A DNA stretch of 64,000 nt from contig JABFQN010000001.1 of the NCBI GenBank assembly GCA_019685555.1, forward strand, positions 1-64,000. The letters run 5' to 3'. This DNA is from Candidatus Bathyarchaeota archaeon A05DMB-3 (lineage in GTDB: Archaea; Thermoproteota; Bathyarchaeia; Bathyarchaeales; Bathycorpusculaceae). The position numbers and the translations under genes were made by a program. Below, in pieces: positions 1-64,000 of this stretch. The notes under the pieces are model-generated. The model saw only the letters and a program-made list of their open reading frames with translations, did not search any database and was not told the DNA's origin. Within the stretch, counting starts at the first letter, position 1, and each line of letters starts with the position of its first letter.

Positions 1-106
1 TTTCCTCTGGAAAAGTCAATTTTAGGGCTTCTGGCAAACCAAAATTGACTAGCCCTCCCCCTCTAGAATTTCCAACATTTATTGGTTGAAGAAAAAGCCA
101 ATACAA
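1..106 (-). CDS. Partial CDS running off the left edge, EVE-associated-like fragment
   Basis: An open minus-strand frame continues out of the window. Read from a TTG at 106 it gives MYWLFLQPINVG, then a Gly-rich stretch followed by LVNFGLPEAL. A GAGGTG Shine-Dalgarno-like string lies about six bases upstream and an ATATATAG TATA-like box lies at 124-131. The GGGLVNF segment resembles the GTGGGPVNF segment of the EVE protein encoded at 355-1203, so this may be the start of a related protein or a duplicated fragment. Only 35 codons are visible, so the function cannot be assigned. Confidence 0.35.
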   Translation of the reverse strand, partial: MYWLFLQPINVGNSRGGGLVNFGLPEALKLTFPEE

Positions 107-217
107 GCCTACCACCTCTAAGGATATATAGCTTGGAGTTCATTACACTAACCATGAATCAAACTAAAAATTAATATTTGTATTAGGTACCTGCTTCTAT
201 TAATGGAGATAAAAAGT

Positions 218-340
218 ATGAGGTATAGGGAAGTATTTGATTTAGAAAAATTTGAGCATAGAGTTAAACTGGCGAAACTTTTGCTTGATAAAACAGTAAG
301 CTTCACTACAAAGAGTGTTGTATTGGAATTTGCTGATTAA
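218..340 (+). CDS. Small hypothetical protein, 40 aa
   Basis: An ATG at 218 follows a GGAGAT Shine-Dalgarno-like sequence at 204-209 and opens a 40-codon frame (MRYREVFDLEKFEHRV to SVVLEFAD) ending in TAA. The peptide is charged and amphipathic, with no membrane segment. It could be a genuine small protein or the 5-prime remnant of a longer gene; short basic N-termini of this type occur in tyrosine recombinases, and a tRNA gene lies 1 kb away, but this is only a suggestion. The bases from 107 to 217 hold only the TATA-like box of the neighbouring partial gene. Confidence 0.35.
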   Translation: MRYREVFDLEKFEHRVKLAKLLLDKTVSFTTKSVVLEFAD

Positions 341-354
341 TATTTTTCATTAGT

Positions 355-1203
355 TCATCTTAGTTTCTTTTCGAGTTCAATAAACTTTTTCTTGTATTCA
401 TACATTTCCTTAATTTCTTCTGGTTGCATTAATGTTGTAACCTCACCGATTTCATGAAAAGACCCCGCAAGTAATACCTTTGCTCTTTCTTTATCTTCAT
501 GTCTAGTAACAACAAGGAATAAATCTGCACTCCATATATCATAGGCGTGCTTTAACTTTGCAAGTGCAGAGTCTAGAACTCCTTTGTCGTGAACTTCGAA
601 TACTTTTGTTGGATTTCCAACTTTAACTCGCTTCCAGACGGCATCGTACCTATATGGTCCGGCTAAATATTCTCGCTCAGCGGATTTTCCAAACATTTCA
701 CCTAGTTCAACAATCATGTTTATTAATTCTGAATGAGTTAAGAGAGTAGGTTCGAATACTGGAGGTTGCACTGGTTTCTTTTTCATTTCATTTAAAATTA
801 TCTCATAGTCAGACTCTGCAAGAGGCTTTCTAAAATTGACAGGCCCGCCACCAGTTCCATAAATGTATACTTGCGGGGCATTCTTCTTTTCGACAAATTT
901 TAGCCTAGGAATAAGGTCCTTGTAATTTGCTTCACCAAGTTGAATTAGCTCAAGGTCTATTTGGTAAGGATATTTTTTCTTCTCTTCTTTTATTTCGTCG
1001 CTCCATATTAGTTCCTTGGTCTCATACCAGTCGCTTATCACTCGAAAAATGCCTTTAAAATGCATGGTTCCCTTGACATAGAAAATTAAAACATCACCTT
1101 TCTTTATCTGAGTTGTAATGCTTCTATTATATGTAGCCCAAACTCTCTTGATTTTCAGTATTTCCCAATTCTCTTTGGTTGCGGACCAAAGCCAATACTG
1201 CAT
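355..1203 (-). CDS. EVE (PUA-like) domain protein with C-terminal PD-(D/E)XK-like domain
   Basis: The first 130 residues show the EVE/YTH-like fold signature: MQYWLWSATKENWEI at the start, then KKGDVLIFYVKG and GIFRVISDWY. EVE domains bind modified bases in DNA or RNA and are often fused to nucleases. The C-terminal half (about 155-282) has YRYDAVWKR, then FEVHDKG followed by ALAKLKHAYDIW and DLFLVVT. This is the layout of a PD-(D/E)XK nuclease core in which the lysine of ExK is replaced by histidine, so it may be a degenerate or variant nuclease. I chose the ATG at 1203 because TTGGAG sits six bases upstream; a TTG at 1215 would add four residues. A role in defence or modified-base sensing is inference. 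Confidence 0.7.
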   Translation of the reverse strand: MQYWLWSATKENWEILKIKRVWATYNRSITTQIKKGDVLIFYVKGTMHFKGIFRVISDWYETKELIWSDEIKEEKKKYPYQIDLELIQLGEANYKDLIPRLKFVEKKNAPQVYIYGTGGGPVNFRKPLAESDYEIILNEMKKKPVQPPVFEPTLLTHSELINMIVELGEMFGKSAEREYLAGPYRYDAVWKRVKVGNPTKVFEVHDKGVLDSALAKLKHAYDIWSADLFLVVTRHEDKERAKVLLAGSFHEIGEVTTLMQPEEIKEMYEYKKKFIELEKKLR

Positions 1204-1340
1204 ATTAGTCTCCAATTTAATTAAGTTGATTCCTAATTAAAGTATCCTTTTTTGCCTTTATAAGATTTCTAACACTTTTTTATGTGTTTTTTGGTTTATG
1301 TTTTGTTTACGATTGTGAACGTTTGGATGCATATTGAAAG

Positions 1341-1414
1341 CGCCGCCGGTCGGACTTGAACCGACGACCGACTGGTTAACAGCCAGCCGCTCTACCACGC
1401 TGAGCTACGGCGGC
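1341..1414 (-). tRNA. tRNA-Asn (GTT)
   Basis: The minus strand folds into a full cloverleaf. The acceptor stem is GCCGCCG paired with CGGCGGC. The D arm is GCTC/GAGC, the anticodon stem GCTGG/CCAGT carries loop CTGTTAA (anticodon GTT), and the T arm is GTCGG with loop TTCAAGT and CCGAC. The discriminator is G. No intron is present, and the 3-prime CCA is not encoded. It is transcribed toward the EVE gene and is a potential integration target for mobile elements. Confidence 0.97.
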
Positions 1415-1464
1415 TCACCATGCCTAAAGGTTTCAGTTTTAAAGCTGTATTTAAGTTTATTCTG

Positions 1465-2937
1465 TTATGTGATTCCAGCTTTTCTTGCTTTGCGTTCAAT
1501 AAGCTTAACAAAAAAGGTGTATAAGCTGCGCATGGGTTTTGCATACCATTTTCCAGCAAAAGATAAGTCTATCAAATTGTCTATCCAGCGAAAGTCATGT
1601 CTTAAACATTTTATTAAAAGTTCCCGATGAAGTCTTGTCATTTGGGTTTCCTTAAACCATTGTTGGTTTTTCAATTTGCCCAAAGGAACGAAAAATAATG
1701 GCACAATTAGGCTTCTTATGTGTTTGAGGTCTTCCACAAGCTCTATGGTTTTGATTAGGTCGTTTTCGGTTTCTTCTGGAACCCCAACAATGAGGGTGCA
1801 TGCTGGAACTAAGTTGTTGTCATGCATTAAGCCCATGCCAGTGCGCACAACTTCTGGCCATTCTTCTGGTTTGAAGGGATGCGCCTTCGCAGGCATCATT
1901 TTTTTCGCCAGTTCGGGTGAGCCTGTTTCGATGCCTACTTCGGTGCCCCACCATGGCTGTTTTTGCAGTATGATTTCGGCCAATTTGGAGAAAAGCTTTG
2001 GTTTTAAAGCCACGGTTGCGAGGGAGCAGTGGCTCCAGCCTATGCCGCCATCACATTTTTTTACAACAGCCTCATGCAGCATAACCAGTTTTTTGTCGTT
2101 GGGGGTGGTGTTTCGTGAACCGTAAAGCATGACGTCTTCAGCGTGGAGGCACGCATACCGCGTGTAGCCGCTTTTGAAGTTTACATCTATTTCTGCAAGG
2201 GTTTTTTCAATGGGATACCATCGCAGTGGGCGCAGGGTTACGCTGCAGAACTTGCATCCTCGGCAACATCCCCGTCCAATTTCCACTAAACCGTTAACTG
2301 AAGGATTCAAAATGTTTGGGATTTCCTCCAGCTTCGGGGTTTCTTCGACGCTTACCTCGTAGTATTTCGGCAGTTCTTCGCCATTTAAGGCTGCCCGCAC
2401 AATTTTCCCAATAACCCTTTCTGCTTCGCCGTCAATTATGCAGTCAATCCCATACTCCTCAACAAAGTTTTCTCTATACTTAAACTGCCATACGCCGGAG
2501 CCGCCAACAACAATTTTTAAGCCGCGTTTTTTCGCTTTTCTAACCTCTGGCTTCTCCAAAAAACGTCGAAAATACTGTGCAAGAAAAGGCTCCTTCTTTA
2601 AAATTGCAGCAAAAGTGCTGGAGGCTGGACCAAGCCCAAAGGGGTCCATGACATGGATGCCTAAAACTTTGGCTTCATCTAAATATTTTCCAATGTGGTC
2701 AGGGTCAACTGTTAAGACCTTAAACCCTTCGCCTAAAAGTTGAGCCTCCACCTTCCTTAAACCATAGGGAGCAGCCAACGAAACACCGTTTACCGCTTTC
2801 ATCGGCGGAAAGAATAGGAAACTGTAAAGCCAGTCTGGAATAACGTTTGGAGGGGCGCATGTTCCAAATCCGAGAAACTCGTTTTGATGGTAATCGCTCA
2901 TTAAAGTGCGGTCTGCGGTTAATAGCACATCCGCCAT
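1465..2937 (-). CDS. B12-binding-type radical SAM protein
   Basis: This is a 490-residue protein. The N-terminal 180 residues look like a cobalamin-binding Rossmann region, with alternating strand-helix pattern and VVGGSGVWQF. The radical SAM core follows, with the CX3CX2C cluster in GRGCCRGCKFCS (about residues 222-233), then the conserved CSLATVALKP, EVGIETGSPELAK and TLIVGVPEETENDL strings. The family contains methylthiotransferase-like and methyltransferase enzymes, and the substrate here is unknown. The ATG at 2937 follows AGAGGGGA. It is a single gene convergent with nothing obvious and stands downstream of a short AT-rich spacer. I am confident of the fold and not of the reaction. Confidence 0.85.
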   Translation of the reverse strand: MADVLLTADRTLMSDYHQNEFLGFGTCAPPNVIPDWLYSFLFFPPMKAVNGVSLAAPYGLRKVEAQLLGEGFKVLTVDPDHIGKYLDEAKVLGIHVMDPFGLGPASSTFAAILKKEPFLAQYFRRFLEKPEVRKAKKRGLKIVVGGSGVWQFKYRENFVEEYGIDCIIDGEAERVIGKIVRAALNGEELPKYYEVSVEETPKLEEIPNILNPSVNGLVEIGRGCCRGCKFCSVTLRPLRWYPIEKTLAEIDVNFKSGYTRYACLHAEDVMLYGSRNTTPNDKKLVMLHEAVVKKCDGGIGWSHCSLATVALKPKLFSKLAEIILQKQPWWGTEVGIETGSPELAKKMMPAKAHPFKPEEWPEVVRTGMGLMHDNNLVPACTLIVGVPEETENDLIKTIELVEDLKHIRSLIVPLFFVPLGKLKNQQWFKETQMTRLHRELLIKCLRHDFRWIDNLIDLSFAGKWYAKPMRSLYTFFVKLIERKARKAGIT

Positions 2938-3048
2938 AGAGTCCCCTCTAAACGCTCTTATTATAAAGATTTAAAACATTTAAATTTTGATATATTTTTC
3001 GCGAGGACTTAGCGATTATGAATGAAGCGGAAAAATAGGTTTAAGAGG

Positions 3049-3525
3049 CTAGCCAGTGTTGTTTGCTGCTTCGCCTTCCATTTCTTGAAGCATTCTCTGG
3101 GTTCTTGTCTCCACGAAAGCAGCGATTTTCTCTACAGTGATGGTTTCCTCTTCCCTTTGTTTTGCAAGTTTTTCCCTTACTACGCTGATTAACTTCTCGA
3201 AATTCACTGGTTTTATCAAGTAGGCGTCTGCGTCGTAGTTTAGGGCTTCAACAGCATTTTCCAAATTCGGATACCCAGTTATCATTATCTTTATCATTTT
3301 CGGCGTTGTCTCCCGAAGCTTCTTTAACAGTTGGGTTCCCTCCATGTCCGGAAGCACTATGTCTAAAAGGGCAATGTTGTAAGTTTTAATCTTAGACTTT
3401 TCTATGGCTTCTCCCCCAGAATGCGCCACGTCCACGATGTAGCCTTCGCCTTCAAGTATCAAACTTAGTGTTTTGCAAATGTCCTTGTCATCGTCAACTA
3501 TTAGGATGCATGCTTTTTTCTTCAA
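3049..3525 (-). CDS. Response regulator receiver protein
   Basis: This is a CheY-like receiver of about 120 residues plus a short helical tail. The acidic pocket is IVDDDKD near residues 9-14, the phospho-acceptor Asp lies in ALLDIVLPDMEG, the Thr is in MITGYPN and the Lys is in YLIKPVNFEKL. The TTG start at 3525 is fixed by a full GGAGGTGA seven bases upstream. It lies seven bases after the 123-residue gene at 3533-3904, so the two are almost certainly cotranscribed. There is no DNA-binding domain and no histidine kinase in the window, so the partner kinase must be elsewhere. Confidence 0.92.
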   Translation of the reverse strand: MKKKACILIVDDDKDICKTLSLILEGEGYIVDVAHSGGEAIEKSKIKTYNIALLDIVLPDMEGTQLLKKLRETTPKMIKIMITGYPNLENAVEALNYDADAYLIKPVNFEKLISVVREKLAKQREEETITVEKIAAFVETRTQRMLQEMEGEAANNTG

Positions 3526-3532
3526 CTGGTTT

Positions 3533-3904
3533 TCACCTCCGTTTCTCTAAAATTTTAACTCTTGAAACCCTCCTCAAAGAGTATGCCTCTCTAACTTTTT
3601 CCACCCATTCAGAAAACACGATTGGTCCTTTTTCATTAAACTCGACACCAAATTTTTTGCATAGAACCGCCCTTTCCAAAATTGAAACAGTTCCAAGCGA
3701 GGAGACGTTATGAAAACGTGACCCCTCAAACTCTAAAACGTTCCTCAATTCATTAAAGAAAAATTCAGGGTCTTGCGGTATACTCGATAAAGGGAAGCCT
3801 TTTCTCTTTAAATATTCATAAAAAATTTTTATTGTTTTTTCTCCCAGCGAATATCGTAGCGTGTCATCAATTGCCTTCAATAGCACTTGGTCAAACTCGT
3901 CCAA
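3533..3904 (-). CDS. NitrOD5-like small output-domain protein
   Basis: The 123-residue soluble protein has the pattern AIDDTLRYSLGEKTIKIFYEYL, then SSIPQDPEFFFNEL, then SILERAVLCKKFGVEF. This resembles the small output domain (NitrOD5) found in archaeal two-component proteins; I know that pattern from memory and could not check it. Pairing with the receiver protein immediately downstream supports a signalling role. The start is TTG at 3904 with GGTGAAAGG upstream. The charged tail (WVEKVREAYSLRRVSRV) is not part of the recognisable domain. Confidence 0.7.
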   Translation of the reverse strand: MDEFDQVLLKAIDDTLRYSLGEKTIKIFYEYLKRKGFPLSSIPQDPEFFFNELRNVLEFEGSRFHNVSSLGTVSILERAVLCKKFGVEFNEKGPIVFSEWVEKVREAYSLRRVSRVKILEKRR

Positions 3905-4120
3905 ACCCTTTCACCGAGCCAACGACCCTTCAGTCTTCTTTTCCAAAGCTAGGGCTGTCTAAAGCGTATTTTCGCTTAAAGTTCTCTAATTCCAGTGGAG
4001 TCAAAAAGCTTTATCAACTGGTAATCTTAACTTGAAATTCACAATTTTAACTTTTGCAATATGCAGAAAGCATTCATTTTAGAGTAAACCTTTTTACGGT
4101 TATCGGATTCTCGACTTGCA

Positions 4121-5305
4121 TTGAAAGGGTGGTTGCTAGGTTTGGCTAGAGACCTTCGCCTTTTATTGCTGGGCGCTGCCCATTCGTTAAACCACTCGCT
4201 TTTTGCAATAACTCCTCCTCTTTTAACGGTTATTATGGCTGATTTGGGCGTTTCTAAACATGTTATAGGAACAGTTTCTATGGCGGCGTCTTTCATCTAC
4301 GGTTTTGGAGCCTTGATAGGTGGTCCTCTAGGCGACAAGATTGGAGAAGCCAAAACAGTGATCCTCTTCCTTTTTTCTTCAGGATTTTCCACATTTGTAA
4401 TGTTTGCGGCTGGAGCAACGGGAAGCATATACTTTTTCGCTTTAGCCCTAATTTTGATGGCTGTGGGGGCAAGCTTCTACCATCCCACGGCGAACTCGCT
4501 GATTTCTAAAGCCTTCACTGGACGCGTGTCTGAAGCCATGGGAATTCACGGTGTCGGCGGAACCCTAGGCGTGGTCTTAACCCCCACAATCGCATGGTTT
4601 ATTGGCTCAGTTTTCGGTTGGCCTGTAGCCTTCGCCACTTTTGGGCTTCTCTGCGTAATCTTCGCTTTTCTTTTCATCGAGAATTTCGGGTTTAGAGATG
4701 CTGAAAACAAAAGTCGAGCGGCGGGAAGCATAATTGAAGCCTTTAGAATTCGCGAGCTTTGGCTGCTTCTAGTTTTTAACATCACCATCGGGCTTTTTAT
4801 GAAGGGTGTGGAACTTTTCTTTCCAACATATCTTCAGGAAAACAGGGGTATCAAGCCCATGTGGGCTTCTGTTGCTTACACGCTTGTCTTGGCTTTTGGG
4901 GTTCCGGGACAATGGATTGGTGGAAAAACCGCTGACAAATACGGCTCTAAAAGGGTTTTAATTGCTGCATCCGCTTTTATATGCTTAAGCTTGTTTTCCC
5001 TTTTGCTTGTTCCAGTATATTTTTTGGGAATAGCAGTTTTCATAGTTCTCTACGGACTCTTCTTTTACGCCCATCAACCAGCCCTAAACGCGCTTACAGG
5101 TTTTCTTTCCCCAGAAAGCCAACGGGGCGCGGTTTATGGCATTTTCTTTTTCACATCTTTTGGCATAGGCTCTATATCCCAGTTTATTTCTGGATATTTA
5201 GCTGACATTTACGGGTTGGATATAGCCTTCTACGTGCTTACAGCCTTCGCTATCATCGCGTTGCTGCTGTCCTTTAAGCTTCCAGAGAGAAGAGAGCCAA
5301 AATAG
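4121..5305 (+). CDS. MFS transporter
   Basis: A 394-residue protein with about twelve hydrophobic segments. The A-loop motif GGPLGDKIGEAKTV follows the second helix, and a second copy, GGKTADKYGSKRV, appears in the C-terminal half, as expected for the 6+6 MFS fold. The substrate cannot be read from the sequence. The start shown is TTG with no clear Shine-Dalgarno sequence; an in-frame TTG ten to twelve bases further on follows GGGTGG and is a reasonable alternative. It ends 15 bases before the convergent end of feoB. Confidence 0.85.
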   Translation: MKGWLLGLARDLRLLLLGAAHSLNHSLFAITPPLLTVIMADLGVSKHVIGTVSMAASFIYGFGALIGGPLGDKIGEAKTVILFLFSSGFSTFVMFAAGATGSIYFFALALILMAVGASFYHPTANSLISKAFTGRVSEAMGIHGVGGTLGVVLTPTIAWFIGSVFGWPVAFATFGLLCVIFAFLFIENFGFRDAENKSRAAGSIIEAFRIRELWLLLVFNITIGLFMKGVELFFPTYLQENRGIKPMWASVAYTLVLAFGVPGQWIGGKTADKYGSKRVLIAASAFICLSLFSLLLVPVYFLGIAVFIVLYGLFFYAHQPALNALTGFLSPESQRGAVYGIFFFTSFGIGSISQFISGYLADIYGLDIAFYVLTAFAIIALLLSFKLPERREPK

Positions 5306-5320
5306 CCTCCTCAAACATTG

Positions 5321-7285
5321 TTATGAAGGCATAAATAACGGTAATATTCTGTAGGCTACCCCGCCTAAGAAAAGGGCAAGAGCCACATCAACAACGGTTA
5401 TTGCCAAAGCCTTTTTCCATCCCAACTCCTTTAAAAGCGCGGCAACAGTCGCCACGCATGGAATATATATCATTGTGACGAGGGCGAAAACAATCATTTG
5501 AACGGCTGAAAGCGAATTCAGTGGGATAAGCTCTGCAAGTAAAATTAGGGCTAGTTCCTTGCGGAGAACACCAAATATTAGGGGGATTCCCGCCTCTACT
5601 GGAAGCCCAAGCCATCCGTTTATGAGGGGGCTTGCGCCAGCGGTCACATAGGCTATAAAGCCTATTATGTTTAAGGCGGTTATTGTTAGGCTTCCAGCCA
5701 CTATTATTGGAAAGGCTATGTAGACGAAGTCTTTTGTCCTGCTCCATGTTTTGGTTAAAACGTTCCTTAATGAGGGCTTTTTGTAGGGGGGCATTTCCAT
5801 TATTAAGCCGACGGGTTCTCCTGGCAAAGCCTTGAAGGCTATTCTGCCCAGAATGAAGATTAGGATTAGGTCGAAGGCGTAAAGGGCTAGGGCTGCATGT
5901 AAACCCACAAACCTTCCCACAAGCCCCAAAATAACCACGGTTCTGGCAGCGCATGGAATTAATGTGACGGCAAAAGCAGCTAGCAAACGCTCCCGCTCTG
6001 TTTCCATGATTCTGCAGCCAATGCAGGCGGGGACACTGCAGCCATATCCTAATATAAGCGGTATGAAGGCTTTTCCATGCAAACCCATTTTATGCATTAA
6101 ATTATCCATGAGAAAGGCGGCTCTCGGTAAATAGCCACTATCCTCCAATAGGGCGAGAATGATGTAGAATGGCACAATATATGGTAAAGCTATGGTTATT
6201 CCGGCAACTAATCCGCCTAAAACCCCATTGTTAATTAGGGTTGCTGCTGAGCTTGGAAGAAAATGGGCTAGAATATTTCCAATATATGATGATAAGCCTT
6301 GAAAAATGAAGTCGAGGACTTCTGATAAATAGCTGCCTCCCCAAAAAATCAGAGTGAACATGGCGGCTATGACACTTGCCAATATTGGGTAGCCGACAAC
6401 CTTGTGGGTTGTTAATGCGTCAAGTTTCTGTTCTAGGCTTATCCTTGGAGGCGCCTCAACTGTTGTGGCTTCTTTGGCTATTTTGCTTGCTATGGAATAT
6501 CTCTCCGAAGCCAATATTACTGGGGACGGTTCGCCATGCATTTTCTCCAGTTCCAAGGCAAACTTTTCTGCATGCTCTAAAACTTCTGCGCCGCCTTCGT
6601 AGTTTTTCAACTTCCCAGCAACATCCACGTCTCTTTCCAGAAGTTTGACGGCAATCCACTTTGCTGGATAAACCTCGCACAACTGTGGAAGGCTATGTTC
6701 AACAAATTTTTTCAACTTTTGCACTTGCTTTTCAACTTCTGCTCCAAACCTAACCTTTAAAGGTTGAAGTTTCTTTTCACCGTTCACTACAGCGATAACC
6801 GTTGTGAGGAGTTCGTTTATGCCGCTTCCGGTGATGGCGACTGTTGGAACCACTGGCACGCCTAACGCTTCTGAAAGCTTATTCACGTCTATGCGTATGC
6901 CCTTCTTAGCTGCAAAGTCCACTTGATTTAGGGCAACAACTATGGGAGCTTCAAGCTCTAAAAGCTGAAGCGTAAAGTAAAGGTTCCGTTCAAGTGCAGA
7001 AGCATCAACAACATTGATTATAATATCGGGCTTTTCAACGGCTATGTAATCCCTTGAAACAATCTCTTCAAGGGAGAAGGCTGAAAGCGAATATATGCCA
7101 GGCAAATCAATCACGCGTATGGTGTAACCCTTAAAATGCAATGTTCCTTCAGCTCTTTCTACAGTTTTGCCAGGCCAGTTTCCAACAATTTGATTTAAGC
7201 CCGTAAGCTGGTTGAATATGGCGCTTTTGCCGACGTTGGCGTTTCCAGCAAGGGCTACCCGCAACTGTTTAGTCATGGTGCTCAT
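5321..7285 (-). CDS. feoB: Ferrous iron transporter FeoB
   Basis: At 654 residues this is a typical FeoB. The N-terminal GTPase has G1 GNANVGKSAIFN, G3 DLPGIYSL and G4 NQVD. A helical spacer follows, then Gate-type membrane domains with GYGCSVPACIGCR and the second-gate string GVLRKELALILL, with about eight to ten membrane helices. It imports Fe(II) across the cytoplasmic membrane. It overlaps the end of feoA by 17 bases and is the last gene of a dtxR-feoA-feoB operon, so its expression is expected to follow the metal-responsive operator at 8264-8279. Confidence 0.96.
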   Translation of the reverse strand: MSTMTKQLRVALAGNANVGKSAIFNQLTGLNQIVGNWPGKTVERAEGTLHFKGYTIRVIDLPGIYSLSAFSLEEIVSRDYIAVEKPDIIINVVDASALERNLYFTLQLLELEAPIVVALNQVDFAAKKGIRIDVNKLSEALGVPVVPTVAITGSGINELLTTVIAVVNGEKKLQPLKVRFGAEVEKQVQKLKKFVEHSLPQLCEVYPAKWIAVKLLERDVDVAGKLKNYEGGAEVLEHAEKFALELEKMHGEPSPVILASERYSIASKIAKEATTVEAPPRISLEQKLDALTTHKVVGYPILASVIAAMFTLIFWGGSYLSEVLDFIFQGLSSYIGNILAHFLPSSAATLINNGVLGGLVAGITIALPYIVPFYIILALLEDSGYLPRAAFLMDNLMHKMGLHGKAFIPLILGYGCSVPACIGCRIMETERERLLAAFAVTLIPCAARTVVILGLVGRFVGLHAALALYAFDLILIFILGRIAFKALPGEPVGLIMEMPPYKKPSLRNVLTKTWSRTKDFVYIAFPIIVAGSLTITALNIIGFIAYVTAGASPLINGWLGLPVEAGIPLIFGVLRKELALILLAELIPLNSLSAVQMIVFALVTMIYIPCVATVAALLKELGWKKALAITVVDVALALFLGGVAYRILPLFMPS

Positions 7286-7574
7286 CCTTAATGGGCTTTA
7301 CCAGCACTTTTGAGGCTACTCCAAGTCCTAGGGCAAGCGCTACTCCTCTAACTTCAATTTCAACTGGTCCGCTGAAGGAGCCTTTTCTGACGAGTTTAAC
7401 TTCAACTCCTGGAGTTAATCCCATATCCGCTAGTCTTCTGACAAGTCCAAAACCGCCTAGGGCTTTAACTATGACGCCTTTCTCGCCTTCTGCCAACTCT
7501 GTTAGAGCTTTTAAGGCTCCCTCATTCTTCGGTGGTTCTCGCCTTTGAAGGCCCCTCCGTTTTCTAAACATCAT
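7269..7574 (-). CDS. feoA: FeoA family protein
   Basis: The 101-residue protein carries the SH3-like FeoA core: AEGEKGVIVKALGG, RRLADMGLTPGVEVKLV and GPVEIEVRGVALALG. FeoA stimulates FeoB transport, probably by docking to its cytoplasmic domain. The basic N-terminal 25 residues (MMFRKRRGLQRREPP) extend beyond the usual domain. Its start overlaps the stop of the upstream regulator by four bases and its end overlaps feoB, so the three are translationally coupled. Confidence 0.93.
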   Translation of the reverse strand: MMFRKRRGLQRREPPKNEGALKALTELAEGEKGVIVKALGGFGLVRRLADMGLTPGVEVKLVRKGSFSGPVEIEVRGVALALGLGVASKVLVKPIKDEHHD

Positions 7575-8245
7575 TTTGGTTTCACCTCGACGCCTCTAAC
7601 CCAGATGTTTTCCGCTTCCTTGTGGGTTATGGTCTGCTCCTTTCCAGCCACGCACAAAACCAGCGTCTTTTCTCTCTTTTTGACAATGTGAACTGGAACG
7701 TTGGGTTTTATTCCCTTACTGGCCAAAGCTAAGAGGGTCTCTTTTCTTTCATTAACAATTTTGGCAACGATGCATGTTTGGTTTACTGCTGCGGAGATAA
7801 GCGGAGAACATTCAACATCGCTGATTTCACCGTTTTCCGTCGGTATGGGATTCCCATGAGGGCAAAATTTTGGATATCCTAAACGTTTTTCTAAAAGTGA
7901 GAGCACATCCTCGGTTAAGGCATGCTCAAGTCTGCAAGCACTTTCGTGAACATCGCTCCACTCAGCCTCTAAGAGGTCTGTGAGAAGTCTCTCCGCAAGT
8001 CTATGCCGTCTAATAATTTGTAGGGCTAGTTTCTCTCCTTCACTTGTAAGCTTTACGCCTCTGTATGGCGTATGTTCCACTAATCCATGCCTTTCCAAAT
8101 GCACAATAGTGTTTGTAATGGAGCCTGGCACAACTTTCAGTTCTTCTGCTAACTCTTTTGTTTTGGCAACTCCACTTCTTTTCTGAAGCTTGTAAATGGC
8201 CTCTACGTATTCCTCAGCCTCGCGGGATAGTTCTTGAGTCGTCAA
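7571..8245 (-). CDS. DtxR/MntR family metal-dependent repressor
   Basis: The 224-residue protein has an N-terminal winged helix (AEEYVEAIYKLQKRSG to LVEHTPYRGVKLT). The dimerisation and metal-binding domain has HRLAERLLTDLL, DVHESACRLEHAL and the CPHGNPIP signature. A C-terminal FeoA/SH3-like domain follows (about 150-220). It senses Fe(II) or Mn(II) and represses uptake genes. The TTG start at 8245 is preceded by AGGAG. As first gene of the operon with feoA and feoB, and with a palindrome over its own predicted start site, it is very likely autoregulated. Confidence 0.94.
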   Translation of the reverse strand: MTTQELSREAEEYVEAIYKLQKRSGVAKTKELAEELKVVPGSITNTIVHLERHGLVEHTPYRGVKLTSEGEKLALQIIRRHRLAERLLTDLLEAEWSDVHESACRLEHALTEDVLSLLEKRLGYPKFCPHGNPIPTENGEISDVECSPLISAAVNQTCIVAKIVNERKETLLALASKGIKPNVPVHIVKKREKTLVLCVAGKEQTITHKEAENIWVRGVEVKPK

Positions 8246-8263
8246 TTGGGCTTTTCTCCTAAT

Positions 8264-8313
8264 TTACGAGCACTCGTAATTTTAACAGCAAAACACGCTA
8301 TAAAACGTTTCGG
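8264..8313 (-). promoter_or_regulatory. Promoter and palindromic operator of the iron operon
   Basis: On the minus strand CCGAAA (8308-8313, BRE) and TTTTATAG (8298-8305, TATA box) are followed by a perfect palindrome TTACGAG-CA-CTCGTAA at 8264-8279. The expected transcription start, about 25 bases below the TATA centre, falls inside the palindrome, just before the AGGAG of the DtxR gene. This is the position expected of a repressor operator. Confidence 0.7.
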
Positions 8314-8622
8314 AAACTCGAAAACAAACGAACCTTAAATATCATGAAAAATAAACAGAAAAGAATGTTGCAGCACTGCCAGTCCACGAAAGTGGCAAGG
8401 CTTAAACACGCATCAACCAGACGTGTGAGATGTTTCTTGAACCATCTAGGTTTAACAGAATGTTGTTTTCCTTTTTTCGCTATGTACGTAAAAATTGCGA
8501 AGTATCATTTTTATGCAGAAATATTGAAAAATATAATACAGAAATGGAAAATGCATGAGCGATTTATCAAAATTCTTTGAAAATAAGTCTGTTTAGAATG
8601 TAAATTGTTTTACGAAATTTTG
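8314..8622. other. Gene-free spacer with a possible structured RNA
   Basis: A 78-codon plus-strand frame in this stretch looks random and has no Shine-Dalgarno sequence. The stretch does hold nested complementarity at 8378-8401: GCC and GGC enclose CCAC-GAAA-GTGG, a stem capped by a GNRA tetraloop. A second stem, ACACG with CGTGT, lies just downstream (about 8406-8426). It could be a small RNA or chance pairing. The remainder (8450-8622) is AT-rich and I see nothing else in it. Confidence 0.3.
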
Positions 8623-8937
8623 TCATTCACGTTGTATAAGGATTTCTCTGCTTTCAACAATAGCTTTTGCAAGTTTTTCCCTTGCCTTTTCAGCCAGCCT
8701 CCAAACAGTGTTTCTGGAAACTTTCATTCTTGCGGCGGCTTCCTCGAAGGTTAGCTTCTCCAATTCCACAAGTTTGAGGGCTTCTATTTCTGCTGGTTCT
8801 AGAAAAATTGGCTCTGCATTTCTTTTTGGGGTTGGTTCAAACTTTTCTGGAAGATTTGTGGAGGTTATTGTCACTGGTTTTGGCGGTCTTCCCACGTTTC
8901 CATGTCTGTGGCGTCTTCGCCATTGGTGTTGAAACAT
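8623..8937 (-). CDS. DUF134 family DNA-binding protein
   Basis: The 104-residue protein has a His/Arg-rich N-terminus (QHQWRRRHRHG), the GRPPKPV string typical of DUF134/UPF0251, and a sigma70-like helix-turn-helix: EIEALKLVELEKLTFEEAAARMKVSRNTVWRLAEKAREKL, about residues 48-90. These proteins are usually encoded beside dinitrogenase iron-molybdenum cofactor (NifX-like) proteins, as here. It is divergent from the DUF5320-like and NifX-like genes, and probably acts on the shared promoter region at 8947-8997. Confidence 0.9.
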   Translation of the reverse strand: MFQHQWRRRHRHGNVGRPPKPVTITSTNLPEKFEPTPKRNAEPIFLEPAEIEALKLVELEKLTFEEAAARMKVSRNTVWRLAEKAREKLAKAIVESREILIQRE

Positions 8938-8946
8938 ATTTTATGA

Positions 8947-8997
8947 GATATATCACAAAATATAAATACTTGTTGATATTGGGATATATCACAAAAT
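8947..8997. promoter_or_regulatory. Divergent promoter with paired 15-bp direct repeats
   Basis: GATATATCACAAAAT occurs twice, at 8947-8961 and 8983-8997, 36 bases apart. Each contains the palindromic core GATATATC. The repeats flank an AT-rich TATA-like block (TATAAATAC at 8961-8969 on plus; TATTTATA on minus). One copy covers the DUF134 start region and the other the predicted plus-strand start site. They are likely binding sites for the DUF134 helix-turn-helix protein. Confidence 0.6.
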
Positions 8998-9008
8998 GAG
9001 GAAGCGAG

Positions 9009-9218
9009 ATGAGAAGAGGCAAATGGTACTGGCCTAGAGGATGGTGGTGTCCGAGACACCCTTGGCCCCCAGCATGGGCAAGACCTCCCTATTATCTCAT
9101 GGAACCAGCTGAGGAGTTAAGGGCATTACAAGACTATAGGCGGGAATTGGAAAAAGAGTTGGCAGAACTGGCTAAACGAATTGAAGAACTAAAAAAGACC
9201 GTTGAAGAAAAGAAGTGA
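9009..9218 (+). CDS. DUF5320-like small coiled-coil protein
   Basis: This 69-residue protein has two parts. The first is a Trp/Pro/Arg-rich N-terminus with one Cys (MRRGKWYWPRGWWCPRHP). The second is a strongly amphipathic helix from residue 32 (EPAEELRALQDYRRELEKEL, then ELAKRIEELKKTVEE). Small proteins with this layout (DUF5320 type) commonly accompany NifX-like proteins. It starts at ATG 9009 with a GAGG string upstream, and is followed after seven bases by the NifX-like gene. The 33-residue coiled coil at 49897-49998 resembles its C-terminal half. Confidence 0.75.
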   Translation: MRRGKWYWPRGWWCPRHPWPPAWARPPYYLMEPAEELRALQDYRRELEKELAELAKRIEELKKTVEEKK

Positions 9219-9225
9219 AAATTCC

Positions 9226-9570
9226 ATGCGTAAAAACGTGATAGTTGCTGTTGCAACCCTTGGCGAAAAGGGACTTCAAGATAGCGTTTCCCACGAATTT
9301 GGACATTCCAAAACCTTCACAATAATAGAAATTGAAGAAGGCAAAATCAAAAACGTGAAAGTTATACAAAATCCAGCCGCTTCAATCAGCCATGGCAGAG
9401 GACCCCTAATAGCGAAGAAACTGGCTGAAATGAAAGTGCAGATGGTAATTTCTGGAGAAGTTGGACCAGGAGCATCTGCAATTCTCAAGGAATTCGGCAT
9501 AGCCCAAGAGGTTGCCAGCCCTGGACAAAGGTTAGAAAATGCACTTAAGGAAAAGGCGCTTCTAGGCTAA
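9226..9570 (+). CDS. NifX/NifB-C-like dinitrogenase iron-molybdenum cofactor family protein
   Basis: The 114-residue protein has the fold signature KNVIVAVATLGEKGLQDSVSHEFGHSKTFTIIEIEEGKIKNV, then AKKLAEMKVQMVISGEVGPGASAILKEFGI. Proteins of this family bind iron-sulfur or FeMo-co-type clusters; in non-diazotrophs they are usually stand-alone proteins of unknown metal cargo. No nif genes are present. The ATG at 9226 matches the family N-terminus; an upstream TTG at 9202 would run into the preceding gene. It forms an operon with the DUF5320-like gene. Confidence 0.88.
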   Translation: MRKNVIVAVATLGEKGLQDSVSHEFGHSKTFTIIEIEEGKIKNVKVIQNPAASISHGRGPLIAKKLAEMKVQMVISGEVGPGASAILKEFGIAQEVASPGQRLENALKEKALLG

Positions 9571-9576
9571 AAGCAG

Positions 9577-9999
9577 TTATTGACTAGTTTCGCCTATCAC
9601 TTGGATTATGACGGTTCTTCTTCTTGGATGCACATCCGTTTCTACAAAGACAAGCGACTGCCATGTCCCAAACTCCACTCGGCCGTCAACAATGGGCAAG
9701 GTTTTGTCCGGCGGAAGCAAAACCGACCTAAGGTGGGAATGGGCATTTGAGGGGTGCATGTAGCCGGCGTCTTTTGGAACCAACTTTTCCAGCAAAGTCT
9801 TAATGTCATTTAATAGGCCATACTCGCTTTCAGTTAGTATGAGTATTCCGGTTGCATGGGGCGCGAAAACGTGCACAATGCCATTTTTTACGCCGGACCG
9901 TGAAACCGCCTCATGAACCTTATCAGTTAAGTCCACATATTCAATTTCGCCTTTAGTTGAAAAGCTGTAAGTGGTGTTATAAACCTTAAACTGCGTCAA
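9577..9999 (-). CDS. YjbQ/UPF0047 family protein
   Basis: The 140-residue protein matches the YjbQ family end to end. It has VDLTDKVHEAVSRSGVKNGIVHVFAPHATGILILTE, then NAHSHLRSVLLPP and a C-terminal GTWQSLVFVETDVHPRRRTVIIQVIGE. The clustered His and Asp residues form the metal site of the family. Some members have thiamine-phosphate synthase activity in vitro; the cellular role remains uncertain. The TTG start follows AAAGGAGG. It ends seven bases from the convergent NifX-like gene. Confidence 0.92.
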   Translation of the reverse strand: MTQFKVYNTTYSFSTKGEIEYVDLTDKVHEAVSRSGVKNGIVHVFAPHATGILILTESEYGLLNDIKTLLEKLVPKDAGYMHPSNAHSHLRSVLLPPDKTLPIVDGRVEFGTWQSLVFVETDVHPRRRTVIIQVIGETSQ

Positions 10000-10021
10000 A
10001 GCCCTTCGCCTCCTTTCAAGG

Positions 10022-10570
10022 CTATTCCAGCGTTTTCGTCATCATGATTTCGTCTATGTAGGCGCCGTTTTTGAAAAACCTTTTCGGAATTCGCCCAGTT
10101 TCAACGAACCCCACTTTCTTATAGAGGTTTATTGCGTGCTGATTATTTGCAAAAACAGATAGAGCCAGAACTTTTAACCCAACCTTTTTAGCTTGCTCCT
10201 CCAGGGTCTTCATCATTTCGGTTCCTATGCCAACACCCCTAAACCCTTTCTTTATGGCGATGCCTATAAACCCTACATGGTTGGAATAGCCAGTTCCCCT
10301 CATAATTTCAGAGTTAGCCACCAAACGTCCGTCAACCTCAGCGGCCAAACAGAAAAGTTCTCCCTTCTCTTGGCGGCTAAAAACCCTAGAAAGCCATTCA
10401 ATCTCTTCTTCTCTTGAAACCTTTTCAGTTCTAATAATGTTTGCGCCTTCCTCAACAAGAGAATTAATAAAGTCCAGCAAATCATCTAAGTCCTCCCACT
10501 TAAGGGTTCTCAAAACCACTTTGCGGCCGTCTTTAGCAAAAAACTCCCTGATAACTTCTCCAGTTTTCAT
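10022..10570 (-). CDS. GNAT family N-acetyltransferase
   Basis: A 182-residue GNAT with the acetyl-CoA loop in IAIKKGFRGVGIGTEMMKTLEEQA (the R/QxxGxG/A motif A) and the motif B region LKVLALSVFANNQHAINLYKKVGFVETGRIP. It resembles RimI/RimJ and MnaT-type N-acetyltransferases, but the substrate is not readable. It is encoded just upstream of yjbQ on the same strand. Confidence 0.9.
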   Translation of the reverse strand: MKTGEVIREFFAKDGRKVVLRTLKWEDLDDLLDFINSLVEEGANIIRTEKVSREEEIEWLSRVFSRQEKGELFCLAAEVDGRLVANSEIMRGTGYSNHVGFIGIAIKKGFRGVGIGTEMMKTLEEQAKKVGLKVLALSVFANNQHAINLYKKVGFVETGRIPKRFFKNGAYIDEIMMTKTLE

Positions 10571-10624
10571 AGCCTAAAAATAGCCGCCAGAACCACATAT
10601 ACTTTTTTGACGGTTTAAAAGTGA

Positions 10625-10928
10625 ACTTGCGTTGATGCTTTCGTATACAGTGGCTTGAACGGTAGCTCTAGAAAGTCTTGGTGAAACATAAAAACCGAAA
10701 GTAATACCATACTCACCAAGATAACCAAAACGTAAAAACAAAATCCGAACAACTCAAAAACATCGAAGATTTAGCCTACATTATATGCCACACTTTTACA
10801 CACTTACACAAAATAACCCAGAAAAAAGCTTTTTACAGAGACGGAATTCAACTGCTAAAAGCATAGTGAAAGGCTTATATCATTACTTAATACCAGCTGA
10901 ACCGTATACGAAAGCATCAACCAAAGTT
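10625..10928. repeat. Inverted-repeat-bounded 304-bp element (MITE-like)
   Basis: The left end, 10631-10648 (GTTGATGCTTTCGTATAC), is the exact reverse complement of 10904-10921. The match extends with two mismatches to 10625 on the left and 10928 on the right (AACTT on both). The interior is AT-rich and holds a 52-codon open stretch without a start (ending LAYIICHTFTHLHKIT and RDGIQLLKA), which may be a coding remnant. No target duplication is evident. A non-autonomous transposable element or IS remnant is the best reading. Confidence 0.55.
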
Positions 10929-11275
10929 AGGGGTTCGGGAAACCTTAGACTGGTGCGGTTCATTATTTGGATGCTTCCATTTTTTGTTGGAAAATGGTCG
11001 AAGTTTTAACGAAGTTTGGCTGCTCGGCTTGGCATGGAGATTTTCGTCGGTTTCTTTAGGAAGCCACGGTGAACTCCATGTGTTGTGTTTTAAGGCTAGG
11101 AGGGAAACCGCTTATAAGGCTTCTTTTGCAATTTTAGGCTTGAAAAAGGCTTAACGTTTTTTGTTTTAGTTTGAAGGGAGAAGCCTCTTAACTCTTCTTT
11201 AGGCTTCATTAATCTTCGACCCATTAAATTTCCTTTTAGCGTTGAAAACGGCTTTTTTCAGGTTTTTATTAAAAA
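10929..11275. other. Gene-free stretch with several hairpins
   Basis: There is no convincing ORF. Complementary segments include GGTT-CGGGA-AACC near 10933, CATGGAG (11033-11039) with CTCCATG (11074-11080) enclosing GGTTTC/GAAGCC, and AGGCTTCT (11117-11124) with AGAAGCCT (11179-11186). They could form an untranslated RNA; promoter signals for such an RNA are not clear. The last 75 bases approach the lonB upstream region. Confidence 0.3.
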
Positions 11276-11467
11276 ATGGGGCTTTCGGCTTTCGAAAGAT
11301 TTATCGCATGTTATTGGTTTTTTCATATTGTTGTTTTTGAAATAACCTCTATAATATTTCAGAGGGATGTATTTTTTGAAGGGTGTGGTGAAGGCTGCTT
11401 GGCTATTGACTATTTTGGCAATGATGTGGAGATACTGGAGAGGACAGTTAACGGTAGAAAGGTTAGG

Positions 11468-13642
11468 GTGAAGTGGGACTGGGGTGATTTTAAAAACACT
11501 CAAGGTTTTCCAGTAGACGACAATTTGATAAACTGGGTTATTGGGCAAGACCAAGCCTTAAACGAATGCTTCCTATGCCTAGACGAATGGGTTCACAAGC
11601 TAAAATGGCTTGAAAAGACAGAATGGTATGAAAGCTGGAGCAGCCCGGAAAAGTCGAAGCCATCAGCCAAAAACCTCATAAGTCCAGGACCATACCTCCT
11701 GCTTTTAGGCGATCCAGGCACAGGTAAGTCGCTTATTGGAAGGGCTCTTGCCGAAAAGCTAACCCAAATCTATGGCGAAAATGGCATAAAACTTTTCGAC
11801 GTTTTATGTTGGAAAAATTCGGTTTTGCCAAGCCAGCCTAAAATCTCCATTCACAAGGCTGGGGAAGGAAAGAAGATACTTCAAAAGGAACAGCTAAAAG
11901 AGCTTAAGAGAAAATTTGTCACAAAGGTTGGGTTGAAAGCCCTGCAGATATTCCTAATCCTAATGGGCTTGTTTCTTATGGCTTTAGGTTTTTACTTCAT
12001 GTATCAGACTTGGCAGACGTGGAATGAAAACCCCATGTTTCTAGGCGAACCCTTACAGGAATATTACAACTACAACTTTACAAATTACTTCATACAAGAA
12101 ATAGTCGGTTTCGTCCCATTAACCTTCATTCCAGGTGGAAGCCTAATCTTCTTCGGCGTCTTCATATGGTGGTTTTCAAGGCTCGGCGGGTTGGGAACCC
12201 TTAAAGGTATAAGTGGAGCACAGCAAAGCGATGTCCCAAAATTAATTGTTGATAACAGTTCTGGGCATGCGCCTTTTGTGGATGCAACGGGTCATAGAAG
12301 CGCGCAACTCTTCGGCTCAATCGCTTGGGACCCATACCAGACTGGAGGGTTAGGCACTCCGGAACATCAAAGGGTTACGGCTGGCGATGTTCACAGAGCT
12401 TCCCTTGGCATTCTATATATTGACGAGATAAAGAACCTTGACCCTGAAGAGGCTATAACACTGCTGACAGTGCTTGAAGATGGGCAGTTGCCTATAACCA
12501 TTAGGGGAAGGTGGCATGGCGGGGACACTGCAGCCATGGCGGTTTCAACAGAGCCAGTTCCAGCTGTAACCTTCCTTGTGGGCGCTGGAAACTTTGACAG
12601 TATAAACCAGATTCACCCAGCCTTGATGGATAGGATTTACGGTTATGGCAAAGTCGTCAGAATGAATAATGACATGCCTAACACTGTGGAGAACAGGCGG
12701 AAATATGTCCAATTTATAGCCCAAGAGGTTAAACGCTTCAATTTGATACCCTTCAGCAGAGAAGCCTGCGAAGAAATCGTCGAAGAAGGCAGAAGACGAA
12801 GCAACAAAAAAGACGCGTTAACCACACGTTTCAGACCATTAATTTCCATCATCAAGACGGCTGCAACCCTGGCCATAAACGAAAACTGCAAAATTGTCGA
12901 AAAACGGCATGTTCGCGAAGCCATAGAAAACCACTGCAAGACAATTCAGAGGCAAATATTAGAGCATGAAATGAACGAGAGAGGCAAACTTCTTGAAATA
13001 AAGCCTGAAGGCGCCAAGCTTGGGCAAATTTACGGTTTGGCTGTGGTTAGAGACCCCTACAGCGGCGAAATGACTGGCAGTGTTCTATGTGTAAAGGCTA
13101 ACATGGTGAAAAGAAGCGAACTTCCAAGAAACTATCCAATTAAGGGCTACTATAAAGTCACTGGCGTGGCTAAGGGACAAAGCTTCATTGCAGACAGCAT
13201 AGCAAAAGTCCGCAGCGTAATCCTCCAAAAATACGGCATAGACATAGCCCAAGACTATTTGACACACATAGACTTCGCCCAATCCTACGGCGTAGACGGG
13301 CCATCCGCAGGCGTAACAATGGCGATACTGCTCTGCTCGCTTATCGAAGGTAAACCCATAAGGCAGGATGTGGCTGTTACTGGCGAAATAAACTTAGGCG
13401 TAGGCGACACCATCCAAGTGACAGCAGTTGGAGGAGTCTACGAGAAGATTAAGGCTGCAGAAGCCTGGGGCTTCAGGAAAGTGGTTATCCCGAAAAAGAA
13501 TTTTGAATATTCTATAGATATAAGGGATTATAAAATTGAGGTTGTGCCCGCCGCCACCTTAGACGATTATTTGAAAGAATGCTTAGTTGAAAAGCCTACG
13601 CTTAAAGTTCCAATTCAGACCCGTAGAAAACCCAAATTCTAG
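11468..13642 (+). CDS. lonB: Archaeal membrane-anchored Lon protease (LonB)
   Basis: This is an ATP-dependent AAA+ serine protease of the cytoplasmic membrane. It has Walker A GDPGTGKS, then an insertion with two membrane helices (LQIFLILMGLFLMALGFYFM and VGFVPLTFIPGGSLIFFGVF). Walker B is ILYIDEIKNL, and the arginine-finger region is HPALMDRIYGYG. The C-terminal protease domain has catalytic Ser in YGVDGPSAGVTMAI and Lys in GGVYEKIKAAEAWG. I chose GTG 11468 because AAAGG lies upstream, a TATA-like CTATAATATTT lies at about 11350, and the resulting MKWDWGDFKN start fits the 20-30 residues normally before the AAA domain. The open frame extends back to 11276, but that stretch looks non-coding. 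Confidence 0.93.
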   Translation: MKWDWGDFKNTQGFPVDDNLINWVIGQDQALNECFLCLDEWVHKLKWLEKTEWYESWSSPEKSKPSAKNLISPGPYLLLLGDPGTGKSLIGRALAEKLTQIYGENGIKLFDVLCWKNSVLPSQPKISIHKAGEGKKILQKEQLKELKRKFVTKVGLKALQIFLILMGLFLMALGFYFMYQTWQTWNENPMFLGEPLQEYYNYNFTNYFIQEIVGFVPLTFIPGGSLIFFGVFIWWFSRLGGLGTLKGISGAQQSDVPKLIVDNSSGHAPFVDATGHRSAQLFGSIAWDPYQTGGLGTPEHQRVTAGDVHRASLGILYIDEIKNLDPEEAITLLTVLEDGQLPITIRGRWHGGDTAAMAVSTEPVPAVTFLVGAGNFDSINQIHPALMDRIYGYGKVVRMNNDMPNTVENRRKYVQFIAQEVKRFNLIPFSREACEEIVEEGRRRSNKKDALTTRFRPLISIIKTAATLAINENCKIVEKRHVREAIENHCKTIQRQILEHEMNERGKLLEIKPEGAKLGQIYGLAVVRDPYSGEMTGSVLCVKANMVKRSELPRNYPIKGYYKVTGVAKGQSFIADSIAKVRSVILQKYGIDIAQDYLTHIDFAQSYGVDGPSAGVTMAILLCSLIEGKPIRQDVAVTGEINLGVGDTIQVTAVGGVYEKIKAAEAWGFRKVVIPKKNFEYSIDIRDYKIEVVPAATLDDYLKECLVEKPTLKVPIQTRRKPKF

Positions 13643-13706
13643 ACTCTGCAATTACGAAACAGCTTTAACCACACCCTTCCATTTTAAGGTTTAGTGACGT
13701 CGCTAA

Positions 13707-14129
13707 ATGGTTAGAGAAGTTGATAAAGAAGCTATTCGAAGATGGCGCAAAAGAGGCTTCTACAGCGAAAATGTTCTCGTAAAACTGTTGCAGAAAAACG
13801 GCTTCAACGCTGTTCGCATTCCAGTCAGCAACCCAAGCCTAAACCCATTACCAGACGTCCTAGCCAGAAAAGGCAGCCACGTCTATGCCTTTGAAGTTAA
13901 AAACGCCAAATATTACGCTTATTTTCCAAAACAGCAAATAGAGAAACTCTTCAGATTCCTAGAAGAGCTCATACCATTAGAAAACCAGTATAAACATGCA
14001 GTAGTTGCCGCTCACCTGGGCAAAAAATGGATTTTCAAAGAAATAAACTGGAGAGACTGGGAAGGGAAAAAACTTCCGGAAAAAGTAAGAATCTTAAAAA
14101 GGGATAGAGGAAACTTCAAATTAGATTAA
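13707..14129 (+). CDS. hjc: Holliday junction resolvase Hjc
   Basis: The 140-residue archaeal resolvase has the nuclease core residues in place: Glu21 (FYSENVLVKLL), Asp50 (PLPDVLARKG) and Glu63-x-Lys65 (AFEVKNAKY). It cleaves four-way DNA junctions in recombination and repair as a homodimer. The N-terminal extension of about a dozen residues and the tail after 115 (RDWEGKKLPEKVRILKRDRG) are basic. It lies between lonB and the L35Ae gene on the same strand. Confidence 0.93.
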   Translation: MVREVDKEAIRRWRKRGFYSENVLVKLLQKNGFNAVRIPVSNPSLNPLPDVLARKGSHVYAFEVKNAKYYAYFPKQQIEKLFRFLEELIPLENQYKHAVVAAHLGKKWIFKEINWRDWEGKKLPEKVRILKRDRGNFKLD

Positions 14130-14206
14130 CATGCACGCGAAATAAAGCGAAACAGATAAAACCTTCCTTTCAAAATTTCAGATTTTACAAAAACGGTGAA
14201 AAGTCC

Positions 14207-14473
14207 ATGGCAAAAATTCAAGGAATAATAGTCAATTACAGAGTTGGACCGAAAACTCAAAGGTCTAAAGAAATCATAATCCAGTTCACCCATGTCAACT
14301 CAGCCTCTGAAGCCAGCAGGCTTATTGGACGAAAAGTGGCTTGGAAAAACGGTGAAAACAAGATAGTTGGAAAAATCGTGGATTTACATGGCAGGAAAGG
14401 ACTAGTTAGAGCCAGATTTAGAAGGGGATTGCCTGGACAAGCCATAGGAACCACTGTTGAATTAATTGGGTAA
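14207..14473 (+). CDS. rpl35ae: Large ribosomal subunit protein L35Ae
   Basis: The 88-residue protein matches archaeal/eukaryotic eL33 (L35Ae). It has IQGIIVNYRVGPKTQRSKEIIIQF, then ASRLIGRKVAWK and KIVGKIVDLHGRKGLVRARFRRGLPGQAIGTTVELI. It is a beta-barrel component of the 50S subunit and a good archaeal marker because bacteria lack it. It starts at ATG 14207, preceded by AACGGTGAAAAG. Confidence 0.95.
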   Translation: MAKIQGIIVNYRVGPKTQRSKEIIIQFTHVNSASEASRLIGRKVAWKNGENKIVGKIVDLHGRKGLVRARFRRGLPGQAIGTTVELIG

Positions 14474-14819
14474 GTTTAGAGTTTAGCGTTTAGAAACTCG
14501 TTTCAAATTCTTTTCCGGATAAACGAAGCTATGCAACAACCTTCTTATTTTCATCCACCCTACAGATTCATCCGTTTTACACATTTAATCAATCAATCAG
14601 AATTTAAAAATTTTTCAAAATAAAATGTTTTTAATCAAAAACCGTCCTTAGCTGAGATCCATTTTTATGCTTTTTATCGTTTTGACAATATTTTTACTTT
14701 TTTAATATTAAAAGTAAGCAGATAAATGCTAAAAATGACACAGTTTTAGAACTTTATTTAAAAGCTTTTCTCAATTTCACAAAAATCGTCAGATCGTTAA
14801 GGCGTTTCGCAAATTCGGA
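14474..14819. other. AT-rich intergenic region with promoter for the racemase gene
   Basis: No ORF is supported. A TATA-like CTTTATTTAAAAG lies at about 14753-14765, some 55 bases before the racemase start. A poly-T-rich stretch just after the L35Ae gene (around 14600-14710) may serve as its terminator. I see no repeat or RNA gene here. Confidence 0.35.
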
Positions 14820-15593
14820 ATGGAAAGCGTAATAAGTTATAAGCCGTTTGAAAATTCGGAAGTGGAGGAAGCGAAACTGAAAGGAAAAGTTATTGGAATA
14901 TTGGGTGGCATGGGACCGGAGGCTACTGCTGAACTTTTCTTCAGAATTATTAAAGAAACTCCAGCTGAGAGCGACCAAGACCACCCTAGAATAATTGTTG
15001 ACAATAACCCGAAAATACCGGATAGAACAGCGGCAATACTTGGCGAAGGAGAAAATCCTTTACCAGAAATGGTTAAAACAGCTAAAAACCTGGAGAGGGC
15101 GGGAGCGGACTTTATAGTGATGCCTTGCGTCACCGCCCACTACTATTATAATGATTTAAGAAAAGGTGTAAAAATTCCTGTTTTGAACATGATTGAGCTA
15201 ACTGCACAAACCATAAGAGAGGGGTTCCCAAACGTTAAGAAGGTAGGCTTTTTAGGAACAACTGGAACTGTTAAAACCAAAATTTTTGACAACCCATTGA
15301 ATAGGGTTGGCGTAAAAGCGGTTTATCCGTCTGATGAAAACCAAAAAAGGGTCATGGAGGCAATCTACACTTACATAAAGGCTGGAAAAATTTTAGAGGG
15401 GAGAAAAATTGTGATTGAAGAGGCTAACCATTTAATTGATTTGGGCGCCGACGCTATAATCTGCGGATGCACAGAAATATCCCTAGTCTTGAAGGATGGA
15501 GATATAGCTAAACCGGTAATTGATCCTCTGCAAATCCTTGCCCGCAATGCTGTGATGATTGCCTTGGGGAGGGTTCCTATTCCAAAAGTCTAG
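14820..15593 (+). CDS. Aspartate/glutamate racemase family protein
   Basis: The 257-residue protein has the glycine-rich opening VIGILGGMGPEATAELF and the two catalytic cysteines of the family: Cys103 in VMPCVTAH and Cys217 in ICGCTEISLVL. Asp/Glu racemases interconvert L and D amino acids by a two-base cysteine mechanism without a cofactor. The position after Cys103 is Val rather than the usual Asn, so the substrate may differ. The class III aminotransferase follows 61 bases downstream, and joint function in D- or beta-amino-acid metabolism is possible. The first 20 residues are extra to the fold, so the start could lie further in. Confidence 0.88.
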   Translation: MESVISYKPFENSEVEEAKLKGKVIGILGGMGPEATAELFFRIIKETPAESDQDHPRIIVDNNPKIPDRTAAILGEGENPLPEMVKTAKNLERAGADFIVMPCVTAHYYYNDLRKGVKIPVLNMIELTAQTIREGFPNVKKVGFLGTTGTVKTKIFDNPLNRVGVKAVYPSDENQKRVMEAIYTYIKAGKILEGRKIVIEEANHLIDLGADAIICGCTEISLVLKDGDIAKPVIDPLQILARNAVMIALGRVPIPKV

Positions 15594-15654
15594 GGAATAT
15601 GTGCGCTATTTAAATAAGACAGCATAAAACCTTATACTAAATCTGAAATGGAAA

Positions 15655-16965
15655 TTGGAGGAAACAGAAACGTTTGAAGGTTACGCCTCAAAAACTCCGA
15701 AATCCAAAGCCTTACACGAACGCGCCAAAAAGGTTTTGCCAGCAGGCGTTTCATATTCGATAAGGTACTTTGAACCTTACCCCTTCTACACAGCTAAAGC
15801 GAAAGGAAGCAAACTTTACGACGTTGACGGAAACGAGTATATTGACTTTTGGCTTGGACACACAGCTCTTATCCTTGGGCACAGTCCATCAGCTGTTATT
15901 AAAGCTGTCAAAAAACAAATTGAAAAAGGGACCCACTACGGCACGGCTCACGAGCTTGAAATAGCCTTAGCAGAGCAAGTTGCAAAAATGATTCCAACAG
16001 CTGAAATGATTCGGTTCACCAATTCTGGAACAGAAGCCAACATGTATGCTGTACGCCTTGCCCGCGCATACACTGGAAGAAATAAAATAGCAAAGTTTGA
16101 AAGCGGATGGCATGGGGGCTATGACGCGCTTCACGTTGCCGTGAAACCTCCATATGACATGCCAGAGTCCGCTGGCTTAACACCTGGCGCATTACAAGAC
16201 ACTTTGATTTTACCCTTCAACAATCTTGAAGGCGTCAAAGAAAAGCTGGAAGGCATTGAAAAGAAAACTGCCGCAATAATCATCGAACCAGTGCTAGGCG
16301 TGGGTGGAGCCATTCCAGCGGAAAAAGAGTTTTTAAAGGGAATTAGGGAGTTTTGCGACGAAAACGGAATCCTACTAATTGTTGATGAGGTAATTACTGG
16401 TTTTCGTTTGGCTCCGGGTGGAGTGCAGCAGTATTTTGGCGTAAAACCAGACATAACAGTTCTTGGAAAAATCTTGGGTGGAGGCTTCCCCATAGGCGCC
16501 TTCTGCGGACCAGCAGAAATCATGGAAAAAGTTGACCATCTCCGCTATCAAAGACCCCAATTCTCCTTCCACGGCGGAACATTCACAGCGAACCCTATCA
16601 CAATGACGGCTGGCTTGACAACGCTGAAAATTCTGGAAGATGGCCGATTAATAAATAGGCTGAATAGGCTGGGAGACAAAATAAGGGAAGAGTTGAAAGA
16701 GATTTTCGAGGCTAGCGGCGTGGGTGTGCAGGTTACTGGAACAGGCTCCTTGTTTGATGTTCACTTTACAAAGGAGGAGGTTAAAGAACCCGGAGCCACT
16801 TTTAGGGCTGACAGGAAAAAGCTTGCAGAATACCACTTAAGACTGATTGAAAACGGTGTTTTCTTTTTGCCAACCCATAACGGTGCTTTAAGCACAGCCC
16901 ACACTAAAACTGACATCCAAAAACTGTTTTCAGAAACGGAAAAGTTTGCTAAAAGCTTGAAGTAA
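15655..16965 (+). CDS. Class III aminotransferase, glutamate-1-semialdehyde aminomutase-like
   Basis: The 436-residue fold-type I PLP enzyme closely resembles HemL. It has IRFTNSGTEANMYAVRLARAYTGR, HGGYDALH, then VDEVITGFRLAPGGVQ and the PLP lysine in TVLGKILGGGFPIGAFCG. HemL isomerises glutamate-1-semialdehyde to 5-aminolevulinate. No other tetrapyrrole gene is nearby and the upstream neighbour is a racemase, so a different omega- or beta-aminotransferase activity is equally plausible. It starts at TTG 15655 without a clear Shine-Dalgarno sequence. It overlaps the convergent mobA end by 17 bases. Confidence 0.82.
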   Translation: MEETETFEGYASKTPKSKALHERAKKVLPAGVSYSIRYFEPYPFYTAKAKGSKLYDVDGNEYIDFWLGHTALILGHSPSAVIKAVKKQIEKGTHYGTAHELEIALAEQVAKMIPTAEMIRFTNSGTEANMYAVRLARAYTGRNKIAKFESGWHGGYDALHVAVKPPYDMPESAGLTPGALQDTLILPFNNLEGVKEKLEGIEKKTAAIIIEPVLGVGGAIPAEKEFLKGIREFCDENGILLIVDEVITGFRLAPGGVQQYFGVKPDITVLGKILGGGFPIGAFCGPAEIMEKVDHLRYQRPQFSFHGGTFTANPITMTAGLTTLKILEDGRLINRLNRLGDKIREELKEIFEASGVGVQVTGTGSLFDVHFTKEEVKEPGATFRADRKKLAEYHLRLIENGVFFLPTHNGALSTAHTKTDIQKLFSETEKFAKSLK

Positions 16966-17602
16966 AGCCTCTGCCTCTCTTACTTTTCTCTGGATTTAGC
17001 ATTAACTCAGCCCTTTTCAAGTCTAATGGCGTGTTAATGTTGAAAAACATTTTAAGCTCTGGATCCAGCTGTTGAAAAACAAGAGTGGAAACGTAACGTA
17101 TTCGCCGCAGCCTCTCAATCATGGAACGCATGTCAAGCCTTCCTTTTTTTAAAGCATTTTCAGCAGCCTCTAAAGCTGGTTTCACTTGGTAAACTGCGTG
17201 TAAAGGCTCTACGTAGCCGTTAGGCCAGCGGGGAATAACCGCATTCTTCCCAACACAAAGGTCTAAGAGAAGTGAAAGGGCATACCTTGAAACCAGTGGA
17301 GCATCGCAGGGAAGGAGAAGGGCATATTCGCCAACCGCGATTTCAAATCCTGTTAAAGCGCCTACAAGGGGGCTCTGCAAACTGCTTTTGTCAACGACAA
17401 CTTTAACATTTACACTTAAAACCTTAGCGAATTTTTCAGCCTGCTCCTTCGAGCTTACAACAACTATTTCCTCTTCAACAATACCGCTTACAGCGTCTAA
17501 GACATGCCTTATAAGCGGTTTATTCACTAACGGAACCAATCCTTTGTCTGAGCCGAATCTTTTGGAAAAACCTCCAGCCAATATTATTGCCGACTTATCC
17601 AA
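16949..17602 (-). CDS. mobA: Molybdenum cofactor guanylyltransferase MobA-like
   Basis: The 217-residue nucleotidyltransferase has the signature AIILAGGFSKRFGSDKGLVPL and the metal Asp in LLPCDAPLVSRYAL. The downstream EPLHAVYQ and a final INTPLDL are typical of MobA. It transfers GMP from GTP to molybdopterin to make MGD for molybdo- or tungsto-enzymes. The starting TTG at 17602 has only a weak Shine-Dalgarno sequence. The last 20 residues (NPEKSKRGRGFTSSF) overlap the aminotransferase gene. Confidence 0.85.
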   Translation of the reverse strand: MDKSAIILAGGFSKRFGSDKGLVPLVNKPLIRHVLDAVSGIVEEEIVVVSSKEQAEKFAKVLSVNVKVVVDKSSLQSPLVGALTGFEIAVGEYALLLPCDAPLVSRYALSLLLDLCVGKNAVIPRWPNGYVEPLHAVYQVKPALEAAENALKKGRLDMRSMIERLRRIRYVSTLVFQQLDPELKMFFNINTPLDLKRAELMLNPEKSKRGRGFTSSF

Positions 17603-17655
17603 GGATTAACTCTTTCCTTCAAAGCTTATTGTCGCGCATGAAAGCTTTCAATATT

Positions 17656-17994
17656 CTATTTAGACTTTACCAGAGATGACAATGCCTCCGCAATTATAAA
17701 CAAGCCTATAAGCACAAGGATTGTCTGCCAAAGGGGCAATGCGTAACCCATTAAAGCGGTTCCTCCGAAAATAAGAGCGATTACCCCAATGAATAGACTG
17801 AACTTGCTTAGCCTCAACCCAAAACCCGTCCTAGCGACATTTAAGCCTATTAGAATTAGCCCAACTCCTAAGGCGACGTAAGCTTCCATGGAAACACCAT
17901 AATATTCGCTTGCAATCCAGCTTAATCCAATCCAGACGAAAAACACGCCCCAAGCCAGAGAAGTTAAAGCCACACTCTTGTTCAAACCAGCCAC
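17656..17994 (-). CDS. Small integral membrane protein
   Basis: The 112-residue protein is nearly all membrane segments, about four: VALTSLAWGVFFVWIGLSWI, AYVALGVGLILIGL, LFIGVIALIFGGTALMG and TILVLIGLFIIAEALSSL. There are no catalytic motifs. I do not recognise the family. The GTG start is at 17994, and a TATA-like ATATAAAAT lies about 25 bases upstream. Confidence 0.7.
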   Translation of the reverse strand: MAGLNKSVALTSLAWGVFFVWIGLSWIASEYYGVSMEAYVALGVGLILIGLNVARTGFGLRLSKFSLFIGVIALIFGGTALMGYALPLWQTILVLIGLFIIAEALSSLVKSK

Positions 17995-18054
17995 CGTCTA
18001 ACAGTTCGCTTTAAAATCATATAAAATTAACTGTAAACATCTCGTGTAACCCGC

Positions 18055-18078
18055 GGATATTTCGTGGACGGAATATCC
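18055..18078. promoter_or_regulatory. 10-bp inverted repeat next to the zinc-ribbon gene promoter
   Basis: GGATATTTCG (18055-18064) and CGGAATATCC (18069-18078) pair over ten positions with one G-T pair around a TGGA loop. A TATA-like ATATACAAAT follows directly (18079-18088), with the expected start about 14 bases before the ATG of the 39-residue gene. The position suits an activator or repressor site on the BRE side of the TATA box. Confidence 0.45.
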
Positions 18079-18120
18079 AATATACAAATAGCCGCGCCAA
18101 AATGTGTAGAGGAGCAGCCT

Positions 18121-18240
18121 ATGAATTCTGAAATTAAGGAACTAAACCGGATAATATGCAGACAATGCGACGAAAAAGACTATGAAAAATGCAAAAGCTG
18201 CCGGGTTTACCAGTTGGTAAACAAGATAATGGCGCAGTAA
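18121..18240 (+). CDS. 39-aa zinc-ribbon mini-protein
   Basis: The ATG at 18121 lies eight bases after GAGGAG and opens a 39-codon frame with two CXXC knuckles (ICRQCDEKDYEKCKSCRVYQL) between short helices. Four correctly spaced cysteines in so short a protein argue that the ORF is real. Such mini zinc fingers are common in archaea, and their roles are mostly unknown. It converges on the ParA-like gene with ten bases between stops. The promoter and an inverted repeat lie at 18055-18088. Confidence 0.75.
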   Translation: MNSEIKELNRIICRQCDEKDYEKCKSCRVYQLVNKIMAQ

Positions 18241-18249
18241 GCCATCTAG

Positions 18250-19023
18250 TTAAAGTTTATCCATTTTGGCTGCAACTTCAGCTAATATGCGTGTGAAGGG
18301 GTGCTCCGGCTTGTCGTGGACAAAAATTATTTTTCCCTCAGCTCTTGAAACGTCGCAGAAGCATGGAATAACCCCCAAGAGAGGAACCTCGTATGTGTCT
18401 TTTACCATTGCTTGCAGCTTATCCCTTCCACTTCTCAAGGCATCATCGTACAAAACCTTGTTTAACACTATTTCGGTTTTCTTTTCAAAAAGGTCGTAGA
18501 GGTCCCGTAGCATCCGCCTTGTTCCTTCGACATCTGAATTGTCAAGGGTTGTAGCCACAATTACAATGTCGGCGCTTACGATGGCATTTATCGAAGAGTA
18601 TTGCAGTCCGGGGCTTGTGTCAAAGATTACGTAGTCAAAGCCCTTAGCGTTCAATAAGGAGTTTCTGAGGGAAAGCAGTCTTCCAAGAGCGCGCATTTCC
18701 CATTTCCTATCCTTTGAAGACATGTCCCTTATGGCTTCCACTGAAGGGTTAGCCAGCCCCACAAAAAACTTTCCTTGGTTGGCTATTCGGTCGCTTAAAT
18801 CTATCAAGGCCTTGTCTATTTCGCATACTCCGTTGAGGTAATCGTTAAGCCAATATTCCGCCTTGTCAATTTTTAACAGTGTGGAGAGGCTTGGCGCCCT
18901 AAAATCCAAATCTAGGAGGCACACTTTTTTACCGTGCTTAGCTAGGGTTACGGCTAAGTTTGTTGAAATGAGGGTTTTTCCCGTTCCACCCTTGTAAGAG
19001 TGAACTGCCACCATTTTGCCCAT
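18250..19023 (-). CDS. ParA/MinD-type ATPase
   Basis: The 257-residue deviant Walker ATPase has SYKGGTGKTLISTNLAVTLA at the start and LLDLDFRAPSLSTLL for Walker A-prime. Walker B follows at VIFDTSPGLQYS. No MinD-type C-terminal amphipathic helix is obvious, though the tail RILAEVAAKMDKL is helical. ParA/MinD proteins position DNA, chemoreceptors or division proteins by ATP-driven dimerisation. The gene follows a winged-helix protein gene by seven bases, so a two-gene ATPase/DNA-binding module is likely. Confidence 0.9.
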   Translation of the reverse strand: MGKMVAVHSYKGGTGKTLISTNLAVTLAKHGKKVCLLDLDFRAPSLSTLLKIDKAEYWLNDYLNGVCEIDKALIDLSDRIANQGKFFVGLANPSVEAIRDMSSKDRKWEMRALGRLLSLRNSLLNAKGFDYVIFDTSPGLQYSSINAIVSADIVIVATTLDNSDVEGTRRMLRDLYDLFEKKTEIVLNKVLYDDALRSGRDKLQAMVKDTYEVPLLGVIPCFCDVSRAEGKIIFVHDKPEHPFTRILAEVAAKMDKL

Positions 19024-19030
19024 GGCCTTT

Positions 19031-19408
19031 TCACCCCTGCCCTTCTTTCTCTATGTAGAAGTAGGCTTTTCGCCCTTGTCTCTCCTTTTTGAGGTATCCC
19101 ATAATAACCAGCTGGTTTAGATAGGCGCTTTCCACAGCCCTTGCCCTACGGGTTTGCTGGGCAACTTCGTCGGCTGTGGCGCGGCCAAGCCTACAGACGG
19201 TCATGGCTGTTTTTCTAAGGTGGTCTGGCATGGAGAGAAGCGTCATAACATCCAATGGGGCTTCTGAAGGAATTGGCTGAACATCTCGTCTTCCATGCTT
19301 CTGCAGTTCAATCATAACTTCCATTTTCTCGTTTAACCTTTCAAGGTTTTCCCTTATTTTTTCAAGTATTTGAAGGGGCTTCTTTCCAAGAACCTCCTTG
19401 TCTGCCAA
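19031..19408 (-). CDS. Coiled-coil plus winged-helix partner of the ParA-like ATPase
   Basis: In this 125-residue protein the first 40 residues form a coiled coil (LQILEKIRENLERLNEKMEVMIEL). A winged-helix domain follows (about 60-122: DHLRKTAMTVCRLGRATADEVAQQTRRA, then AYLNQLVIMGYLKKERQGRKAYFYI). It is encoded directly before the ParA-like ATPase and could be its DNA-binding adaptor, in the place ParB would hold. The start is TTG at 19408 after AAAAGG. Confidence 0.75.
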   Translation of the reverse strand: MADKEVLGKKPLQILEKIRENLERLNEKMEVMIELQKHGRRDVQPIPSEAPLDVMTLLSMPDHLRKTAMTVCRLGRATADEVAQQTRRARAVESAYLNQLVIMGYLKKERQGRKAYFYIEKEGQG

Positions 19409-19523
19409 TGCCTTTTCCCCTGTTGTGTTTTACGTGTGTACATATGGTAGTGGGGAAAGGTGTTTATTAAGTCTTACGAAACAGTTATAATGATTCATAA
19501 ACAGATATAGACTTACTTAAAAA
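19409..19523. promoter_or_regulatory. Promoter region of the HTH-ParA operon
   Basis: The spacer upstream of 19408 contains, on the minus strand, AT-rich stretches that could hold a TATA box (around 19461-19475, ATAAACACC / AATAAAC). No repeat is evident. The rest of the gap up to 19752 holds the small membrane ORF at 19524-19655. Confidence 0.25.
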
Positions 19524-19655
19524 CTAAAATCTGGATGGAAAATCAGTCTTAGCTAAAAGCACTCCGAAAAACATTACAGCCAACATCATGAATATGAATA
19601 GGAAACTTGCATATTGAGATGCTGATGTTGCTGAGGCTATCATTTGTTCAAACAT
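19524..19655 (-). CDS. 43-aa single-span membrane mini-protein
   Basis: A minus-strand ATG at 19655 gives 43 codons with a short polar N-terminus (MFEQMIASATSASQY) and one strong membrane segment (ASFLFIFMMLAVMFFGVLLA). The tail is KTDFPSRF. The Shine-Dalgarno sequence is weak (GAG). The organised layout of polar head, single helix and positive tail suggests a real gene, but length alone cannot prove it. Confidence 0.45.
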   Translation of the reverse strand: MFEQMIASATSASQYASFLFIFMMLAVMFFGVLLAKTDFPSRF

Positions 19656-19751
19656 TGTTACTCAAAATGGAAATGGATGTTTTAGAATAAAAGGAGTGTT
19701 TCAATGTCGAAAATATTACGAAACGGGGAACCTTATGTGTACCGCTGGCTC

Positions 19752-20048
19752 TTAATAAGGCACTGGAGCTCTGTTTCTTGCCTCTTCGATTATTGGCAGA
19801 ACCTGTTTCAACTCTCTGAAGTGTTTTAGAACTGTTATGCCCCTCTGGGTTATGGCGTAAACAACCCGCCTTTTGCCAACGGTTCTCTCTTCGACAAGGT
19901 TCTGTTTAATTAGAAAGTCAAGGTATTCCTTCAGCACGCTGCAGTTCACATTAGCCTTATACATGATATGGGTCAGCTTTAATGGGCCCCTATGGGCTAG
20001 CACCTTAAGGATGTCGATATACATTTCAAGCTTGGATCGTCTCATCAT
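19752..20048 (-). CDS. Archaeal winged-helix transcriptional regulator (HTH_45-like)
   Basis: The 98-residue protein has a winged-helix fold: KLEMYIDILKVLAHRGPLKLTHIMYKANVNCSVLKEYLDFLIKQNLVEERTVG, then RRVVYAITQRGITVLKHFREL. This pattern is typical of small archaeal regulators in which the final helix dimerises. Two ATGs in tandem follow GAGG. The target is unknown; the nearest genes are small membrane and hypothetical genes. Confidence 0.85.
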   Translation of the reverse strand: MMRRSKLEMYIDILKVLAHRGPLKLTHIMYKANVNCSVLKEYLDFLIKQNLVEERTVGKRRVVYAITQRGITVLKHFRELKQVLPIIEEARNRAPVPY

Positions 20049-20131
20049 CCAAACCTCTTTGCCATATTTTCCTCAATTTTATATAAAGCTTTTATGGATT
20101 CAAATTACGTCTTTTTCCTCTTTAGTCTCCA

Positions 20132-20314
20132 TTAGTAGCCCCTTTTCGCTTGTACGCGTTTTAACACGTTTATTCTATTCTGAAATGCTGTGACAAGGTC
20201 GTCTAGTAATATTTTTTGAAAATCTGTCGACAAACCCTTAAGATTTTCCTTGAAAACTTCAGCCATCTTCGCTTTTATTTTCCTTCTCTGCTGAAGGGTA
20301 ATTTCATACTTCAA
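20132..20314 (-). CDS. 60-aa hypothetical helical protein
   Basis: The protein is charged and predicted all-helical (LQQRRKIKAKMAEVFKENLKGLSTDFQKILLDDLVTAFQNRINVLKRV). The TTG start at 20314 is convincing because GGAGGAAA lies seven bases upstream. No Cys or His ligands and no membrane segment are present. I do not recognise the family. It precedes the winged-helix regulator on the same strand and may share its transcript. Confidence 0.65.
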   Translation of the reverse strand: MKYEITLQQRRKIKAKMAEVFKENLKGLSTDFQKILLDDLVTAFQNRINVLKRVQAKRGY

Positions 20315-20537
20315 GGAATTTCCTCCAATTCACGAGACAAAATAAGCCAAGCATACTTAACTAACTTATGAACCCAAAATCTAGATTCAAAATCCACATT
20401 TTTAGCGTAGAAAAACTGCTGTACAGTCCGCCCAAAACGGGAAGGTTAATTTTGTGTCTGCTGGCTACTGTTAAATTTGATAGCCCCTATCTAGTTTTCC
20501 AGCAGGCTTAAAAGGGAAAGGCTTGTGCACGCTCATG

Positions 20538-21074
20538 TCATATTATGTAAAGGTGCATTGAATGCGTGTGGAAACCTTTTTCAGGGATTTTTATGCTCTT
20601 GGCTGGGTTAAGCCCTTTCAATGGATAATCATGAACCAGTATCCTTGTGCCTTTTGAGCATTCTAGGGTAATCTTTTCTGAGAGTCTATCAATTATCGTG
20701 GGGAAAGGATACACGTATATTACGTTAAACCTTGACAGGTCAACCGTGAAAAGGTCAGCGCTAACCACGTCCACCATAAAACTCACCCCGAAAGTTTTCG
20801 CATTTCTGCGGGCAAGCAAGGCCAAGGATGAATTAATTTCAAAGCCTACGCAGTAAGTTCCAAACTTTTCCGCTGCCCGCACCAACACTGTTCCATCTCC
20901 ACAGCCGAGGTCGGCGAAGATTTCTCCAGGCTTAACTTCAACCATGTTTAGGGCTGCATCCACCACACTAAGCGGGCTTGGAAGATACGGAAACTCCAAA
21001 AGCCTCCTAACAAACGCAGCCTCAAAGTTGCCGCTCATTTCTAAAATGGATATGTGAAACTTTTTATTTTTCAA
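20538..21074 (-). CDS. Class I SAM-dependent methyltransferase
   Basis: The 178-residue Rossmann methyltransferase has motif I IFADLGCGDGTVLVRAA, motif II YCVGFEINSSLALLARRNA and motif IV around NVIYVYPFPTIID, with ILVHDYPLKG near the end. The motif IV position has YPFP rather than NPPY, so it is not a standard N6-adenine enzyme. The substrate is unknown. The TTG at 21074 is the longest start; an ATG about 13 codons in (SGNFEAAFVRRLLE) is possible. Confidence 0.82.
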   Translation of the reverse strand: MKNKKFHISILEMSGNFEAAFVRRLLEFPYLPSPLSVVDAALNMVEVKPGEIFADLGCGDGTVLVRAAEKFGTYCVGFEINSSLALLARRNAKTFGVSFMVDVVSADLFTVDLSRFNVIYVYPFPTIIDRLSEKITLECSKGTRILVHDYPLKGLNPAKSIKIPEKGFHTHSMHLYII

Positions 21075-21409
21075 CTTTCCCTTATCTTATTGCCGGATGA
21101 TGAGAAGGCATTAGGTTGACAAAATGGATGAAATCTCAGAGTTACTCGGACGGCGCTGGATGAGAAACTTTTAAGATTTAAGGAAGACTGACAAACACTT
21201 AAGCAAACTAAACATAGTAGAAAAGTTTACAGAAGACATCTTGCCGTTAAGAGACACTAACAGTACAAACTGCTGAATATTCTTTTTAATGATTATGTTG
21301 TGTAAGGTGCTTCTTATTTATTATTCATCATTTAACCATAGGATATAGAACTTCCATTTCGATAAGCATATTTGACAATTATTTACGACGCATTATGCCC
21401 TTAGAGGAA
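21075..21409. other. Gene-free spacer
   Basis: No supported ORF. A box-C-like ATGATGA occurs near 21096, but no matching D box follows at the right spacing, so an sRNA is not claimed. The remainder is AT-rich with no repeat. Confidence 0.3.
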
Positions 21410-21431
21410 GCATGAAAAACCTTTTTCATGC
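21410..21431. terminator. Hairpin over the stop codon of the 154-aa gene
   Basis: GCATGAAAAA (21410-21419) and TTTTTCATGC (21422-21431) are perfectly complementary around CC, giving a strong stem-loop. It overlaps the TGA (21426-21428) of the minus-strand membrane protein gene. It may act as a terminator or protect the 3-prime end of the transcript. Confidence 0.45.
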
Positions 21432-21890
21432 AATTTTGCTGACCAAGCTTAGCGATGTGCCGGATAAGAGTAATGTTCCACCTACAAAACTGAGGTAGGC
21501 GCCATAAAGAGCTTTATATGAGTAATCTGGTCTATACGGGACCAGTGCTCCCGGATATACTATCCAAATTAACGGAGAAATTGTTATTACTATTTCACTA
21601 ATAGCTGCAAAAGTGAGTAAGTGCTTTTGATTTTTTACCCTATAGAGTATATGAAATAGTCCCGTAATACATATTCCCACAAACATAACTTGACCTAATA
21701 GGAGCTGGATTCCGAGCATAACATAGGAATCCGCCCTTATGGGTATTAAATTTCGCTCTCCCCACGGGAGGAACACTCCTAACATGCACATAATGAATCC
21801 AACAAGATTTACGAAAGTCATTTTTTTAAATATCAGCACCCCAATGGTGAATTGTTTAAGAACCAGATAAAAAACTTGCCATTGGAGCAA
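21426..21890 (-). CDS. Four-helix membrane protein, unknown
   Basis: The 154-residue protein has about four membrane spans (LVGFIMCMLGVFLPWG, LLLGQVMFVGICITGLFHIL, FAAISEIVITISPLIWIVYPGA and YLSFVGGTLLLSGTSLSL). It has no known motif. The TTG at 21890 gives an N-terminus unlike a typical signal; the ATG at 21821 (TFVNLVGFIMCML) is a good alternative. It is divergent from the secreted protein at 21960, so the 70-base gap contains both promoters. Confidence 0.6.
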   Translation of the reverse strand: MLQWQVFYLVLKQFTIGVLIFKKMTFVNLVGFIMCMLGVFLPWGERNLIPIRADSYVMLGIQLLLGQVMFVGICITGLFHILYRVKNQKHLLTFAAISEIVITISPLIWIVYPGALVPYRPDYSYKALYGAYLSFVGGTLLLSGTSLSLVSKIA

Positions 21891-21959
21891 CCTGTACAGA
21901 AATTAGAACACCGATATATATATCAAAAATCTCAACTATTCTATTTTGAGGGTGTGTAA

Positions 21960-23009
21960 ATGAAAGAGAAAATGGTTTCAATGCTTTTAATTGGGTTTCT
22001 GACAGCGTTAATATTCAGTTGCAGTGTCGTCTATGCAATTCCCAGTATTAATGCAAAGGTTATGACGTTAAAATTCTTAGAAGATGTCGTTGGAGTTAAT
22101 ATGGCGAACTATCAGGTAGTCTCTTTCAATGCTTCTACTGCAAGAATGCCAGATTCACCACACTATCAAACCAACATCAAAGTTATGATCTCTAATGCTA
22201 CCAACCAATTGGAGGCTTTAATAACATTAGTGGACGCAAAAATGTGGACGTACAGCTTGCAAGGCGAATTCAGAAATAGCAATTTAACTCTTTGGGACCG
22301 CCTAAAAGTAGCATATAAAAGCCTCGCATCATACCAAAAGTTTGTCGGTACATTAGATTATAACAGAATGCTTGGAGTGCTTTCAACAGCCATGGAAACA
22401 AAAAATCAACAGATTGAAGATGAGGAATTTGCCTTAAATATCCAGTATACAGAGAACTGTTCCACATTATATGATTATATGGAGAGTACTGTTATCCGTT
22501 TCGCCCGCAAAGTAAATGGTTACAAGTTACCCGGCGACTACTTTGTGATGAGCTTTTCTAAAGACGGATGGTTAACTCGTATTGTTGATAATACAATTTT
22601 TTACGTTGCCACCACAGTTGTCAACGTCTCAATGGAGCAAGCGATAAGCAAAGCATTGCCATACGCCGAAACATATGCTCGTTCACATGGACAAAAAGTA
22701 AATGCCGTTAACGCCACATTTGAATTTACAAGAGATATAGGTTGTGTTCGCGGGGATAACTTCGCAATATATCCTCAATGGAAGGTGTGGATTACATTTG
22801 ACAAAGCAAATGAGGAAAACGTATTCGGATATGCTGTGATGATTTGGGCGGATAACGGAGAAGTCTACCATCATGGTCCACAGGGATACCGCAATCCCCC
22901 CGCATCTGAAAGCGTGGATTCACATTTGTTGTGGCTCGTGGCGGTCACGGCCATAATATTTCCAGTCTCAGTTGCATACATGGTTAGAGCGCGGAGGAGG
23001 AAACGATGA
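21960..23009 (+). CDS. Secreted, C-terminally anchored protein with PepSY-like domain
   Basis: The 349-residue protein has a signal peptide (MVSMLLIGFLTALIFSCSVVYA) and a C-terminal membrane helix (LLWLVAVTAIIFPVSVAYMV) followed by RARRRKR, so most of it is extracellular. The segment from about residue 225 (VSMEQAISKALPYAETYA, later YPQWKVWITFDKA and GYAVMIWADNGEVYHHG) looks like a PepSY fold, which in other families inhibits or chaperones peptidases. Its stop overlaps the start of the caspase-like protease gene (ATGA), so the two are translationally coupled, which fits an inhibitor or partner role. The PepSY call is from pattern only. A TATA-like TATATATAT stretch lies about 40 bases upstream. 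Confidence 0.6.
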   Translation: MKEKMVSMLLIGFLTALIFSCSVVYAIPSINAKVMTLKFLEDVVGVNMANYQVVSFNASTARMPDSPHYQTNIKVMISNATNQLEALITLVDAKMWTYSLQGEFRNSNLTLWDRLKVAYKSLASYQKFVGTLDYNRMLGVLSTAMETKNQQIEDEEFALNIQYTENCSTLYDYMESTVIRFARKVNGYKLPGDYFVMSFSKDGWLTRIVDNTIFYVATTVVNVSMEQAISKALPYAETYARSHGQKVNAVNATFEFTRDIGCVRGDNFAIYPQWKVWITFDKANEENVFGYAVMIWADNGEVYHHGPQGYRNPPASESVDSHLLWLVAVTAIIFPVSVAYMVRARRRKR

Positions 23010-24287
23010 ATGCGTATCTGAAAGACTTTACAACATCGCTTATCATTTCGTTACTCTACCTATTAATGCTGGCACCAGCATCCTTTGCAAAATCTTCTAC
23101 GGTGTTAGGCCCAGCCTGTTTCACCGGTGAGGAAGGAGTGCTAGACCAGAGCTTGGTAAATACTATAGCAAGCTATTCATCCATAGCTGGGTATAGCACC
23201 TACAACTGGTACGGGACTCAAACAACTGCGGGTAACATATACCTGGCAGCCTTCGGTAATGGCCACGCATATTCGATAACTTTCTACACTGGTCATGGAT
23301 GGCTTGAAAGCTGGATACATTTTTGGGGTTGGCTTGGCAGTGGCACTGGCATTCTCAATATGTTATAAATGCAAACGACACTTCCATGGTTTTTGATTGT
23401 GACATTTATGAGCATTCGTACTGCCAGAATGTAAAGTTCGCGTTTTTATACGCATGTCACTCGGGTGATGTAATCGGAAGCATGATTGAATATCCCTGCG
23501 GAGAAGTGAAGGCCCAAGGAATGCCTCTTGCGTGGCTGCATACTAACCAGTTAAGTAGCGACGGGTACGCAAGCCCTGATAACACAGGACGTGCTTTTAT
23601 TGGATTTCAAGGGGTTGGTCCATACCTTTCTTACGACGGTTTAGGAGCGGCAAATATGGGTTATAATTTCGTTAGATACTTCTACTACGCCGCAATTTAT
23701 CGAGGATACTATTATTCTATTAAAGGTGCCCTTGATTATGCTGCTCAACTGGTTTGGGGTACAAACTTCGGGAGTTGTGTTCTATATACCGGATACACAA
23801 TTGGAGGTTATAACGGAAAGCTGGTGGTTTATGGGGACGGAAACATGCATATAAGCGACTACGCTGGAGGTGGAGGTGGTTGCCCACTTCTCTATGTTTA
23901 CAATGGCGACGAGTACTTTTACGAAGGTTTGCTTGACATACATAATCCCTATGGTATCGACGTCGTCCGAAACCACACTTTGATAGCAACTCCTGAACCT
24001 ATTAAGAACGCATACATGCTCCGCCTGGTGGAACATCCACTAACATAGACCAAGTTAAGCTATTCGCCATACTGGAAGATGGAAAAGTAATCGAATTGCC
24101 ACTTATCTCAGCCATTCATAATAGATACGGCAACGTACTGCCAAAACTATTATTCAGCGACGACGTAAAAACGGATATAGATGCGAACGAGGCGATAAAT
24201 CTCAAATTCCGTGCCTTGCCACCAGTTTACAAAGTCGCAAGTTTTCTCTTTAAAATAGAAGGCAACAATAGGATTACAAAAGTGTAA
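23006..24287 (+). pseudogene. Secreted caspase-like (clan CD) protease, interrupted by two frameshifts
   Basis: The sequence continues through three reading frames. The first runs 23006 to about 23340, with a signal peptide (LIISLLYLLMLAPASFA) and a His dyad candidate in FYTGHGW, His97. The second runs from about 23340 to 24030, with Cys in FAFLYACHSGDVIG, then a Gly-rich GGGGCPLLYVYNGDEYFYEGLLD module. The third runs from about 24030 to 24287 (STNIDQVKLFAILEDGKVIEL to the end). Both shifts are by minus one, each consistent with one missing base; the first lies beside TTTTTGGGG, so a homopolymer sequencing error is possible. If real, the gene is dead or recoded. The HG and ACHSG spacing resembles the caspase/gingipain His-Cys dyad. 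It is coupled to the anchored PepSY-like protein. Confidence 0.65.
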
Positions 24288-24635
24288 AGAGAAACACAAA
24301 ATCCCCTTCTTTTTATTTTGAGTTTTCTTCAGCAGAATGTTAAGTAACGTCCAAAATTTTTAAATCAAATCACTGAAATTTTCAAAGCAACAACATTCGT
24401 GAAATACTGAAAAAGCAAGTATTCCAAAAAGCCATCAAAGCCATTTAATGTATGGGAAAATAGACGAATGCCACAAGACTCATTTCCACATGAAAAATTC
24501 TCTAAACTAACGAAATACATTTTTTAATAATCGCTTTTCCTATTACCTAATTCTGTTAGTAACGTTTAATAGAATTTTATAGGTATAGAGCCTCCTTAAA
24601 TTGAAGTTGACTGTAAATGTGGCTGCGCAAGGCTG
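24288..24635. other. AT-rich spacer, no feature seen
   Basis: This lies between the ends of the interrupted protease and the convergent M24 peptidase gene. It contains T-rich runs that may terminate both transcripts (CTTCTTTTTATTTTG near 24305 on plus). No ORF, repeat or RNA gene is supported. Confidence 0.3.
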
Positions 24636-25829
24636 TTAGGTTATTGTTAGCTGTTCGATTTCTCGCGGATAATATGTGATGAGTTCGCAGCCTTCTTTTG
24701 TTACTAATACAGTGTCGGAGTGGCGGAACCCCGCAAATCCAACTTCGTATATGCCTGGTTCGCAGCTTACCACCATTCCAGCTTTTAGCTTTTCCTTGTT
24801 TCCCATGTCAAGCCATGGAGGCTCGTGTCCCTCTAAGCCTAATCCATGCCCCGTATGATGTTTAACCAAGTGGCTTAGCCCGGCTTTTTTGAAAACAGCC
24901 GATGAAGCCTTGTCGACTTCGCTGCATTCCACGCCTTCCTTTATTTTTTGAATGGCTGCTTCTTGGGCTTTTGTCATTGTTTCAAAGTAGCGTTTCTGTT
25001 TGGCTGATGGCTTGCCAACAATCATGGTGCGTTCAAGCTCGCAGCTGTATCCGCCTATTTCAACGCCAGCCTCGGCTATTACGACGTCGCCACTTTTGAT
25101 TTTGCGTTTTGTTCCAATGGCGTGAGGTATGGCGCTTATCTCGCCAATTTGCCCCCTAAACCCTGCGGAAACTGGAAAAATGTTTCTTAACGGCTCGAAG
25201 TCGACGCCTAAAGTCTTCTTCATTATACTGGATGCGTCCAGCGATGCCGCCAAGGCTACTTCCACATCCCAAGCGCCTTCCGTGGTGTATTCTTGCAGCA
25301 GCGCCACAGCCAAGTTCGCCCATTTTGCGCTTTCCCTTATCAAGGCGACTTCAGCAGGCGACTTGACCAAACGCATTTTCGGCACAAGGTCAGCCATATC
25401 CACAAATTTTGCTTCCGGCAGTTTCCGCGTTATAGGCGGCCCTTGGTATCCCCACATGCCAGCGGCTCCAGCCTTGTTGTCTATGCCAATGCGCTTTTTC
25501 GTCAGTCCCATTTCTTTGAGGAATTCTGCGAAATGCTCTATGGGATGCTTTTCGCCTGGATAGTCCAAGTAGGTTTTAACCTCTTCAATAAGCCTTGTTT
25601 TCAATGGGACATGGTCCTTTTCCAGCAGAGGCCCCATGAAAGTTGTTTTTCCATCTAACGGAATAACCAGCGCTGCTGGTCTTTCGGTGGATATGAAGGA
25701 GTAGCCCGTCAAATAGAAGATGCTTGTGGCGTTTGTCAAATATAAAGCGTCAAGCCTTCTTCGCCCTAAAACTTTTTTGACGGCTTCTATGCGTCTTCCA
25801 TATTCTTTTTCGCTTATGATAAGCTCCAT
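24636..25829 (-). CDS. M24 family Xaa-Pro dipeptidase/aminopeptidase
   Basis: The 397-residue protein has a creatinase-like N-terminal domain and a pita-bread C-terminal domain. The metal ligands appear in order: GDVVIAEAGVEIGGYSCELERTMIVG, HHTGHGLGLEGHEPPWLD, SCEPGIYEVGFAGFRHSDTVLV. The first ligand Asp of the usual DxG is Glu here (AEAG), an interesting variation. These enzymes remove or split Xaa-Pro in the cytoplasm. ATG 25829 follows GAGGGGA. Confidence 0.87.
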   Translation of the reverse strand: MELIISEKEYGRRIEAVKKVLGRRRLDALYLTNATSIFYLTGYSFISTERPAALVIPLDGKTTFMGPLLEKDHVPLKTRLIEEVKTYLDYPGEKHPIEHFAEFLKEMGLTKKRIGIDNKAGAAGMWGYQGPPITRKLPEAKFVDMADLVPKMRLVKSPAEVALIRESAKWANLAVALLQEYTTEGAWDVEVALAASLDASSIMKKTLGVDFEPLRNIFPVSAGFRGQIGEISAIPHAIGTKRKIKSGDVVIAEAGVEIGGYSCELERTMIVGKPSAKQKRYFETMTKAQEAAIQKIKEGVECSEVDKASSAVFKKAGLSHLVKHHTGHGLGLEGHEPPWLDMGNKEKLKAGMVVSCEPGIYEVGFAGFRHSDTVLVTKEGCELITYYPREIEQLTIT

Positions 25830-25944
25830 AACAGTTCCCCTCTTTAAAGACTGATATTTTCTGTTGATGCTGTTAAATGCTTTTCCAAAAAAGGGTTAGG
25901 CTTTTTAAAGCTCAGCCCATAAAAGGATAGTCTGGCGGTAAAAT

Positions 25945-26403
25945 TTGGCAAAATCCCCAAAGGAGTTTAACCAAACAGTTTTGGAATCCATGCTGAAGGG
26001 AAAAACATTGATTGTTTATTGGTATCTTCTTCAACAGCCAAGCCGCAGCGTCGGCGTCCGCGAGGTTCAAAGAGCCCTAAACCTTTCCAGCCCAAGCATA
26101 GCGGTTCACCACCTTGAAAAACTGGAGGAGTTAGGGCTTGTCAAGAAAAGGCCGACGGGCGAATATGTGCTGGAGGAAGAGGTGAAAATTGGAATTTTAA
26201 GGTTTTTCACCCGCATGGGCCGTTTTATGGTCCCCCGCTACCTCTTCTACTCGGTTCTTTTTACAACGATGCTGACAACTTACACCACCCTATGCATTTT
26301 GGGTCATGTGGGGCCGAACTTTTACGCCATCATGTTTGGACTTATCGCCGCGTTAGCCTTCTGGATTGAAACAATCCGCGTTTGGAGGGCAAAACCCATT
26401 TGA
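25945..26403 (+). CDS. Winged-helix regulator with two membrane helices
   Basis: The 152-residue protein has an N-terminal wHTH (IVYWYLLQQPSRSVGVREVQRALNLSSPSIAVHHLEKLEELGLVKK) and two C-terminal membrane spans (YLFYSVLFTTMLTTYTTLCIL, FYAIMFGLIAALAFWIETIRVW). It could be a membrane-tethered transcription factor responding to the envelope, as seen in other archaea. The start is TTG at 25945. Two membrane protein genes follow on the same strand and are its likely targets or partners. Confidence 0.8.
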   Translation: MAKSPKEFNQTVLESMLKGKTLIVYWYLLQQPSRSVGVREVQRALNLSSPSIAVHHLEKLEELGLVKKRPTGEYVLEEEVKIGILRFFTRMGRFMVPRYLFYSVLFTTMLTTYTTLCILGHVGPNFYAIMFGLIAALAFWIETIRVWRAKPI

Positions 26404-26479
26404 AGAAGCCTTTCAGAATTGTTCTAAAATCTAGATTTAAAAGGCTGGAAAACCATAACAGCCACAGAGGCGAAGTTCC

Positions 26480-26755
26480 TTGAAAAAGGGTTTGGTTTAC
26501 TCTTTGATGGCAGCGGTTCTCGGAGTGTTGGTAGTGGTGGTTCCGCTTTTCCTTATGCCAATCGCTGACATGGAACATTATGGAACGGAATTTGAACCTC
26601 TAGCCCTTTCGGAAAGGATGAGAAACCTTGAAACCCTTTACGGTCTTGGCAAGGCTTCAACGCAGGGCTATTTCGCTGGCCTATCAATCTTTATAATCGG
26701 CTTCGCAGCCGCTGTGGTTGTCTATCTCCTTGTTAAGGCTAGATTTTCAAGTTAG
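26480..26755 (+). CDS. Two-span membrane protein
   Basis: The 91-residue protein has membrane helices at both ends (LVYSLMAAVLGVLVVVVPLFLMPI and YFAGLSIFIIGFAAAVVVYLLV). Between them lies an extracellular-looking loop of about 45 residues (DMEHYGTEFEPLALSERMRNLETLYGLG). The start is TTG at 26480. The family is unknown; it is probably cotranscribed with the wHTH gene before it and the anchored protein after it. Confidence 0.65.
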   Translation: MKKGLVYSLMAAVLGVLVVVVPLFLMPIADMEHYGTEFEPLALSERMRNLETLYGLGKASTQGYFAGLSIFIIGFAAAVVVYLLVKARFSS

Positions 26756-26836
26756 AACTGTTCCAGTTTTGGTACAATGATGTTCTAAACCATAGCATTA
26801 TAGATGTATCATCGCAATATTTTCTTGGTGAGATTT

Positions 26837-27556
26837 ATGGTGGTTAAGAGGAAAGAGATGGTTGCAGCAGTCATCCTCGGCGCTGTTCTTATTTCGCTCA
26901 TTTACTATTCAAGTATAGCGAACAAACCTCACGAGTCATTTTATGGGGAAGGCAGCCTTTTAGAGTGGGCTTTAATGCCGAAAAGCTATAGCGGCTCCGT
27001 TCAATCCCAGCTCTCTCAAATAATAACTGAAACCATAGAGGGCGAACTGGAAAAGGGAGCCTTTGAAAACGTCGTCAACAGCCTTGTAGCTCTGACAGAG
27101 CATAAGGGAGGGTATGTCAAATCTTTACGCATGACCTACGTTGACGGCGCATGGAGTGGTCAACTGATCTGCAAACTACTTCCAGAAAACGTGACATCCT
27201 TCACATTCAAGGTTAGAGAAATAATTGACGCAAACGGCACGGTTACATACATAAACATAAGCATAGAAGAAGTGGAGGAGCCCCAACAGCAGCCTCAAGA
27301 ACCCATTCACTCAACAATTTACATAAACTTGAAGGAGAAAAAGCCGCAAGGCGGAAATGTAATTCCAGCGTCTTTGGCACCCGTTGTTGAAATTCTTTCA
27401 AAGGGATTGATTTTGATTGCTCAAGGCGTGTTGATAGGCGTGCCCATATGTTTCGCTTCGCTTGGCGTGGTTCTGCTTGTGAATAGGGGCTTACTGCCCA
27501 TTTGGAAAAGTTTGTTGAAGAAGCCAAAAGTGGCTGCTGCAGCTTCCGCTGAATAA
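26837..27556 (+). CDS. Membrane-anchored extracellular protein, unknown
   Basis: The 239-residue protein has an N-terminal anchor (MVAAVILGAVLISLIYYSSI) and an exposed domain with long helices and beta strands (VNSLVALTEHKGGYVKSLRMTYVDGAWSGQLICKL). The C-terminal membrane span is ILIAQGVLIGVPICFASLGVVLLV. The exposed part resembles DUF4349-like or coiled-coil anchored domains, but I cannot name it. I chose the ATG at 26837 because GGTGA lies four bases upstream; an ATG at 26804 would add eleven residues. It is the third gene of the HTH/membrane cluster. Confidence 0.62.
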   Translation: MVVKRKEMVAAVILGAVLISLIYYSSIANKPHESFYGEGSLLEWALMPKSYSGSVQSQLSQIITETIEGELEKGAFENVVNSLVALTEHKGGYVKSLRMTYVDGAWSGQLICKLLPENVTSFTFKVREIIDANGTVTYINISIEEVEEPQQQPQEPIHSTIYINLKEKKPQGGNVIPASLAPVVEILSKGLILIAQGVLIGVPICFASLGVVLLVNRGLLPIWKSLLKKPKVAAAASAE

Positions 27557-27559
27557 GCA

Positions 27560-28072
27560 TTAAACTTCGGATTCTTTTGCCGAGTTTATGCATAACTGAA
27601 GAAACTTGTTTAGGCTTAACCCAAATTCAACGCACCGTGCTATGTTGCTTTTATGCCATGATGTAGTTTTTGACGCCTTTGTTATTTCCGCTTGAAAAGT
27701 TTTAACAGTTAACTCTTTTTTGGCTTTCATGATTTTTTCTATTATAACGACTGCGGAATCCGTGGCTATCAGTGCCTTGTCAAGCTTGCTTTTGGGTTTA
27801 ACTCCAGTCCTATAATCGTGCGCCTTTATCGCATAAACTGCCTTCTCTGGAAGTCTTTCCTTCAGCTTTTCCGCAGTAACAATGCCATGCTTTTGCATAT
27901 CTCCTTTAACTTCATCATAATCGAGGTCATGGAGCAAACCAACAATTTTCCAAAGCCATATGTCCTCTTTTAGTTCCTTAGCCATTTCAGCCATAATAGC
28001 GGAAACTAGCAGGGCGTGAGCGTATTTGCTGGTGCTTTTGATAAGCTGTATGGCTTCCTCTTCAGACATCAT
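27560..28072 (-). CDS. HD domain phosphohydrolase
   Basis: The 170-residue HD-superfamily protein has the metal site in WKIVGLLHDLDYDEV and a preceding His in KYAHALLVSAIMAEMA. A later KAHDYRTGVKPKSKLDKALIATDSA supplies further ligands. Members hydrolyse nucleotides or related phosphates, and the substrate here is unknown. It overlaps the 3-prime end of trmI by 11 bases on the same strand, so the two are cotranscribed. Confidence 0.85.
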   Translation of the reverse strand: MMSEEEAIQLIKSTSKYAHALLVSAIMAEMAKELKEDIWLWKIVGLLHDLDYDEVKGDMQKHGIVTAEKLKERLPEKAVYAIKAHDYRTGVKPKSKLDKALIATDSAVVIIEKIMKAKKELTVKTFQAEITKASKTTSWHKSNIARCVEFGLSLNKFLQLCINSAKESEV

Positions 28073-28889
28073 TGTTGGCTATTCCTTTTGGTTCCTTCTT
28101 TTCTGCTGGTGGTGGTTTTAACGCTTTTCTTGCAAAGGTTATGTAGCCTGTGTGTGCTGTCATAAGCGTCTGAGGTCTTGTTTTGCCTTTTTCTGTTTGC
28201 ATTCCCCGCATCAGACATTCGACAGTTTCTATGTCTATGAAGCCATTTTCCTTCAAGGCTTCCACGGTTTTAACCACTTGGTCTATGGTTGGGCTGAAGG
28301 AAACCAATGTTCCACAAGGCTTCAACGCCTTATAAGCGTGGAGGGTGACAAGCCACGGTGTCGCCATATCCAATATGACGGCGTCCAAGTTGTTTTCGTC
28401 TATGCCAGCCGTAACATCCTTGTTTTTAAGCTTCACGTAGTCCATTAAGCCAGCCCGCTTAATGTTTTTCTCCGCAGTTTCAAGGAATTCGCTTCTAACT
28501 TCGTAGCTGTAGACGCGGCCGTTTGGCCTAACATAGTGAGCTAGGGCTGTGGTTAAGGCTCCTGTCCCTGTTCCGGCTTCGGCGACGCGGCTGCCCGGGC
28601 CTATTCCGCTGAAGATTATTATTAGGGCTATGTCTTTTGGGTACATTATCTGGGTTCTTCTAACGCTTTTCATTATATAATCGCGGAGCAAGGGTTTAAG
28701 AACCGTGAACTGGACGCCGAGGCTGCTTGTGACGGTTGAGCCGTATTCTTTGCCGATTATGTCGTCGATTTTTATGAAGCCCTTATGTGTGTGAAAGGTT
28801 TTTCCAGCCTCAACTTTGACGAGGTATGTTCTCCTCTGGTCCAAGTATAGAAGTATGTATTCGCCTTCCACAATTTTTTGGCTTAACAA
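28062..28889 (-). CDS. trmI: tRNA (adenine-N1)-methyltransferase TrmI
   Basis: The 275-residue archaeal TrmI forms 1-methyladenosine at position 57/58 of tRNA. It has a small N-terminal beta domain (YILLYLDQRRTYLVKVEAGKTFHTHKGFI), then QIMYPKDIALIIIFSGIGPGSRVAEAGTGTGALTTALAHYV for SAM binding, YSYEVRSEFLETAEKN, and the active-site string AVILDMATPWLVT. It acts as a tetramer. The start is TTG at 28889. The C-terminal 20 residues are proline- and lysine-rich. Confidence 0.93.
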   Translation of the reverse strand: MLSQKIVEGEYILLYLDQRRTYLVKVEAGKTFHTHKGFIKIDDIIGKEYGSTVTSSLGVQFTVLKPLLRDYIMKSVRRTQIMYPKDIALIIIFSGIGPGSRVAEAGTGTGALTTALAHYVRPNGRVYSYEVRSEFLETAEKNIKRAGLMDYVKLKNKDVTAGIDENNLDAVILDMATPWLVTLHAYKALKPCGTLVSFSPTIDQVVKTVEALKENGFIDIETVECLMRGMQTEKGKTRPQTLMTAHTGYITFARKALKPPPAEKKEPKGIANNDV

Positions 28890-28909
28890 GGCTTTTCACT
28901 GCACCGCCT

Positions 28910-30388
28910 TTAAGGCGTGTACTTGAAGGGGTGTTTAGCGCGATCCTTGTTTTCTATAAGCTCGTCTATGGAGGGTCTTCCTTCTATAGCTTTTCTTATG
29001 GCGTGGCGCATAGCCTTATAATTGTTTATGTAAACGCGCTGTCGGTCCACAGCCGATGGGTGAACAAAAACATTTGCAATTATTATCAAGTCTTCTGCGG
29101 CGTCTTTTGGTATTGTGCCGTCTGCCACGCTGTCCGCCACGGCTTTGGCTACAGCTGTTTGGGCTGGTCCATAAACTAGGCTGGCTTGGCGCATGCTGGT
29201 TATCGTAACTGTTGGAACGATTAGCGTTATGGGTTTAATCGCCAAATTCGGTTCCAATATGGCTAATAACGGCTCATGTCCCGGCGTTGGAGCAGCCTTA
29301 GCTTTGGCGAAAGCTGCGCCCACTGGGCCGTCTTTTCTGCCTATCACAAGGTCTATGTGGGCTACCTCTGCGCCTGTTCCAGCCAAAGCTTCGCCTATGC
29401 GGAGGTTAAAGTCTTTTATAATTTCGGGGGTTATGTCAACAGCCATAAAACGTTGTTCTAGGGGCTTCTCTGTAATCTCGAAGGTTACGGGTTTTGGCTC
29501 TATTTTTCCAATTTTTTCAAGGTCTAAGCGGAGCTCCTCCCTAGCCTCGTAGGTTAGTTCCCCGCCGATGCTTAGCGGCAGCCTAACTGGGCCTACTTTG
29601 ATTTTCATCATGTTTAGAGCTGCTTTTGCGCCGACGGGTCCGCTTCCAGCAATTATGCGGGCTATTTTCTGAACCTTGTATTGAAGTTCTCTAGCCTTTT
29701 GCAGCTCGCCGTTCTTTATGCAATTATATATTTGAACCCAGATGTCAGGTATAACGTTGGCGCTGGCAAGTATGGCGCCGGAGCAGCCCGCTGCCAGTGC
29801 TGCCACAACCACTTCGTCGTGTCCGCATAAAACGTTGATTTTGTCTCTGACTTTTTCCAGCACAGCCAGCAAATAGCTGAGTTGTCCGCTGCTGTCTTTT
29901 AAGCCTACAATGTTTGGGATTTGCGCTAGATCTTCAACCATTTGCCATGTAAGCTGTACGCCCGTGCACTGGGGAATGTTGTAGAGGATTATGGGCATGT
30001 CTGCTTTGCTTGCAATCGTGTCGTAATGCTCATATATTCCACGGTCTGCAGGCTTCAAATAGAAGGGCGTAACAATCAAGGCTGCGTCGGCGCCCACATC
30101 CTTCGCGTACCTCGCCATTTCCAAGGCTTGGTCTGTGCCGCTAGCTCCTGTTCCAGCAACCACTGGAACCCGCCCGTTAACCTCGTCCAACACAGCCTTT
30201 ATTACTTGTTTACGTTCTTCAACGGTCATGTTTACAAACTCGCCTGTTGTGCCGCATGGAACAACTCCGTGGACGCCTAGCTCTATACAGCGGTCAACTA
30301 GAAAACGCAGTCTTTCTTCATCAACGGCTTTTCCATCGTCGGTGAAAGGTGTAACCAGCGCGGGCATTATTCCTTCTGGTTTAAACAT
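28910..30388 (-). CDS. Fusion of DHDPS-superfamily aldolase and formaldehyde-activating enzyme (Fae)
   Basis: In this 492-residue protein, residues 1-295 are a DapA/NAL-type (beta/alpha)8 aldolase: Thr47-Thr48 in CGTTGE, Tyr110, Tyr136 and Schiff-base Lys164 in VGLKDSSG. Each lies three residues after the E. coli DHDPS counterpart. The DHDPS substrate-binding Arg138 is Cys141 here (YNIPQCTG), so it is probably not a lysine-pathway enzyme. Residues 312-470 are Fae, with the catalytic His344 in EVAHIDLVIG and YGPAQTAVAKAVADSVADGTIP. Fae condenses formaldehyde with tetrahydromethanopterin. A retro-aldol reaction releasing formaldehyde straight to Fae is an attractive inference. The start is ATG 30388 after GAGAGGAGAG; the frame stays open to 30469. 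Confidence 0.93.
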   Translation of the reverse strand: MFKPEGIMPALVTPFTDDGKAVDEERLRFLVDRCIELGVHGVVPCGTTGEFVNMTVEERKQVIKAVLDEVNGRVPVVAGTGASGTDQALEMARYAKDVGADAALIVTPFYLKPADRGIYEHYDTIASKADMPIILYNIPQCTGVQLTWQMVEDLAQIPNIVGLKDSSGQLSYLLAVLEKVRDKINVLCGHDEVVVAALAAGCSGAILASANVIPDIWVQIYNCIKNGELQKARELQYKVQKIARIIAGSGPVGAKAALNMMKIKVGPVRLPLSIGGELTYEAREELRLDLEKIGKIEPKPVTFEITEKPLEQRFMAVDITPEIIKDFNLRIGEALAGTGAEVAHIDLVIGRKDGPVGAAFAKAKAAPTPGHEPLLAILEPNLAIKPITLIVPTVTITSMRQASLVYGPAQTAVAKAVADSVADGTIPKDAAEDLIIIANVFVHPSAVDRQRVYINNYKAMRHAIRKAIEGRPSIDELIENKDRAKHPFKYTP

Positions 30389-30471
30389 GCTCTCTCCTCT
30401 CGAAATACCATAAATGTTAAACAATTTAAACCTTTGAATAGAAATATGCTGTTCTATTGGAGGATGCATGT

Positions 30472-31758
30472 TTGGAAAGGTTGAAGAAGAAACTTTTAAT
30501 CGAAAATAAGAGGATGGAAGAAGTTAACGCTTTCCTGATACGGGAAGACAATCCCTTGGTGAACGGCATTCTGGAAATAATTGAAAAATACGGCGGAGTT
30601 GAGGAAATCAACAGAAAAGCCAGAGAAAACAGCCAACTAGAAAACCTCATGGCGCGTCTTGAAAAAATGAAGTCGCCTTTCCTTAAGGATGTTGAATGGC
30701 TCAATAAACAACGGGATAAAGAATCTTTTATAAGCATATCTGATTACCGTAGAAAAATTTTGGGGGAAAAGGCGGATTCCATGAAATTTGACGAGTCTTA
30801 CGCTGTTACGCTTGAAATTAGCGCTTGCAACTTTTTCCCATGGCTTGTTGAAGAAGCTAAGAAGGCGATTAGGCAGCGGGACCTTATGCCAGCCCGCTAC
30901 ATAAGAGTGCGCTCCATGAAAGAGCAAGTTGAAGACGGAGACATTTTTGCTTTTGCAGCAGCCATGCAGATTATTGGGGCTTCGTATGTGCAGACTTTGG
31001 ACACTAAGGGCACCATGCCCGGCCCCGACGGAAAACCAGTAAACATCCATTTAGGCGGACCGGAAACAATAACGGGTTATTTCGGTGGTGTCGGCGTTCC
31101 AAATGAGTATACCCTGAAATGGGTTGAAGAATACTTGCACTATTATACGGAATATGGCGTGAGGCAGGTTTTAAACACAAACATTGGAACTGTTCTGTTG
31201 GGATTTTTGCTGCACAGACTTGGAATAGACGTAGAGTTCAAAATTTCTGTTTTCCTCGGAGCCGACAACCCCTACTCCGTTTTGTGGATTCTCATGATGG
31301 CGAAACTCTTCAGCCGAAAAGACTGCGCAACACCCTTAGTTGGATTCAACCTTTCAAATTCGGTGGACAACCAAACCATTGAGCTTTCCGCCTACATTCG
31401 CAAAGCCTTTGGATTCGAGGATGTTGTGCGTATAGAACATCATATAACAGAAGCCTACAAGAGCATTGTCCGCCAACCCTACGACCGCCTAAATGAACTG
31501 ATAGAATTGGCAGACCATGTGAAAAACATAAGCGCCAAACACGAGGGCGCACCGCCAGAAGTGGAGAAAACCCGCGAACACCCATCAGACATACTGGACT
31601 ACTTTATACCGAAAAAAGAGATACTGGAAAAAGGGTTAATGCCAAAACTATTAGCAAACTATTTGGACAAGCACGACGCCGTAAACAGAACGGCAAAAGC
31701 CCTAACAGAGAAAGCTTTAACCTTCACAGCCGCCCAAAACCTCCACAAAAAAGAGTAA
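30472..31758 (+). CDS. Unrecognised 428-aa cytoplasmic protein divergent from the aldolase-Fae gene
   Basis: I do not recognise this protein. It has a helical N-terminal region (about 1-95, IENKRMEEVNAFLIRE to LARLEKMKSPFLK). A globular part follows with repeated strand/helix units (YAVTLEISACNFFPWLVEEAKKAI, YIRVRSMKEQVEDGDIFAFAAAMQIIGASYVQTL, KPVNIHLGGPETITGYFGG, RQVLNTNIGTVLLGFLLHRLGIDVEFKISVFLGADNPYSVL), perhaps a TIM barrel. There is no signal, membrane helix or Cys cluster. The TTG at 30472 follows GGAGG by eight bases; a TTG at 30457 is the alternative. It shares an 80-base divergent promoter region with the aldolase-Fae fusion, which suggests a link in one-carbon or keto-acid chemistry. 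Confidence 0.6.
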   Translation: MERLKKKLLIENKRMEEVNAFLIREDNPLVNGILEIIEKYGGVEEINRKARENSQLENLMARLEKMKSPFLKDVEWLNKQRDKESFISISDYRRKILGEKADSMKFDESYAVTLEISACNFFPWLVEEAKKAIRQRDLMPARYIRVRSMKEQVEDGDIFAFAAAMQIIGASYVQTLDTKGTMPGPDGKPVNIHLGGPETITGYFGGVGVPNEYTLKWVEEYLHYYTEYGVRQVLNTNIGTVLLGFLLHRLGIDVEFKISVFLGADNPYSVLWILMMAKLFSRKDCATPLVGFNLSNSVDNQTIELSAYIRKAFGFEDVVRIEHHITEAYKSIVRQPYDRLNELIELADHVKNISAKHEGAPPEVEKTREHPSDILDYFIPKKEILEKGLMPKLLANYLDKHDAVNRTAKALTEKALTFTAAQNLHKKE

Positions 31759-31770
31759 AGATGGGATGGG

Positions 31771-32562
31771 TTACCAGTAGCTTTTGGGCCTCCGAAGCGC
31801 AAGATAAGCAGTGGTGGCAACAAAAAACACCGCCACAACGGCGAGAAAAACTACAGCTGTGCGTGTACCGTCCAGTTCGCTTTTAACCCCTTTAAGAGAC
31901 TCATACTCTTGTTTGAACTGCCAAAGGGTTTGGTTAAGGTTCAACAGCTCGTCGCGGGTCAGGTTCTTCCCAAAGCAGTCACTGAAAGTTTGATTCAATC
32001 CATCAAGAGTGCTATGGATTTCCTCAAGCTGGGCCTCAAGAGATTCAAGCTGTTCTTCAAGCGATTTAAGGTAAACGTTCTCAATGCGCGTCAAAGCAAA
32101 ACCTAGAGTTCCTTGAAAAGGATACGGGTGTTCACCTCCAAGCTCGTCAACAATTGTGGCATCATAATTAAGGTAGAGCTCTCCATAAATAATGCCGGAA
32201 ATACCTTCATGGACAAAGACGTGGTGCTGGTATACCACCCGACTGTCTTTAGGGAGTATAATGTTGCTTGACACATTACTGTAAATTTCGCGCTTTTCGG
32301 TTCCGTTTATAAACCCATATATGGTTAAATTAGCTGTTTTAACATTAACTTTAGTGACAAGGGATGTCAAACCCAGCGCAACTGATATGGAGCTAGCTGG
32401 TTGAGCCCTTGATGTAGCGTTAACTTGAACTATCAAGCATGAAATTTTTGAGTCAAAAAAGGTCTCCATATCGCTGGTTTGAGTTTGCGTTCTAGCGGTG
32501 TTTGTCAAGGCAACTAAGAGACTTAGGCATGCGAAAAGCGCCATTATCACCTTTCTGTTCAT
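31771..32562 (-). CDS. Secreted coiled-coil protein with C-terminal anchor
   Basis: The 263-residue protein has a signal peptide (VIMALFACLSLLVALTNTART) and a beta-rich domain of about 130 residues (IYGFINGTEKREIYSNV to YPFQGTLGFALTRIE). A coiled coil follows (VYLKSLEEQLESLEAQLEEIHSTL to KQEYESLKGVKSEL), then a C-terminal membrane helix (AVVFLAVVAVFFVATTAYLALRR). The domain order resembles other archaeal cell-surface proteins. No catalytic motif is seen. It faces the unrecognised 428-residue gene tail to tail. Confidence 0.7.
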   Translation of the reverse strand: MNRKVIMALFACLSLLVALTNTARTQTQTSDMETFFDSKISCLIVQVNATSRAQPASSISVALGLTSLVTKVNVKTANLTIYGFINGTEKREIYSNVSSNIILPKDSRVVYQHHVFVHEGISGIIYGELYLNYDATIVDELGGEHPYPFQGTLGFALTRIENVYLKSLEEQLESLEAQLEEIHSTLDGLNQTFSDCFGKNLTRDELLNLNQTLWQFKQEYESLKGVKSELDGTRTAVVFLAVVAVFFVATTAYLALRRPKSYW

Positions 32563-32686
32563 ATTATCCCCCGCCTAAATTTAATTGTGGATAATTTTGC
32601 AAGTTTTATTTAACGCTTTTAAATTCTTCTTTTGTTATTTGCTGTTTTTTGGCTGTTTCTTTTTTAAGAATTATGTTTATTTTCGA

Positions 32687-32926
32687 CTATTTTATTGAGC
32701 GTATAAACCGCTGGTACATGTATATGAAGTAGATAAGCGCAAAAAAGGTTAGGGCTATTTCGAAGGCCAGAATCGCGGGGTTGTTTTCCACAGCCATGAA
32801 ATATCCATGTTGGAGTATATCTGTGAAAACTAGGATTTGGAGGAATATGGCTCCGCCTAAACAGCTTAGGCCTAAACTGTGGATTAATATTAGGATTTTG
32901 CGGTCGATTTTGGCTGCGGCCTTCAT
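32687..32926 (-). CDS. Small two-span membrane protein
   Basis: The 79-residue protein has hydrophobic segments ILIHSLGLSCLGGAIFLQILVF and AILAFEIALTFFALIYFIYMYQRF, and a basic N-terminus (MKAAAKIDRK). The family is unknown. A TATA-like ATATATAG lies near 33040 on the other side of its promoter region, shared with nothing else obvious. Confidence 0.65.
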   Translation of the reverse strand: MKAAAKIDRKILILIHSLGLSCLGGAIFLQILVFTDILQHGYFMAVENNPAILAFEIALTFFALIYFIYMYQRFIRSIK

Positions 32927-33091
32927 TGTTTATCGTGTGTATTAAGATTTGATGCTTTAACTTATAGGTTATGAATCCCAAGACACTACAAAACCTTAGG
33001 ATTACGCTTCCACACTTAAAATTAAAATTCACCGAAAATATATAGGGGGCTATCTGTATTGGCAAGAAAACAAACCAATAAATGTAGGGTT

Positions 33092-34006
33092 TTAGGCTTC
33101 TTCTAGCTTACTGATAGCTTCCCTAACAATTGCAACAGACTTTTCTAAGCGTTTTCTGGTTTCAGGCAGCAATTCAAGTTCTAAAATCTTTTCAACACCG
33201 TTCCTGCCGAGAACGACAGGCACGCCTATGGCAACATCCGAAAAACCATACTCGCCTTGAAGATATGTTGACACGCCCATAACTCTGTTTCTTCCCCTTA
33301 AAATGGCGTCAGCCATGATGGCGATGGCTGCGGCTGGGGCGTGAACCGTTGAGCCTTTGAGGCTTATGACTTCCGCGCCAGAAGTTATTGTCATGTTTAT
33401 GATTTTTTCTATTTGCTCTTTTGATAGGAGACGCGTTATGGGAATTCCAGCCACAGACGCGTATTCTGTTAATGGAACCATGGAGTCGCCGTGTTCGCCT
33501 ATAGCCAACGCGCGGATGTCCTCCCTTGAAACTTTTAATTCTAAAGCGATGTATGAACGGAAACGCAAAGTGTCAAGAATGTTGCCCATGCCGAAAACAC
33601 TGTTCCTTTTAAAGCCAGACTCTTTGTACGCCACGTAAGTCATGACGTCAACGGGGTTTGTAACCATCATGATTTTGCAGTTTGGCGCGTACTTCGCAAC
33701 TTCATGCACAATGGATTTCACTATCCCAGCGTTCTTTTTAATCAAGTCCAGCCTAGTCATTCCTGGTTTTCGCGCTTCGCCAGCAGTTATTATGACAAGT
33801 TCCGAGTCCCTCATTTGGCTGTAATCGCTTGTTCCAACAATTTTCCCGTCAAACTCTAAGGCTGGAGCGGTTTGCATCATGTCAAGGGCTTCGCCCTTCG
33901 CCAAATTCTCAAAAACGTCAATTAAGACCACGTCGCTTATACGGTATCTTAAAATGTTGAAGGCAGCCGCACTCCCAACACGCCCAGCACCAATAATGGT
34001 TATCAT
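33092..34006 (-). CDS. mdh: Malate dehydrogenase (LDH-like family)
   Basis: The 304-residue NAD-dependent dehydrogenase opens with MITIIGAGRVGSAAAFN and has Asp30 at the end of strand two (VLIDVF), favouring NAD over NADP. Arg79 and Arg85 in EARKPGMTRLDL mark malate/oxaloacetate specificity rather than lactate. The catalytic His is in LAIGEHGDSMVP, and the Asn/Pro loop is VTNPVDVMTYV. It interconverts malate and oxaloacetate and links to the PEP carboxylase at 52545-54167. I placed the start at ATG 34006; a TTG at 34027 adds seven residues outside the fold. Confidence 0.92.
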   Translation of the reverse strand: MITIIGAGRVGSAAAFNILRYRISDVVLIDVFENLAKGEALDMMQTAPALEFDGKIVGTSDYSQMRDSELVIITAGEARKPGMTRLDLIKKNAGIVKSIVHEVAKYAPNCKIMMVTNPVDVMTYVAYKESGFKRNSVFGMGNILDTLRFRSYIALELKVSREDIRALAIGEHGDSMVPLTEYASVAGIPITRLLSKEQIEKIINMTITSGAEVISLKGSTVHAPAAAIAIMADAILRGRNRVMGVSTYLQGEYGFSDVAIGVPVVLGRNGVEKILELELLPETRKRLEKSVAIVREAISKLEEA

Positions 34007-34044
34007 AAAATTGAGGTGGGGTTCCAAAAAGATATAGTTAACGC

Positions 34045-35382
34045 TTAAAGCTTGTACTCTTTACCCTTTTCCGCAAGCACTATTTGGCTTTCCGTGTCCC
34101 GCATAAACTTGGCGAATAGTTCAGCGTTTTCTGTGTGCACGGGAAAGATTTTCTTTGCGTTAATCTCTTTTAGGGAAGCCTTCAGCCTCAAGGGGGTTAT
34201 GTGTCCAGAAACGTGCACATGGTACTGCGGCAAGCCATAATGCCTAAGCCAGTTTACAAGCCTTTCAAAATCTATCTCCATCTCCTCATTGAAAGGCTCA
34301 GAGGATGAAAACACATAACAGCTTCCGGGTTTGGGCTGGATTTCCACCAGCTGCTCCAAATCATACAACGAGACGGTTAAGATTATGCCTTGCTGGCGCT
34401 TCGAAACTTGTTCGGCGTCGACAATCTTGTCGGGGTACCGCTCCATGATTTGCTTTTCCCACGAGTGCATTCGCTCCTTCGATTTTCGAAAAATCAAGAT
34501 TCCCTCATTACTAAGCCTTGGAATACAAAGCCTTTCGTCAGCGGTTAACGCATTCATTAAGTAGGCTTGCCTCAGTGAAACAGCCAAGCAACGGTTGTTC
34601 CTCGTGGCTGCTCGACAAAAGGAGTTAAGCCTATCAACATCTGTGTAGGCGAACTCTGCAAGCACTAAGCCTTCTGCTTGGTTGACAATATGGTTCAGTT
34701 TGTCCTCAACATCCCTTTCAGATGAAACCGAAACGCTAGTCATGGTAGTAGCCTCGCTTACGACAGCCACGGGTTCAGCAACCCTCGCTCGTTCAACAAA
34801 CTCACGGGTCATTTCGCCTTTTGCACCATGATCCCTAAAGTCTCCCGTATAAACAACAGCGCCGTTTGATGTGTAAATTATGAAGCCGTAGGCACCGGGC
34901 ACCGAATGGTCCACATGAACGGGCTCAACTTCCAAACCGCCTACTTTAACGGTTTTCCCTGTTCTAAAAGACTGGAAGTTTATGCCTTCCACGTTAAACT
35001 CCAAATCTGCTTTGCGAATTTCTCCCAACGCCTCTAAGATAATTTTTGTTGTTTCGCCACAGTAAACTGGGATTTCCCTCTTAACAAAAGACAAATAAGC
35101 CGAATGGTCCATATGCCCATGGGAAATGAAGATGGCATCTATCTCTGAAGCTTTCCCGTCAAACTTGTAGACGCCGCCTATTTTCGGCAAGATTCCAAGC
35201 TCTTGGAGGCTTTTCTCGCTTTTAGGCGAGAGAAATGGAGGTGAATAATACTGTTTTCTTAAGGCGAAGGACATGCCGAAATCGAAGAAAACTTTAGTGT
35301 CTCTGTCCTTGACGAGAATTTTGTTTCCTCCAATCTCGTTCACCCCGCCGTAAAAGGTTAAAGTTGTTTCAGCCTTAACCAC
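34045..35382 (-). CDS. RNase J-like metallo-beta-lactamase/beta-CASP protein
   Basis: The 445-residue protein has the MBL motifs FISHGHMDHSAYL and VHVDHSVPGAYGF, with VYTGDFRDHG between the MBL and beta-CASP parts. A final VHVSGHITPLR and KIFPVHTENAELF complete the metal site. RNase J-type enzymes cleave RNA endo- and 5-to-3 exonucleolytically. The sequence is shorter than typical RNase J (about 550) and lacks an obvious C-terminal domain, so another beta-CASP nucleic-acid hydrolase is possible. The start is GTG at 35382, four bases from the upstream kinase-like gene stop. Confidence 0.82.
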   Translation of the reverse strand: MVKAETTLTFYGGVNEIGGNKILVKDRDTKVFFDFGMSFALRKQYYSPPFLSPKSEKSLQELGILPKIGGVYKFDGKASEIDAIFISHGHMDHSAYLSFVKREIPVYCGETTKIILEALGEIRKADLEFNVEGINFQSFRTGKTVKVGGLEVEPVHVDHSVPGAYGFIIYTSNGAVVYTGDFRDHGAKGEMTREFVERARVAEPVAVVSEATTMTSVSVSSERDVEDKLNHIVNQAEGLVLAEFAYTDVDRLNSFCRAATRNNRCLAVSLRQAYLMNALTADERLCIPRLSNEGILIFRKSKERMHSWEKQIMERYPDKIVDAEQVSKRQQGIILTVSLYDLEQLVEIQPKPGSCYVFSSSEPFNEEMEIDFERLVNWLRHYGLPQYHVHVSGHITPLRLKASLKEINAKKIFPVHTENAELFAKFMRDTESQIVLAEKGKEYKL

Positions 35383-35386
35383 CTTT

Positions 35387-37102
35387 TTAACCTCCCGTCT
35401 GCCCCACCTTTAGACAAATGTTAGATATGGCTAAAATTATGTGGGGGAAAACAAAAACGCTGAAAACTTTTGTGTATTTCGGTTTTCCCGCGTCTTTAAC
35501 AGCCTTTATTTCTCCGCCAGCGTCCAAATATCCCCTAAGAAAGCTTTTTGCAATTGCTTCTGCAAGTCGTGTCCCCGAAAAGGGCGGCGCGTAATGCCCA
35601 ATATAGTAGAGAAATTCGGCTATATCCCAAGCCTTGTCTCCGTTCCTTGAAGCTTGTTCAAAATCTGTCAGATAGACTTCTCCGTTTTTTCCGACGAGAA
35701 TGTTCTCCGGTTTCGTGTCACCCAAGGCTATGTTGAGGGCGTGAACTTTCGCGAAAATTTCGCCAACTTTCTGAATAAGCTTTAATCCCCTTTCAATTTC
35801 GCCTCCATCTCTTGAGCTGAAAACTTTTTTAATTGTTTTTTCAAGGGTTTCTCCCTCTAGATACTCCATAAACACTAGTCTTTCACTATGGCTTATGCTG
35901 AGAAGTTTTGGAACAGCAAATCCATTAAAGCGCAGAAACTGGTTTGTGGAGCATTCCTTTTCCAATCTTGAACGCCCAAGAAGGGCGAAAGTTCGTGTTC
36001 CAACAGTCCACAACGTTAACGGGAACCATTTAAAACTCGACCAATCCTTAAAACTTTTCACAACAACCCTTTGCTCTCTATCGCTGACAACTGCCTTAAC
36101 AAGGTAAACATCGTTCAGAACACCACCCAACTCCTCAACAGTGACAGTTGCATCTTCCTCTACTTTGAGGATTTTCCTAGCAAAATCTTCTATGCCCAAC
36201 CTGGTGGATAAGGGAACAAGCCCGTTGGCGGTGGGTACAAGCAGATACTCCTTAGGGTCTTGAAGGTTCCATTCCGCTTTTAAGGTTAACCTTTCATTTT
36301 CAAAAAACTGAAACTTTAACAGCAAGTTTCTATTCTTTGACAAAATTCCGAGGATTTTTGGAAAAGTTCCCAGAAGAGACAGGAATAAGGCTTTCTGTGC
36401 AGATTTTAAAAGGTTTGTGAAGCGAACCCTTTGGCTTTTGAAATTTTCTATAAACTCTTTCGTAATCTTGAAATGCTTAGAGTCTACGCCATCAACAACC
36501 TTTTCTTTTTCCAATTCCTTCAATGCAAGGATGTAGCCGTCCATAACAAGTTTCAAGTTTTGTTCTCGCATTTCCTTGCGTAGAAAATCTGATATATTGT
36601 AATAGAGGGGTGGAAAAAGGCGGGCTCTACTCAGCATTGCTTCATACATAAAATATTCGGGTTTTATGTAAATTTCATAGGAAAGCTCTGGAAAATCAAG
36701 CACAATGTTTTCCAAAAGTTCAACAATCAAACGCTTTTTCAGTTTAGCCTCTTCCGCTTTTAGATACCCACCATTTGCTAAAGGGATATATGGAAAAATC
36801 AGTTGGATGGCGAAAGCCTCGCCTAGAAAACCTCTTTCCACATCTCTTTCGAAAATCCATTTATCAACCGCATAGAAAACAACTGCTCTGCCGCCGAAAA
36901 ACTTCACATAATTCATTAGTCTCGGTTTAAAGCCATCGACAACCAGCAAAACCTCCAAGGGCATTTTCACGTCAGAAAGGTAAGTTGCATAACCGCTGCA
37001 AACGCAGATGCTTGTAATTCGGCGGGAGTTGGCAATCTGCCTACAAAAACCTCGAATTTTCTCTTCCAAATCTCTGTTAAGCCACCCCTGATGGTGAGCC
37101 AA
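35387..37102 (-). CDS. Nucleotidyltransferase-like/protein-kinase-like fusion
   Basis: The 571-residue protein ends in a kinase fold related to Bud32/RIO. It has VVVKSFKD for the ATP-binding lysine, a hinge near LVFMEYLEGETLEKTI, and the catalytic loop HALNIALGDTKPENILV, with TDFEQASRNGDKAWDIAEFLYYIGHYAP as the metal-binding segment. The first 200 residues (ITSICVCSGYATYLSDVKMPLEVLLVVDGF and following) resemble a nucleotidyltransferase-like domain, with a helical middle section. The substrate is unknown. The TTG at 37102 follows AGGTGA. It is followed by the RNase J-like gene four bases later, so a shared role in RNA metabolism is possible. Confidence 0.75.
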   Translation of the reverse strand: MAHHQGWLNRDLEEKIRGFCRQIANSRRITSICVCSGYATYLSDVKMPLEVLLVVDGFKPRLMNYVKFFGGRAVVFYAVDKWIFERDVERGFLGEAFAIQLIFPYIPLANGGYLKAEEAKLKKRLIVELLENIVLDFPELSYEIYIKPEYFMYEAMLSRARLFPPLYYNISDFLRKEMREQNLKLVMDGYILALKELEKEKVVDGVDSKHFKITKEFIENFKSQRVRFTNLLKSAQKALFLSLLGTFPKILGILSKNRNLLLKFQFFENERLTLKAEWNLQDPKEYLLVPTANGLVPLSTRLGIEDFARKILKVEEDATVTVEELGGVLNDVYLVKAVVSDREQRVVVKSFKDWSSFKWFPLTLWTVGTRTFALLGRSRLEKECSTNQFLRFNGFAVPKLLSISHSERLVFMEYLEGETLEKTIKKVFSSRDGGEIERGLKLIQKVGEIFAKVHALNIALGDTKPENILVGKNGEVYLTDFEQASRNGDKAWDIAEFLYYIGHYAPPFSGTRLAEAIAKSFLRGYLDAGGEIKAVKDAGKPKYTKVFSVFVFPHIILAISNICLKVGQTGG

Positions 37103-37244
37103 CTTTTCACCTAGAGTGCGCCGCTTTAAGAATAGTTTGTGCTTCTATGAGATATAGTTAACCCCATCAATTTCACCTTGTGCAGAAAGTTAAAATGGAT
37201 ACCTCTCCTCTAGTTTTCAGAAGCAACAAACATTAGCAATTAGC

Positions 37245-38609
37245 CTAAACTTTAATGTTACCGATTATTTTGCCGTAAAGTCTCAGAATTTTTAGGGCTT
37301 TCAAGCCTTTTTCAGGCAAATTGTAGAGGGGTATGCTGCTTTCGCCAATAACCTTGTAGACGAGTTCAAAATCTTCTCCACCAGCTGGCACGTCAACGAT
37401 GGGCTTATCTGGATGCTTCGCAGCCACTTCTAGAATAGCTTTTGCGTCTTCAGGTTCGAAAAAGCAGGATTTAAGCATGTTTATCACGAGGACTCCGTCG
37501 ACATTATTGTCTGTTAAAACAAGGTCTAACACTTTGCGGTAGCGGTCGGCTCTAGCGTCTGCTATCATGTCAATGGGGTTTGTTGCATCCACGCCTGGAT
37601 AAAGCCTTTCAATAGCCCCTTTTGTTTCTTCAGACAGTCTTGCGAGTTTAAGGTTGTTCCGTGCAACTGCGTCTGCTGCCAATATTGCTGGACCGCCTAC
37701 ATTGCTTACTATGGCTACATTATCGCCCAGCATGGGCGGCTGTTTTGATAGGGCTAAAGCCGCATTCATAAGGTCTTCCATATTTTCAACGCGGATTATC
37801 CCAGCCTTTTTTAAGGCAGCTTCAAAAACTTCGTTGGAGCCAGCCATTGAAGCTGTATGAGATTTGGCTCTATGGGCGGATTCCTGAACTATTCCGCCTT
37901 TTAAAGCGATTATTGGTTTTTTCTCCACTGTTTTTCTGGCTTCTTCTATGAATTTTCTGCCGTTTTTTACGCCTTCCATGTATAGGCATATAACCTTCGT
38001 TTCTTTATCTCTGCCTAAATATCGAAGCATGTCAACATCGTCTACGTCTATTTTGTCTCCCATGAAGGCGAACTTGCTTATGCCAATGTTGTAGAAACAC
38101 GCCCAATCCAGTAGGCAGGCGCCCACTCCGCCGCTTTGAGATATGACGGCTATGTTTCCTTTTCTCGGCATTACGTCTCGTTCGAAGGTTGTGTTTAACC
38201 CGTTAGCCGTGTTTATAACGCCCATAACAGTGTTTGGTCCCAAAATTCCAATGTCATGTTCTTCCTTAATCTTCAGCAGTTGTTGCCGCTGACTATCTTT
38301 GAACCCACCAGTAATTATCAAGAAGCCTTTGACTCCAGATGCTGCACTTCTCTCAACATAGAGAATTGAATCCTTGGGCGGAAGCATTACAACTGCCAAA
38401 TCTGGAGTTTCTGGTAGCTCATCAAAGCTTTTTAAGCCAATTTTTCCATCAACGTCAAGGATGTAGGTTTTTCCTTTGAAGAATTTTTTCATGTTGTAGA
38501 TAACGTTTTTAAAAAGCCATGGTGATGCCAACCCAACTTTTTCTTTAGTCTTGCTTGAGCCTATTAAAATAACATTTCGAGGTTCAAAGAGAGTCTTCAC
38601 GCTGAACAT
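37245..38609 (-). CDS. ADP-forming acyl-CoA synthetase alpha subunit
   Basis: The 454-residue protein has the CoA-binding N-terminal domain (NVILIGSSKTKEKVGLASPWLFKNVI), a succinyl-CoA-ligase-like domain (IAVISQSGGVGACLLDWA) and the catalytic histidine region ALKGGIVQESAHRAKSHTASMAG. These enzymes convert acyl-CoA, ADP and phosphate to acid, CoA and ATP, the archaeal route of substrate-level phosphorylation. The ATP-grasp beta subunit is not in the window, so it is either encoded elsewhere or this is a lone alpha-type protein. Confidence 0.88.
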   Translation of the reverse strand: MFSVKTLFEPRNVILIGSSKTKEKVGLASPWLFKNVIYNMKKFFKGKTYILDVDGKIGLKSFDELPETPDLAVVMLPPKDSILYVERSAASGVKGFLIITGGFKDSQRQQLLKIKEEHDIGILGPNTVMGVINTANGLNTTFERDVMPRKGNIAVISQSGGVGACLLDWACFYNIGISKFAFMGDKIDVDDVDMLRYLGRDKETKVICLYMEGVKNGRKFIEEARKTVEKKPIIALKGGIVQESAHRAKSHTASMAGSNEVFEAALKKAGIIRVENMEDLMNAALALSKQPPMLGDNVAIVSNVGGPAILAADAVARNNLKLARLSEETKGAIERLYPGVDATNPIDMIADARADRYRKVLDLVLTDNNVDGVLVINMLKSCFFEPEDAKAILEVAAKHPDKPIVDVPAGGEDFELVYKVIGESSIPLYNLPEKGLKALKILRLYGKIIGNIKV

Positions 38610-38684
38610 CGAGTTAAACCTTCAAATTTAAAGGTTGATGGAAAAGAAAATTAGACAATCATACTCATAAATTTAACTTTCAAA

Positions 38685-39467
38685 CTACGCGCGTTCTATC
38701 AATTTAATGTATGCAAAAGCTGCGGAAAACGTGAAAAGGGCCGAGAAAACCAGGACACTGACAACCATGTCCAAGGAGAAGGGCGGATTGCCCAAAAGGA
38801 AGGAGCGAATGATGTCGGAAGCGTTGCTTAACGGATTAATTCTGGCAAAAGTCACCAGAGCCATTGGAAACCTTCCTTCTTGTCCAAGCTGTTGAATTAG
38901 GGAAAACGGATAGAACACGCTACTGCAGAAGAAAAGCAAATAATAGACCAAACCCCTAGCTGTGATGAACTTGTCAAGGCTTGAAGTGGAAACAGCTATG
39001 GCTATGCTTAAACCGGAAATCCCCATGGCTAGGAAGAAAAGAACAAGTAGAATTATGGAAAACTGTGCCGGCGATGGAAACCCAACAAGGATAAAACATG
39101 TAGCCAAAAGCGGCGACATGTAAACCATACCCCGCAGTCCTCCAGAAAGCACGCGTCCAATTGCCAGCTCCCATCTGCTCATCGGTAGGCTTAACATGTA
39201 CTGGTGGATTTCCCTTCGCCTTTCCATGTTCACTTCCCTTCCAATCATAAAGGCTGAGGCAAACAAACCAGTAACAGTGAGCCCTGGTGCAAAGAAGTTA
39301 AAGTAGCTTTTAATCTGCTGGGTTATTTCAGGGGTTAGCATGCGGTTGTAAACTATTGCCATTATAAATAAGTCTGCAAGGTTCATGCTGATTAAGCCTG
39401 CAAGCCACCACTTGTAACGGAAAAAGTTTCTGAAATCATGCTCTAACAAGTTGATTATCTGCCGCAT
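38685..39467 (-). CDS. ABC-2 type transporter permease
   Basis: The 260-residue protein has six membrane helices and the ABC-2 layout (FFRYKWWLAGLISMNLADLFIMAIV, EIHQYMLSLPMSRWELAIGRVLSGGLRG, RINPLSNASDIIRSFLLGNPP). It pairs with the permease encoded one base upstream and the ATPase before it, forming an exporter with two distinct permeases. The LP.SR.EL string is shared with its partner, suggesting duplication. The substrate is unknown. Confidence 0.87.
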   Translation of the reverse strand: MRQIINLLEHDFRNFFRYKWWLAGLISMNLADLFIMAIVYNRMLTPEITQQIKSYFNFFAPGLTVTGLFASAFMIGREVNMERRREIHQYMLSLPMSRWELAIGRVLSGGLRGMVYMSPLLATCFILVGFPSPAQFSIILLVLFFLAMGISGLSIAIAVSTSSLDKFITARGLVYYLLFFCSSVFYPFSLIQQLGQEGRFPMALVTFARINPLSNASDIIRSFLLGNPPFSLDMVVSVLVFSALFTFSAAFAYIKLIERA

Positions 39468-40235
39468 TTACTGCCACCCTCCCCCCTCTATTCGCTTGTC
39501 ATAAAGCACTATGCCTACAAAAGTGAAAAAGGCGAAAAACAAGACTATTCCAAGAAGCGGCAACAATGGATTTTCAAAGGTTAAAACTGCCTCAACACCA
39601 GCACCCCAGCGGAAGAGGTCAGAGGCGTAAGTTAAAGGGTTGAAGTTGGCAATCCAGCCGTAAAAGGGGTTTGCCTCCTTCACGATGTTTAACGGGTACA
39701 TGGCAGTGCTTAAACGCACCATTAAAGCGTCTAAAACACCCATTAAAATGTCGAAACGGTCGCTGGATTTTATAGCAACCGCCAAAGTTATGCTCATGCC
39801 TGAAACTCCAAAGGCGAAAAGGAAAAGCGAGAAAAGCGCCAAAATGAAGTTGAGGGGATTTGCAACCCCAATGACGTAAAGGGATATACATATCAGAGCG
39901 CCCACATATATGAAGGCGCGGAGTCCCCCACCTATTGAACGCCCCAAAACCAACTCCCTTCTGGTAACTGGCAAACTAAGTAAATACTCAAAAACTCCAT
40001 GTTCCGCCTCCTCGTAAATGTCAAATCCTATGAACACTGCTGCCGAATAAAGCGTCATTGTAGCTAATCCGCCGACATAATAGCGGAAATAATCCGCGAT
40101 AACAACCATGCGGGAGGCTATAAGCCCGAAAAAAGCGATTTGGGAAACAAACCATATAGCCCTCATAATAACCATGGCTTTATACTGAAAGAATAGGCGC
40201 ACATCTCGCTCCACCACCAGAAAGACTTTTCTCAC
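39468..40235 (-). CDS. ABC-2 type transporter permease
   Basis: The 255-residue homologue of the neighbouring permease has six helices: MVIMRAIWFVSQIAFFGLIA, TMTLYSAAVFIGFDIYEEAEHGVFEYLLSLPVTRRELVLGRSIGGGLRA and others. It ends with FNPLTYASDLFRWG, the typical ABC-2 C-terminal region. The start is GTG at 40235, immediately after the ATPase stop. The three genes at 38685-41204 form one operon. Confidence 0.87.
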   Translation of the reverse strand: MRKVFLVVERDVRLFFQYKAMVIMRAIWFVSQIAFFGLIASRMVVIADYFRYYVGGLATMTLYSAAVFIGFDIYEEAEHGVFEYLLSLPVTRRELVLGRSIGGGLRAFIYVGALICISLYVIGVANPLNFILALFSLFLFAFGVSGMSITLAVAIKSSDRFDILMGVLDALMVRLSTAMYPLNIVKEANPFYGWIANFNPLTYASDLFRWGAGVEAVLTFENPLLPLLGIVLFFAFFTFVGIVLYDKRIEGGGWQ

Positions 40236-40241
40236 AGAGGA

Positions 40242-41204
40242 TTAGCCTCCTTCCTTTTGAGCCTCTTCAAGGGTTAAGCCAGTATAATGCGCAAAAACGT
40301 CGTCTAGGCTTGGTTCACTCATGTGGATGGAGGAAACCGAGGCGCCTTCTTTCATAAGCATGCCCATAATTTTTGGCACAATTTCCTCAACTTTATTTAG
40401 GTAGAGACGCAATGTGGAAGACTTTGTCTTCATGATTTTGACAACTTCTTTAAACTGGTTGAGCGCTTCTACCATTTTAGGCGAAGGGTCGGTTTCAAAC
40501 TGGATTTCTACGACATCTCCGCCTACAATGCTGTCCTTCAACTTTTTAGGCGTATCACAAACCAGCAGCTTTCCCCTATGCATTATTGCAACCCGGTCTG
40601 AAAGCACATCAGCCTCATAAAGCTCATTGGTGGCAAGAATTATTGTTGTCCCTTGATTGCAAAGTTCCCGAAGCATCCTCCAAATTTTATGCTTACCAAC
40701 AATGTCAATTTGGGATGTAGGCTCATCAACTATCGCTATTTTCGGTCTCTGAATTAGAACCTTGGCTATTTCAACCCTTTTTCGCATTCCGCCGGAAAGG
40801 GCGTGAACGCTTCTGTGGCGGAAGTTCCACATGTCCAGAGCTTCCATAATCTCTTTAACTCTACGTTTGCGCTCTTCCGTGGGTAAACCGCAGACCTTAG
40901 CATGCCAGTTAACAATATCCCATGGTGTGCTCACCCACAACATTTTAGGCTCCTGAAAAGCCACGCCCAAAAGCTCGCGCACTTTATCCGGGTTTTTCCT
41001 TACATCATAGCCTCCAACATAAGCTGTGCCTTCGGTAGGTCTTATCACAGTTGCAATCATTAGAATAGTTGTTGTTTTTCCAGCGCCGTTGGGACCTAAA
41101 AGACCGAGAATCTCTCCTTCTTCAACCTCTAGGTTGAGATGGTCTACTGCGATAAAATTTCCGAATTTCTTTGTTAAGTTCTCCATACGAATTATGGGCG
41201 GCAT
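40242..41204 (-). CDS. ABC transporter ATP-binding protein
   Basis: The ATPase is about 320 residues, with Walker A LLGPNGAGKTTTILM, Q-loop FQEPKML, signature HALSGGMRKRVEIAKVL and Walker B IAIVDEPTSQID. The C-terminal 90 residues form the DUF4162-like extension common in drug and polysaccharide exporters. The usual signature LSGGM is kept. I used the ATG at 41204; GTG 41231 would add nine residues with no supporting signal. It energises the two permeases encoded next. Confidence 0.92.
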   Translation of the reverse strand: MPPIIRMENLTKKFGNFIAVDHLNLEVEEGEILGLLGPNGAGKTTTILMIATVIRPTEGTAYVGGYDVRKNPDKVRELLGVAFQEPKMLWVSTPWDIVNWHAKVCGLPTEERKRRVKEIMEALDMWNFRHRSVHALSGGMRKRVEIAKVLIQRPKIAIVDEPTSQIDIVGKHKIWRMLRELCNQGTTIILATNELYEADVLSDRVAIMHRGKLLVCDTPKKLKDSIVGGDVVEIQFETDPSPKMVEALNQFKEVVKIMKTKSSTLRLYLNKVEEIVPKIMGMLMKEGASVSSIHMSEPSLDDVFAHYTGLTLEEAQKEGG

Positions 41205-41248
41205 TCCACATTCCAGATGCGAAATACACACATCTAAACGACGCCTAC

Positions 41249-42574
41249 TTAAGGTTTACGCGCCAGCAGTTCGGCTGCATGCCTTTCAGCCTTCTCAATG
41301 ACTGCTTGCTCGTCTAAGGTTTTCACTTGCCTATTTTCCATCAAAATTTTCCCATCAACTATAACCGTGTCCACGTCGCTTCCGCGGGCTGAATAAACTA
41401 AAGCAGCGCAAACATCATGTAAGGGCTTTAAATGCGGCTTCGAAAAATCAACCATTGTTATGTCGGCTTTTTTGCCCACCTCCAAAGAACCAATGCTAGT
41501 GTCAAGCCCCAAAGCCTTAGCTCCATTCAAAGTCGCCATCCTCAAAACTTCATAAGCTGACAAAACCCTAGAATCCAAATACGTAAGTTTCTGAAGCAAA
41601 GCACCAACATTTACTGTTTCAAACATGTCCAACGTGTTGTTGCTGGCTGCCCCATCAGTGCCTAAAGCCACGTTAACGCCTAACTCGACGAGCTCTTTAA
41701 TTCTTGCAGCGCCCAAACCAAGCTTCATGTTAGCCACTGGCACGTAAACAACGTTCACGCCACTCTCAGCCAAAACATGTCTATCATTGTCAGAAAGGTT
41801 GATGCAGTGAGCTGCAAGCACATGCCCCTCAAAAAACCCCAAATTATTAAGGAACTCGACCTCGCTGCAGCCGTACTTCTTTTCAAACTCCATAAACAAG
41901 TTTGCCGATTCAGCCAAATGCGTGTGAACGCCTATTCCAAGCTCTGAAGCTTTATCCTTAACCTTCCTAAGCAGTTCTGGACTGCAACTGTAAGCTGCAT
42001 GAGGCGCCAGCATGGCGGTTATTCTACCGTTGGCGTATCCGCTGAAATTCTTGGCAAAATTTACGCTTCTATTAAGCGTTTTTCCGCCCTGCTCCTTGTT
42101 TCCAGCTTCGATTATGCCTTCTGCTAAGACACCTCTTAAGCCGCTTTCAAAAACAGCCCTTGCCACCATATCCTCATGGAAATACATGTCCGCAAAACAC
42201 GTTGTCCCACTTTTCAACATTTCCAAACAGCCCAAAAGCGCTCCAACATAAATGTCTTCACAGTTAAGCCTAGCCTCCAACGGCCAAATCGTCTCCCTCA
42301 ACCAAACATCTAAAGGCTTGTCTTCGGCTAGCCCCCGAAAAAGAGTCATAGAAACATGCGTGTGACAGTTCACTAATCCAGGCATGGCAACCTTGCCTTT
42401 GGCATCTATCTTTTCCTCAGCGCTTATGCCTTCAGCCGACGTGCTTTTCCCAACAAAAATTATCCTTCCATTTTTTATGGCTATGGCGCCATCTTCAATT
42501 AGGCTTCTGCCGTCCATGGGCAAAACTGCGCATCCACGGATTAAGATATCTGCCTTTTCCAAAAATGCACCCAA
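41249..42574 (-). CDS. 5-methylthioadenosine/S-adenosylhomocysteine deaminase-like amidohydrolase
   Basis: The 441-residue amidohydrolase has the metal ligands HxH in LVNCHTHVSMTLFRG, His in VHTHLAES, His in VLAAHCINLSD and Asp in LGTDGAASNNTLDMF. It resembles MtaD/DadD, which deaminate methylthioadenosine, SAH or 5-deoxyadenosine, the by-product of radical SAM enzymes such as the two encoded here. The start is TTG at 42574. Confidence 0.88.
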   Translation of the reverse strand: MGAFLEKADILIRGCAVLPMDGRSLIEDGAIAIKNGRIIFVGKSTSAEGISAEEKIDAKGKVAMPGLVNCHTHVSMTLFRGLAEDKPLDVWLRETIWPLEARLNCEDIYVGALLGCLEMLKSGTTCFADMYFHEDMVARAVFESGLRGVLAEGIIEAGNKEQGGKTLNRSVNFAKNFSGYANGRITAMLAPHAAYSCSPELLRKVKDKASELGIGVHTHLAESANLFMEFEKKYGCSEVEFLNNLGFFEGHVLAAHCINLSDNDRHVLAESGVNVVYVPVANMKLGLGAARIKELVELGVNVALGTDGAASNNTLDMFETVNVGALLQKLTYLDSRVLSAYEVLRMATLNGAKALGLDTSIGSLEVGKKADITMVDFSKPHLKPLHDVCAALVYSARGSDVDTVIVDGKILMENRQVKTLDEQAVIEKAERHAAELLARKP

Positions 42575-42664
42575 AACTTAGAAGGAAATGGAAACTAATA
42601 AAATAAGTGCTGAAAGATTCCGGTTTTCAGGGTCTTTGTTAACAGTTGAGCAGTTTTAGGAGCC

Positions 42665-43084
42665 TTATAAGTGGAGCCCGTGGTTTTGTTCTTTCACCCT
42701 TTTTAATAGGGATGGCAACGCTGGCTGGGCTATGTCTTCTTCTATAGCAATTTCTTTTGGAATTCCAGTGGTGCCTATCTTCCTGCATATGAAGTTAAGG
42801 GAATCCTCTGTAAAGTTCAGGAGATTTCGCCCCTCTGTGGTAAGCTTATACACTTTTCTCGGTCTCTCGTTATTCATGTCCCACTCGCTTTTCACATACC
42901 CGCTTTTTTCAAGCGCGTTTAGCAAGGGATAAATGGTGCTTGGACCGAAATAAACGCCGAAGTTTTTGCGGATCTTCGTTATTATCTGGTAGCCGTGCAT
43001 GGGCTGGCTGCTGAGGAACTGGAGCACTATCAAGTCTAGGAGACCCTTCATGAGTTTAACCTGAACCTCTTTCGTGTTGTTCAT
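42665..43084 (-). CDS. PadR family transcriptional regulator
   Basis: The 139-residue PadR protein has the winged helix LLDLIVLQFLSSQPMHGYQIITKIRKNFGVYFGPSTIYPLLNALEKSGYVKSEW, followed by RPRKVYKLTTEGRNLL and a C-terminal dimerisation helix. It is divergent from a second PadR gene at 43326. Two perfect inverted repeats lie 26 and 57 bases upstream of its ATG, so autoregulation is likely. Confidence 0.92.
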   Translation of the reverse strand: MNNTKEVQVKLMKGLLDLIVLQFLSSQPMHGYQIITKIRKNFGVYFGPSTIYPLLNALEKSGYVKSEWDMNNERPRKVYKLTTEGRNLLNFTEDSLNFICRKIGTTGIPKEIAIEEDIAQPALPSLLKRVKEQNHGLHL

Positions 43085-43109
43085 GCGTGTTCCCTTCTAT
43101 TGTTGTTTT

Positions 43110-43132
43110 GTCTAACAGTTTTTCTGTTAGAC
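43110..43132. promoter_or_regulatory. Inverted repeat, operator 1
   Basis: GTCTAACAG (43110-43118) and CTGTTAGAC (43124-43132) are perfectly complementary around TTTTT. It sits 26 bases upstream of the ATG at 43084, in the expected promoter-to-leader region of the minus-strand PadR gene. Confidence 0.6.
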
Positions 43133-43140
43133 TTGGATAC

Positions 43141-43164
43141 GATATGTCCATTTTCAGACATATC
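43141..43164. promoter_or_regulatory. Inverted repeat, operator 2
   Basis: GATATGTC (43141-43148) and GACATATC (43157-43164) are perfectly complementary around eight bases. They contain ATGT and ACAT, the half-site type often bound by PadR proteins, with a ten-base gap rather than the common eight. Together with operator 1 it lies between the two divergent PadR genes, and either protein might use it. Confidence 0.6.
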
Positions 43165-43325
43165 TCAAGACCCTATAGAGCATAAACAAAAATATAAACC
43201 TTCATGTTCACCAAAAACATAAAAAAGCATAAACAAAGCATATCCCACGCTATTCCAAAAACCCCATAAAACATATAAACCAACAAAAATAAGTCAAAAA
43301 CAGAACACAAAAAGGCAGCCCGCAA

Positions 43326-43652
43326 ATGGAAGAAAACCTCAAAAAAGAAATTGTTCAACACATAACCAAAAACCTACTAGACATCCAAATACTAAGGCTC
43401 TTAAGCAAAGAACCAATGTGGGGATACAAAATAAAAAAGCAAGTGGAAGCAAATTACGAGGTAAAACTACGCCACGGAGCCCTATACCCACTGCTAAACG
43501 CACTAGAACAGAAGGGCTTTCTAAAAAGCCAGCAGCAACGTCAAGGAGGAAGAACGAGAAAAGTATACACAATAACAGAAAAAGGAAGGGGATATGTAGA
43601 AACCTATGACAGTATACTAAAAGAACAAATACAAAAACAAGACATAAAATAA
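43326..43652 (+). CDS. PadR family transcriptional regulator
   Basis: The 108-residue short PadR protein has NLLDIQILRLLSKEPMWGYKIKKQVEANYEVKLRHGALYPLLNALEQKGFLKSQQQRQGGRTRKVYTITEKGRGYV. It differs from its divergent neighbour in lacking the long C-terminal region. The polyprenyl synthetase begins five bases after its stop, so it probably controls that gene and the modified-peptide locus. The A-rich codon use resembles the next two genes more than the flanking chromosome. Confidence 0.9.
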   Translation: MEENLKKEIVQHITKNLLDIQILRLLSKEPMWGYKIKKQVEANYEVKLRHGALYPLLNALEQKGFLKSQQQRQGGRTRKVYTITEKGRGYVETYDSILKEQIQKQDIK

Positions 43653-43656
43653 AAAC

Positions 43657-44697
43657 ATGAGACCAAACAAAACTAGAAATGTTAAAAAAAGTTCTATACA
43701 AAGCAGAGAGATAAAACTCCACCGCAAAATGCAGGAATTCTTTGAAAAAGAAGGAAAAGAAACTTTCGAGAAAGTTAAAAAAGTAATTCTCGAGGAGAAA
43801 GTTGAATGCCAAGAGGTTCAAAAGGCATTGTGTTATTTTCTGTCTTATGGGCGAAAGGGCTTCTTGGTAAGGCCAACATTAATTTCCTTAGGAAGCAAAG
43901 CTGTTAGAGGAGACATTAGTTTAATATCAGAGATAGCAAAGCCGTTGGTACTAATTAGTGCTGGCATGGACATTCATGATGATATTCTTGATAACCAAAA
44001 AATACAAAATCGTAGGCTTACTGTTTTTGGAAAGTTCAATAAGGACATTGCATTGCTTGCTGGAGATGCTCTTATTTTTAAAGGCTTGATATCCTGGTGC
44101 CAGATATCTAATAAGTTTCCAATGCAAAAATTTATCGAGATGACCTTGCTTTTGGAGAAAGCATTTTTTGAACTTGGCGCTGGTCAAGCACAAGAAGTAA
44201 ACTTGAAAAGACAGATAAATGTTAATCCAGAACATTACATGCAAATAGTAAAGAAAAAAGCAGCAGATATAGAAGCACTCCTTCACATAGGTGCCCTTCT
44301 AGGCAATGCATCGCAAAAGGAAACTGAAGCTTTGAGCAATTACGGTCGATGCATTGGAATGCTGTGGGTATTAGGAGATGACATAGTAGATATGTTTGAC
44401 CACAATGAACTAAAGCGAAGAATAAAGCATGGATGTTTGCCACTTCCATTATTTTATGCTATGGAAAATCCAAAAATTAAAGCTCAGCTTCGCAAAATTT
44501 TTCTAAAAAAGAGGATAACAAGAAAGGATACAGAAACCATACTGGAAGTAGTAATGAAATCTGCGGGGTTCGAGAAGACTAAAAATGTTATGAAAAAATT
44601 GGTTTTAAAAGCATCAAAAAATGTTGAAGAATTCGCAAATTTTAAAAATCTAAAATTACTAATAGAAGACTATCAAAATTTTATCGAACAGATATAG
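43657..44697 (+). CDS. Divergent polyprenyl synthetase (ComQ-like candidate)
   Basis: The 346-residue trans-isoprenyl diphosphate synthase superfamily protein has a first Asp-rich motif DDILD at 108-112 (DIHDDILDNQ), followed by NRRLTVFG. The second motif is DDIVD at 241-245 (LGDDIVDMFD). The usual GGKRxRP is GRKGFLVRP, and the tail HGCLPLPLFYAMENP is typical. It either makes a prenyl diphosphate or, as ComQ does in Bacillus, prenylates a peptide. It follows a PadR gene by five bases and converges on a 20-residue peptide gene with a Trp-containing C-terminus. The MFS and radical SAM/SPASM genes come next. The C-terminal 70 residues are Lys-rich. I am sure of the family; the peptide substrate is inference. 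Confidence 0.85.
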   Translation: MRPNKTRNVKKSSIQSREIKLHRKMQEFFEKEGKETFEKVKKVILEEKVECQEVQKALCYFLSYGRKGFLVRPTLISLGSKAVRGDISLISEIAKPLVLISAGMDIHDDILDNQKIQNRRLTVFGKFNKDIALLAGDALIFKGLISWCQISNKFPMQKFIEMTLLLEKAFFELGAGQAQEVNLKRQINVNPEHYMQIVKKKAADIEALLHIGALLGNASQKETEALSNYGRCIGMLWVLGDDIVDMFDHNELKRRIKHGCLPLPLFYAMENPKIKAQLRKIFLKKRITRKDTETILEVVMKSAGFEKTKNVMKKLVLKASKNVEEFANFKNLKLLIEDYQNFIEQI

Positions 44698-44702
44698 AAA
44701 AA

Positions 44703-44765
44703 CTAAAGTGAAAACCAACCATATCCATATCTAACTGGAACTTTCTTCTTTTCTTTTTTGGCCAT
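44703..44765 (-). CDS. 20-aa aromatic peptide, candidate precursor of a modified peptide
   Basis: The ATG at 44765 opens 20 codons ending in TAG at 44703. The product has a lysine-rich leader MAKKEKKK and an aromatic C-terminus VPVRYGYGWFSL. GGTGA lies seven bases upstream, and a BRE/TATA box lies at 44815-44828. The gene lies between a polyprenyl synthetase and an MFS gene, and a radical SAM/SPASM gene follows. This layout fits a precursor peptide. The Trp near the C-terminus recalls ComX, which ComQ prenylates on Trp. Its short length means chance cannot be excluded, but promoter, Shine-Dalgarno and context agree. Confidence 0.6.
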   Translation of the reverse strand: MAKKEKKKVPVRYGYGWFSL

Positions 44766-44814
44766 CTCCTTTCACCTACATAATTGTTGTACACATATAC
44801 ACTTAAAAAACTTT

Positions 44815-44828
44815 CTATAAAATTTCGG
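44815..44828 (-). promoter_or_regulatory. BRE/TATA promoter of the 20-aa peptide gene
   Basis: On the minus strand CCGAAA (44823-44828) is followed by TTTTATAG (44815-44822). This is the same arrangement as the iron operon promoter at 8298-8313. A start about 25 bases downstream leaves a leader of roughly 28 bases containing GGTGA before the peptide ATG. Confidence 0.6.
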
Positions 44829-44879
44829 CTACAAGGTTTTAAAGCATCATAAGTAAATTATACTCTATGGGAATCTCCT

Positions 44880-46109
44880 TTGCATAAAAGAGAACAACTC
44901 TCATCGCCGTTTGAAATAATAAGAAATAAGCTTGCTGCTTTCATTCTAGTATTTTTCACCCTATCATGGTGGTCTCTAAGCCTATTAGTTTTCAAAAATT
45001 TCTGTCAGCCAATGGAAGCGCTTAATCCATCAATAGTTATTATCGCTCGTGCTTTATACTGCACATCAATAATTACCTTTAGCATAATTGCGTCGTTCAT
45101 AAATAAAAGAATCAGAAGGTTGCCATTTCTTTATTATTGGATGCTTATGGGCACATTTTTCTCATTAATCCCAATCCTGCTTAACAGGTTTGATCAACAG
45201 CACCTTTTTTTTGCTTCCGTCACGCTGGGATTTGCGTTTGGCATCGGTCTTCCATCATGTTTAGCTTTTTTTGCAGATATGACGAACTTTGAAAATCGCG
45301 GTAGCTTAAGCGGAGTGGTTTTTCTGATAAGTAGTTTGATCGTTGGTATAATTGCGGTTATATTGTCTGGCACTGATTTAAAAATTACAGCCTTATCCGC
45401 TGGATTGTGGAGAGTTGTTGGATTAATTTTGTTTGCCTTACTTCTGCCTAAAAAAGAAGGTGAAGCCAAAGCGCATATACACACTTCGTTCAGTTCCATT
45501 TTTGGAAATAGACATTTTCTACTTTATTTTATTCCTTGGTGTGCATTTTCTTTAATTGAATGGTTCGAAAGTCCAATAAGAATGAATGTTTTCGGGGAAT
45601 TCGCAACGTTAGCAGAAATAATAGGAGTAACCTTAGGAGGTATCTCAGCTGCTATAGGGGGTGTCTTTTCTGATCGAGTTGGAAGAAAGATAATTGTGCT
45701 TTATAGTTTTGTTTCGATCGGAATTGCCTATGCTACTCTGTCTATTTTGCCTACTAACATTTTAGTATGGTGGTTCTTCGCTGTAGTTGATGCGGTAGCA
45801 TTTGGATCCATATACATCATTTTTATATTAACAATATGGGGTGATCTAAGTCGACAAAGTGAAAGACAAAAATATTATGCCATCGGAACTATACCCTTTT
45901 TTCTTGCAGGAATTTTAGAGCTTGTAGTTAGGCCTTATGTTGCATCCATACGTCCTGAAGCCGCTTTCTCCCTTGCTTCGTTTTTCTTATTTATTGCTGT
46001 TATCCCTCTGCTCTTTGCGCCTGAAACACTTCCAGAAAAAACGATTAAAGAAAGAGAGCTTAAGGAATACGTTGAAAAGGCTAAGAAGGTTAAGGAAAAG
46101 TACGGTTAA
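44880..46109 (+). CDS. MFS transporter, candidate exporter of the peptide locus
   Basis: The 409-residue protein has about twelve membrane helices. The first segments are LAAFILVFFTLSWWSLSLLVF and IIARALYCTSIITFSIIASF, and the MFS loop GGVFSDRVGRKIIVLYS lies mid-protein. The tail PETLPEKTIKERELKEYVEKAKKVKEKYG is charged. The start is TTG 44880 without a clear Shine-Dalgarno sequence. It overlaps no gene and is followed 19 bases later by the radical SAM gene on the same strand. Export of the peptide or its prenylated form is inferred from context. Confidence 0.85.
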   Translation: MHKREQLSSPFEIIRNKLAAFILVFFTLSWWSLSLLVFKNFCQPMEALNPSIVIIARALYCTSIITFSIIASFINKRIRRLPFLYYWMLMGTFFSLIPILLNRFDQQHLFFASVTLGFAFGIGLPSCLAFFADMTNFENRGSLSGVVFLISSLIVGIIAVILSGTDLKITALSAGLWRVVGLILFALLLPKKEGEAKAHIHTSFSSIFGNRHFLLYFIPWCAFSLIEWFESPIRMNVFGEFATLAEIIGVTLGGISAAIGGVFSDRVGRKIIVLYSFVSIGIAYATLSILPTNILVWWFFAVVDAVAFGSIYIIFILTIWGDLSRQSERQKYYAIGTIPFFLAGILELVVRPYVASIRPEAAFSLASFFLFIAVIPLLFAPETLPEKTIKERELKEYVEKAKKVKEKYG

Positions 46110-46128
46110 AATACAAATGAGGTACAGT

Positions 46129-47250
46129 ATGTTATTTCATGTAATATTGACAACAGAATACAATCTCAAATGCAAATATTGTTTTGGTGAAGCTTTAGAG
46201 GATTTTGATTCTGTGTTTTATGGTTTTGATGTTGATTATTCCTTGCCTAAGCGGATAGGTTATGATGTTGGTTTGTTGGATAAGTTTTGTGGACAAGATT
46301 CGGATTGTGTTTTGGTTTTTTATGGGGGTGAGCCTTTGCTTTGTTTGGATGATGTTAAGCGTATAATGGACACGGTTAGGGCGAGGCGTTTTGTTGTTCA
46401 GACTAATGGTTTGCATCTTGACGGTTTAGAATCCACTTATGTAAATCGGTTGAGCGTTATTTTGGTTTCTGTGGATGGCGATGAAGGCTTAACTGATTTT
46501 TATCGGGGGCGGGGTGTTTTCCGCAAGGTCGTCGATAATTTGAGGGTTGTTAGGCGTAATGGCTTTAGTGGCGAGGTTATTGCGAGGATGACGGTTATGG
46601 AGGAGACTGACATTTACAAGCAGGTTTTATGGCTTCTCAATAATGAAGAGTTTGCTTTTTCCGCTGTTCATTGGCAGTTGAATGCTGGGTTTTGGAGCGA
46701 CTTTGAGAGACGAAAGTTTAAGGAATGGAGCGAGAAAAGCTATAATCCAGGAATTCGTAGGCTTGTGCGGTTTTGGGTTGACCAAATGGAAAAGCGTGGT
46801 GCGGTTTTGCGTCTTTATCCGTTTTTGGGTGTGGCGCAGTCTCTTTTGTTCGGCGAGGAGAAATCGCTTTTAAGATGTGGCGCTGGATGGATAAACTATG
46901 CTATACAAACGGATGGCTACATTGTGCCTTGCCCTAGCATGTGGGGCATGCGAGACTTTTACTTGGGACATATAAGCACGGCGGACCCGTTGAGGCTAAA
47001 GAAGGTTTATGTCGGCGAACCATGCACAAACTGCAAAATTTTTGGCCTATGCGGAGGAAGATGCCTATACGCAAACGTTACTAGGCGGTGGAGCCCAGAA
47101 GCCTACAAGCTTGTTTGCAGAACCGTTGAGAACATGATAGACGCCATAAAGGCGGAAACGCCACGGATAAGGCAGCTTATCAAAAATGGAAAGATAAAAA
47201 TGGAAGATTTCGAATTTATGAAGTACGTTGGCTGTGAGATAATCCCCTAG
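46129..47250 (+). CDS. Radical SAM/SPASM protein with Tyr replacing the first cluster cysteine
   Basis: The protein is about 373 residues. The N-terminus MLFHVILTTEYNLKCKYCFGEA has the radical SAM cluster loop, but the first Cys of CX3CX2C is Tyr11 (TAC instead of TGC); Cys15 and Cys18 remain. VFYGGEPLL and the SAM-barrel strands follow. A Cys-rich C-terminal SPASM-like region follows (RCGAGWINYAIQTDGYIVPCPS, GEPCTNCKIFGLCGGRC, VCRTVE), normally holding auxiliary [4Fe-4S] clusters. SPASM enzymes usually modify peptides. The Tyr may inactivate the enzyme or alter cluster binding. The start at 46129 has GAGGT five bases upstream; the frame is open far upstream, and ATG 46117 is an alternative. 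Confidence 0.85.
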   Translation: MLFHVILTTEYNLKCKYCFGEALEDFDSVFYGFDVDYSLPKRIGYDVGLLDKFCGQDSDCVLVFYGGEPLLCLDDVKRIMDTVRARRFVVQTNGLHLDGLESTYVNRLSVILVSVDGDEGLTDFYRGRGVFRKVVDNLRVVRRNGFSGEVIARMTVMEETDIYKQVLWLLNNEEFAFSAVHWQLNAGFWSDFERRKFKEWSEKSYNPGIRRLVRFWVDQMEKRGAVLRLYPFLGVAQSLLFGEEKSLLRCGAGWINYAIQTDGYIVPCPSMWGMRDFYLGHISTADPLRLKKVYVGEPCTNCKIFGLCGGRCLYANVTRRWSPEAYKLVCRTVENMIDAIKAETPRIRQLIKNGKIKMEDFEFMKYVGCEIIP

Positions 47251-47317
47251 TTTTTACAGTGTTTCTTCTGCTTAACAGTCTCTGTCTGCTGCAAACCCGA
47301 GAAGCTCTTTTTGGATG

Positions 47318-47551
47318 TTATTTTCTGTTTTGAACTATGCTTTCTATCGTTATGGCGAATCTGCAGCTGTCGCAGAGTCCGTCATCGCCCGTTGCGTTTC
47401 TTTTGCCACATTTTACGCATTTAACAGAGTCAGCACTTTTGCTTTTTGGAAGACTCCTTTCAACATTTTTATCCAGATTTGATAGAGTGGCGCGGGAGTG
47501 TGGATATGGTTTATGAAGGCGGGATACAGATTTAAACTCAGCAAACGTCAA
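47318..47551 (-). CDS. Small zinc-ribbon protein
   Basis: The 77-residue protein has a C-terminal zinc ribbon CVKCGKRNATGDDGLCDSCRF (residues 43-63) after a poorly structured basic N-terminal half. TTG at 47551 is the only available start; no Shine-Dalgarno sequence is seen, so it may be leaderless. It is divergent from sfsA with only seven bases between starts. The CXXC pairs make it likely to be real. Confidence 0.55.
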   Translation of the reverse strand: MTFAEFKSVSRLHKPYPHSRATLSNLDKNVERSLPKSKSADSVKCVKCGKRNATGDDGLCDSCRFAITIESIVQNRK

Positions 47552-47558
47552 AATTTAT

Positions 47559-48275
47559 GTGGAGTTTAGATTGACTAGCTTCATTGAAATAAGAGGGAAA
47601 ATCTTTGAGGGAGTTTTTGAGAGGAGGCTAACTCGTTTCTCAGCCTTGGTTAGGGTTAATGGAGAAATCGAACAGTGTTTTTTGCCTAATCCTGGAAGGC
47701 TCAGAGAACTCTTGATTTCTGGCGTAAAGGTAATTTTAAAAGAGGCGGAGGCTGTGGGCGAGAGGAAAACCATTTATGACCTTTTAGGCGTCTATAGCGG
47801 AGGAAAAATCGTTTCAATCGACTCGCGTTTGCCTAACAAGCTTGTTTTGGAAGCGTTGAAGAATGGAGACTTGCCAGAGTTCCTTGGATACACGATGGTT
47901 AAGCCCGAATACTCTTATGGACATGTAAAGTTTGACTTTTTTCTAAGCGATGGAAGAAGACCTTGCCTTTTAGAAGTTAAATCGTGCACTCTTGTCCGCA
48001 ATGGTGTGGCAATGTTTCCAGACGCGCCAACAGAAAGAGGCACCAGACATGTTTTAGAGCTTGCCAAAGCCTTAAATGAAGGTTATAGGGCTGCTGTGCT
48101 TTTTGTCATTCAGAGGATGGACGCTTACATGTTTACGCCCAATGATGAGACAGACCCAAATTTTGGAGAGGCTTTGCGGAAAGCCGCTGAAAGTGGAGTT
48201 GAAGTTTATGCTTATTCGACAAATTTTAACAAAAACAGAATAAGTCTTTGTGGAAAGGTTAAGGTTGCGCTTTAA
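47559..48275 (+). CDS. sfsA: SfsA family DNA-binding/nuclease-like protein
   Basis: The 238-residue SfsA homologue has an OB-like N-terminal part (GVFERRLTRFSALVRVNGEIEQCFLPNPGRLRELL). A PD-(D/E)XK-like core follows: YGHVKFDFFLSDGRRPCLLEVKSCTLVRNGVAMFPDAPTERGTRHV. It carries the conserved Asp, Glu-x-Lys and PTxRG strings. The family was named for sugar fermentation stimulation in E. coli, and its biochemical role is not firmly established. GTG 47559 or TTG 47571 (after GGAG) may be the start. Confidence 0.92.
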   Translation: MEFRLTSFIEIRGKIFEGVFERRLTRFSALVRVNGEIEQCFLPNPGRLRELLISGVKVILKEAEAVGERKTIYDLLGVYSGGKIVSIDSRLPNKLVLEALKNGDLPEFLGYTMVKPEYSYGHVKFDFFLSDGRRPCLLEVKSCTLVRNGVAMFPDAPTERGTRHVLELAKALNEGYRAAVLFVIQRMDAYMFTPNDETDPNFGEALRKAAESGVEVYAYSTNFNKNRISLCGKVKVAL

Positions 48276-48365
48276 CCATGTTTTTGGGCGTGCGGAAAAG
48301 GAAATTATAAAAACCAGTTCTGCATGAAAACATTTAACTTAAACCTCTAATGGAGATAGGCGGTT

Positions 48366-48977
48366 ATGGCGAAGGTTAACGCAAGAAAGTTTGTGGCTGT
48401 TGACCCAAGCAAATGCACGGGTTGCAGCCTATGCGAGTACGTGTGTGTTCTAGAGAAAAATGAACCTTTATGGAATCCTTTAAGGTCTAGAATAAGGGTT
48501 ATCCGCTTATCGCCAGCATTTAACGCAGCTTTGACATGTCGATTTTGCAAGGACGCCCCCTGTGTTAGGGCTTGCTCCCGCAATGCTTTAACCCAATCTG
48601 AAGAAGGCTTCATTCTCGTCGACGAGGCTAAATGCGACCGATGTGGCTGGTGTATTCAAGCCTGCCCCTACGGTGGGATTTCCCTCCATCCAGATAAAAA
48701 TTCGGTTTTAGTTTGCGACCTATGCGACGGAGAACCTCAATGTGTTGAGTTCTGTCCAGAAGAAGCCCTAGAACTTGTAACTGAAGAGGAAGCTGTGAAC
48801 AAGAAGTGGATAACAGCCATGGAGAAAATCCCTTCAGACATTGAAAAACTAACAAACCTAGTTAAGAGAAGGGAATGGGCAATTTTGTTCGCAGAGGCTG
48901 AGGAAAGAGCGAAAAGGCTTTCGGAAAAGCTTGAAGCAATAAACAAAAAATGGGGCTACAAACTAAAACAGCTTTAA
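48366..48977 (+). CDS. Four-cluster 4Fe-4S electron-transfer protein (CooF/HycB-like)
   Basis: The 203-residue protein has sixteen ligand-type cysteines in four groups: CTGCSLCEYVC, CRFCKDAPCVRAC, CDRCGWCIQAC, and VCDLCDGEPQCVEFCPEEAL. This is the layout of polyferredoxin subunits that carry electrons between oxidoreductases such as hydrogenase, CO dehydrogenase and aldehyde oxidoreductase. The long C-terminal tail (about 50 residues) is a charged helix. No catalytic partner is adjacent; the next genes on the opposite strand encode further ferredoxins. Confidence 0.85.
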   Translation: MAKVNARKFVAVDPSKCTGCSLCEYVCVLEKNEPLWNPLRSRIRVIRLSPAFNAALTCRFCKDAPCVRACSRNALTQSEEGFILVDEAKCDRCGWCIQACPYGGISLHPDKNSVLVCDLCDGEPQCVEFCPEEALELVTEEEAVNKKWITAMEKIPSDIEKLTNLVKRREWAILFAEAEERAKRLSEKLEAINKKWGYKLKQL

Positions 48978-48979
48978 AA

Positions 48980-49342
48980 TCAGCGTTTGCCTTCACAGTC
49001 AAAACATAAGTCGCTTTCACGGTTTGTCCAGAAAACTTTGCCACAGTTTTTGCATGTGGTTTTCCGCAGTAAGCCTTTCTCTTCGGTTTTTATTGGTGTA
49101 AAGACGAACTGGGGTTTAGGGAAGGTTATGGCTTTTTTGTGGCATAAGGGTTCGCATGCAGCGCACCCACTAACACATTTGTGAGGGTTGGCTACAACTG
49201 CTTTTCCGTCTATGAAGGCGAAAACGCCGTTTGGGCAATATTCCACGCATCGCGGTTTGCCATAAGCTGCGCAGCCGTCGCACTTTTCCGGAAAGATTGT
49301 TGGATACCATGGAATACAAGCCTTAGCCATGCAGGGTTTCAC
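48980..49342 (-). CDS. Ferredoxin with C-terminal zinc ribbon
   Basis: The 120-residue protein has two 4Fe-4S clusters (CDGCAAYGKPRCVEYCPNGVF and CVSGCAACEPLCHKKAI). It ends with a zinc ribbon CKNCGKVFWTNRESDLCFDC. The ribbon closely matches that of the 66-residue neighbour (CKGCGKTFLTNFETEYCYDC), suggesting a shared partner. It starts at ATG 49342, overlapping the stop of the neighbour (ATGA). Confidence 0.85.
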   Translation of the reverse strand: MKPCMAKACIPWYPTIFPEKCDGCAAYGKPRCVEYCPNGVFAFIDGKAVVANPHKCVSGCAACEPLCHKKAITFPKPQFVFTPIKTEEKGLLRKTTCKNCGKVFWTNRESDLCFDCEGKR

Positions 49343-49539
49343 GCTTCCGCTTTCAGTTTTTTGCGGCAGTCGTAGCAGTATTCAGTTTCGAAGTTTGTTA
49401 GGAAGGTTTTGCCACAGCCCTTACATTTCATTTCTTTAAGCATGCCTTCTTTTATGGGCGAAACTGATTTGAGAAGGTCTGCTGCCGCCTGTGTACAAGA
49501 GCATGAAGAATTTGTTTCAGTTTTCTTTTCATTCGCCAT
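49339..49539 (-). CDS. 66-aa zinc-ribbon protein
   Basis: This small soluble protein has a C-terminal CKGCGKTFLTNFETEYCYDC ribbon and an N-terminal CSCTQAAADLL string of unknown purpose. It lies between two ferredoxin genes and overlaps the next by four bases, indicating a three-gene operon. The role may be redox or protein interaction and cannot be fixed from sequence. Confidence 0.75.
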   Translation of the reverse strand: MANEKKTETNSSCSCTQAAADLLKSVSPIKEGMLKEMKCKGCGKTFLTNFETEYCYDCRKKLKAEA

Positions 49540-49557
49540 TTTTTACACTTGGAAATT

Positions 49558-49860
49558 TCATTGGGAGTATTTGAGTCTCAATTCTTTCAAAGTTTTCCTT
49601 AGTTCTTCTATAGATGGAAAGGTTATGGCGTTGTTTGGACACATTTTTGCACATGTTTGGCATCCAACAACACATGAATAGGGGTTCTTCACCACCGGGC
49701 GGGGCGGGTCTCCTTTAACATCATAAACGTCGTGACCAGCATCTTTGTCAATCTTTACGCATGTAAGGCATCCAGTACATTTCTCATAATCTATTGTTGG
49801 AAACCAAGGAATTTCCTCGCGGGGAATGGAAACACGTTTTTCACTTTTCACTGAACCCAT
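49558..49860 (-). CDS. Two-cluster ferredoxin
   Basis: The 100-residue protein has CTGCLTCVKI with CVVGCQTCAKMCPNNAI. The first cluster has only a partial set of cysteines (CTGCLTC and no fourth Cys in the usual place), so the first site may be a three-ligand or altered cluster, while the C-terminal set is complete. The N-terminus contains IPWFPTIDYEKC, parallel to IPWYPTIFPEKC of the 120-residue ferredoxin, so the two arose by duplication. Confidence 0.82.
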   Translation of the reverse strand: MGSVKSEKRVSIPREEIPWFPTIDYEKCTGCLTCVKIDKDAGHDVYDVKGDPPRPVVKNPYSCVVGCQTCAKMCPNNAITFPSIEELRKTLKELRLKYSQ

Positions 49861-49896
49861 ATTTTTTCCTCAACTCTCGGCTTCCCATGGCCAATA

Positions 49897-49998
49897 ATGG
49901 ACATTGAAGAAGAAATAAAAATGCTAGAAGAATACAAGGAAGCCCTCACAAGAAGGCTAGAAAAAGTTAACAAGCGCTTAGAAGCCCTAAAACGCTAA
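49897..49998 (+). CDS. 33-aa coiled-coil mini-protein
   Basis: An ATG at 49897 gives 33 codons, MDIEEEIKMLEEYKEALTRR then LEKVNKRLEALKR, a nearly perfect amphipathic helix. It matches the C-terminal half of the DUF5320-like protein at 9009-9218. It is divergent from the ferredoxin operon, paralleling the other locus where a coiled-coil protein accompanies a cluster-binding protein. No strong Shine-Dalgarno sequence is visible. Confidence 0.5.
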   Translation: MDIEEEIKMLEEYKEALTRRLEKVNKRLEALKR

Positions 49999-50053
49999 AA
50001 TTGCAACCGCCACCTTCCTTTTCCATTTTAAACATGAATTAAGGCGAAGAAAA

Positions 50054-50389
50054 ATGGAAGTGATAGACTTAAAGAAGCTTGCGGAGTACTCGCGAGACAA
50101 GGGTTTATTAGACACTATGAAGAAGCGCCGACGCGTAAAGAAAGACTTGTTGAGAACGAAGAACTACAACATTGTGCTTGTCTGTTTAGATGCTGGGCAA
50201 GAAATTCCATCTAGACCAGAACCCTATGATGTATGCTTCTATGTTGTTGAAGGCTCTGGAACCTTCACCGTTGACTGTGAAAAAGCTGAATTGTCCAGCG
50301 GTCAAATGGTCTTCGTTCCAGCAAACGTGGCTAGGGGTATGAAGAGCAAAGAACACATGGTTGTTCTTGGCATACAAGAACCCCACTAG
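50054..50389 (+). CDS. Cupin domain protein
   Basis: The 111-residue protein has the cupin core VCLDAGQEIPSRPEPYDVCFYVVEGSGTFTVDCEKAELSSGQMVFVPANVARGM. The usual His-x-His ligands of the first motif are Arg/Pro/Asp here, so metal binding is doubtful. It ends 13 bases before the ABC ATPase gene on the same strand, and may be cotranscribed with it. Confidence 0.82.
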   Translation: MEVIDLKKLAEYSRDKGLLDTMKKRRRVKKDLLRTKNYNIVLVCLDAGQEIPSRPEPYDVCFYVVEGSGTFTVDCEKAELSSGQMVFVPANVARGMKSKEHMVVLGIQEPH

Positions 50390-50402
50390 AAGGGGCATAA
50401 GC

Positions 50403-51341
50403 ATGGAAACTGCAATAACAGTTAGAGACTTAACAAAACACTATGAAGATGTAACAGCAGTTGACCACATAAGCTTCGAAGTTAAAAAGGGCGAAATTTT
50501 CGGCTTCCTAGGACCAAACGGGGCGGGCAAAACCACAACCATAAGAATCCTGACAGGGCTTATAAGACCAGATGAAGGAGAAGCCTTCGTAGCCGGATTT
50601 GACGTCTTAAGGAACCCTATAGAAGCTAAACAGCGCATCGGCGTCGTCCCAGAAGTTTCAAACGCTTATATAGACCTTTCAGCATGGGAAAACCTAGTCT
50701 TAATAGGCAGGCTTTACGGGGTTCCAACACAGAAGCTTCGAGAAAACGCCATGAATCTTCTGAAAGAATTTGGGCTGTACGAGGTTAAGGACAAGCTTGT
50801 TAGAGCTTTTTCAAAGGGGATGAAGCAGAGGCTTCTATTGTGCACGGCGCTGGTTAACGATCCAGAAGTGTTATTCTTGGATGAGCCGACTTCTGGACTT
50901 GACGTTGAAAGTGCAAGGCTTCTAAGGGAAAAGGTAAACCAGTACAATAGAGATGGAAAGACTGTTTTTCTTTCAACCCATAACATGGAGGAAGCCAACC
51001 AGCTCTGCCACAGAATAGCCATAATAAACCATGGGCGAATAGCAGCCATAGACCCTCCAGAAAACCTCAGAGCTCAAAGCATGGAGCTCCAATACATCGA
51101 AGTAGCATTTAACAAACCCATAAACCCGCAAGAGTTTTCGCAAAACCCAAACATTATCAAGGCTGTGTCTGCTGGAAATAAAGTGCGCATTTACACGGCC
51201 AACCCTTCAGCGGTGATTGAATTTCTGGTGGACTTCGCCAAAAAGAAACGCCTACAAATTTTAAGCCTAAACACTATGATGCCGTCCCTTGAAGATGTTT
51301 TCCTAAAACTCATAAGGGGAAAGGAGGCTGCCAAACAATGA
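50403..51341 (+). CDS. ABC transporter ATP-binding protein
   Basis: The protein is 312 residues. It has Walker A FLGPNGAGKTTTIRIL, Q-loop region VVPEVSNAY, signature RAFSKGMKQRLLLCTAL (Ser-Lys-Gly in place of SGG) and Walker B VLFLDEPTSGLDVESA. A C-terminal DUF4162-like extension is present. ATG 50403 follows GAAGGGG and avoids overlap with the cupin gene; the frame is open to 50361. It is coupled to the permease gene by ATGA. Confidence 0.92.
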   Translation: METAITVRDLTKHYEDVTAVDHISFEVKKGEIFGFLGPNGAGKTTTIRILTGLIRPDEGEAFVAGFDVLRNPIEAKQRIGVVPEVSNAYIDLSAWENLVLIGRLYGVPTQKLRENAMNLLKEFGLYEVKDKLVRAFSKGMKQRLLLCTALVNDPEVLFLDEPTSGLDVESARLLREKVNQYNRDGKTVFLSTHNMEEANQLCHRIAIINHGRIAAIDPPENLRAQSMELQYIEVAFNKPINPQEFSQNPNIIKAVSAGNKVRIYTANPSAVIEFLVDFAKKKRLQILSLNTMMPSLEDVFLKLIRGKEAAKQ

Positions 51342-52090
51342 GTCAATTCACAGAACAGTTTAGACGCTCCTTTGTCATAGCAAAAAAGAACATTAAAATC
51401 TACTATTCAAAAGGGCCCGTCATAATTTTCGGTTTGGTTTTTCCGTTGTTTTTGGCTTTAGCCTACGTTATTGGGCGAAACATATCTTTAAAAGAGGTTT
51501 TGCCGGGGCTTATCGGCATGACAACGTTTTTTACAGCTACGTCTGTGGGGCCCTCCATTGTGCCATGGGAAACTCGCTCAAAAACCCTTGAGAGGCTGTT
51601 GTGCTGCCCAGTCGCCTTGTGGACTATTATTGTTGGGGACATGCTCTCCTCTTTCATTTTTGGGCTCATAATATCGGCTATTCCTTTAGCGCTGACACTG
51701 GTGCTGACAATTGAGCCATTGAAATTCATAATACTACTTTTTGGCTTGGTTATCGCAAATTTGTGTTTTGCCGCTTTAAGTGTCCTTCTTTCGGCTTATC
51801 CGCCTACGGACATACCAGCAACGTCGATGATGCTGTCATCTTTAGTCAAGTTTCCGTTAGTGTTTATAAGCGGAGTTTTCATACCAGTAGAACAGCTGCC
51901 CCAATGGGGTATGACTATAGCCTCCATTTCTCCGCTGACATACTTCACAGACTTAACAAAGCAACTGTTCCTAAACAAGGGCTTTTACCCATTGGCGCTG
52001 GATTTTCTAGCAGTCGCAGCTTTTGCAGTGGCATTTATATTTGCGGCGGTAAAGCTGCATGAGAAAACCCTTGCAAAACGGTTAAGTTAG
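51338..52090 (+). CDS. ABC-2 type transporter permease
   Basis: The 250-residue protein has six membrane helices: KGPVIIFGLVFPLFLALAYVIG, LIGMTTFFTATSVGPSIVPWETRSKTLERLLCCPV (the amphipathic coupling stretch) and FPLVFISGVFIPVEQLPQWGM, near the C-terminal ISPLTYFTDLTKQLF. It makes a one-permease exporter with the ATPase before it. It is the second ABC exporter of this class in the window. The substrate is unknown. Confidence 0.9.
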   Translation: MSQFTEQFRRSFVIAKKNIKIYYSKGPVIIFGLVFPLFLALAYVIGRNISLKEVLPGLIGMTTFFTATSVGPSIVPWETRSKTLERLLCCPVALWTIIVGDMLSSFIFGLIISAIPLALTLVLTIEPLKFIILLFGLVIANLCFAALSVLLSAYPPTDIPATSMMLSSLVKFPLVFISGVFIPVEQLPQWGMTIASISPLTYFTDLTKQLFLNKGFYPLALDFLAVAAFAVAFIFAAVKLHEKTLAKRLS

Positions 52091-52211
52091 TCACTACCTT
52101 TAGGGTTTATTGATAATGCTACAGTGATTTTAGTTCCAGAAGATGGTTGCCAAACAGACTGAGAGGAACCCCTCTAAAATCAAAACTAGAATAGAAAGAG
52201 AAATAGATGGG

Positions 52212-52472
52212 CTACAGTTTTTTGTAGACTATGTCTTTTTCTCTTACGCGTTGCTCCACTTTTAAGCCTATGCTTTGCCCCGCTTCAGCCCTTTGCACAT
52301 TTTCATGTTCAATCTGCATGGATTCCACAGTTTGTTCAAAATCTGTTGTAGGTCCTTTAATGGCTATGCGATCTCCAACAGCCAAAGGCTCCTTAAGCTC
52401 AATTACAGCCACGCTTATTTTTGTGAAGTAATGGGTTACGCGTCCCACTTCAAAAAGGTTTTCTTCACCCAA
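52212..52472 (-). CDS. EF-Tu domain-2-like protein
   Basis: The 86-residue beta-barrel is like domain 2 of EF-Tu/IF2: VGRVTHYFTKISVAVIELKEPLAVGDRIAIKGPTTDFEQTVESMQIEHENVQRAEAGQSIGLKV. It lacks the GTPase part. Stand-alone copies are found next to U32-type peptidase or tRNA hydroxylation genes in some archaea and bacteria; no such gene is next to this one. The TTG start is fixed by GAGGAGTGA six bases upstream. Confidence 0.88.
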   Translation of the reverse strand: MGEENLFEVGRVTHYFTKISVAVIELKEPLAVGDRIAIKGPTTDFEQTVESMQIEHENVQRAEAGQSIGLKVEQRVREKDIVYKKL

Positions 52473-52544
52473 CCCTTTTCACTCCTCAAAGTAAAGTGTG
52501 CGCCTAGCCATAAATAATTTATCTAAAATAGTCTTTTCAATCGT

Positions 52545-54167
52545 TTACCCTAGGCATTTCCGTATTTTTGCGGCTTCGATGAGACATTTTTGGGCGTCTA
52601 GGCTGTTCTGTTCAAGAAAGGAGATTAGAAAATCGTTCGTTATGTTTTCGTATCGTCTTTGGGTTAGGTTTTTCGGTCCAAGGGTTATGGCGAATTTTTC
52701 TTCAACAACTTCAAGGTCTTTCATGATTTCAGCTATTGCCAAACGAAGCTTTTCCTCGTCGGCGCCTACCATTTTCGCCACTTGACTATGCATGTCCGCC
52801 AACATGTTTAGGTTACGCCAAGACAAAAAAACGCCAACAGATTCTAAGTCATGTTTGAGTGCCACGTAATACTTGTCTAACGCGTCCCATTCAGCCTCGC
52901 TTAAATCGTTTAAGGCTCTAAAGCCTATGAATTCTGGCGGAATCCCAAGCGAATAAAGTGCTGCAGCAAAAGGTATAGCCCTTGGAAGCACTATATTGCC
53001 TATGTTTCGGCTGTAACCAAAAAGTCCAATATGAAGTTTTCTAGCGCGTCTTTGAGGCACAAGACTTGCCACGCTGTTTATGAGGGAAGCCAGATTTTCC
53101 ACAACCATCTGGTATTTCTCCATAAACTTTGCCAGCAAACCCTTCAAAGTTTCAAATTCTGAAGGCTCCATAACAGAGGGTTCGCCGCATGGAATTCTCT
53201 CATTCAAAATCTTCACAGTCTTTATAACATCCTCTAAAAGATAATCGTATTTCAAAGCCGACTGTATGGTTACCGTGCAAACTCCCTTATACTCATCTAT
53301 AAAGTGGTCCACTTTGCTTGGCTGCAAATGTCCCCTAAAAGGCATAGTTCCAACACCAACAATCGGATAGATGCTAACACCTGTTGCAACTTCTAGACTT
53401 TTAAGTTGGGAGAAGGCAATTTTGCACAAAATCACTGCACATACAAGCCCATAGTTTAGAGCCGGGTCAGATCTGGCTACAAAAACCCGCAAATATTTTG
53501 GCTTCACAGTCCTTATGTAAGGCTCTATTATTCCGTTGATGTTTAATATGCTTTCCATATCCTCTATCAGCGGGATAATCTCTATTGTTTTCGGTTTGAA
53601 GGCACCTATCCAATCTGCAACTTTTATTGATTCGCCTAGGCATGTTTCTTCAACTCCAGCTATAGTTTTCTCGTAATATTTCAGCATCCAAACCAGTTCC
53701 TCGCTGTTGGTTGTGAAGGGAAGAATCACCTCAAAGATTGGGGAGACCTCTCTTTTGTAGAAAGTTGTGGCGATGTCGTGGGCTACGGGAATATTAACCA
53801 AAGATTCTAGGAGAATTTTTCTTTCGGTAGTTTCAACTTTCGGGTTGGGCACTCGATAAGTTAAGAAAACATCCTCGCCGAGAATTTTCTCCTTGAAAAA
53901 ATCGCCATACTTACTTAATAGTTTCCTCACAACGTGAGTGTCAACATCTTTGCCTTCAGAATCCCACATAACCTCCATGCAGCCAAGCCTATTATAGGCA
54001 AAGAATGCCTCCTCAACTTCAGCGTCTCCTTGAATAACGTCTTCATTAACCCAACTTGGAAGGAAAACATTATCAGGATGTTGAGTTGACATGGTTTTTG
54101 GAATCTTTCTATTCACCGCATCACGCAGCCCAGCTTTTAAAGTTCGGAAACTTATTTCCTTCCGCAA
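52545..54167 (-). CDS. ppcA: Phosphoenolpyruvate carboxylase, archaeal type
   Basis: The 540-residue protein is the short archaeal PEPC, distinct from the large bacterial form. It has MSTQHPDNVFLPSWVNEDVIQGDAEVEEAF near the start. Later strings include GCMEVMWDSEGKDVDTHVVRKLL, VEVATGVSIYPIVGVGTMPFRGHLQPSKVDHF and LHIGLFGYSRNIGNIVLPRAIPFAAALYSLGIPPEFIGFRAL. It converts PEP and bicarbonate to oxaloacetate, feeding the reductive or incomplete TCA reactions with the malate dehydrogenase at 33092-34006. The TTG at 54167 is the longest start; the family N-terminus begins near MSTQHP, so a later start is likely. Confidence 0.93.
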   Translation of the reverse strand: MRKEISFRTLKAGLRDAVNRKIPKTMSTQHPDNVFLPSWVNEDVIQGDAEVEEAFFAYNRLGCMEVMWDSEGKDVDTHVVRKLLSKYGDFFKEKILGEDVFLTYRVPNPKVETTERKILLESLVNIPVAHDIATTFYKREVSPIFEVILPFTTNSEELVWMLKYYEKTIAGVEETCLGESIKVADWIGAFKPKTIEIIPLIEDMESILNINGIIEPYIRTVKPKYLRVFVARSDPALNYGLVCAVILCKIAFSQLKSLEVATGVSIYPIVGVGTMPFRGHLQPSKVDHFIDEYKGVCTVTIQSALKYDYLLEDVIKTVKILNERIPCGEPSVMEPSEFETLKGLLAKFMEKYQMVVENLASLINSVASLVPQRRARKLHIGLFGYSRNIGNIVLPRAIPFAAALYSLGIPPEFIGFRALNDLSEAEWDALDKYYVALKHDLESVGVFLSWRNLNMLADMHSQVAKMVGADEEKLRLAIAEIMKDLEVVEEKFAITLGPKNLTQRRYENITNDFLISFLEQNSLDAQKCLIEAAKIRKCLG

Positions 54168-54254
54168 TTATAAATCTTCAATTTAAAACATGGTAAAGAA
54201 AGCAATAACAGCCCATTTTACAGTTGCTTTTTTGTGAAAATTACAGGATGCAAC

Positions 54255-55547
54255 CTATATAAGTTCACCTTCCAGATACGTTGGAAACACGTTAGAAATT
54301 CTAACGTGAACAACCTTACCCAACAAGTTCTCGTTGCTTTTCACTGCAATTGGTTTGTAGGAGAAGTTTCTGCCAATCCATGAACCTGAAACCTTGCCAT
54401 ACTCATCTATCAAAATTTCACCTTCCCAATTACTCCATTCGAGGTTTTTTTCAAGAGCAATTTTTGCAGCTAAATGGCTTAAGGCGGTGCTTCTTTCCTT
54501 AATTTCCGAGTAGGGTATAGTGTTTTCCATTTTTGCGGCTGGAGTCCCCGGTCTGGCGAAAAACTTTGATATGTTCACTATGTCGGGTTTAACATCTTCC
54601 ATTAACTGCAAGGTTTTTTCAAAGGCTTCTTTATTTTCTCCGGGAAAACCGCAGATAAAATCTGTGGCTATTGTTATTTTTGGAAATGCAGCTCTAAAAG
54701 TCTCTATCAGCTTTTTGAATTCGGCTACTGTGTAAAATCTACGCATGCTTTTCAAGACTTGGTCGTCTCCGTTTTGAACTGGCAAATGGATAAACTTGAA
54801 AACCTTCTTATCCTTGAAAGCCTCAATTAGGTCCTTTAGGATTTTTAGCACCATGTTTGGAGTCATCATTCCAACTCTAACCTTAAAATCGCCCCTAACA
54901 GCGCAGACAGCCTTGATGAGTTCAGCAAGATTGGCGCCTATGTCAATTCCATAACACGCCGTGTCCTGTGAGGTAAGCCAAAACTCTCGGACACCGGCAG
55001 TCAAATCAGCTTTAACTCTTTCCACTATATCGCTTATTCTGTAGCTTCTTAGGCGCCCCCTGGCAAAAACCACACAGCAATAGGCGCATGAGCCCAAACA
55101 TCCATAGCTTATGGGTATCACGCCAATAACGGGGTTTAAACGGATTCGTGGAAGACTGAGGCTTGGCTTAGCTTTTTCAGCGCCTTCCAAAACTAAAACC
55201 TTTTCACCCTTTAAAACAGCGCCGACAACATCAACTATTTTTTCGCCTAAAGCTGGACCGGCAACTCCGTTAAAGCGCACTTCGCGTTGCAGTCTCTCAA
55301 AATTGATTAGAGGGAGGCAACCAACAACAATTAGCTTCTTGCCTTTAGGAACCCGCTTTAAAATGTTTATCATACGGTTTTCAGTTGGACCCTTAACAGC
55401 ACAAGTGTTATAGATAACAACATCAGCATTTGCCACGTCATCCACAAGCCTATACCCAGCTTCAACTAAACACCCTGCTAAGACTTCCCCGTCAGCCAAA
55501 TTAGTCGAACACCCGAAACTTTTTAGGAATACCCGCGCATAGCCCAT
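54255..55547 (-). CDS. tRNA-t6A37 methylthiotransferase, archaeal CDKAL1-type
   Basis: The 430-residue methylthiotransferase has an N-terminal UPF0004 domain with three conserved cysteines (LKSFGCSTN, IYNTCAVKG and VVGCLPL). The radical SAM core follows, with ISYGCLGSCAYCCVVFARGRLRSYRISDIV and the TSQDTACYGIDIG string. The C-terminal TRAM domain ends with VHVRISNVFPTYLEGELI. It adds methylthio to t6A37 of tRNA. Start ATG 55547. Confidence 0.93.
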   Translation of the reverse strand: MGYARVFLKSFGCSTNLADGEVLAGCLVEAGYRLVDDVANADVVIYNTCAVKGPTENRMINILKRVPKGKKLIVVGCLPLINFERLQREVRFNGVAGPALGEKIVDVVGAVLKGEKVLVLEGAEKAKPSLSLPRIRLNPVIGVIPISYGCLGSCAYCCVVFARGRLRSYRISDIVERVKADLTAGVREFWLTSQDTACYGIDIGANLAELIKAVCAVRGDFKVRVGMMTPNMVLKILKDLIEAFKDKKVFKFIHLPVQNGDDQVLKSMRRFYTVAEFKKLIETFRAAFPKITIATDFICGFPGENKEAFEKTLQLMEDVKPDIVNISKFFARPGTPAAKMENTIPYSEIKERSTALSHLAAKIALEKNLEWSNWEGEILIDEYGKVSGSWIGRNFSYKPIAVKSNENLLGKVVHVRISNVFPTYLEGELI

Positions 55548-55742
55548 GACAATACATTAAATGCTTTAACAAGAGATAAAAACCTAGAGGTTTAAACCAG
55601 CGAGAATTTACACAATTCTGAAACGGATAATGCGTAAACCTTAAAAAGAAAAGAACTAGCATATTTAAAACATATTTAAATCATATTATATACCACTATA
55701 GGTCTAAACGTATTTTTCTCACATCACCGGAGGGGGAATGAA

Positions 55743-55898
55743 ATGAGGTTAATTACACTCTATCTGCCTGAACCGTATATTAAAGCGTTGGATCAGCTTG
55801 TGAATGAGAGGTTTTATCCAAATAGGGCTGAGGCGATTCGTGTAGCTATCCGTGATTTAATAGACAGTGAGGTTTGGCGTAGGAAGAGGGTTGGTTGA
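55743..55898 (+). CDS. Ribbon-helix-helix protein upstream of ftsZ (CdrS-like)
   Basis: The 51-residue RHH/CopG-type protein has a beta strand MRLITLYLPEPYIKALDQLV, then NERFYPNRAEAIRVAIRDLI and a tail DSEVWRRKRVG. The start is ATG 55743, preceded by CGGAGGGGG, one of the strongest Shine-Dalgarno sequences in the window. It ends with TGA directly against the ATG of ftsZ. In haloarchaea the RHH protein CdrS is encoded in operon with ftsZ2 and controls division genes; here the arrangement is the same although the lineage is different, so a similar role is inferred. Confidence 0.9.
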   Translation: MRLITLYLPEPYIKALDQLVNERFYPNRAEAIRVAIRDLIDSEVWRRKRVG

Positions 55899-57014
55899 AT
55901 GCAGTCATCGGCTGGACAGCAAACTTTCAAGTATTCGTGGCAGAACACTGTTACAGAGGAGGTTCGACCCTCAAGTTTCTGTCGCATGCTTGTGCTGGGA
56001 GTCGGCGGAGCTGGAAACAACACAGTGACGCGGCTTATGGAGATGGGTGTTGTTGGAGCTGAATGCATTGCAGTAAACACTGATGCCCTCCATTTGAACG
56101 TTTCAAAGGCTCACAGGAAAATTTTGATAGGGGAAAAGTTGACGAAGGGGATTGGAGTTGGGGGCGACCCAAAGCTTGGAAGGGCAGCCATCGAAGAATC
56201 GAAAAAGAAGATTGAAGAACTGCTGACGGGGGCGGACATAGTCTTCATAACAACTGGTTTGGGCGGCGGAACTGGAACAGGCGCAGCACCAGTGATTGCT
56301 GAAATTGCTAAAAGAAAGGGAGCTTTAACAGTGGGAGTTGTCACAACACCTTTTCGAATTGAGAAGGGACGAATAGAATATGCAGCTCAAGCCTTGACTG
56401 AAATGCGGAGACACTGCGACACCGTTGTAGTCATCGACAACAATAAGCTGATGCATCTTGCGCCTCACCTTCCCATAAACGAGGCTTTCAAGATTGCAGA
56501 CCAGGTTTTGGCGAATATGATTAAGGGAATTGTGGAAACAATTTCGGCGCCAAGCCTAATAAATTTGGATTTCGCAGACTTCAAAACCATTGTTAAGCGA
56601 GGCGGATTAGCAGTAATCGGCATAGGAGAGTCAGATGCGCCGAACCGTGCAGAAGAAGCTGTCAGAAACGCTTTGAGAAATCCGCTCTTGGACGTGGATT
56701 ACCTCGGCGCAAAAGGAGCCTTAATACATGTTTCAGGCGATGCTCAAATGACTATTGAAGAGGCAAACCGTGTTGGAGAAATAGTCACCGAGATGATGGA
56801 TGCAGATTCGCTGGTCATATGGGGAGCCAGAGTAAACCCAGAACTAGACGGCAAAATAAAAGTAACCCTAGTTTTAACAGGTGTAAATTCACCATACATT
56901 CTAAGCGGTTTCGGAACAATAGCACCACAACTATTCAATCTAGAGCCTTATGCGGAGCCGGAGAAGCCTCTAAACATAGAATTAGGCTTGTATCAGATGG
57001 AAAAAGACTTGTAA
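55899..57014 (+). CDS. ftsZ: Cell division protein FtsZ
   Basis: The 371-residue tubulin-family GTPase has LGVGGAGNNTVTRLMEMGV, the tubulin signature GLGGGTGTGAAPV, and the T7 loop NLDFADFKTIV for GTP hydrolysis between subunits. The C-terminal domain is intact, and the extreme tail IELGLYQMEKDL may bind partners. A 25-residue N-terminal stretch (QSSAGQQTFKYSWQNTVTEEV) precedes the GTPase domain. It is cotranscribed with the RHH regulator immediately before it. Confidence 0.96.
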   Translation: MQSSAGQQTFKYSWQNTVTEEVRPSSFCRMLVLGVGGAGNNTVTRLMEMGVVGAECIAVNTDALHLNVSKAHRKILIGEKLTKGIGVGGDPKLGRAAIEESKKKIEELLTGADIVFITTGLGGGTGTGAAPVIAEIAKRKGALTVGVVTTPFRIEKGRIEYAAQALTEMRRHCDTVVVIDNNKLMHLAPHLPINEAFKIADQVLANMIKGIVETISAPSLINLDFADFKTIVKRGGLAVIGIGESDAPNRAEEAVRNALRNPLLDVDYLGAKGALIHVSGDAQMTIEEANRVGEIVTEMMDADSLVIWGARVNPELDGKIKVTLVLTGVNSPYILSGFGTIAPQLFNLEPYAEPEKPLNIELGLYQMEKDL

Positions 57015-57026
57015 CAGCCCATTAGC

Positions 57027-57677
57027 CTAAAATCTTCTTTTAAGCGCCAATATCTCTCTTTTCAGCCTAATCTTTAACGGTATGGCGTTGCCAAACGGTT
57101 GGCAAAGCCCCTGCTTTATGGCCTTAAAAATTTCATCGCAGTCAAGTTCAGCTTCAATGTTTACAATAGTGTATGCTGAACCTATTTCTGGAGCATAGTG
57201 GGCGTCGCTTCCCGCAACTTGAGACATTTTAAGGGTTGAAGCTATCTCATGCGCTTTTTTTACAGAGCGTTTGAAGGGAAATGCTGAAGCGTTTATAACC
57301 TCAACAGCGTCGAATTTCTTGCTTATTTTCCTTCCTAAACTTACTTTTAAAAGGGCTTGAGGGTGGCAGGCGACAGCTAAGCCGCCAAGCTCGTGGATTT
57401 TGTCAACGGTTTCTTCCATGCTTAGTTTTTTGGAAACCGGTTCTTGAAGGTTTAATCCTATAATGTGTCCGTCTAGGCTTGAAATTTCTATGCCCGGTAT
57501 TATCAAGAAGTCTTTTGTTTCCTTTGCCATTTTTAGTGCACCGTCGATTCTGTCGTGGTCTGTTATGGCTACTCCGTTTAATCCAGCTTTTTTGGCGTGA
57601 AAAACCAACTCTTCTGGTTTTATGAGCCCGTCGTAGGAGTAGCATGTGTGAACGTGGAGGTCAACATGGACTTTCAG
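57027..57677 (-). CDS. PHP domain phosphoesterase with non-standard start
   Basis: This is a PHP-type metal phosphoesterase. The metal ligands appear in HVDLHVHTCYSYDG near the start, ITDHDRIDGAL, IIPGIEISS, ACHPQAL and SQVAGSDAHYAPEIG. A truncated reading from TTG 57608 would lack the first H-x-H motif, so the real protein begins between the metG stop (57684) and the motif. No ATG, GTG or TTG is in frame there; a CTG at 57677 is the best candidate. Relatives are polymerase-associated or histidinol-phosphatase-like. It lies seven bases after metG and is probably translated by termination-reinitiation. Confidence 0.8.
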   Translation of the reverse strand: MKVHVDLHVHTCYSYDGLIKPEELVFHAKKAGLNGVAITDHDRIDGALKMAKETKDFLIIPGIEISSLDGHIIGLNLQEPVSKKLSMEETVDKIHELGGLAVACHPQALLKVSLGRKISKKFDAVEVINASAFPFKRSVKKAHEIASTLKMSQVAGSDAHYAPEIGSAYTIVNIEAELDCDEIFKAIKQGLCQPFGNAIPLKIRLKREILALKRRF

Positions 57678-57683
57678 AGGTTT

Positions 57684-59378
57684 TCACTTCGCCATTGCCC
57701 TTCTAACTTTCTCCAACATTTCGTCAAGCTTCTTTTCGTCAGCCTCTACCTTGCTGAATAGAGGCTTAGCTTCAGCTATTTTGTGGTTTGCTGGCAGAGG
57801 TTTTAAGGCTTCATCCCATCTTTGATGGTGGACGCTGTCAGGCAAGTTCAGCATTTTCCAAAGCTCTTCTGCAGTATGCGGAATTATTGGCGCTGAAACA
57901 ATTGCTAATGCTTTAACCAGTTGCGCTGCAACATAAATTGTGGTTGCAGCTTTAGCCTCATCGCTTTTTATAAGATTCCAAGGCTCTTTTTCGTTGAGGT
58001 ATTGATTGCCGAGATGCCCAATGCCCATTATGCCGTTTGCCGCAGATTGAAGTTTGCAAGCCTCAAAATCTTCGGCGATTTCGTTTACCAGCCCTTTAAG
58101 GTTTTGGAGAACTTGCTTGTCTTCAGCGTCAAGTTGCCCGGGTTCTGGGATTTTGCTGTCAAAATGCCTGTTTATGAAGGATAGTGTTCGGTGGATAAAG
58201 TTGCCGAAAGTGTCGTTTAGGTCTGCGTTTATTTTCTCGGCGAAGATTTCCCATGAAAAGTTTGAGTCTTTCGTTTCTGGTCTTGTAGCTATTAGAAAGT
58301 AACGCCAATAATCCGCTGGAAACAGTTCCAAGGCTTCATCTATCCAAATGCCTATTCTTAGGCTTTTTGAGGCTTTTTCTCCTTTAAACTGGAGAAACTC
58401 TGTGGCGGAAACGTTCCATGGCAGGTTGTAGTCCTCGTTGGAAGCCATGAGTAGCGCTGGCAAAATTATGGTGTGGAAGGGGATGTTGTCTTTCCCAATG
58501 AAGTATAGAGTTTTCGCGTTTTTATCAAACCAGTAGGCTTTCCATCCCTCGGGTTTTCCGCGGTTCCGGAAATATTCTATGGTGGCTGAAACATAGCCTA
58601 AAACAGCTTCAACCCAAACATAAATTGTCTTGCCTTCAGCCTCTGGAAACGGCGCTGGAATCCCCCAGCCCACATCTCTTGTGACGGCTCTGGGCTTTAA
58701 TCCCTCTTTTATAAGGTTTAAGCTGAAGTTTTTGGCGTTTGTGGGTAATTGTTTGTTCTCGTTTAGGTATTTTGCGAGTTTTTCCGAAAACTTGGCAAGG
58801 TCAAAATACCAGTGCTTCGTGGTTTTGATGACTGGTTTGCCTTTGCAGATTACACAGTACGGTTCAATCAAGGTTGTGGGTTCTAAGAGTCTGCCGCATG
58901 CGTCGCATTGGTCTCCGCGGGCTGGTGTATGTCCACAGTAGGGGCATTTGCCTTCGACGAATCTGTCTGGCAGGAAACGTTTGCACTTTTCGCAATAAAG
59001 CATTTCAGTCTCTTGTGTGAATATGTAGCCGTTTTTGTAAATCTTCATTAAGTGCTGTTGGACAAATTCTTTGTGCACTGGGCTTTCTGTGCGCGTGTAG
59101 TTGTCGAAGGATATCCCCCACTTTTTGAAGAGTTCAACAACCCTCCGGTGGTTTTTGTCCGTCAAATCTTTCGGTTTTACACCAAGTCTTACGGCTTCAA
59201 CTTCTATGGGGGTTCCATGCTCATCGGAGCCGCTCACCATGAGGACTTCTTCGCCTTTAAGTCTATAATATCGGGCGACAACATCCGCTGAAAGAACAGA
59301 GCCCACCAAGTTGCCAATGTGCGGAGTCACATTTATGTAGGGCCAAGCAGAAGTGACTAAAACCTTTCCGAGTTTCAC
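57684..59378 (-). CDS. metG: Methionyl-tRNA synthetase
   Basis: The 564-residue class I synthetase has the HIGH-type string TPHIGNLVGSVLSADVVARYYR and a zinc knuckle region (CEKCKRFLPDRFVEGKCPYCGHTPARGDQCDACG). The KMSKS counterpart is KGEKASKSLRIGI, and an anticodon-binding helical domain follows. There is no C-terminal EMAP/tRNA-binding extension, so an isolated MetG beta-like protein may be encoded elsewhere. The start is GTG at 59378 after GGAGGTGC. Confidence 0.95.
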   Translation of the reverse strand: MKLGKVLVTSAWPYINVTPHIGNLVGSVLSADVVARYYRLKGEEVLMVSGSDEHGTPIEVEAVRLGVKPKDLTDKNHRRVVELFKKWGISFDNYTRTESPVHKEFVQQHLMKIYKNGYIFTQETEMLYCEKCKRFLPDRFVEGKCPYCGHTPARGDQCDACGRLLEPTTLIEPYCVICKGKPVIKTTKHWYFDLAKFSEKLAKYLNENKQLPTNAKNFSLNLIKEGLKPRAVTRDVGWGIPAPFPEAEGKTIYVWVEAVLGYVSATIEYFRNRGKPEGWKAYWFDKNAKTLYFIGKDNIPFHTIILPALLMASNEDYNLPWNVSATEFLQFKGEKASKSLRIGIWIDEALELFPADYWRYFLIATRPETKDSNFSWEIFAEKINADLNDTFGNFIHRTLSFINRHFDSKIPEPGQLDAEDKQVLQNLKGLVNEIAEDFEACKLQSAANGIMGIGHLGNQYLNEKEPWNLIKSDEAKAATTIYVAAQLVKALAIVSAPIIPHTAEELWKMLNLPDSVHHQRWDEALKPLPANHKIAEAKPLFSKVEADEKKLDEMLEKVRRAMAK

Positions 59379-59461
59379 GCACCTCCAAAGCTTAAACTAG
59401 GCTATATGAAGATAGATAAACACGTGCTTAAAAATTAAATGGAAAAATGTGGGAGTTTGGT

Positions 59462-60079
59462 TTATGGCTGCTCAGCTTTTTCCTCTTCGCTCCACACAGC
59501 TTTAGGTCTTCGCGCAGAAAGGAATATTGCAGCGGCGATGATTATAGTGCATATGATTACTAGTATCACTTGAACGGTGAAAAGGGTGATAAACTTGTCA
59601 ACATTCTCAAGCGACACGTAGAATGGCGTGCTCTTCACATAGATTAGTGCTTCTCCATCGTAATGGTAGGGAGCCTTATCCACAGCAGCCCTTATAGAGA
59701 CTTCATAGGAATTACATAAAGCTCTTCCATCTGAAGGCACTGTAAAGTCTACCACGTGCTTTGTAACTCCACCATTTTTCTGAAGGGTTGCTGGAGGAGA
59801 CAATGTGACCGTGTAGTTGCCTTCCCATTTTTCTCCAGTGTAAGCGAACCACGGAAAAACCACAGTTACATTGTAGAGGATAAGATCTTGATCTGTTCTA
59901 TCATTTCGGATAACCACTGTGAGTTTGCCGCTTTCCCCAGGGTTATAGGTGGTTTTATCTGTCCAAGCGTATATGTTTACGGTGGCTGGAATTTGCTGAG
60001 CGTAGGCTGGTGCCAACGAAATAATCATTAGCATAACTGCCATGCCGAGCAGCAGAGGAGGCAAACATTTTTTGTCCAT
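59462..60079 (-). CDS. Secreted Ig-like protein with C-terminal anchor
   Basis: The 205-residue protein has a signal peptide (LLLGMAVMLMIISLAPAYA) and a beta-sandwich domain (IYAWTDKTTYNPGESGKLTVVIRNDRTDQDLILYNVTVVFPW, CARDB/COG1361-like). The C-terminal membrane helix is LFTVQVILVIICTIIIAAAIFLSARR. It is probably a cell-surface protein. The layout is the same as the secreted protein at 31771-32562. A TATA-like AAATAAGG lies upstream. Confidence 0.75.
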   Translation of the reverse strand: MDKKCLPPLLLGMAVMLMIISLAPAYAQQIPATVNIYAWTDKTTYNPGESGKLTVVIRNDRTDQDLILYNVTVVFPWFAYTGEKWEGNYTVTLSPPATLQKNGGVTKHVVDFTVPSDGRALCNSYEVSIRAAVDKAPYHYDGEALIYVKSTPFYVSLENVDKFITLFTVQVILVIICTIIIAAAIFLSARRPKAVWSEEEKAEQP

Positions 60080-60128
60080 TTACAAACACCTAACCATCTA
60101 ATTCGGATTAAACCTTATTTAAAACTTG

Positions 60129-61352
60129 TTACGTTTCACATGCGACTCTTTGCAGAAGATTCGCCAGAGCGGTGGCGGGCGCGTTGGTTTTTAAGCCTTT
60201 AAAGGAAAAGTGAGTTAAGAAGGCTTGAAAACCTTCTCTTTTTAAGAGATTGCAGATTCTCTTTAAAGAGGGAACAGTTAAGCTCAGTTTGTCGCATATT
60301 TTGTCAAGAATATAGTAGGTTATGGGCGCATCGCTTTCCTCTTTTACCAAAGTTAGAATTCTGTTTATTTTAGCCGAATTTTTAAGGTTAACTCTTTTAG
60401 CCTCGGCTTCCATGGCTTCGCAGAATTCCCTATCAGAAAGCCTTCCAAGCCATAAGGGTCCAGCCAAACTCATTTTCGAGCCGCATTCTATGCATTTTCC
60501 ATTGTGCCCCAGTATGGAGTCTCCTTTTAGCGCTTCTCTGTGAAAGCAGTTAAAGCAATGGAGAATGTAACCCATTTGTTTTAGGCTTTCATCTGCCTTT
60601 TCTGCGCCTGTTTGTAGAGTCGCATAAACGCGCACATAGTGGTCTGTGCTGTGGCTGAAAACAGTTTTAACGCCTATTTCATGTCTGGCAGCCGTTATTG
60701 CAAGGCATCCGGCTAAAAGCCTCACAGCAAGTTCGTGGCAATATTCTGTGCGCAGGGGTTTTCCACCATATTTGCGGATGCATGCTTTTGGATGAACGCC
60801 ACATAAGGGCGCCATGTCTGTTGCTGTTAAAGCTAATAAGCCGCCGTCGCGGATTGCCCTTATAGCAGAGTCTAGGAATGGTGTTGGAGAGCCGAAGGGG
60901 TCTACGTCTATAGCGTCAAACCTCTTGTGTGGTGCGCCATGCCGGGCTAAGAGAAGGTTTGCATCCTCGTTTTTCACTGTTATGCGTTTGCCAAGCTTGT
61001 TAAATTCAACATTGTATTTTGCCAGTTGGTAGGCTTTCTCGTTAATGTCGTTAACCAAGACTTTTTTGATGTTTTCCACTTCTCGTGCAAAGCGTATTCC
61101 TCTTATGCCGCAGCCAGCGAGAGGCTCGCATATGGTGATTTGGCGGTTTAGGGTTCGCTGGTATGCCTGCATGGCTAATACTGCAATGTCGCGGTTTAAC
61201 TCCATAACTGGGTTGTAGAAGACCGGAGCCTTTGAAGGCGCATATTCCCATGACTTTTTTACAAAAGCAGAAAGTTTTGGAACAAGAACTTTAACTTCGC
61301 CTTCCTCCACGATTTCTGTTGGAAAATTTATTTTCAGCTTTTCAGTTTTCAT
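60129..61352 (-). CDS. trm1: tRNA (guanine26-N2)-dimethyltransferase Trm1
   Basis: The 407-residue Trm1 has a SAM motif YQRTLNRQITICEPLAGCGIRGIRFAREV and the catalytic FDAIDVDPFGSPTPFLDSAIRAI. GLLALTATDMAPLCGVHPKACIRKYGG follows, and the C-terminal domain includes zinc-type cysteines (CFNCFHREAL and CIECGSKM). It dimethylates G26 of tRNAs. The start overlaps the marC stop (ATGA), making it the second gene of a marC-trm1 operon. Confidence 0.95.
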   Translation of the reverse strand: MKTEKLKINFPTEIVEEGEVKVLVPKLSAFVKKSWEYAPSKAPVFYNPVMELNRDIAVLAMQAYQRTLNRQITICEPLAGCGIRGIRFAREVENIKKVLVNDINEKAYQLAKYNVEFNKLGKRITVKNEDANLLLARHGAPHKRFDAIDVDPFGSPTPFLDSAIRAIRDGGLLALTATDMAPLCGVHPKACIRKYGGKPLRTEYCHELAVRLLAGCLAITAARHEIGVKTVFSHSTDHYVRVYATLQTGAEKADESLKQMGYILHCFNCFHREALKGDSILGHNGKCIECGSKMSLAGPLWLGRLSDREFCEAMEAEAKRVNLKNSAKINRILTLVKEESDAPITYYILDKICDKLSLTVPSLKRICNLLKREGFQAFLTHFSFKGLKTNAPATALANLLQRVACET

Positions 61353-62119
61353 GTTTTCGCTATGCCCCAGTCCAATAGTGCGGAATGTATCATTTGCGAT
61401 GCTATAGCAGCCAAAATCACTGCCATTATACGGCTTGCCGCTTGAACACCATTGTTGCCAACAGCTGAAACAAGTAAGGGTGCAAAACGAAGGGTGAAGT
61501 ATACGCCTAAAGCAGCTATTAAGCCTCCTGTTAAAACGTTTATTATGGCGTAAGTGTTTGCTAAAACAATCAAGGTTGTCATTGTTCCTGGTCCAACGAG
61601 GAGGGGTGTTGCCAAAGGCACAACAGCCACCTGTTTTATGTCTATGGTCTTTGACCTTGACATTCCGCCAAGCATGTCTATTGCCAGTATTAGGAGCAGA
61701 ATGCCTCCGCCAAATCTGAAGTTGGTTACGGAAACATTTAGGGCTGTTAGTATAAGTGGTCCAAAAAGGGTGAAAGTCAACAGGAGAACAATAACTATCA
61801 TGGTGGTTGTGCTTGTTATTTTGCGCCTTTCCCTCTCTTTAAGCTTGCCAGTGTACACGAGAAACGTTGGAATAGTGCTTATGGGGTTCATTATCGTGAA
61901 AAGCTGAATTGTTATGTTGAGAATGGCTGCCAGGTCTATTTGAGTCCACTCTTTTATGCCGCCGACTGTGAACCTGAAAGAGGTTAAGAAAACCAGCAGT
62001 ATTATGGCTAATAAAAGGGCAAGCCTAAAAACTTTGCCATGTTTGCGGGCTATCCATTCACTGAGTTGCCTCTCGAAAGAGGAAACTAAACCTTCGTGTT
62101 CCTTATCGCCACCGCTCAT
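61349..62119 (-). CDS. MarC family membrane protein
   Basis: The 256-residue integral membrane protein has six to seven helices and the MarC string IQLFTIMNPISTIPTFLVYTGKLKERERRKI, followed by FRFGGGILLLILAIDMLGG and VVPLATPLLVGPGTMTTLIVLA. The family is of unknown function; despite the name it is not required for Mar drug resistance in E. coli. A soluble N-terminal tail of about 30 charged residues is longer than usual. It is upstream of and coupled to trm1. Confidence 0.9.
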   Translation of the reverse strand: MSGGDKEHEGLVSSFERQLSEWIARKHGKVFRLALLLAIILLVFLTSFRFTVGGIKEWTQIDLAAILNITIQLFTIMNPISTIPTFLVYTGKLKERERRKITSTTTMIVIVLLLTFTLFGPLILTALNVSVTNFRFGGGILLLILAIDMLGGMSRSKTIDIKQVAVVPLATPLLVGPGTMTTLIVLANTYAIINVLTGGLIAALGVYFTLRFAPLLVSAVGNNGVQAASRIMAVILAAIASQMIHSALLDWGIAKT

Positions 62120-62257
62120 TTAGACTTCAGCCCATAATAACACGTTTAATTTGGATAGAAGTTTAACTGTGGAATATTAGACTTCTGGTTCGCTTCTTAT
62201 GCCAAATATTTTAAGCAAGTAATGGCAATGCATAAGCAACTGAAGAAGGGTGGGTTT

Positions 62258-63106
62258 ATGAAAGCGTTTATTTCAGTTGATTTGGAAGGCATGCCCTACA
62301 TCGTCACGCCAAGCCACCTAAACCTAAAAGGCGCTTTATACGAAGAGGCTAGGAAAATCGCCACAAAAGTTGCCCTTACCGTGGCCGACGAACTGCACAA
62401 AAACGGCTTTGAAGAAATTTTGATAGCAGACAGCCACGGTCCCATGGTCAACATTCACGTGGAAGACTTGCCTGAATACGTTGAAATCATTAGAGGTTTT
62501 CCGCGGCCATTAAGCATGGTTGCTGGCGTTGAAGGTTGCGTTGCAGCCGTTTTCTTGGGCTATCATGCCAAGTTTGGAACAGCAAAATCCACCTTCGACC
62601 ACACCTACAGTGGTGGAAGCATAAGAAAAGTGGAGGTTAACGGCGTTGAAACCAGCGAATTCCTCCTAAACGCTTACGTGGCAGGAGAACTGGGTGTTCC
62701 AGCCATAATGGTGGCTGGAGAAGCTCAGCTTTTAAAGGATGATGTTGAAAAGTGGGCGCCTTGGGCTGAAACCGTTGCCCTAAAAGATTCCTTAAGCCGA
62801 GTTTCCGCCAGAAGCCCAAGCATGACAAAACTTGAAAACGAGCTAAGAGAAGCCGCGAAAAAGGCAGTGTCAAAGCTTAAAGCCAAAAAAGCCAAGCTGC
62901 TGGTTACCAAAAAACCGGTTAACATGCGGGTAACCTTCCTTGTAAGCCACTTTGCAGATGTAGCGGCGCTGTTACCCACCGCTAAGAGGCTTGACGCCCT
63001 AACAATAGAATACAATGCGCAAAGCATGACAGAAGCCTACAAAACCTTTGAGTTGCTTGTGCTTGCAGCCAGCGGAATAGCCGCCCTCCTAACACAGCAG
63101 ACTTAA
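62258..63106 (+). CDS. M55 family D-aminopeptidase (DppA-like)
   Basis: The 282-residue protein has the DppA metal motifs: MKAFISVDLEGMPYIV at the N-terminus, IADSHGPMVNIHVEDLP, GYHAKFGTAKSTFDHTYSG, and FLLNAYVAGELGVPAIMVAGEAQLL. DppA hydrolyses D-amino-acid-containing peptides with two zinc ions. Together with the racemase at 14820-15593 it shows that D-amino acids are metabolised. ATG 62258 has GGTGGG upstream; the frame is open to 62222. Confidence 0.9.
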   Translation: MKAFISVDLEGMPYIVTPSHLNLKGALYEEARKIATKVALTVADELHKNGFEEILIADSHGPMVNIHVEDLPEYVEIIRGFPRPLSMVAGVEGCVAAVFLGYHAKFGTAKSTFDHTYSGGSIRKVEVNGVETSEFLLNAYVAGELGVPAIMVAGEAQLLKDDVEKWAPWAETVALKDSLSRVSARSPSMTKLENELREAAKKAVSKLKAKKAKLLVTKKPVNMRVTFLVSHFADVAALLPTAKRLDALTIEYNAQSMTEAYKTFELLVLAASGIAALLTQQT

Positions 63107-63130
63107 GCCAAAAGCTGGAAAAGGCAGAAA

Positions 63131-63685
63131 ATGCTGAAACGCGTGCTTCTCTTGACGGGCAGCCCAGGCGTTGGAAAAACAACACTATTGCTGAAAATCG
63201 TGGACATTTTAAGGACTAAGGGTTATCGCATCGGCGGAATGGTAAGCCGCGAAGTTCGCTCTGGCGGAACTCGCATAGGCTTTGAAATCCTAGACTTGGC
63301 TAGTGGCAAACGAGGATGGCTTGCCCACATAAACCAAAAAACTGGCCCACAAGTTGGCAAATACCGTGTTAACCTCGAGGATTTAGACAAAATTGGCGTG
63401 GAAGCTGTTTTAAAGGCTGTTAGAGAATGCGATGTCATAGCCATAGACGAGATAGGTCCCATGGAACTTTTTTCAGAAAAGTTCAAGCGGGCAGTTAGGG
63501 AAGCGTTGGAAAGCGGAAAACTTTTGGTAGGCGTTGTCCATTGGAAAGCCCGCGACAAACTGGTGGACACTGTGAAAAGGCGAGAAGACGCGGAAACATT
63601 CACTGTTACCTATGAAAACAGGGACATGCTTAACCAAAATGTCGTGGAAAAGGCTTTGGAGTTTTTGACAAAAATCCGTGAATAA
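63131..63685 (+). CDS. THEP1-type nucleoside-triphosphatase
   Basis: The 184-residue P-loop NTPase has Walker A LLTGSPGVGKTTLLLKI and Walker B VIAIDEIGPMELFSEKFK. GMVSREVRSGGTRIGFEILDLASGKRGWLAH is typical of the archaeal THEP1 family, and the C-terminal VTYENRDMLN follows. It hydrolyses NTPs in vitro; the cellular role is unclear. It follows the D-aminopeptidase gene by 24 bases. Confidence 0.93.
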   Translation: MLKRVLLLTGSPGVGKTTLLLKIVDILRTKGYRIGGMVSREVRSGGTRIGFEILDLASGKRGWLAHINQKTGPQVGKYRVNLEDLDKIGVEAVLKAVRECDVIAIDEIGPMELFSEKFKRAVREALESGKLLVGVVHWKARDKLVDTVKRREDAETFTVTYENRDMLNQNVVEKALEFLTKIRE

Positions 63686-63883
63686 CTATGGTGTTGCCTC
63701 CTTAGCCCTTTTCCCGTATTTTCTACGTTCATAAACTATCATGAATAAGGGGATAAAGAAGGCTATAAGCAGAAATAAAGCCATCACATATTGCTCCATC
63801 ATGACGAATTGTATTATGAGGTAAAGCCAGCTAACAACTGTTAGTATGAGGATTGCCTTTGCAATGTCGCCTATAAGCCCCAT
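63686..63883 (-). CDS. Small two-helix membrane protein
   Basis: The 65-residue protein has two hydrophobic segments (AILILTVVSWLYLIIQFVMM, YVMALFLLIAFFIPLFMIVY) and a basic C-terminal tail (ERRKYGKRAKEATP). It has no motif and no family I can name. It converges on the THEP1 gene, with only one base between the stops. The last 117 bases of the window (63884-64000) are AT-rich and hold no supported gene. Confidence 0.65.
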   Translation of the reverse strand: MGLIGDIAKAILILTVVSWLYLIIQFVMMEQYVMALFLLIAFFIPLFMIVYERRKYGKRAKEATP

Positions 63884-64000
63884 GTGCGGTACACATTAAA
63901 AACTGTGTCTAAAGTGTTTATTAAACATTACGACACGCTACATTGCAGACATAAGCGCAGCAAGCCAAAACCTTTAACCGATAACGCAGCATTGTAGAAA

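Follow-up and report, generated by a model that had tools for sequence, protein, structure and literature searches.

At the locus described here, a gene for a protein of the trans-isoprenyl-diphosphate-synthase fold (PPS), a tiny peptide gene on the opposite strand and a gene for an MFS carrier make up an allele-like three-gene cassette. The locus lies in a window of 64,000 nucleotides, the whole stretch analysed, from Candidatus Bathyarchaeota archaeon A05DMB-3 (GCA_019685555.1, contig JABFQN010000001.1, positions 1 to 64,000). Comparison across genomes demonstrates the reality of the genes, their distribution, their hypervariability and their co-variation and, as judged at the level of sequence, makes PPS, peptide and MFS the real unit of the locus. 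It is rather probable that the cassette is an archaeal prenylated-peptide system of the ComX kind whose alleles are exchangeable, a counterpart of the comQXP pherotypes yielding a PadR-controlled signal or kin-recognition product.

A first-pass annotation had placed four neighbouring plus-strand genes at 43326-47250, and profile matches confirm that these encode PadR, PPS, MFS and radical SAM/SPASM proteins (Table 1). They are organised as a pair of short operons, one of PadR and PPS and the other of MFS and radical SAM, and the peptide gene lies between these on the opposite strand. The PadR gene upstream of PPS is kept in families f1, f2, f4, f6 and f7. The inverted repeat ATATGTCcattttcaGACATAT is a possible PadR operator, a function that we infer. 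No Rfam RNA family was found within 42500-47600.

Table 1. Features of the locus, in positions of the window
Feature	Position	Strand	Basis or remark
Second PadR-family regulator, divergent, conserved neighbour	42665-43084	-	PF03551
Inverted repeat ATATGTCcattttcaGACATAT	43142-43163	none	Between the two PadR genes
PadR-family regulator	43326-43652	+	PF03551, 73 bits; 4 nt before PPS
PPS, trans-isoprenyl-diphosphate-synthase fold, proposed peptide prenyltransferase	43657-44697	+	PF00348, 92.7 bits
Tiny precursor gene	44703-44765	-	ORF and GGTGAAAGGAG ribosome-binding site; antisense homologues in ~82 loci
Operator-like element TGTACAACA	44785-44793	-	Window copy of motif upstream of precursor genes
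TATA-like box TTTTTTAAG	44802-44810	-	Just upstream of the TGTACAACA element
MFS carrier, proposed exporter or peptide partner	44880-46109	+	PF07690, 56.7 bits; TTG start proposed
Radical SAM/SPASM protein, TIGR04084	46117-47250	+	312.6 bits vs cut-off 225; start corrected to ATG 46117

The 20-codon minus-strand gene of the same annotation also proved to be real. Its product, MAKKEKKKVPVRYGYGWFSL, consists of a Lys-rich leader, MAKKEKKKVPVR, that ends in PVR and is followed by the hypervariable core YGYGWFSL. Antisense tiny genes occupy the gap between PPS and MFS at approximately 73 Bathyarchaeia loci and at nine loci of a distantly related lineage within the phylum. The precursors, 10-23 residues in length, share a common plan in which a Lys/Arg-rich leader, usually with a P-x-Arg end, precedes a C-terminus of 2-9 residues that mostly contains Trp. 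Leader, variable core and adjoining genes for a modifying enzyme and a transporter together present the layout of a RiPP precursor. Under a P-x-R rule that was written after the first examples and the f30 loci had been seen, and was not blind, an antisense ORF was present in 61 of 87 PPS-MFS gaps; of the controls for this rule, the sense strand gave 2/87 and dinucleotide shuffles averaged 0.6/87. The rule replaced an earlier ORF rule, also set after examples, whose limits on region and charge were too narrow (49/81). No recognisable precursor was found in a few PPS-MFS loci (L054, L067/L147) or in one deep PPS subclade. A search with the fixed motif YG.GW returned the window only, the motif being allele-specific, and reliance on that search alone would have wrongly dismissed the tiny gene.

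A sister allele, MAKKRKKNVPVRWGSGWFTV, at locus L028 shows five synonymous codon differences from the window, the stop codon accounting for one. This pattern, with codons changing and amino acids kept, speaks for translation into a peptide. Of 76 precursor genes, 55 carry the element TGTNNNACA at 12-50 nt before the start, where 200 shuffles gave 4 at most, and the tiny genes can be shown from these motifs to have a predicted promoter and operator of their own. The tiny gene is supported as a genuine precursor-like gene.

PPS, peptide and MFS form a hypervariable island with sharp borders, outside which the upstream PadR gene lies. Within genus g9, identity is 36% for PPS and 38% for MFS, the values for the other genes being 78% (AmHy), 78% (PadR2), 79% (PadR1), 80% (radical SAM), 69% (SfsA) and 84% (Fer4). 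The window and L028, which belong to different genera, carry one common allele (PPS 73%, MFS 72%, PVRxGxGWFxx). MFS co-varies with PPS (Mantel 0.64; partial 0.68 given radical SAM) and also with the type of core, which follows the trees of PPS and MFS but not that of radical SAM. Whether a core has Trp changes three times on the former two trees, against approximately 11.5 changes expected by chance, and nine times on the latter. The extreme allelic diversity of PPS, core and MFS, set between conserved flanks, is best accounted for by diversifying selection acting on recognition between partners. Allele-like hypervariability is the most telling property of the cassette and is invisible in a single window.

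It had been proposed that relatives be searched for conserved C-terminal residues in the peptide; the cores turned out to be hypervariable, with 71 different sequences among 73 and no invariant residue. Trp is present in 54 of the 73, most often at position -2 and commonly preceded by Gly, and its absence from the other 19 rules out Trp prenylation as a universal feature. In four loci a second tiny gene has a different leader but identical last 4-5 residues (TGGWY, TGWY, SAGWM, LTGWY), which makes the C-terminus the part under selection.

Both Asp-rich motifs previously noted in PPS are present in the window copy, as DDILD and DDIVD. Across the 32 aligned PPS sequences the FARM DDxxD is invariant and the SARM is altered, mostly to R[DE][DE]xxD with the last Asp alone invariant, the window and L028 keeping DDxxD. 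The IPP-binding motifs GGKR and GKxT, and also RR and FQ, are absent from the PPS clade and present in the housekeeping paralogue, and none of the 32 sequences has the conserved Gln just before the SARM that is associated with Trp recognition. Retention of the donor motif together with loss of the IPP-binding motifs is the pattern expected of a ComQ-like peptide prenyltransferase, in agreement with the comparison to ComQ drawn in the first-pass annotation. That annotation would have been undermined by close clustering with the GGPP synthase of the lineage; PPS instead forms its own long-branch clade. Identification of PPS as the housekeeping GGPP synthase was rejected on the basis of tree and motifs. 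An AlphaFold2 model (pLDDT 92) has the isoprenoid synthase fold, with the GGPP synthase 1wy0 as best Foldseek match in the PDB (TM 0.80-0.85) and the Ord1 structures 9v4g-9v4j among the matches. For MFS, the structure search gave a weak SV2B match only.

Several accessory genes adjoin the cassette. A geranylgeranyl-reductase-like gene is found at approximately 11 loci and a gene for a trypsin-like secreted protease at eight. At eight loci of the second lineage a membrane protease with CPBP/Rce1 motifs is encoded directly upstream of PPS; this protein was called from three invariant motifs (EExxFR, FxxxH and HxxxN, each in 8/8), a Pfam search up to E 5 having given only a weak match to 60KD_IMP. 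It was not found beside Bathyarchaeia cassettes. The three kinds of accessory gene are compatible with prenylation and leader cleavage.

The pathway that we infer, covering prenylation, the residue modified, the cleavage site, export and signalling, is one in which the cassette would make a very short peptide in modified form and export it. Translated from its own regulated promoter, the precursor would be recognised by its Lys/Arg-rich leader and Pro-x-Arg boundary. PPS, with its prenyl-diphosphate-binding motif kept and its isopentenyl-diphosphate site lost, would then prenylate the C-terminal core, on Trp where this is present. A protease would cut the leader at the basic boundary, and MFS may either export the product or provide specificity for it.

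Another possibility, along the lines of the first-pass annotation, is a RiPP pathway of four genes: PPS would prenylate the peptide, and the radical SAM protein (TIGR04084) would cross-link it or alter it in some other way. That the genes travel together holds within family f1, where the cassette is near-universal (PPS in 41/53 good genomes): all 41 good PPS-bearing genomes have the radical SAM gene (Fisher p 0.0003), at approximately 50 f1 loci it lies directly 3' of MFS, usually within 50 nt, and its product belongs to a curated SPASM-domain family. It does not hold outside f1, where 11 genomes have the cassette with radical SAM and 11 without (p 0.29), half of the good cassette-bearing genomes there thus lacking it, and a further 15 have radical SAM without the cassette; seven good f1 genomes also keep radical SAM without PPS. 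The radical SAM gene is not adjacent to the cassette outside f1 and its tree does not track core type, which removes it from the co-varying unit, and the cores offer such an enzyme no invariant residue. In the window its cluster motif lacks one Cys, reading YxxxCxxC in place of CxxxCxxC (TAC at 46159-46161) in this assembly, where a sequencing error is possible; the first cluster residue is Cys in 73 of 76 radical SAM proteins scanned and in all other assessable relatives, two further non-Cys calls tracing to a spurious match and to a truncated frame. We regard the four-gene pathway as unlikely. A role for radical SAM as obligatory partner was rejected from the co-occurrence table. No convincing tiny peptide was found alongside solo radical SAM genes, and a structure search with the protein returned general SPASM enzymes only. 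Radical SAM is a constant neighbour in family f1 only and is not needed elsewhere; its role in the system is putative.

Two other explanations keep the locus and change its product. If PPS were a genuine prenyl-diphosphate or terpene synthase, with MFS exporting a small isoprenoid and the tiny gene giving a regulatory peptide or an antisense transcript unconnected with it, then the trans-IDS fold, the two Asp-rich regions of the window copy and the geranylgeranyl-reductase-like neighbours at some loci would be accounted for. The loss of IPP-binding motifs across the clade, the co-variation of core sequence with the PPS tree, the four loci in which a single PPS stands between two precursors that differ in leader but agree in C-terminus, and the synonymous changes indicative of translation make this very improbable. 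Better founded, although still doubtful, is the same cassette with an antagonistic, bacteriocin-like toxin against close relatives as product, MFS serving export and self-immunity and killing and resistance driving diversity. The joint variation and exchange of PPS, MFS and core is what a toxin paired with its own immunity should show, there is no signal receptor at the locus, and the antimicrobial activity of short membrane-active peptides is affected when they are prenylated (PMC13290415). Set against this, occurrence in 41/53 good f1 genomes at a fixed position with PadR neighbours resembles a housekeeping signalling locus more than it does a mobile bacteriocin, and there is no separate immunity gene. 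Hypervariability itself would also be compatible with an antagonistic peptide and self-immunity. The cores without Trp, the missing SARM Gln, the lack of a receptor at the locus and the loci without a precursor all count against the preferred reading.

In the literature searches made here, neither a prenylated peptide signal from archaea nor a comparable RiPP system from Bathyarchaeia came up. Precursors of 10-23 codons are easily missed by gene finders, and a system carried by approximately half of the class's good genomes could in this way go unseen. A fuller version of the preferred reading, a pheromone or kin-recognition system with pherotype alleles, present in at least two deep lineages of the phylum and with a trans-IDS-fold enzyme that modifies Trp-free cores down to 2-4 residues in one subclade, is put forward tentatively, with the balance tilted slightly against it. 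If true, it would provide kin versus non-kin discrimination for largely uncultured and abundant sediment archaea, approximately 70 ready-made enzyme-peptide pairs for tests of prenyltransferase specificity, and probable prenylation at a non-Trp residue in the PPS enzyme class.

Among known systems, the radical SAM neighbour is a member of the TIGR04084 (AF0577) family, which is widespread without the cassette and for which, to our knowledge, there is no known target peptide; searches of the literature on TIGR04084 and AF0577 yielded nothing useful. The second-lineage membrane proteins resemble CPBP/Rce1-type proteases in their three motifs but differ in lacking a Pfam match. PPS shares fold and donor logic with the Trp prenyltransferases Ord1 and PalQ (of the PalQ/PalX system of Paenibacillus), and the Gly that often precedes Trp in the cores recalls the preference of PalQ. 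PalX, however, has an NHLP domain as leader (PMC10853753). All characterised enzymes of the trans-IDS-like peptide prenyltransferase type, to which ComQ, PalQ and ChrPC-P belong, are Trp-specific and use a conserved Gln next to the SARM for Trp (PMC13290415), a residue missing here.

The closest comparison is with ComQ/ComX, encoded by the comQXPA loci of Bacillus and some Clostridiales and confined to Firmicutes in a 2014 census (PMC4008528). The present system differs from it in being archaeal, in the length of its precursor and the placing of this on the opposite strand, in the quarter of cores without Trp and in the lack of a Gln beside the SARM. No ComP-like kinase or ComA regulator was found at the locus, the neighbours being PadR, MFS and radical SAM, and an MFS carrier stands where ComP and ComA do in comQXPA. 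ComQ keeps the FARM and has a pseudo-SARM (PMC5331326), and PPS likewise combines the trans-IDS fold with an intact FARM and a degenerate SARM. Variation in ComX is greatest at the C-terminus (PMC4008528), and here also a small precursor is most variable in its C-terminal core, with Trp often 1-4 residues from the end. As in comQXPA, enzyme, peptide and membrane protein are polymorphic together between conserved flanks.

Every gene that the first-pass annotation described here is present in the window at the position claimed, four large ones on the plus strand and one of 20 codons on the minus strand; family searches upheld the assignment of the four to PadR, polyprenyl synthetase fold (PPS), MFS and radical SAM/SPASM (TIGR04084). 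Spacings of 4 nt between PadR and PPS and of 7 nt between MFS and radical SAM, the latter counted from the ATG listed in the table, define two short operons, PadR-PPS and MFS-radical SAM, with the tiny gene placed antisense between them. Gene content and order are conserved in the approximately 20 relatives first examined; relatives in named records are largely Bathyarchaeota metagenome-assembled genomes. An amidohydrolase gene is conserved next to PadR2, the second, divergent PadR gene, also at loci that have no radical SAM gene close by. Outside f1, the Bathyarchaeia family with the radical SAM gene as a constant neighbour, a MinD/ParA-like ATPase gene is found convergent to the MFS gene, mostly 3-24 nt off; the MinD/ParA-like gene of the window is distant from the PPS-MFS locus.

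Features of the locus, with identity within genus g9 and the loci carrying neighbouring genes
Feature	Window position	Identity in g9 (%)	Loci
Locus of interest	43326-47250		
Amidohydrolase	41249-42574	78	
PadR2		78	
PadR1 (upstream of PPS)		79	
PPS		36	
MFS		38	
Radical SAM (ATG)	46117	80	
Radical SAM TAC codon	46159-46161		
SfsA		69	
Fer4		84	
MinD/ParA-like ATPase	18253-19050		L069, L071, L124, L127, L129, L134, L136, L145, L146, L148, L169-L171, L173, L178, L179
CPBP/Rce1-like membrane protein			L169, L171-L173, L175, L178-L180

The tiny gene is a real gene. A minus-strand ORF occupies the PPS-MFS gap of nearly all of the initial relatives, and a wider survey of more genomes and families yielded 73 type-I precursors and three of a second type. 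The type-I leader is Lys/Arg-rich and ends in Arg, usually as Pro-x-Arg; a rule based on this motif matched a tiny ORF antisense in 61 of 87 PPS-MFS gaps, as against two in the sense direction and 0.6 in shuffles. Between close precursor pairs the leader is conserved and synonymous changes are seen. Past the leader, divergence is complete. The conserved C-terminal residues that the first-pass annotation proposed to look for did not emerge across the type-I precursors, the 73 cores (2-9 residues) being of 71 different kinds, although Trp is present in 54, the last Trp most commonly at position -2. A TATA-like box and the element TGTNNNACA (upstream of 55/76 precursor genes, against no more than four in 200 shuffles) make the tiny gene look like a separate, regulated transcription unit. 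Two loci of a deep PPS subclade (L077 and L117) carry in the gap, in place of the usual precursor, a conserved antisense ORF of 32 residues, MCKKAKIP...GPEQKWPA.

PPS, precursor and MFS almost certainly form a single functional unit that is diversifying fast. Along the locus in g9 they stand out as a hypervariable island, PPS and MFS being 36 and 38% identical against 69-84% for the genes around them. The housekeeping GGPP synthases of two compared genomes (G000 and G008) are 86% identical. One allele (PPS 73%, MFS 72%) is common to the window and L028, which come from different genera; their neighbours, whose radical SAM genes are just as similar, do not carry it. PPS distances correlate with those of MFS at 0.64, and at 0.68 once radical SAM distance is removed, but hardly with those of radical SAM (0.20). 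The core switches between having and lacking Trp three times along the PPS and MFS trees, where about 11.5 changes were expected and none of 2000 shuffles came so low, and nine times along the radical SAM tree. Core length class discriminates less, with four changes along the PPS and MFS trees as against five along the radical SAM tree.

One subclade includes four loci (L091, L104, L105 and L143) with an additional tiny gene upstream of PPS, so that two precursors flank it; their leaders differ and their last four or five residues are identical. By this comparison the functional part of the precursor is taken to be the C-terminus. A gene for a secreted trypsin-like protease adjoins the second precursor in three of the four (L091, L104 and L143), and the separate second-type cassettes also have one. 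A protease cutting after basic residues would match the Arg boundary of the leader.

The radical SAM gene nearly always follows MFS in f1. The proposal that prenyl synthase and radical SAM genes travel together held in that family, where all 41 good genomes with PPS have both, seven have radical SAM without PPS and five neither (Fisher p 0.0003), but failed outside it (11 both, 11 PPS only, 15 radical SAM only, 30 neither; p 0.29). In 9 of 12 genomes of the distant lineages the gene lies elsewhere, away from the locus. It evolves slowly, without correspondence to core type. In f1 its product could serve as optional tailoring enzyme, or the gene could be a mere neighbour; action on the cassette peptide in f1 seems doubtful. 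In the window the first Cys of CxxxCxxC is Tyr, which may be a real loss or an assembly error; aside from a false match and a frame that is truncated, the other proteins scanned keep this Cys. The C-terminal EIIP is retained in aligned TIGR04084 proteins from near to very distant relatives.

In family f30, which lies outside the class Bathyarchaeia in a distant part of its phylum, PPS relatives score about 270-300 bits and MFS follows PPS in most loci of sufficient length. Antisense tiny ORFs lie between them (e.g. MKSYNPTPVR/LWVPG and MKKYNPTPIR/LWAPLP), tandemly duplicated in L169. Directly upstream of PPS, eight f30 loci encode a membrane protein with three invariant CPBP/Rce1 protease motifs and no Pfam match. 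Geranylgeranyl-reductase-like genes (below the Pfam cut-off) adjoin about 11 Bathyarchaeia cassettes in variable positions. By association, both neighbours point to prenyl-peptide chemistry.

That the product is a signal is an even call; an antagonistic peptide is a less probable alternative. A 2014 census of comQXPA found no locus outside Firmicutes (PMC4008528). No archaeal report of such a system was found in the literature searched, which is weak evidence as few subscription journals and no preprints were covered.

PPS probably prenylates the core. Clustering with the housekeeping GGPP synthase, which had been raised as evidence against this system, was not seen: all cassette PPS proteins form one separate, long-branch clade. 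The donor-binding DDxxD is invariant, and the isopentenyl diphosphate-binding motifs of the housekeeping paralogue (GGKR, RR and GKxT) are missing. The confident structure model matches trans-prenyl synthases, among them the Trp prenyltransferase Ord1. ComQ keeps its first Asp motif and has a pseudo motif as its second (PMC5331326); the cassette PPS likewise retains the first, and the second is degenerate in most copies but intact in that of the window. In contrast to known Trp prenyltransferases, the Gln beside the second motif is missing and one PPS subclade pairs with cores that have no Trp, among them AGP, ILG and TFPF. PPS is therefore said to work like ComQ, not to be ComQ.
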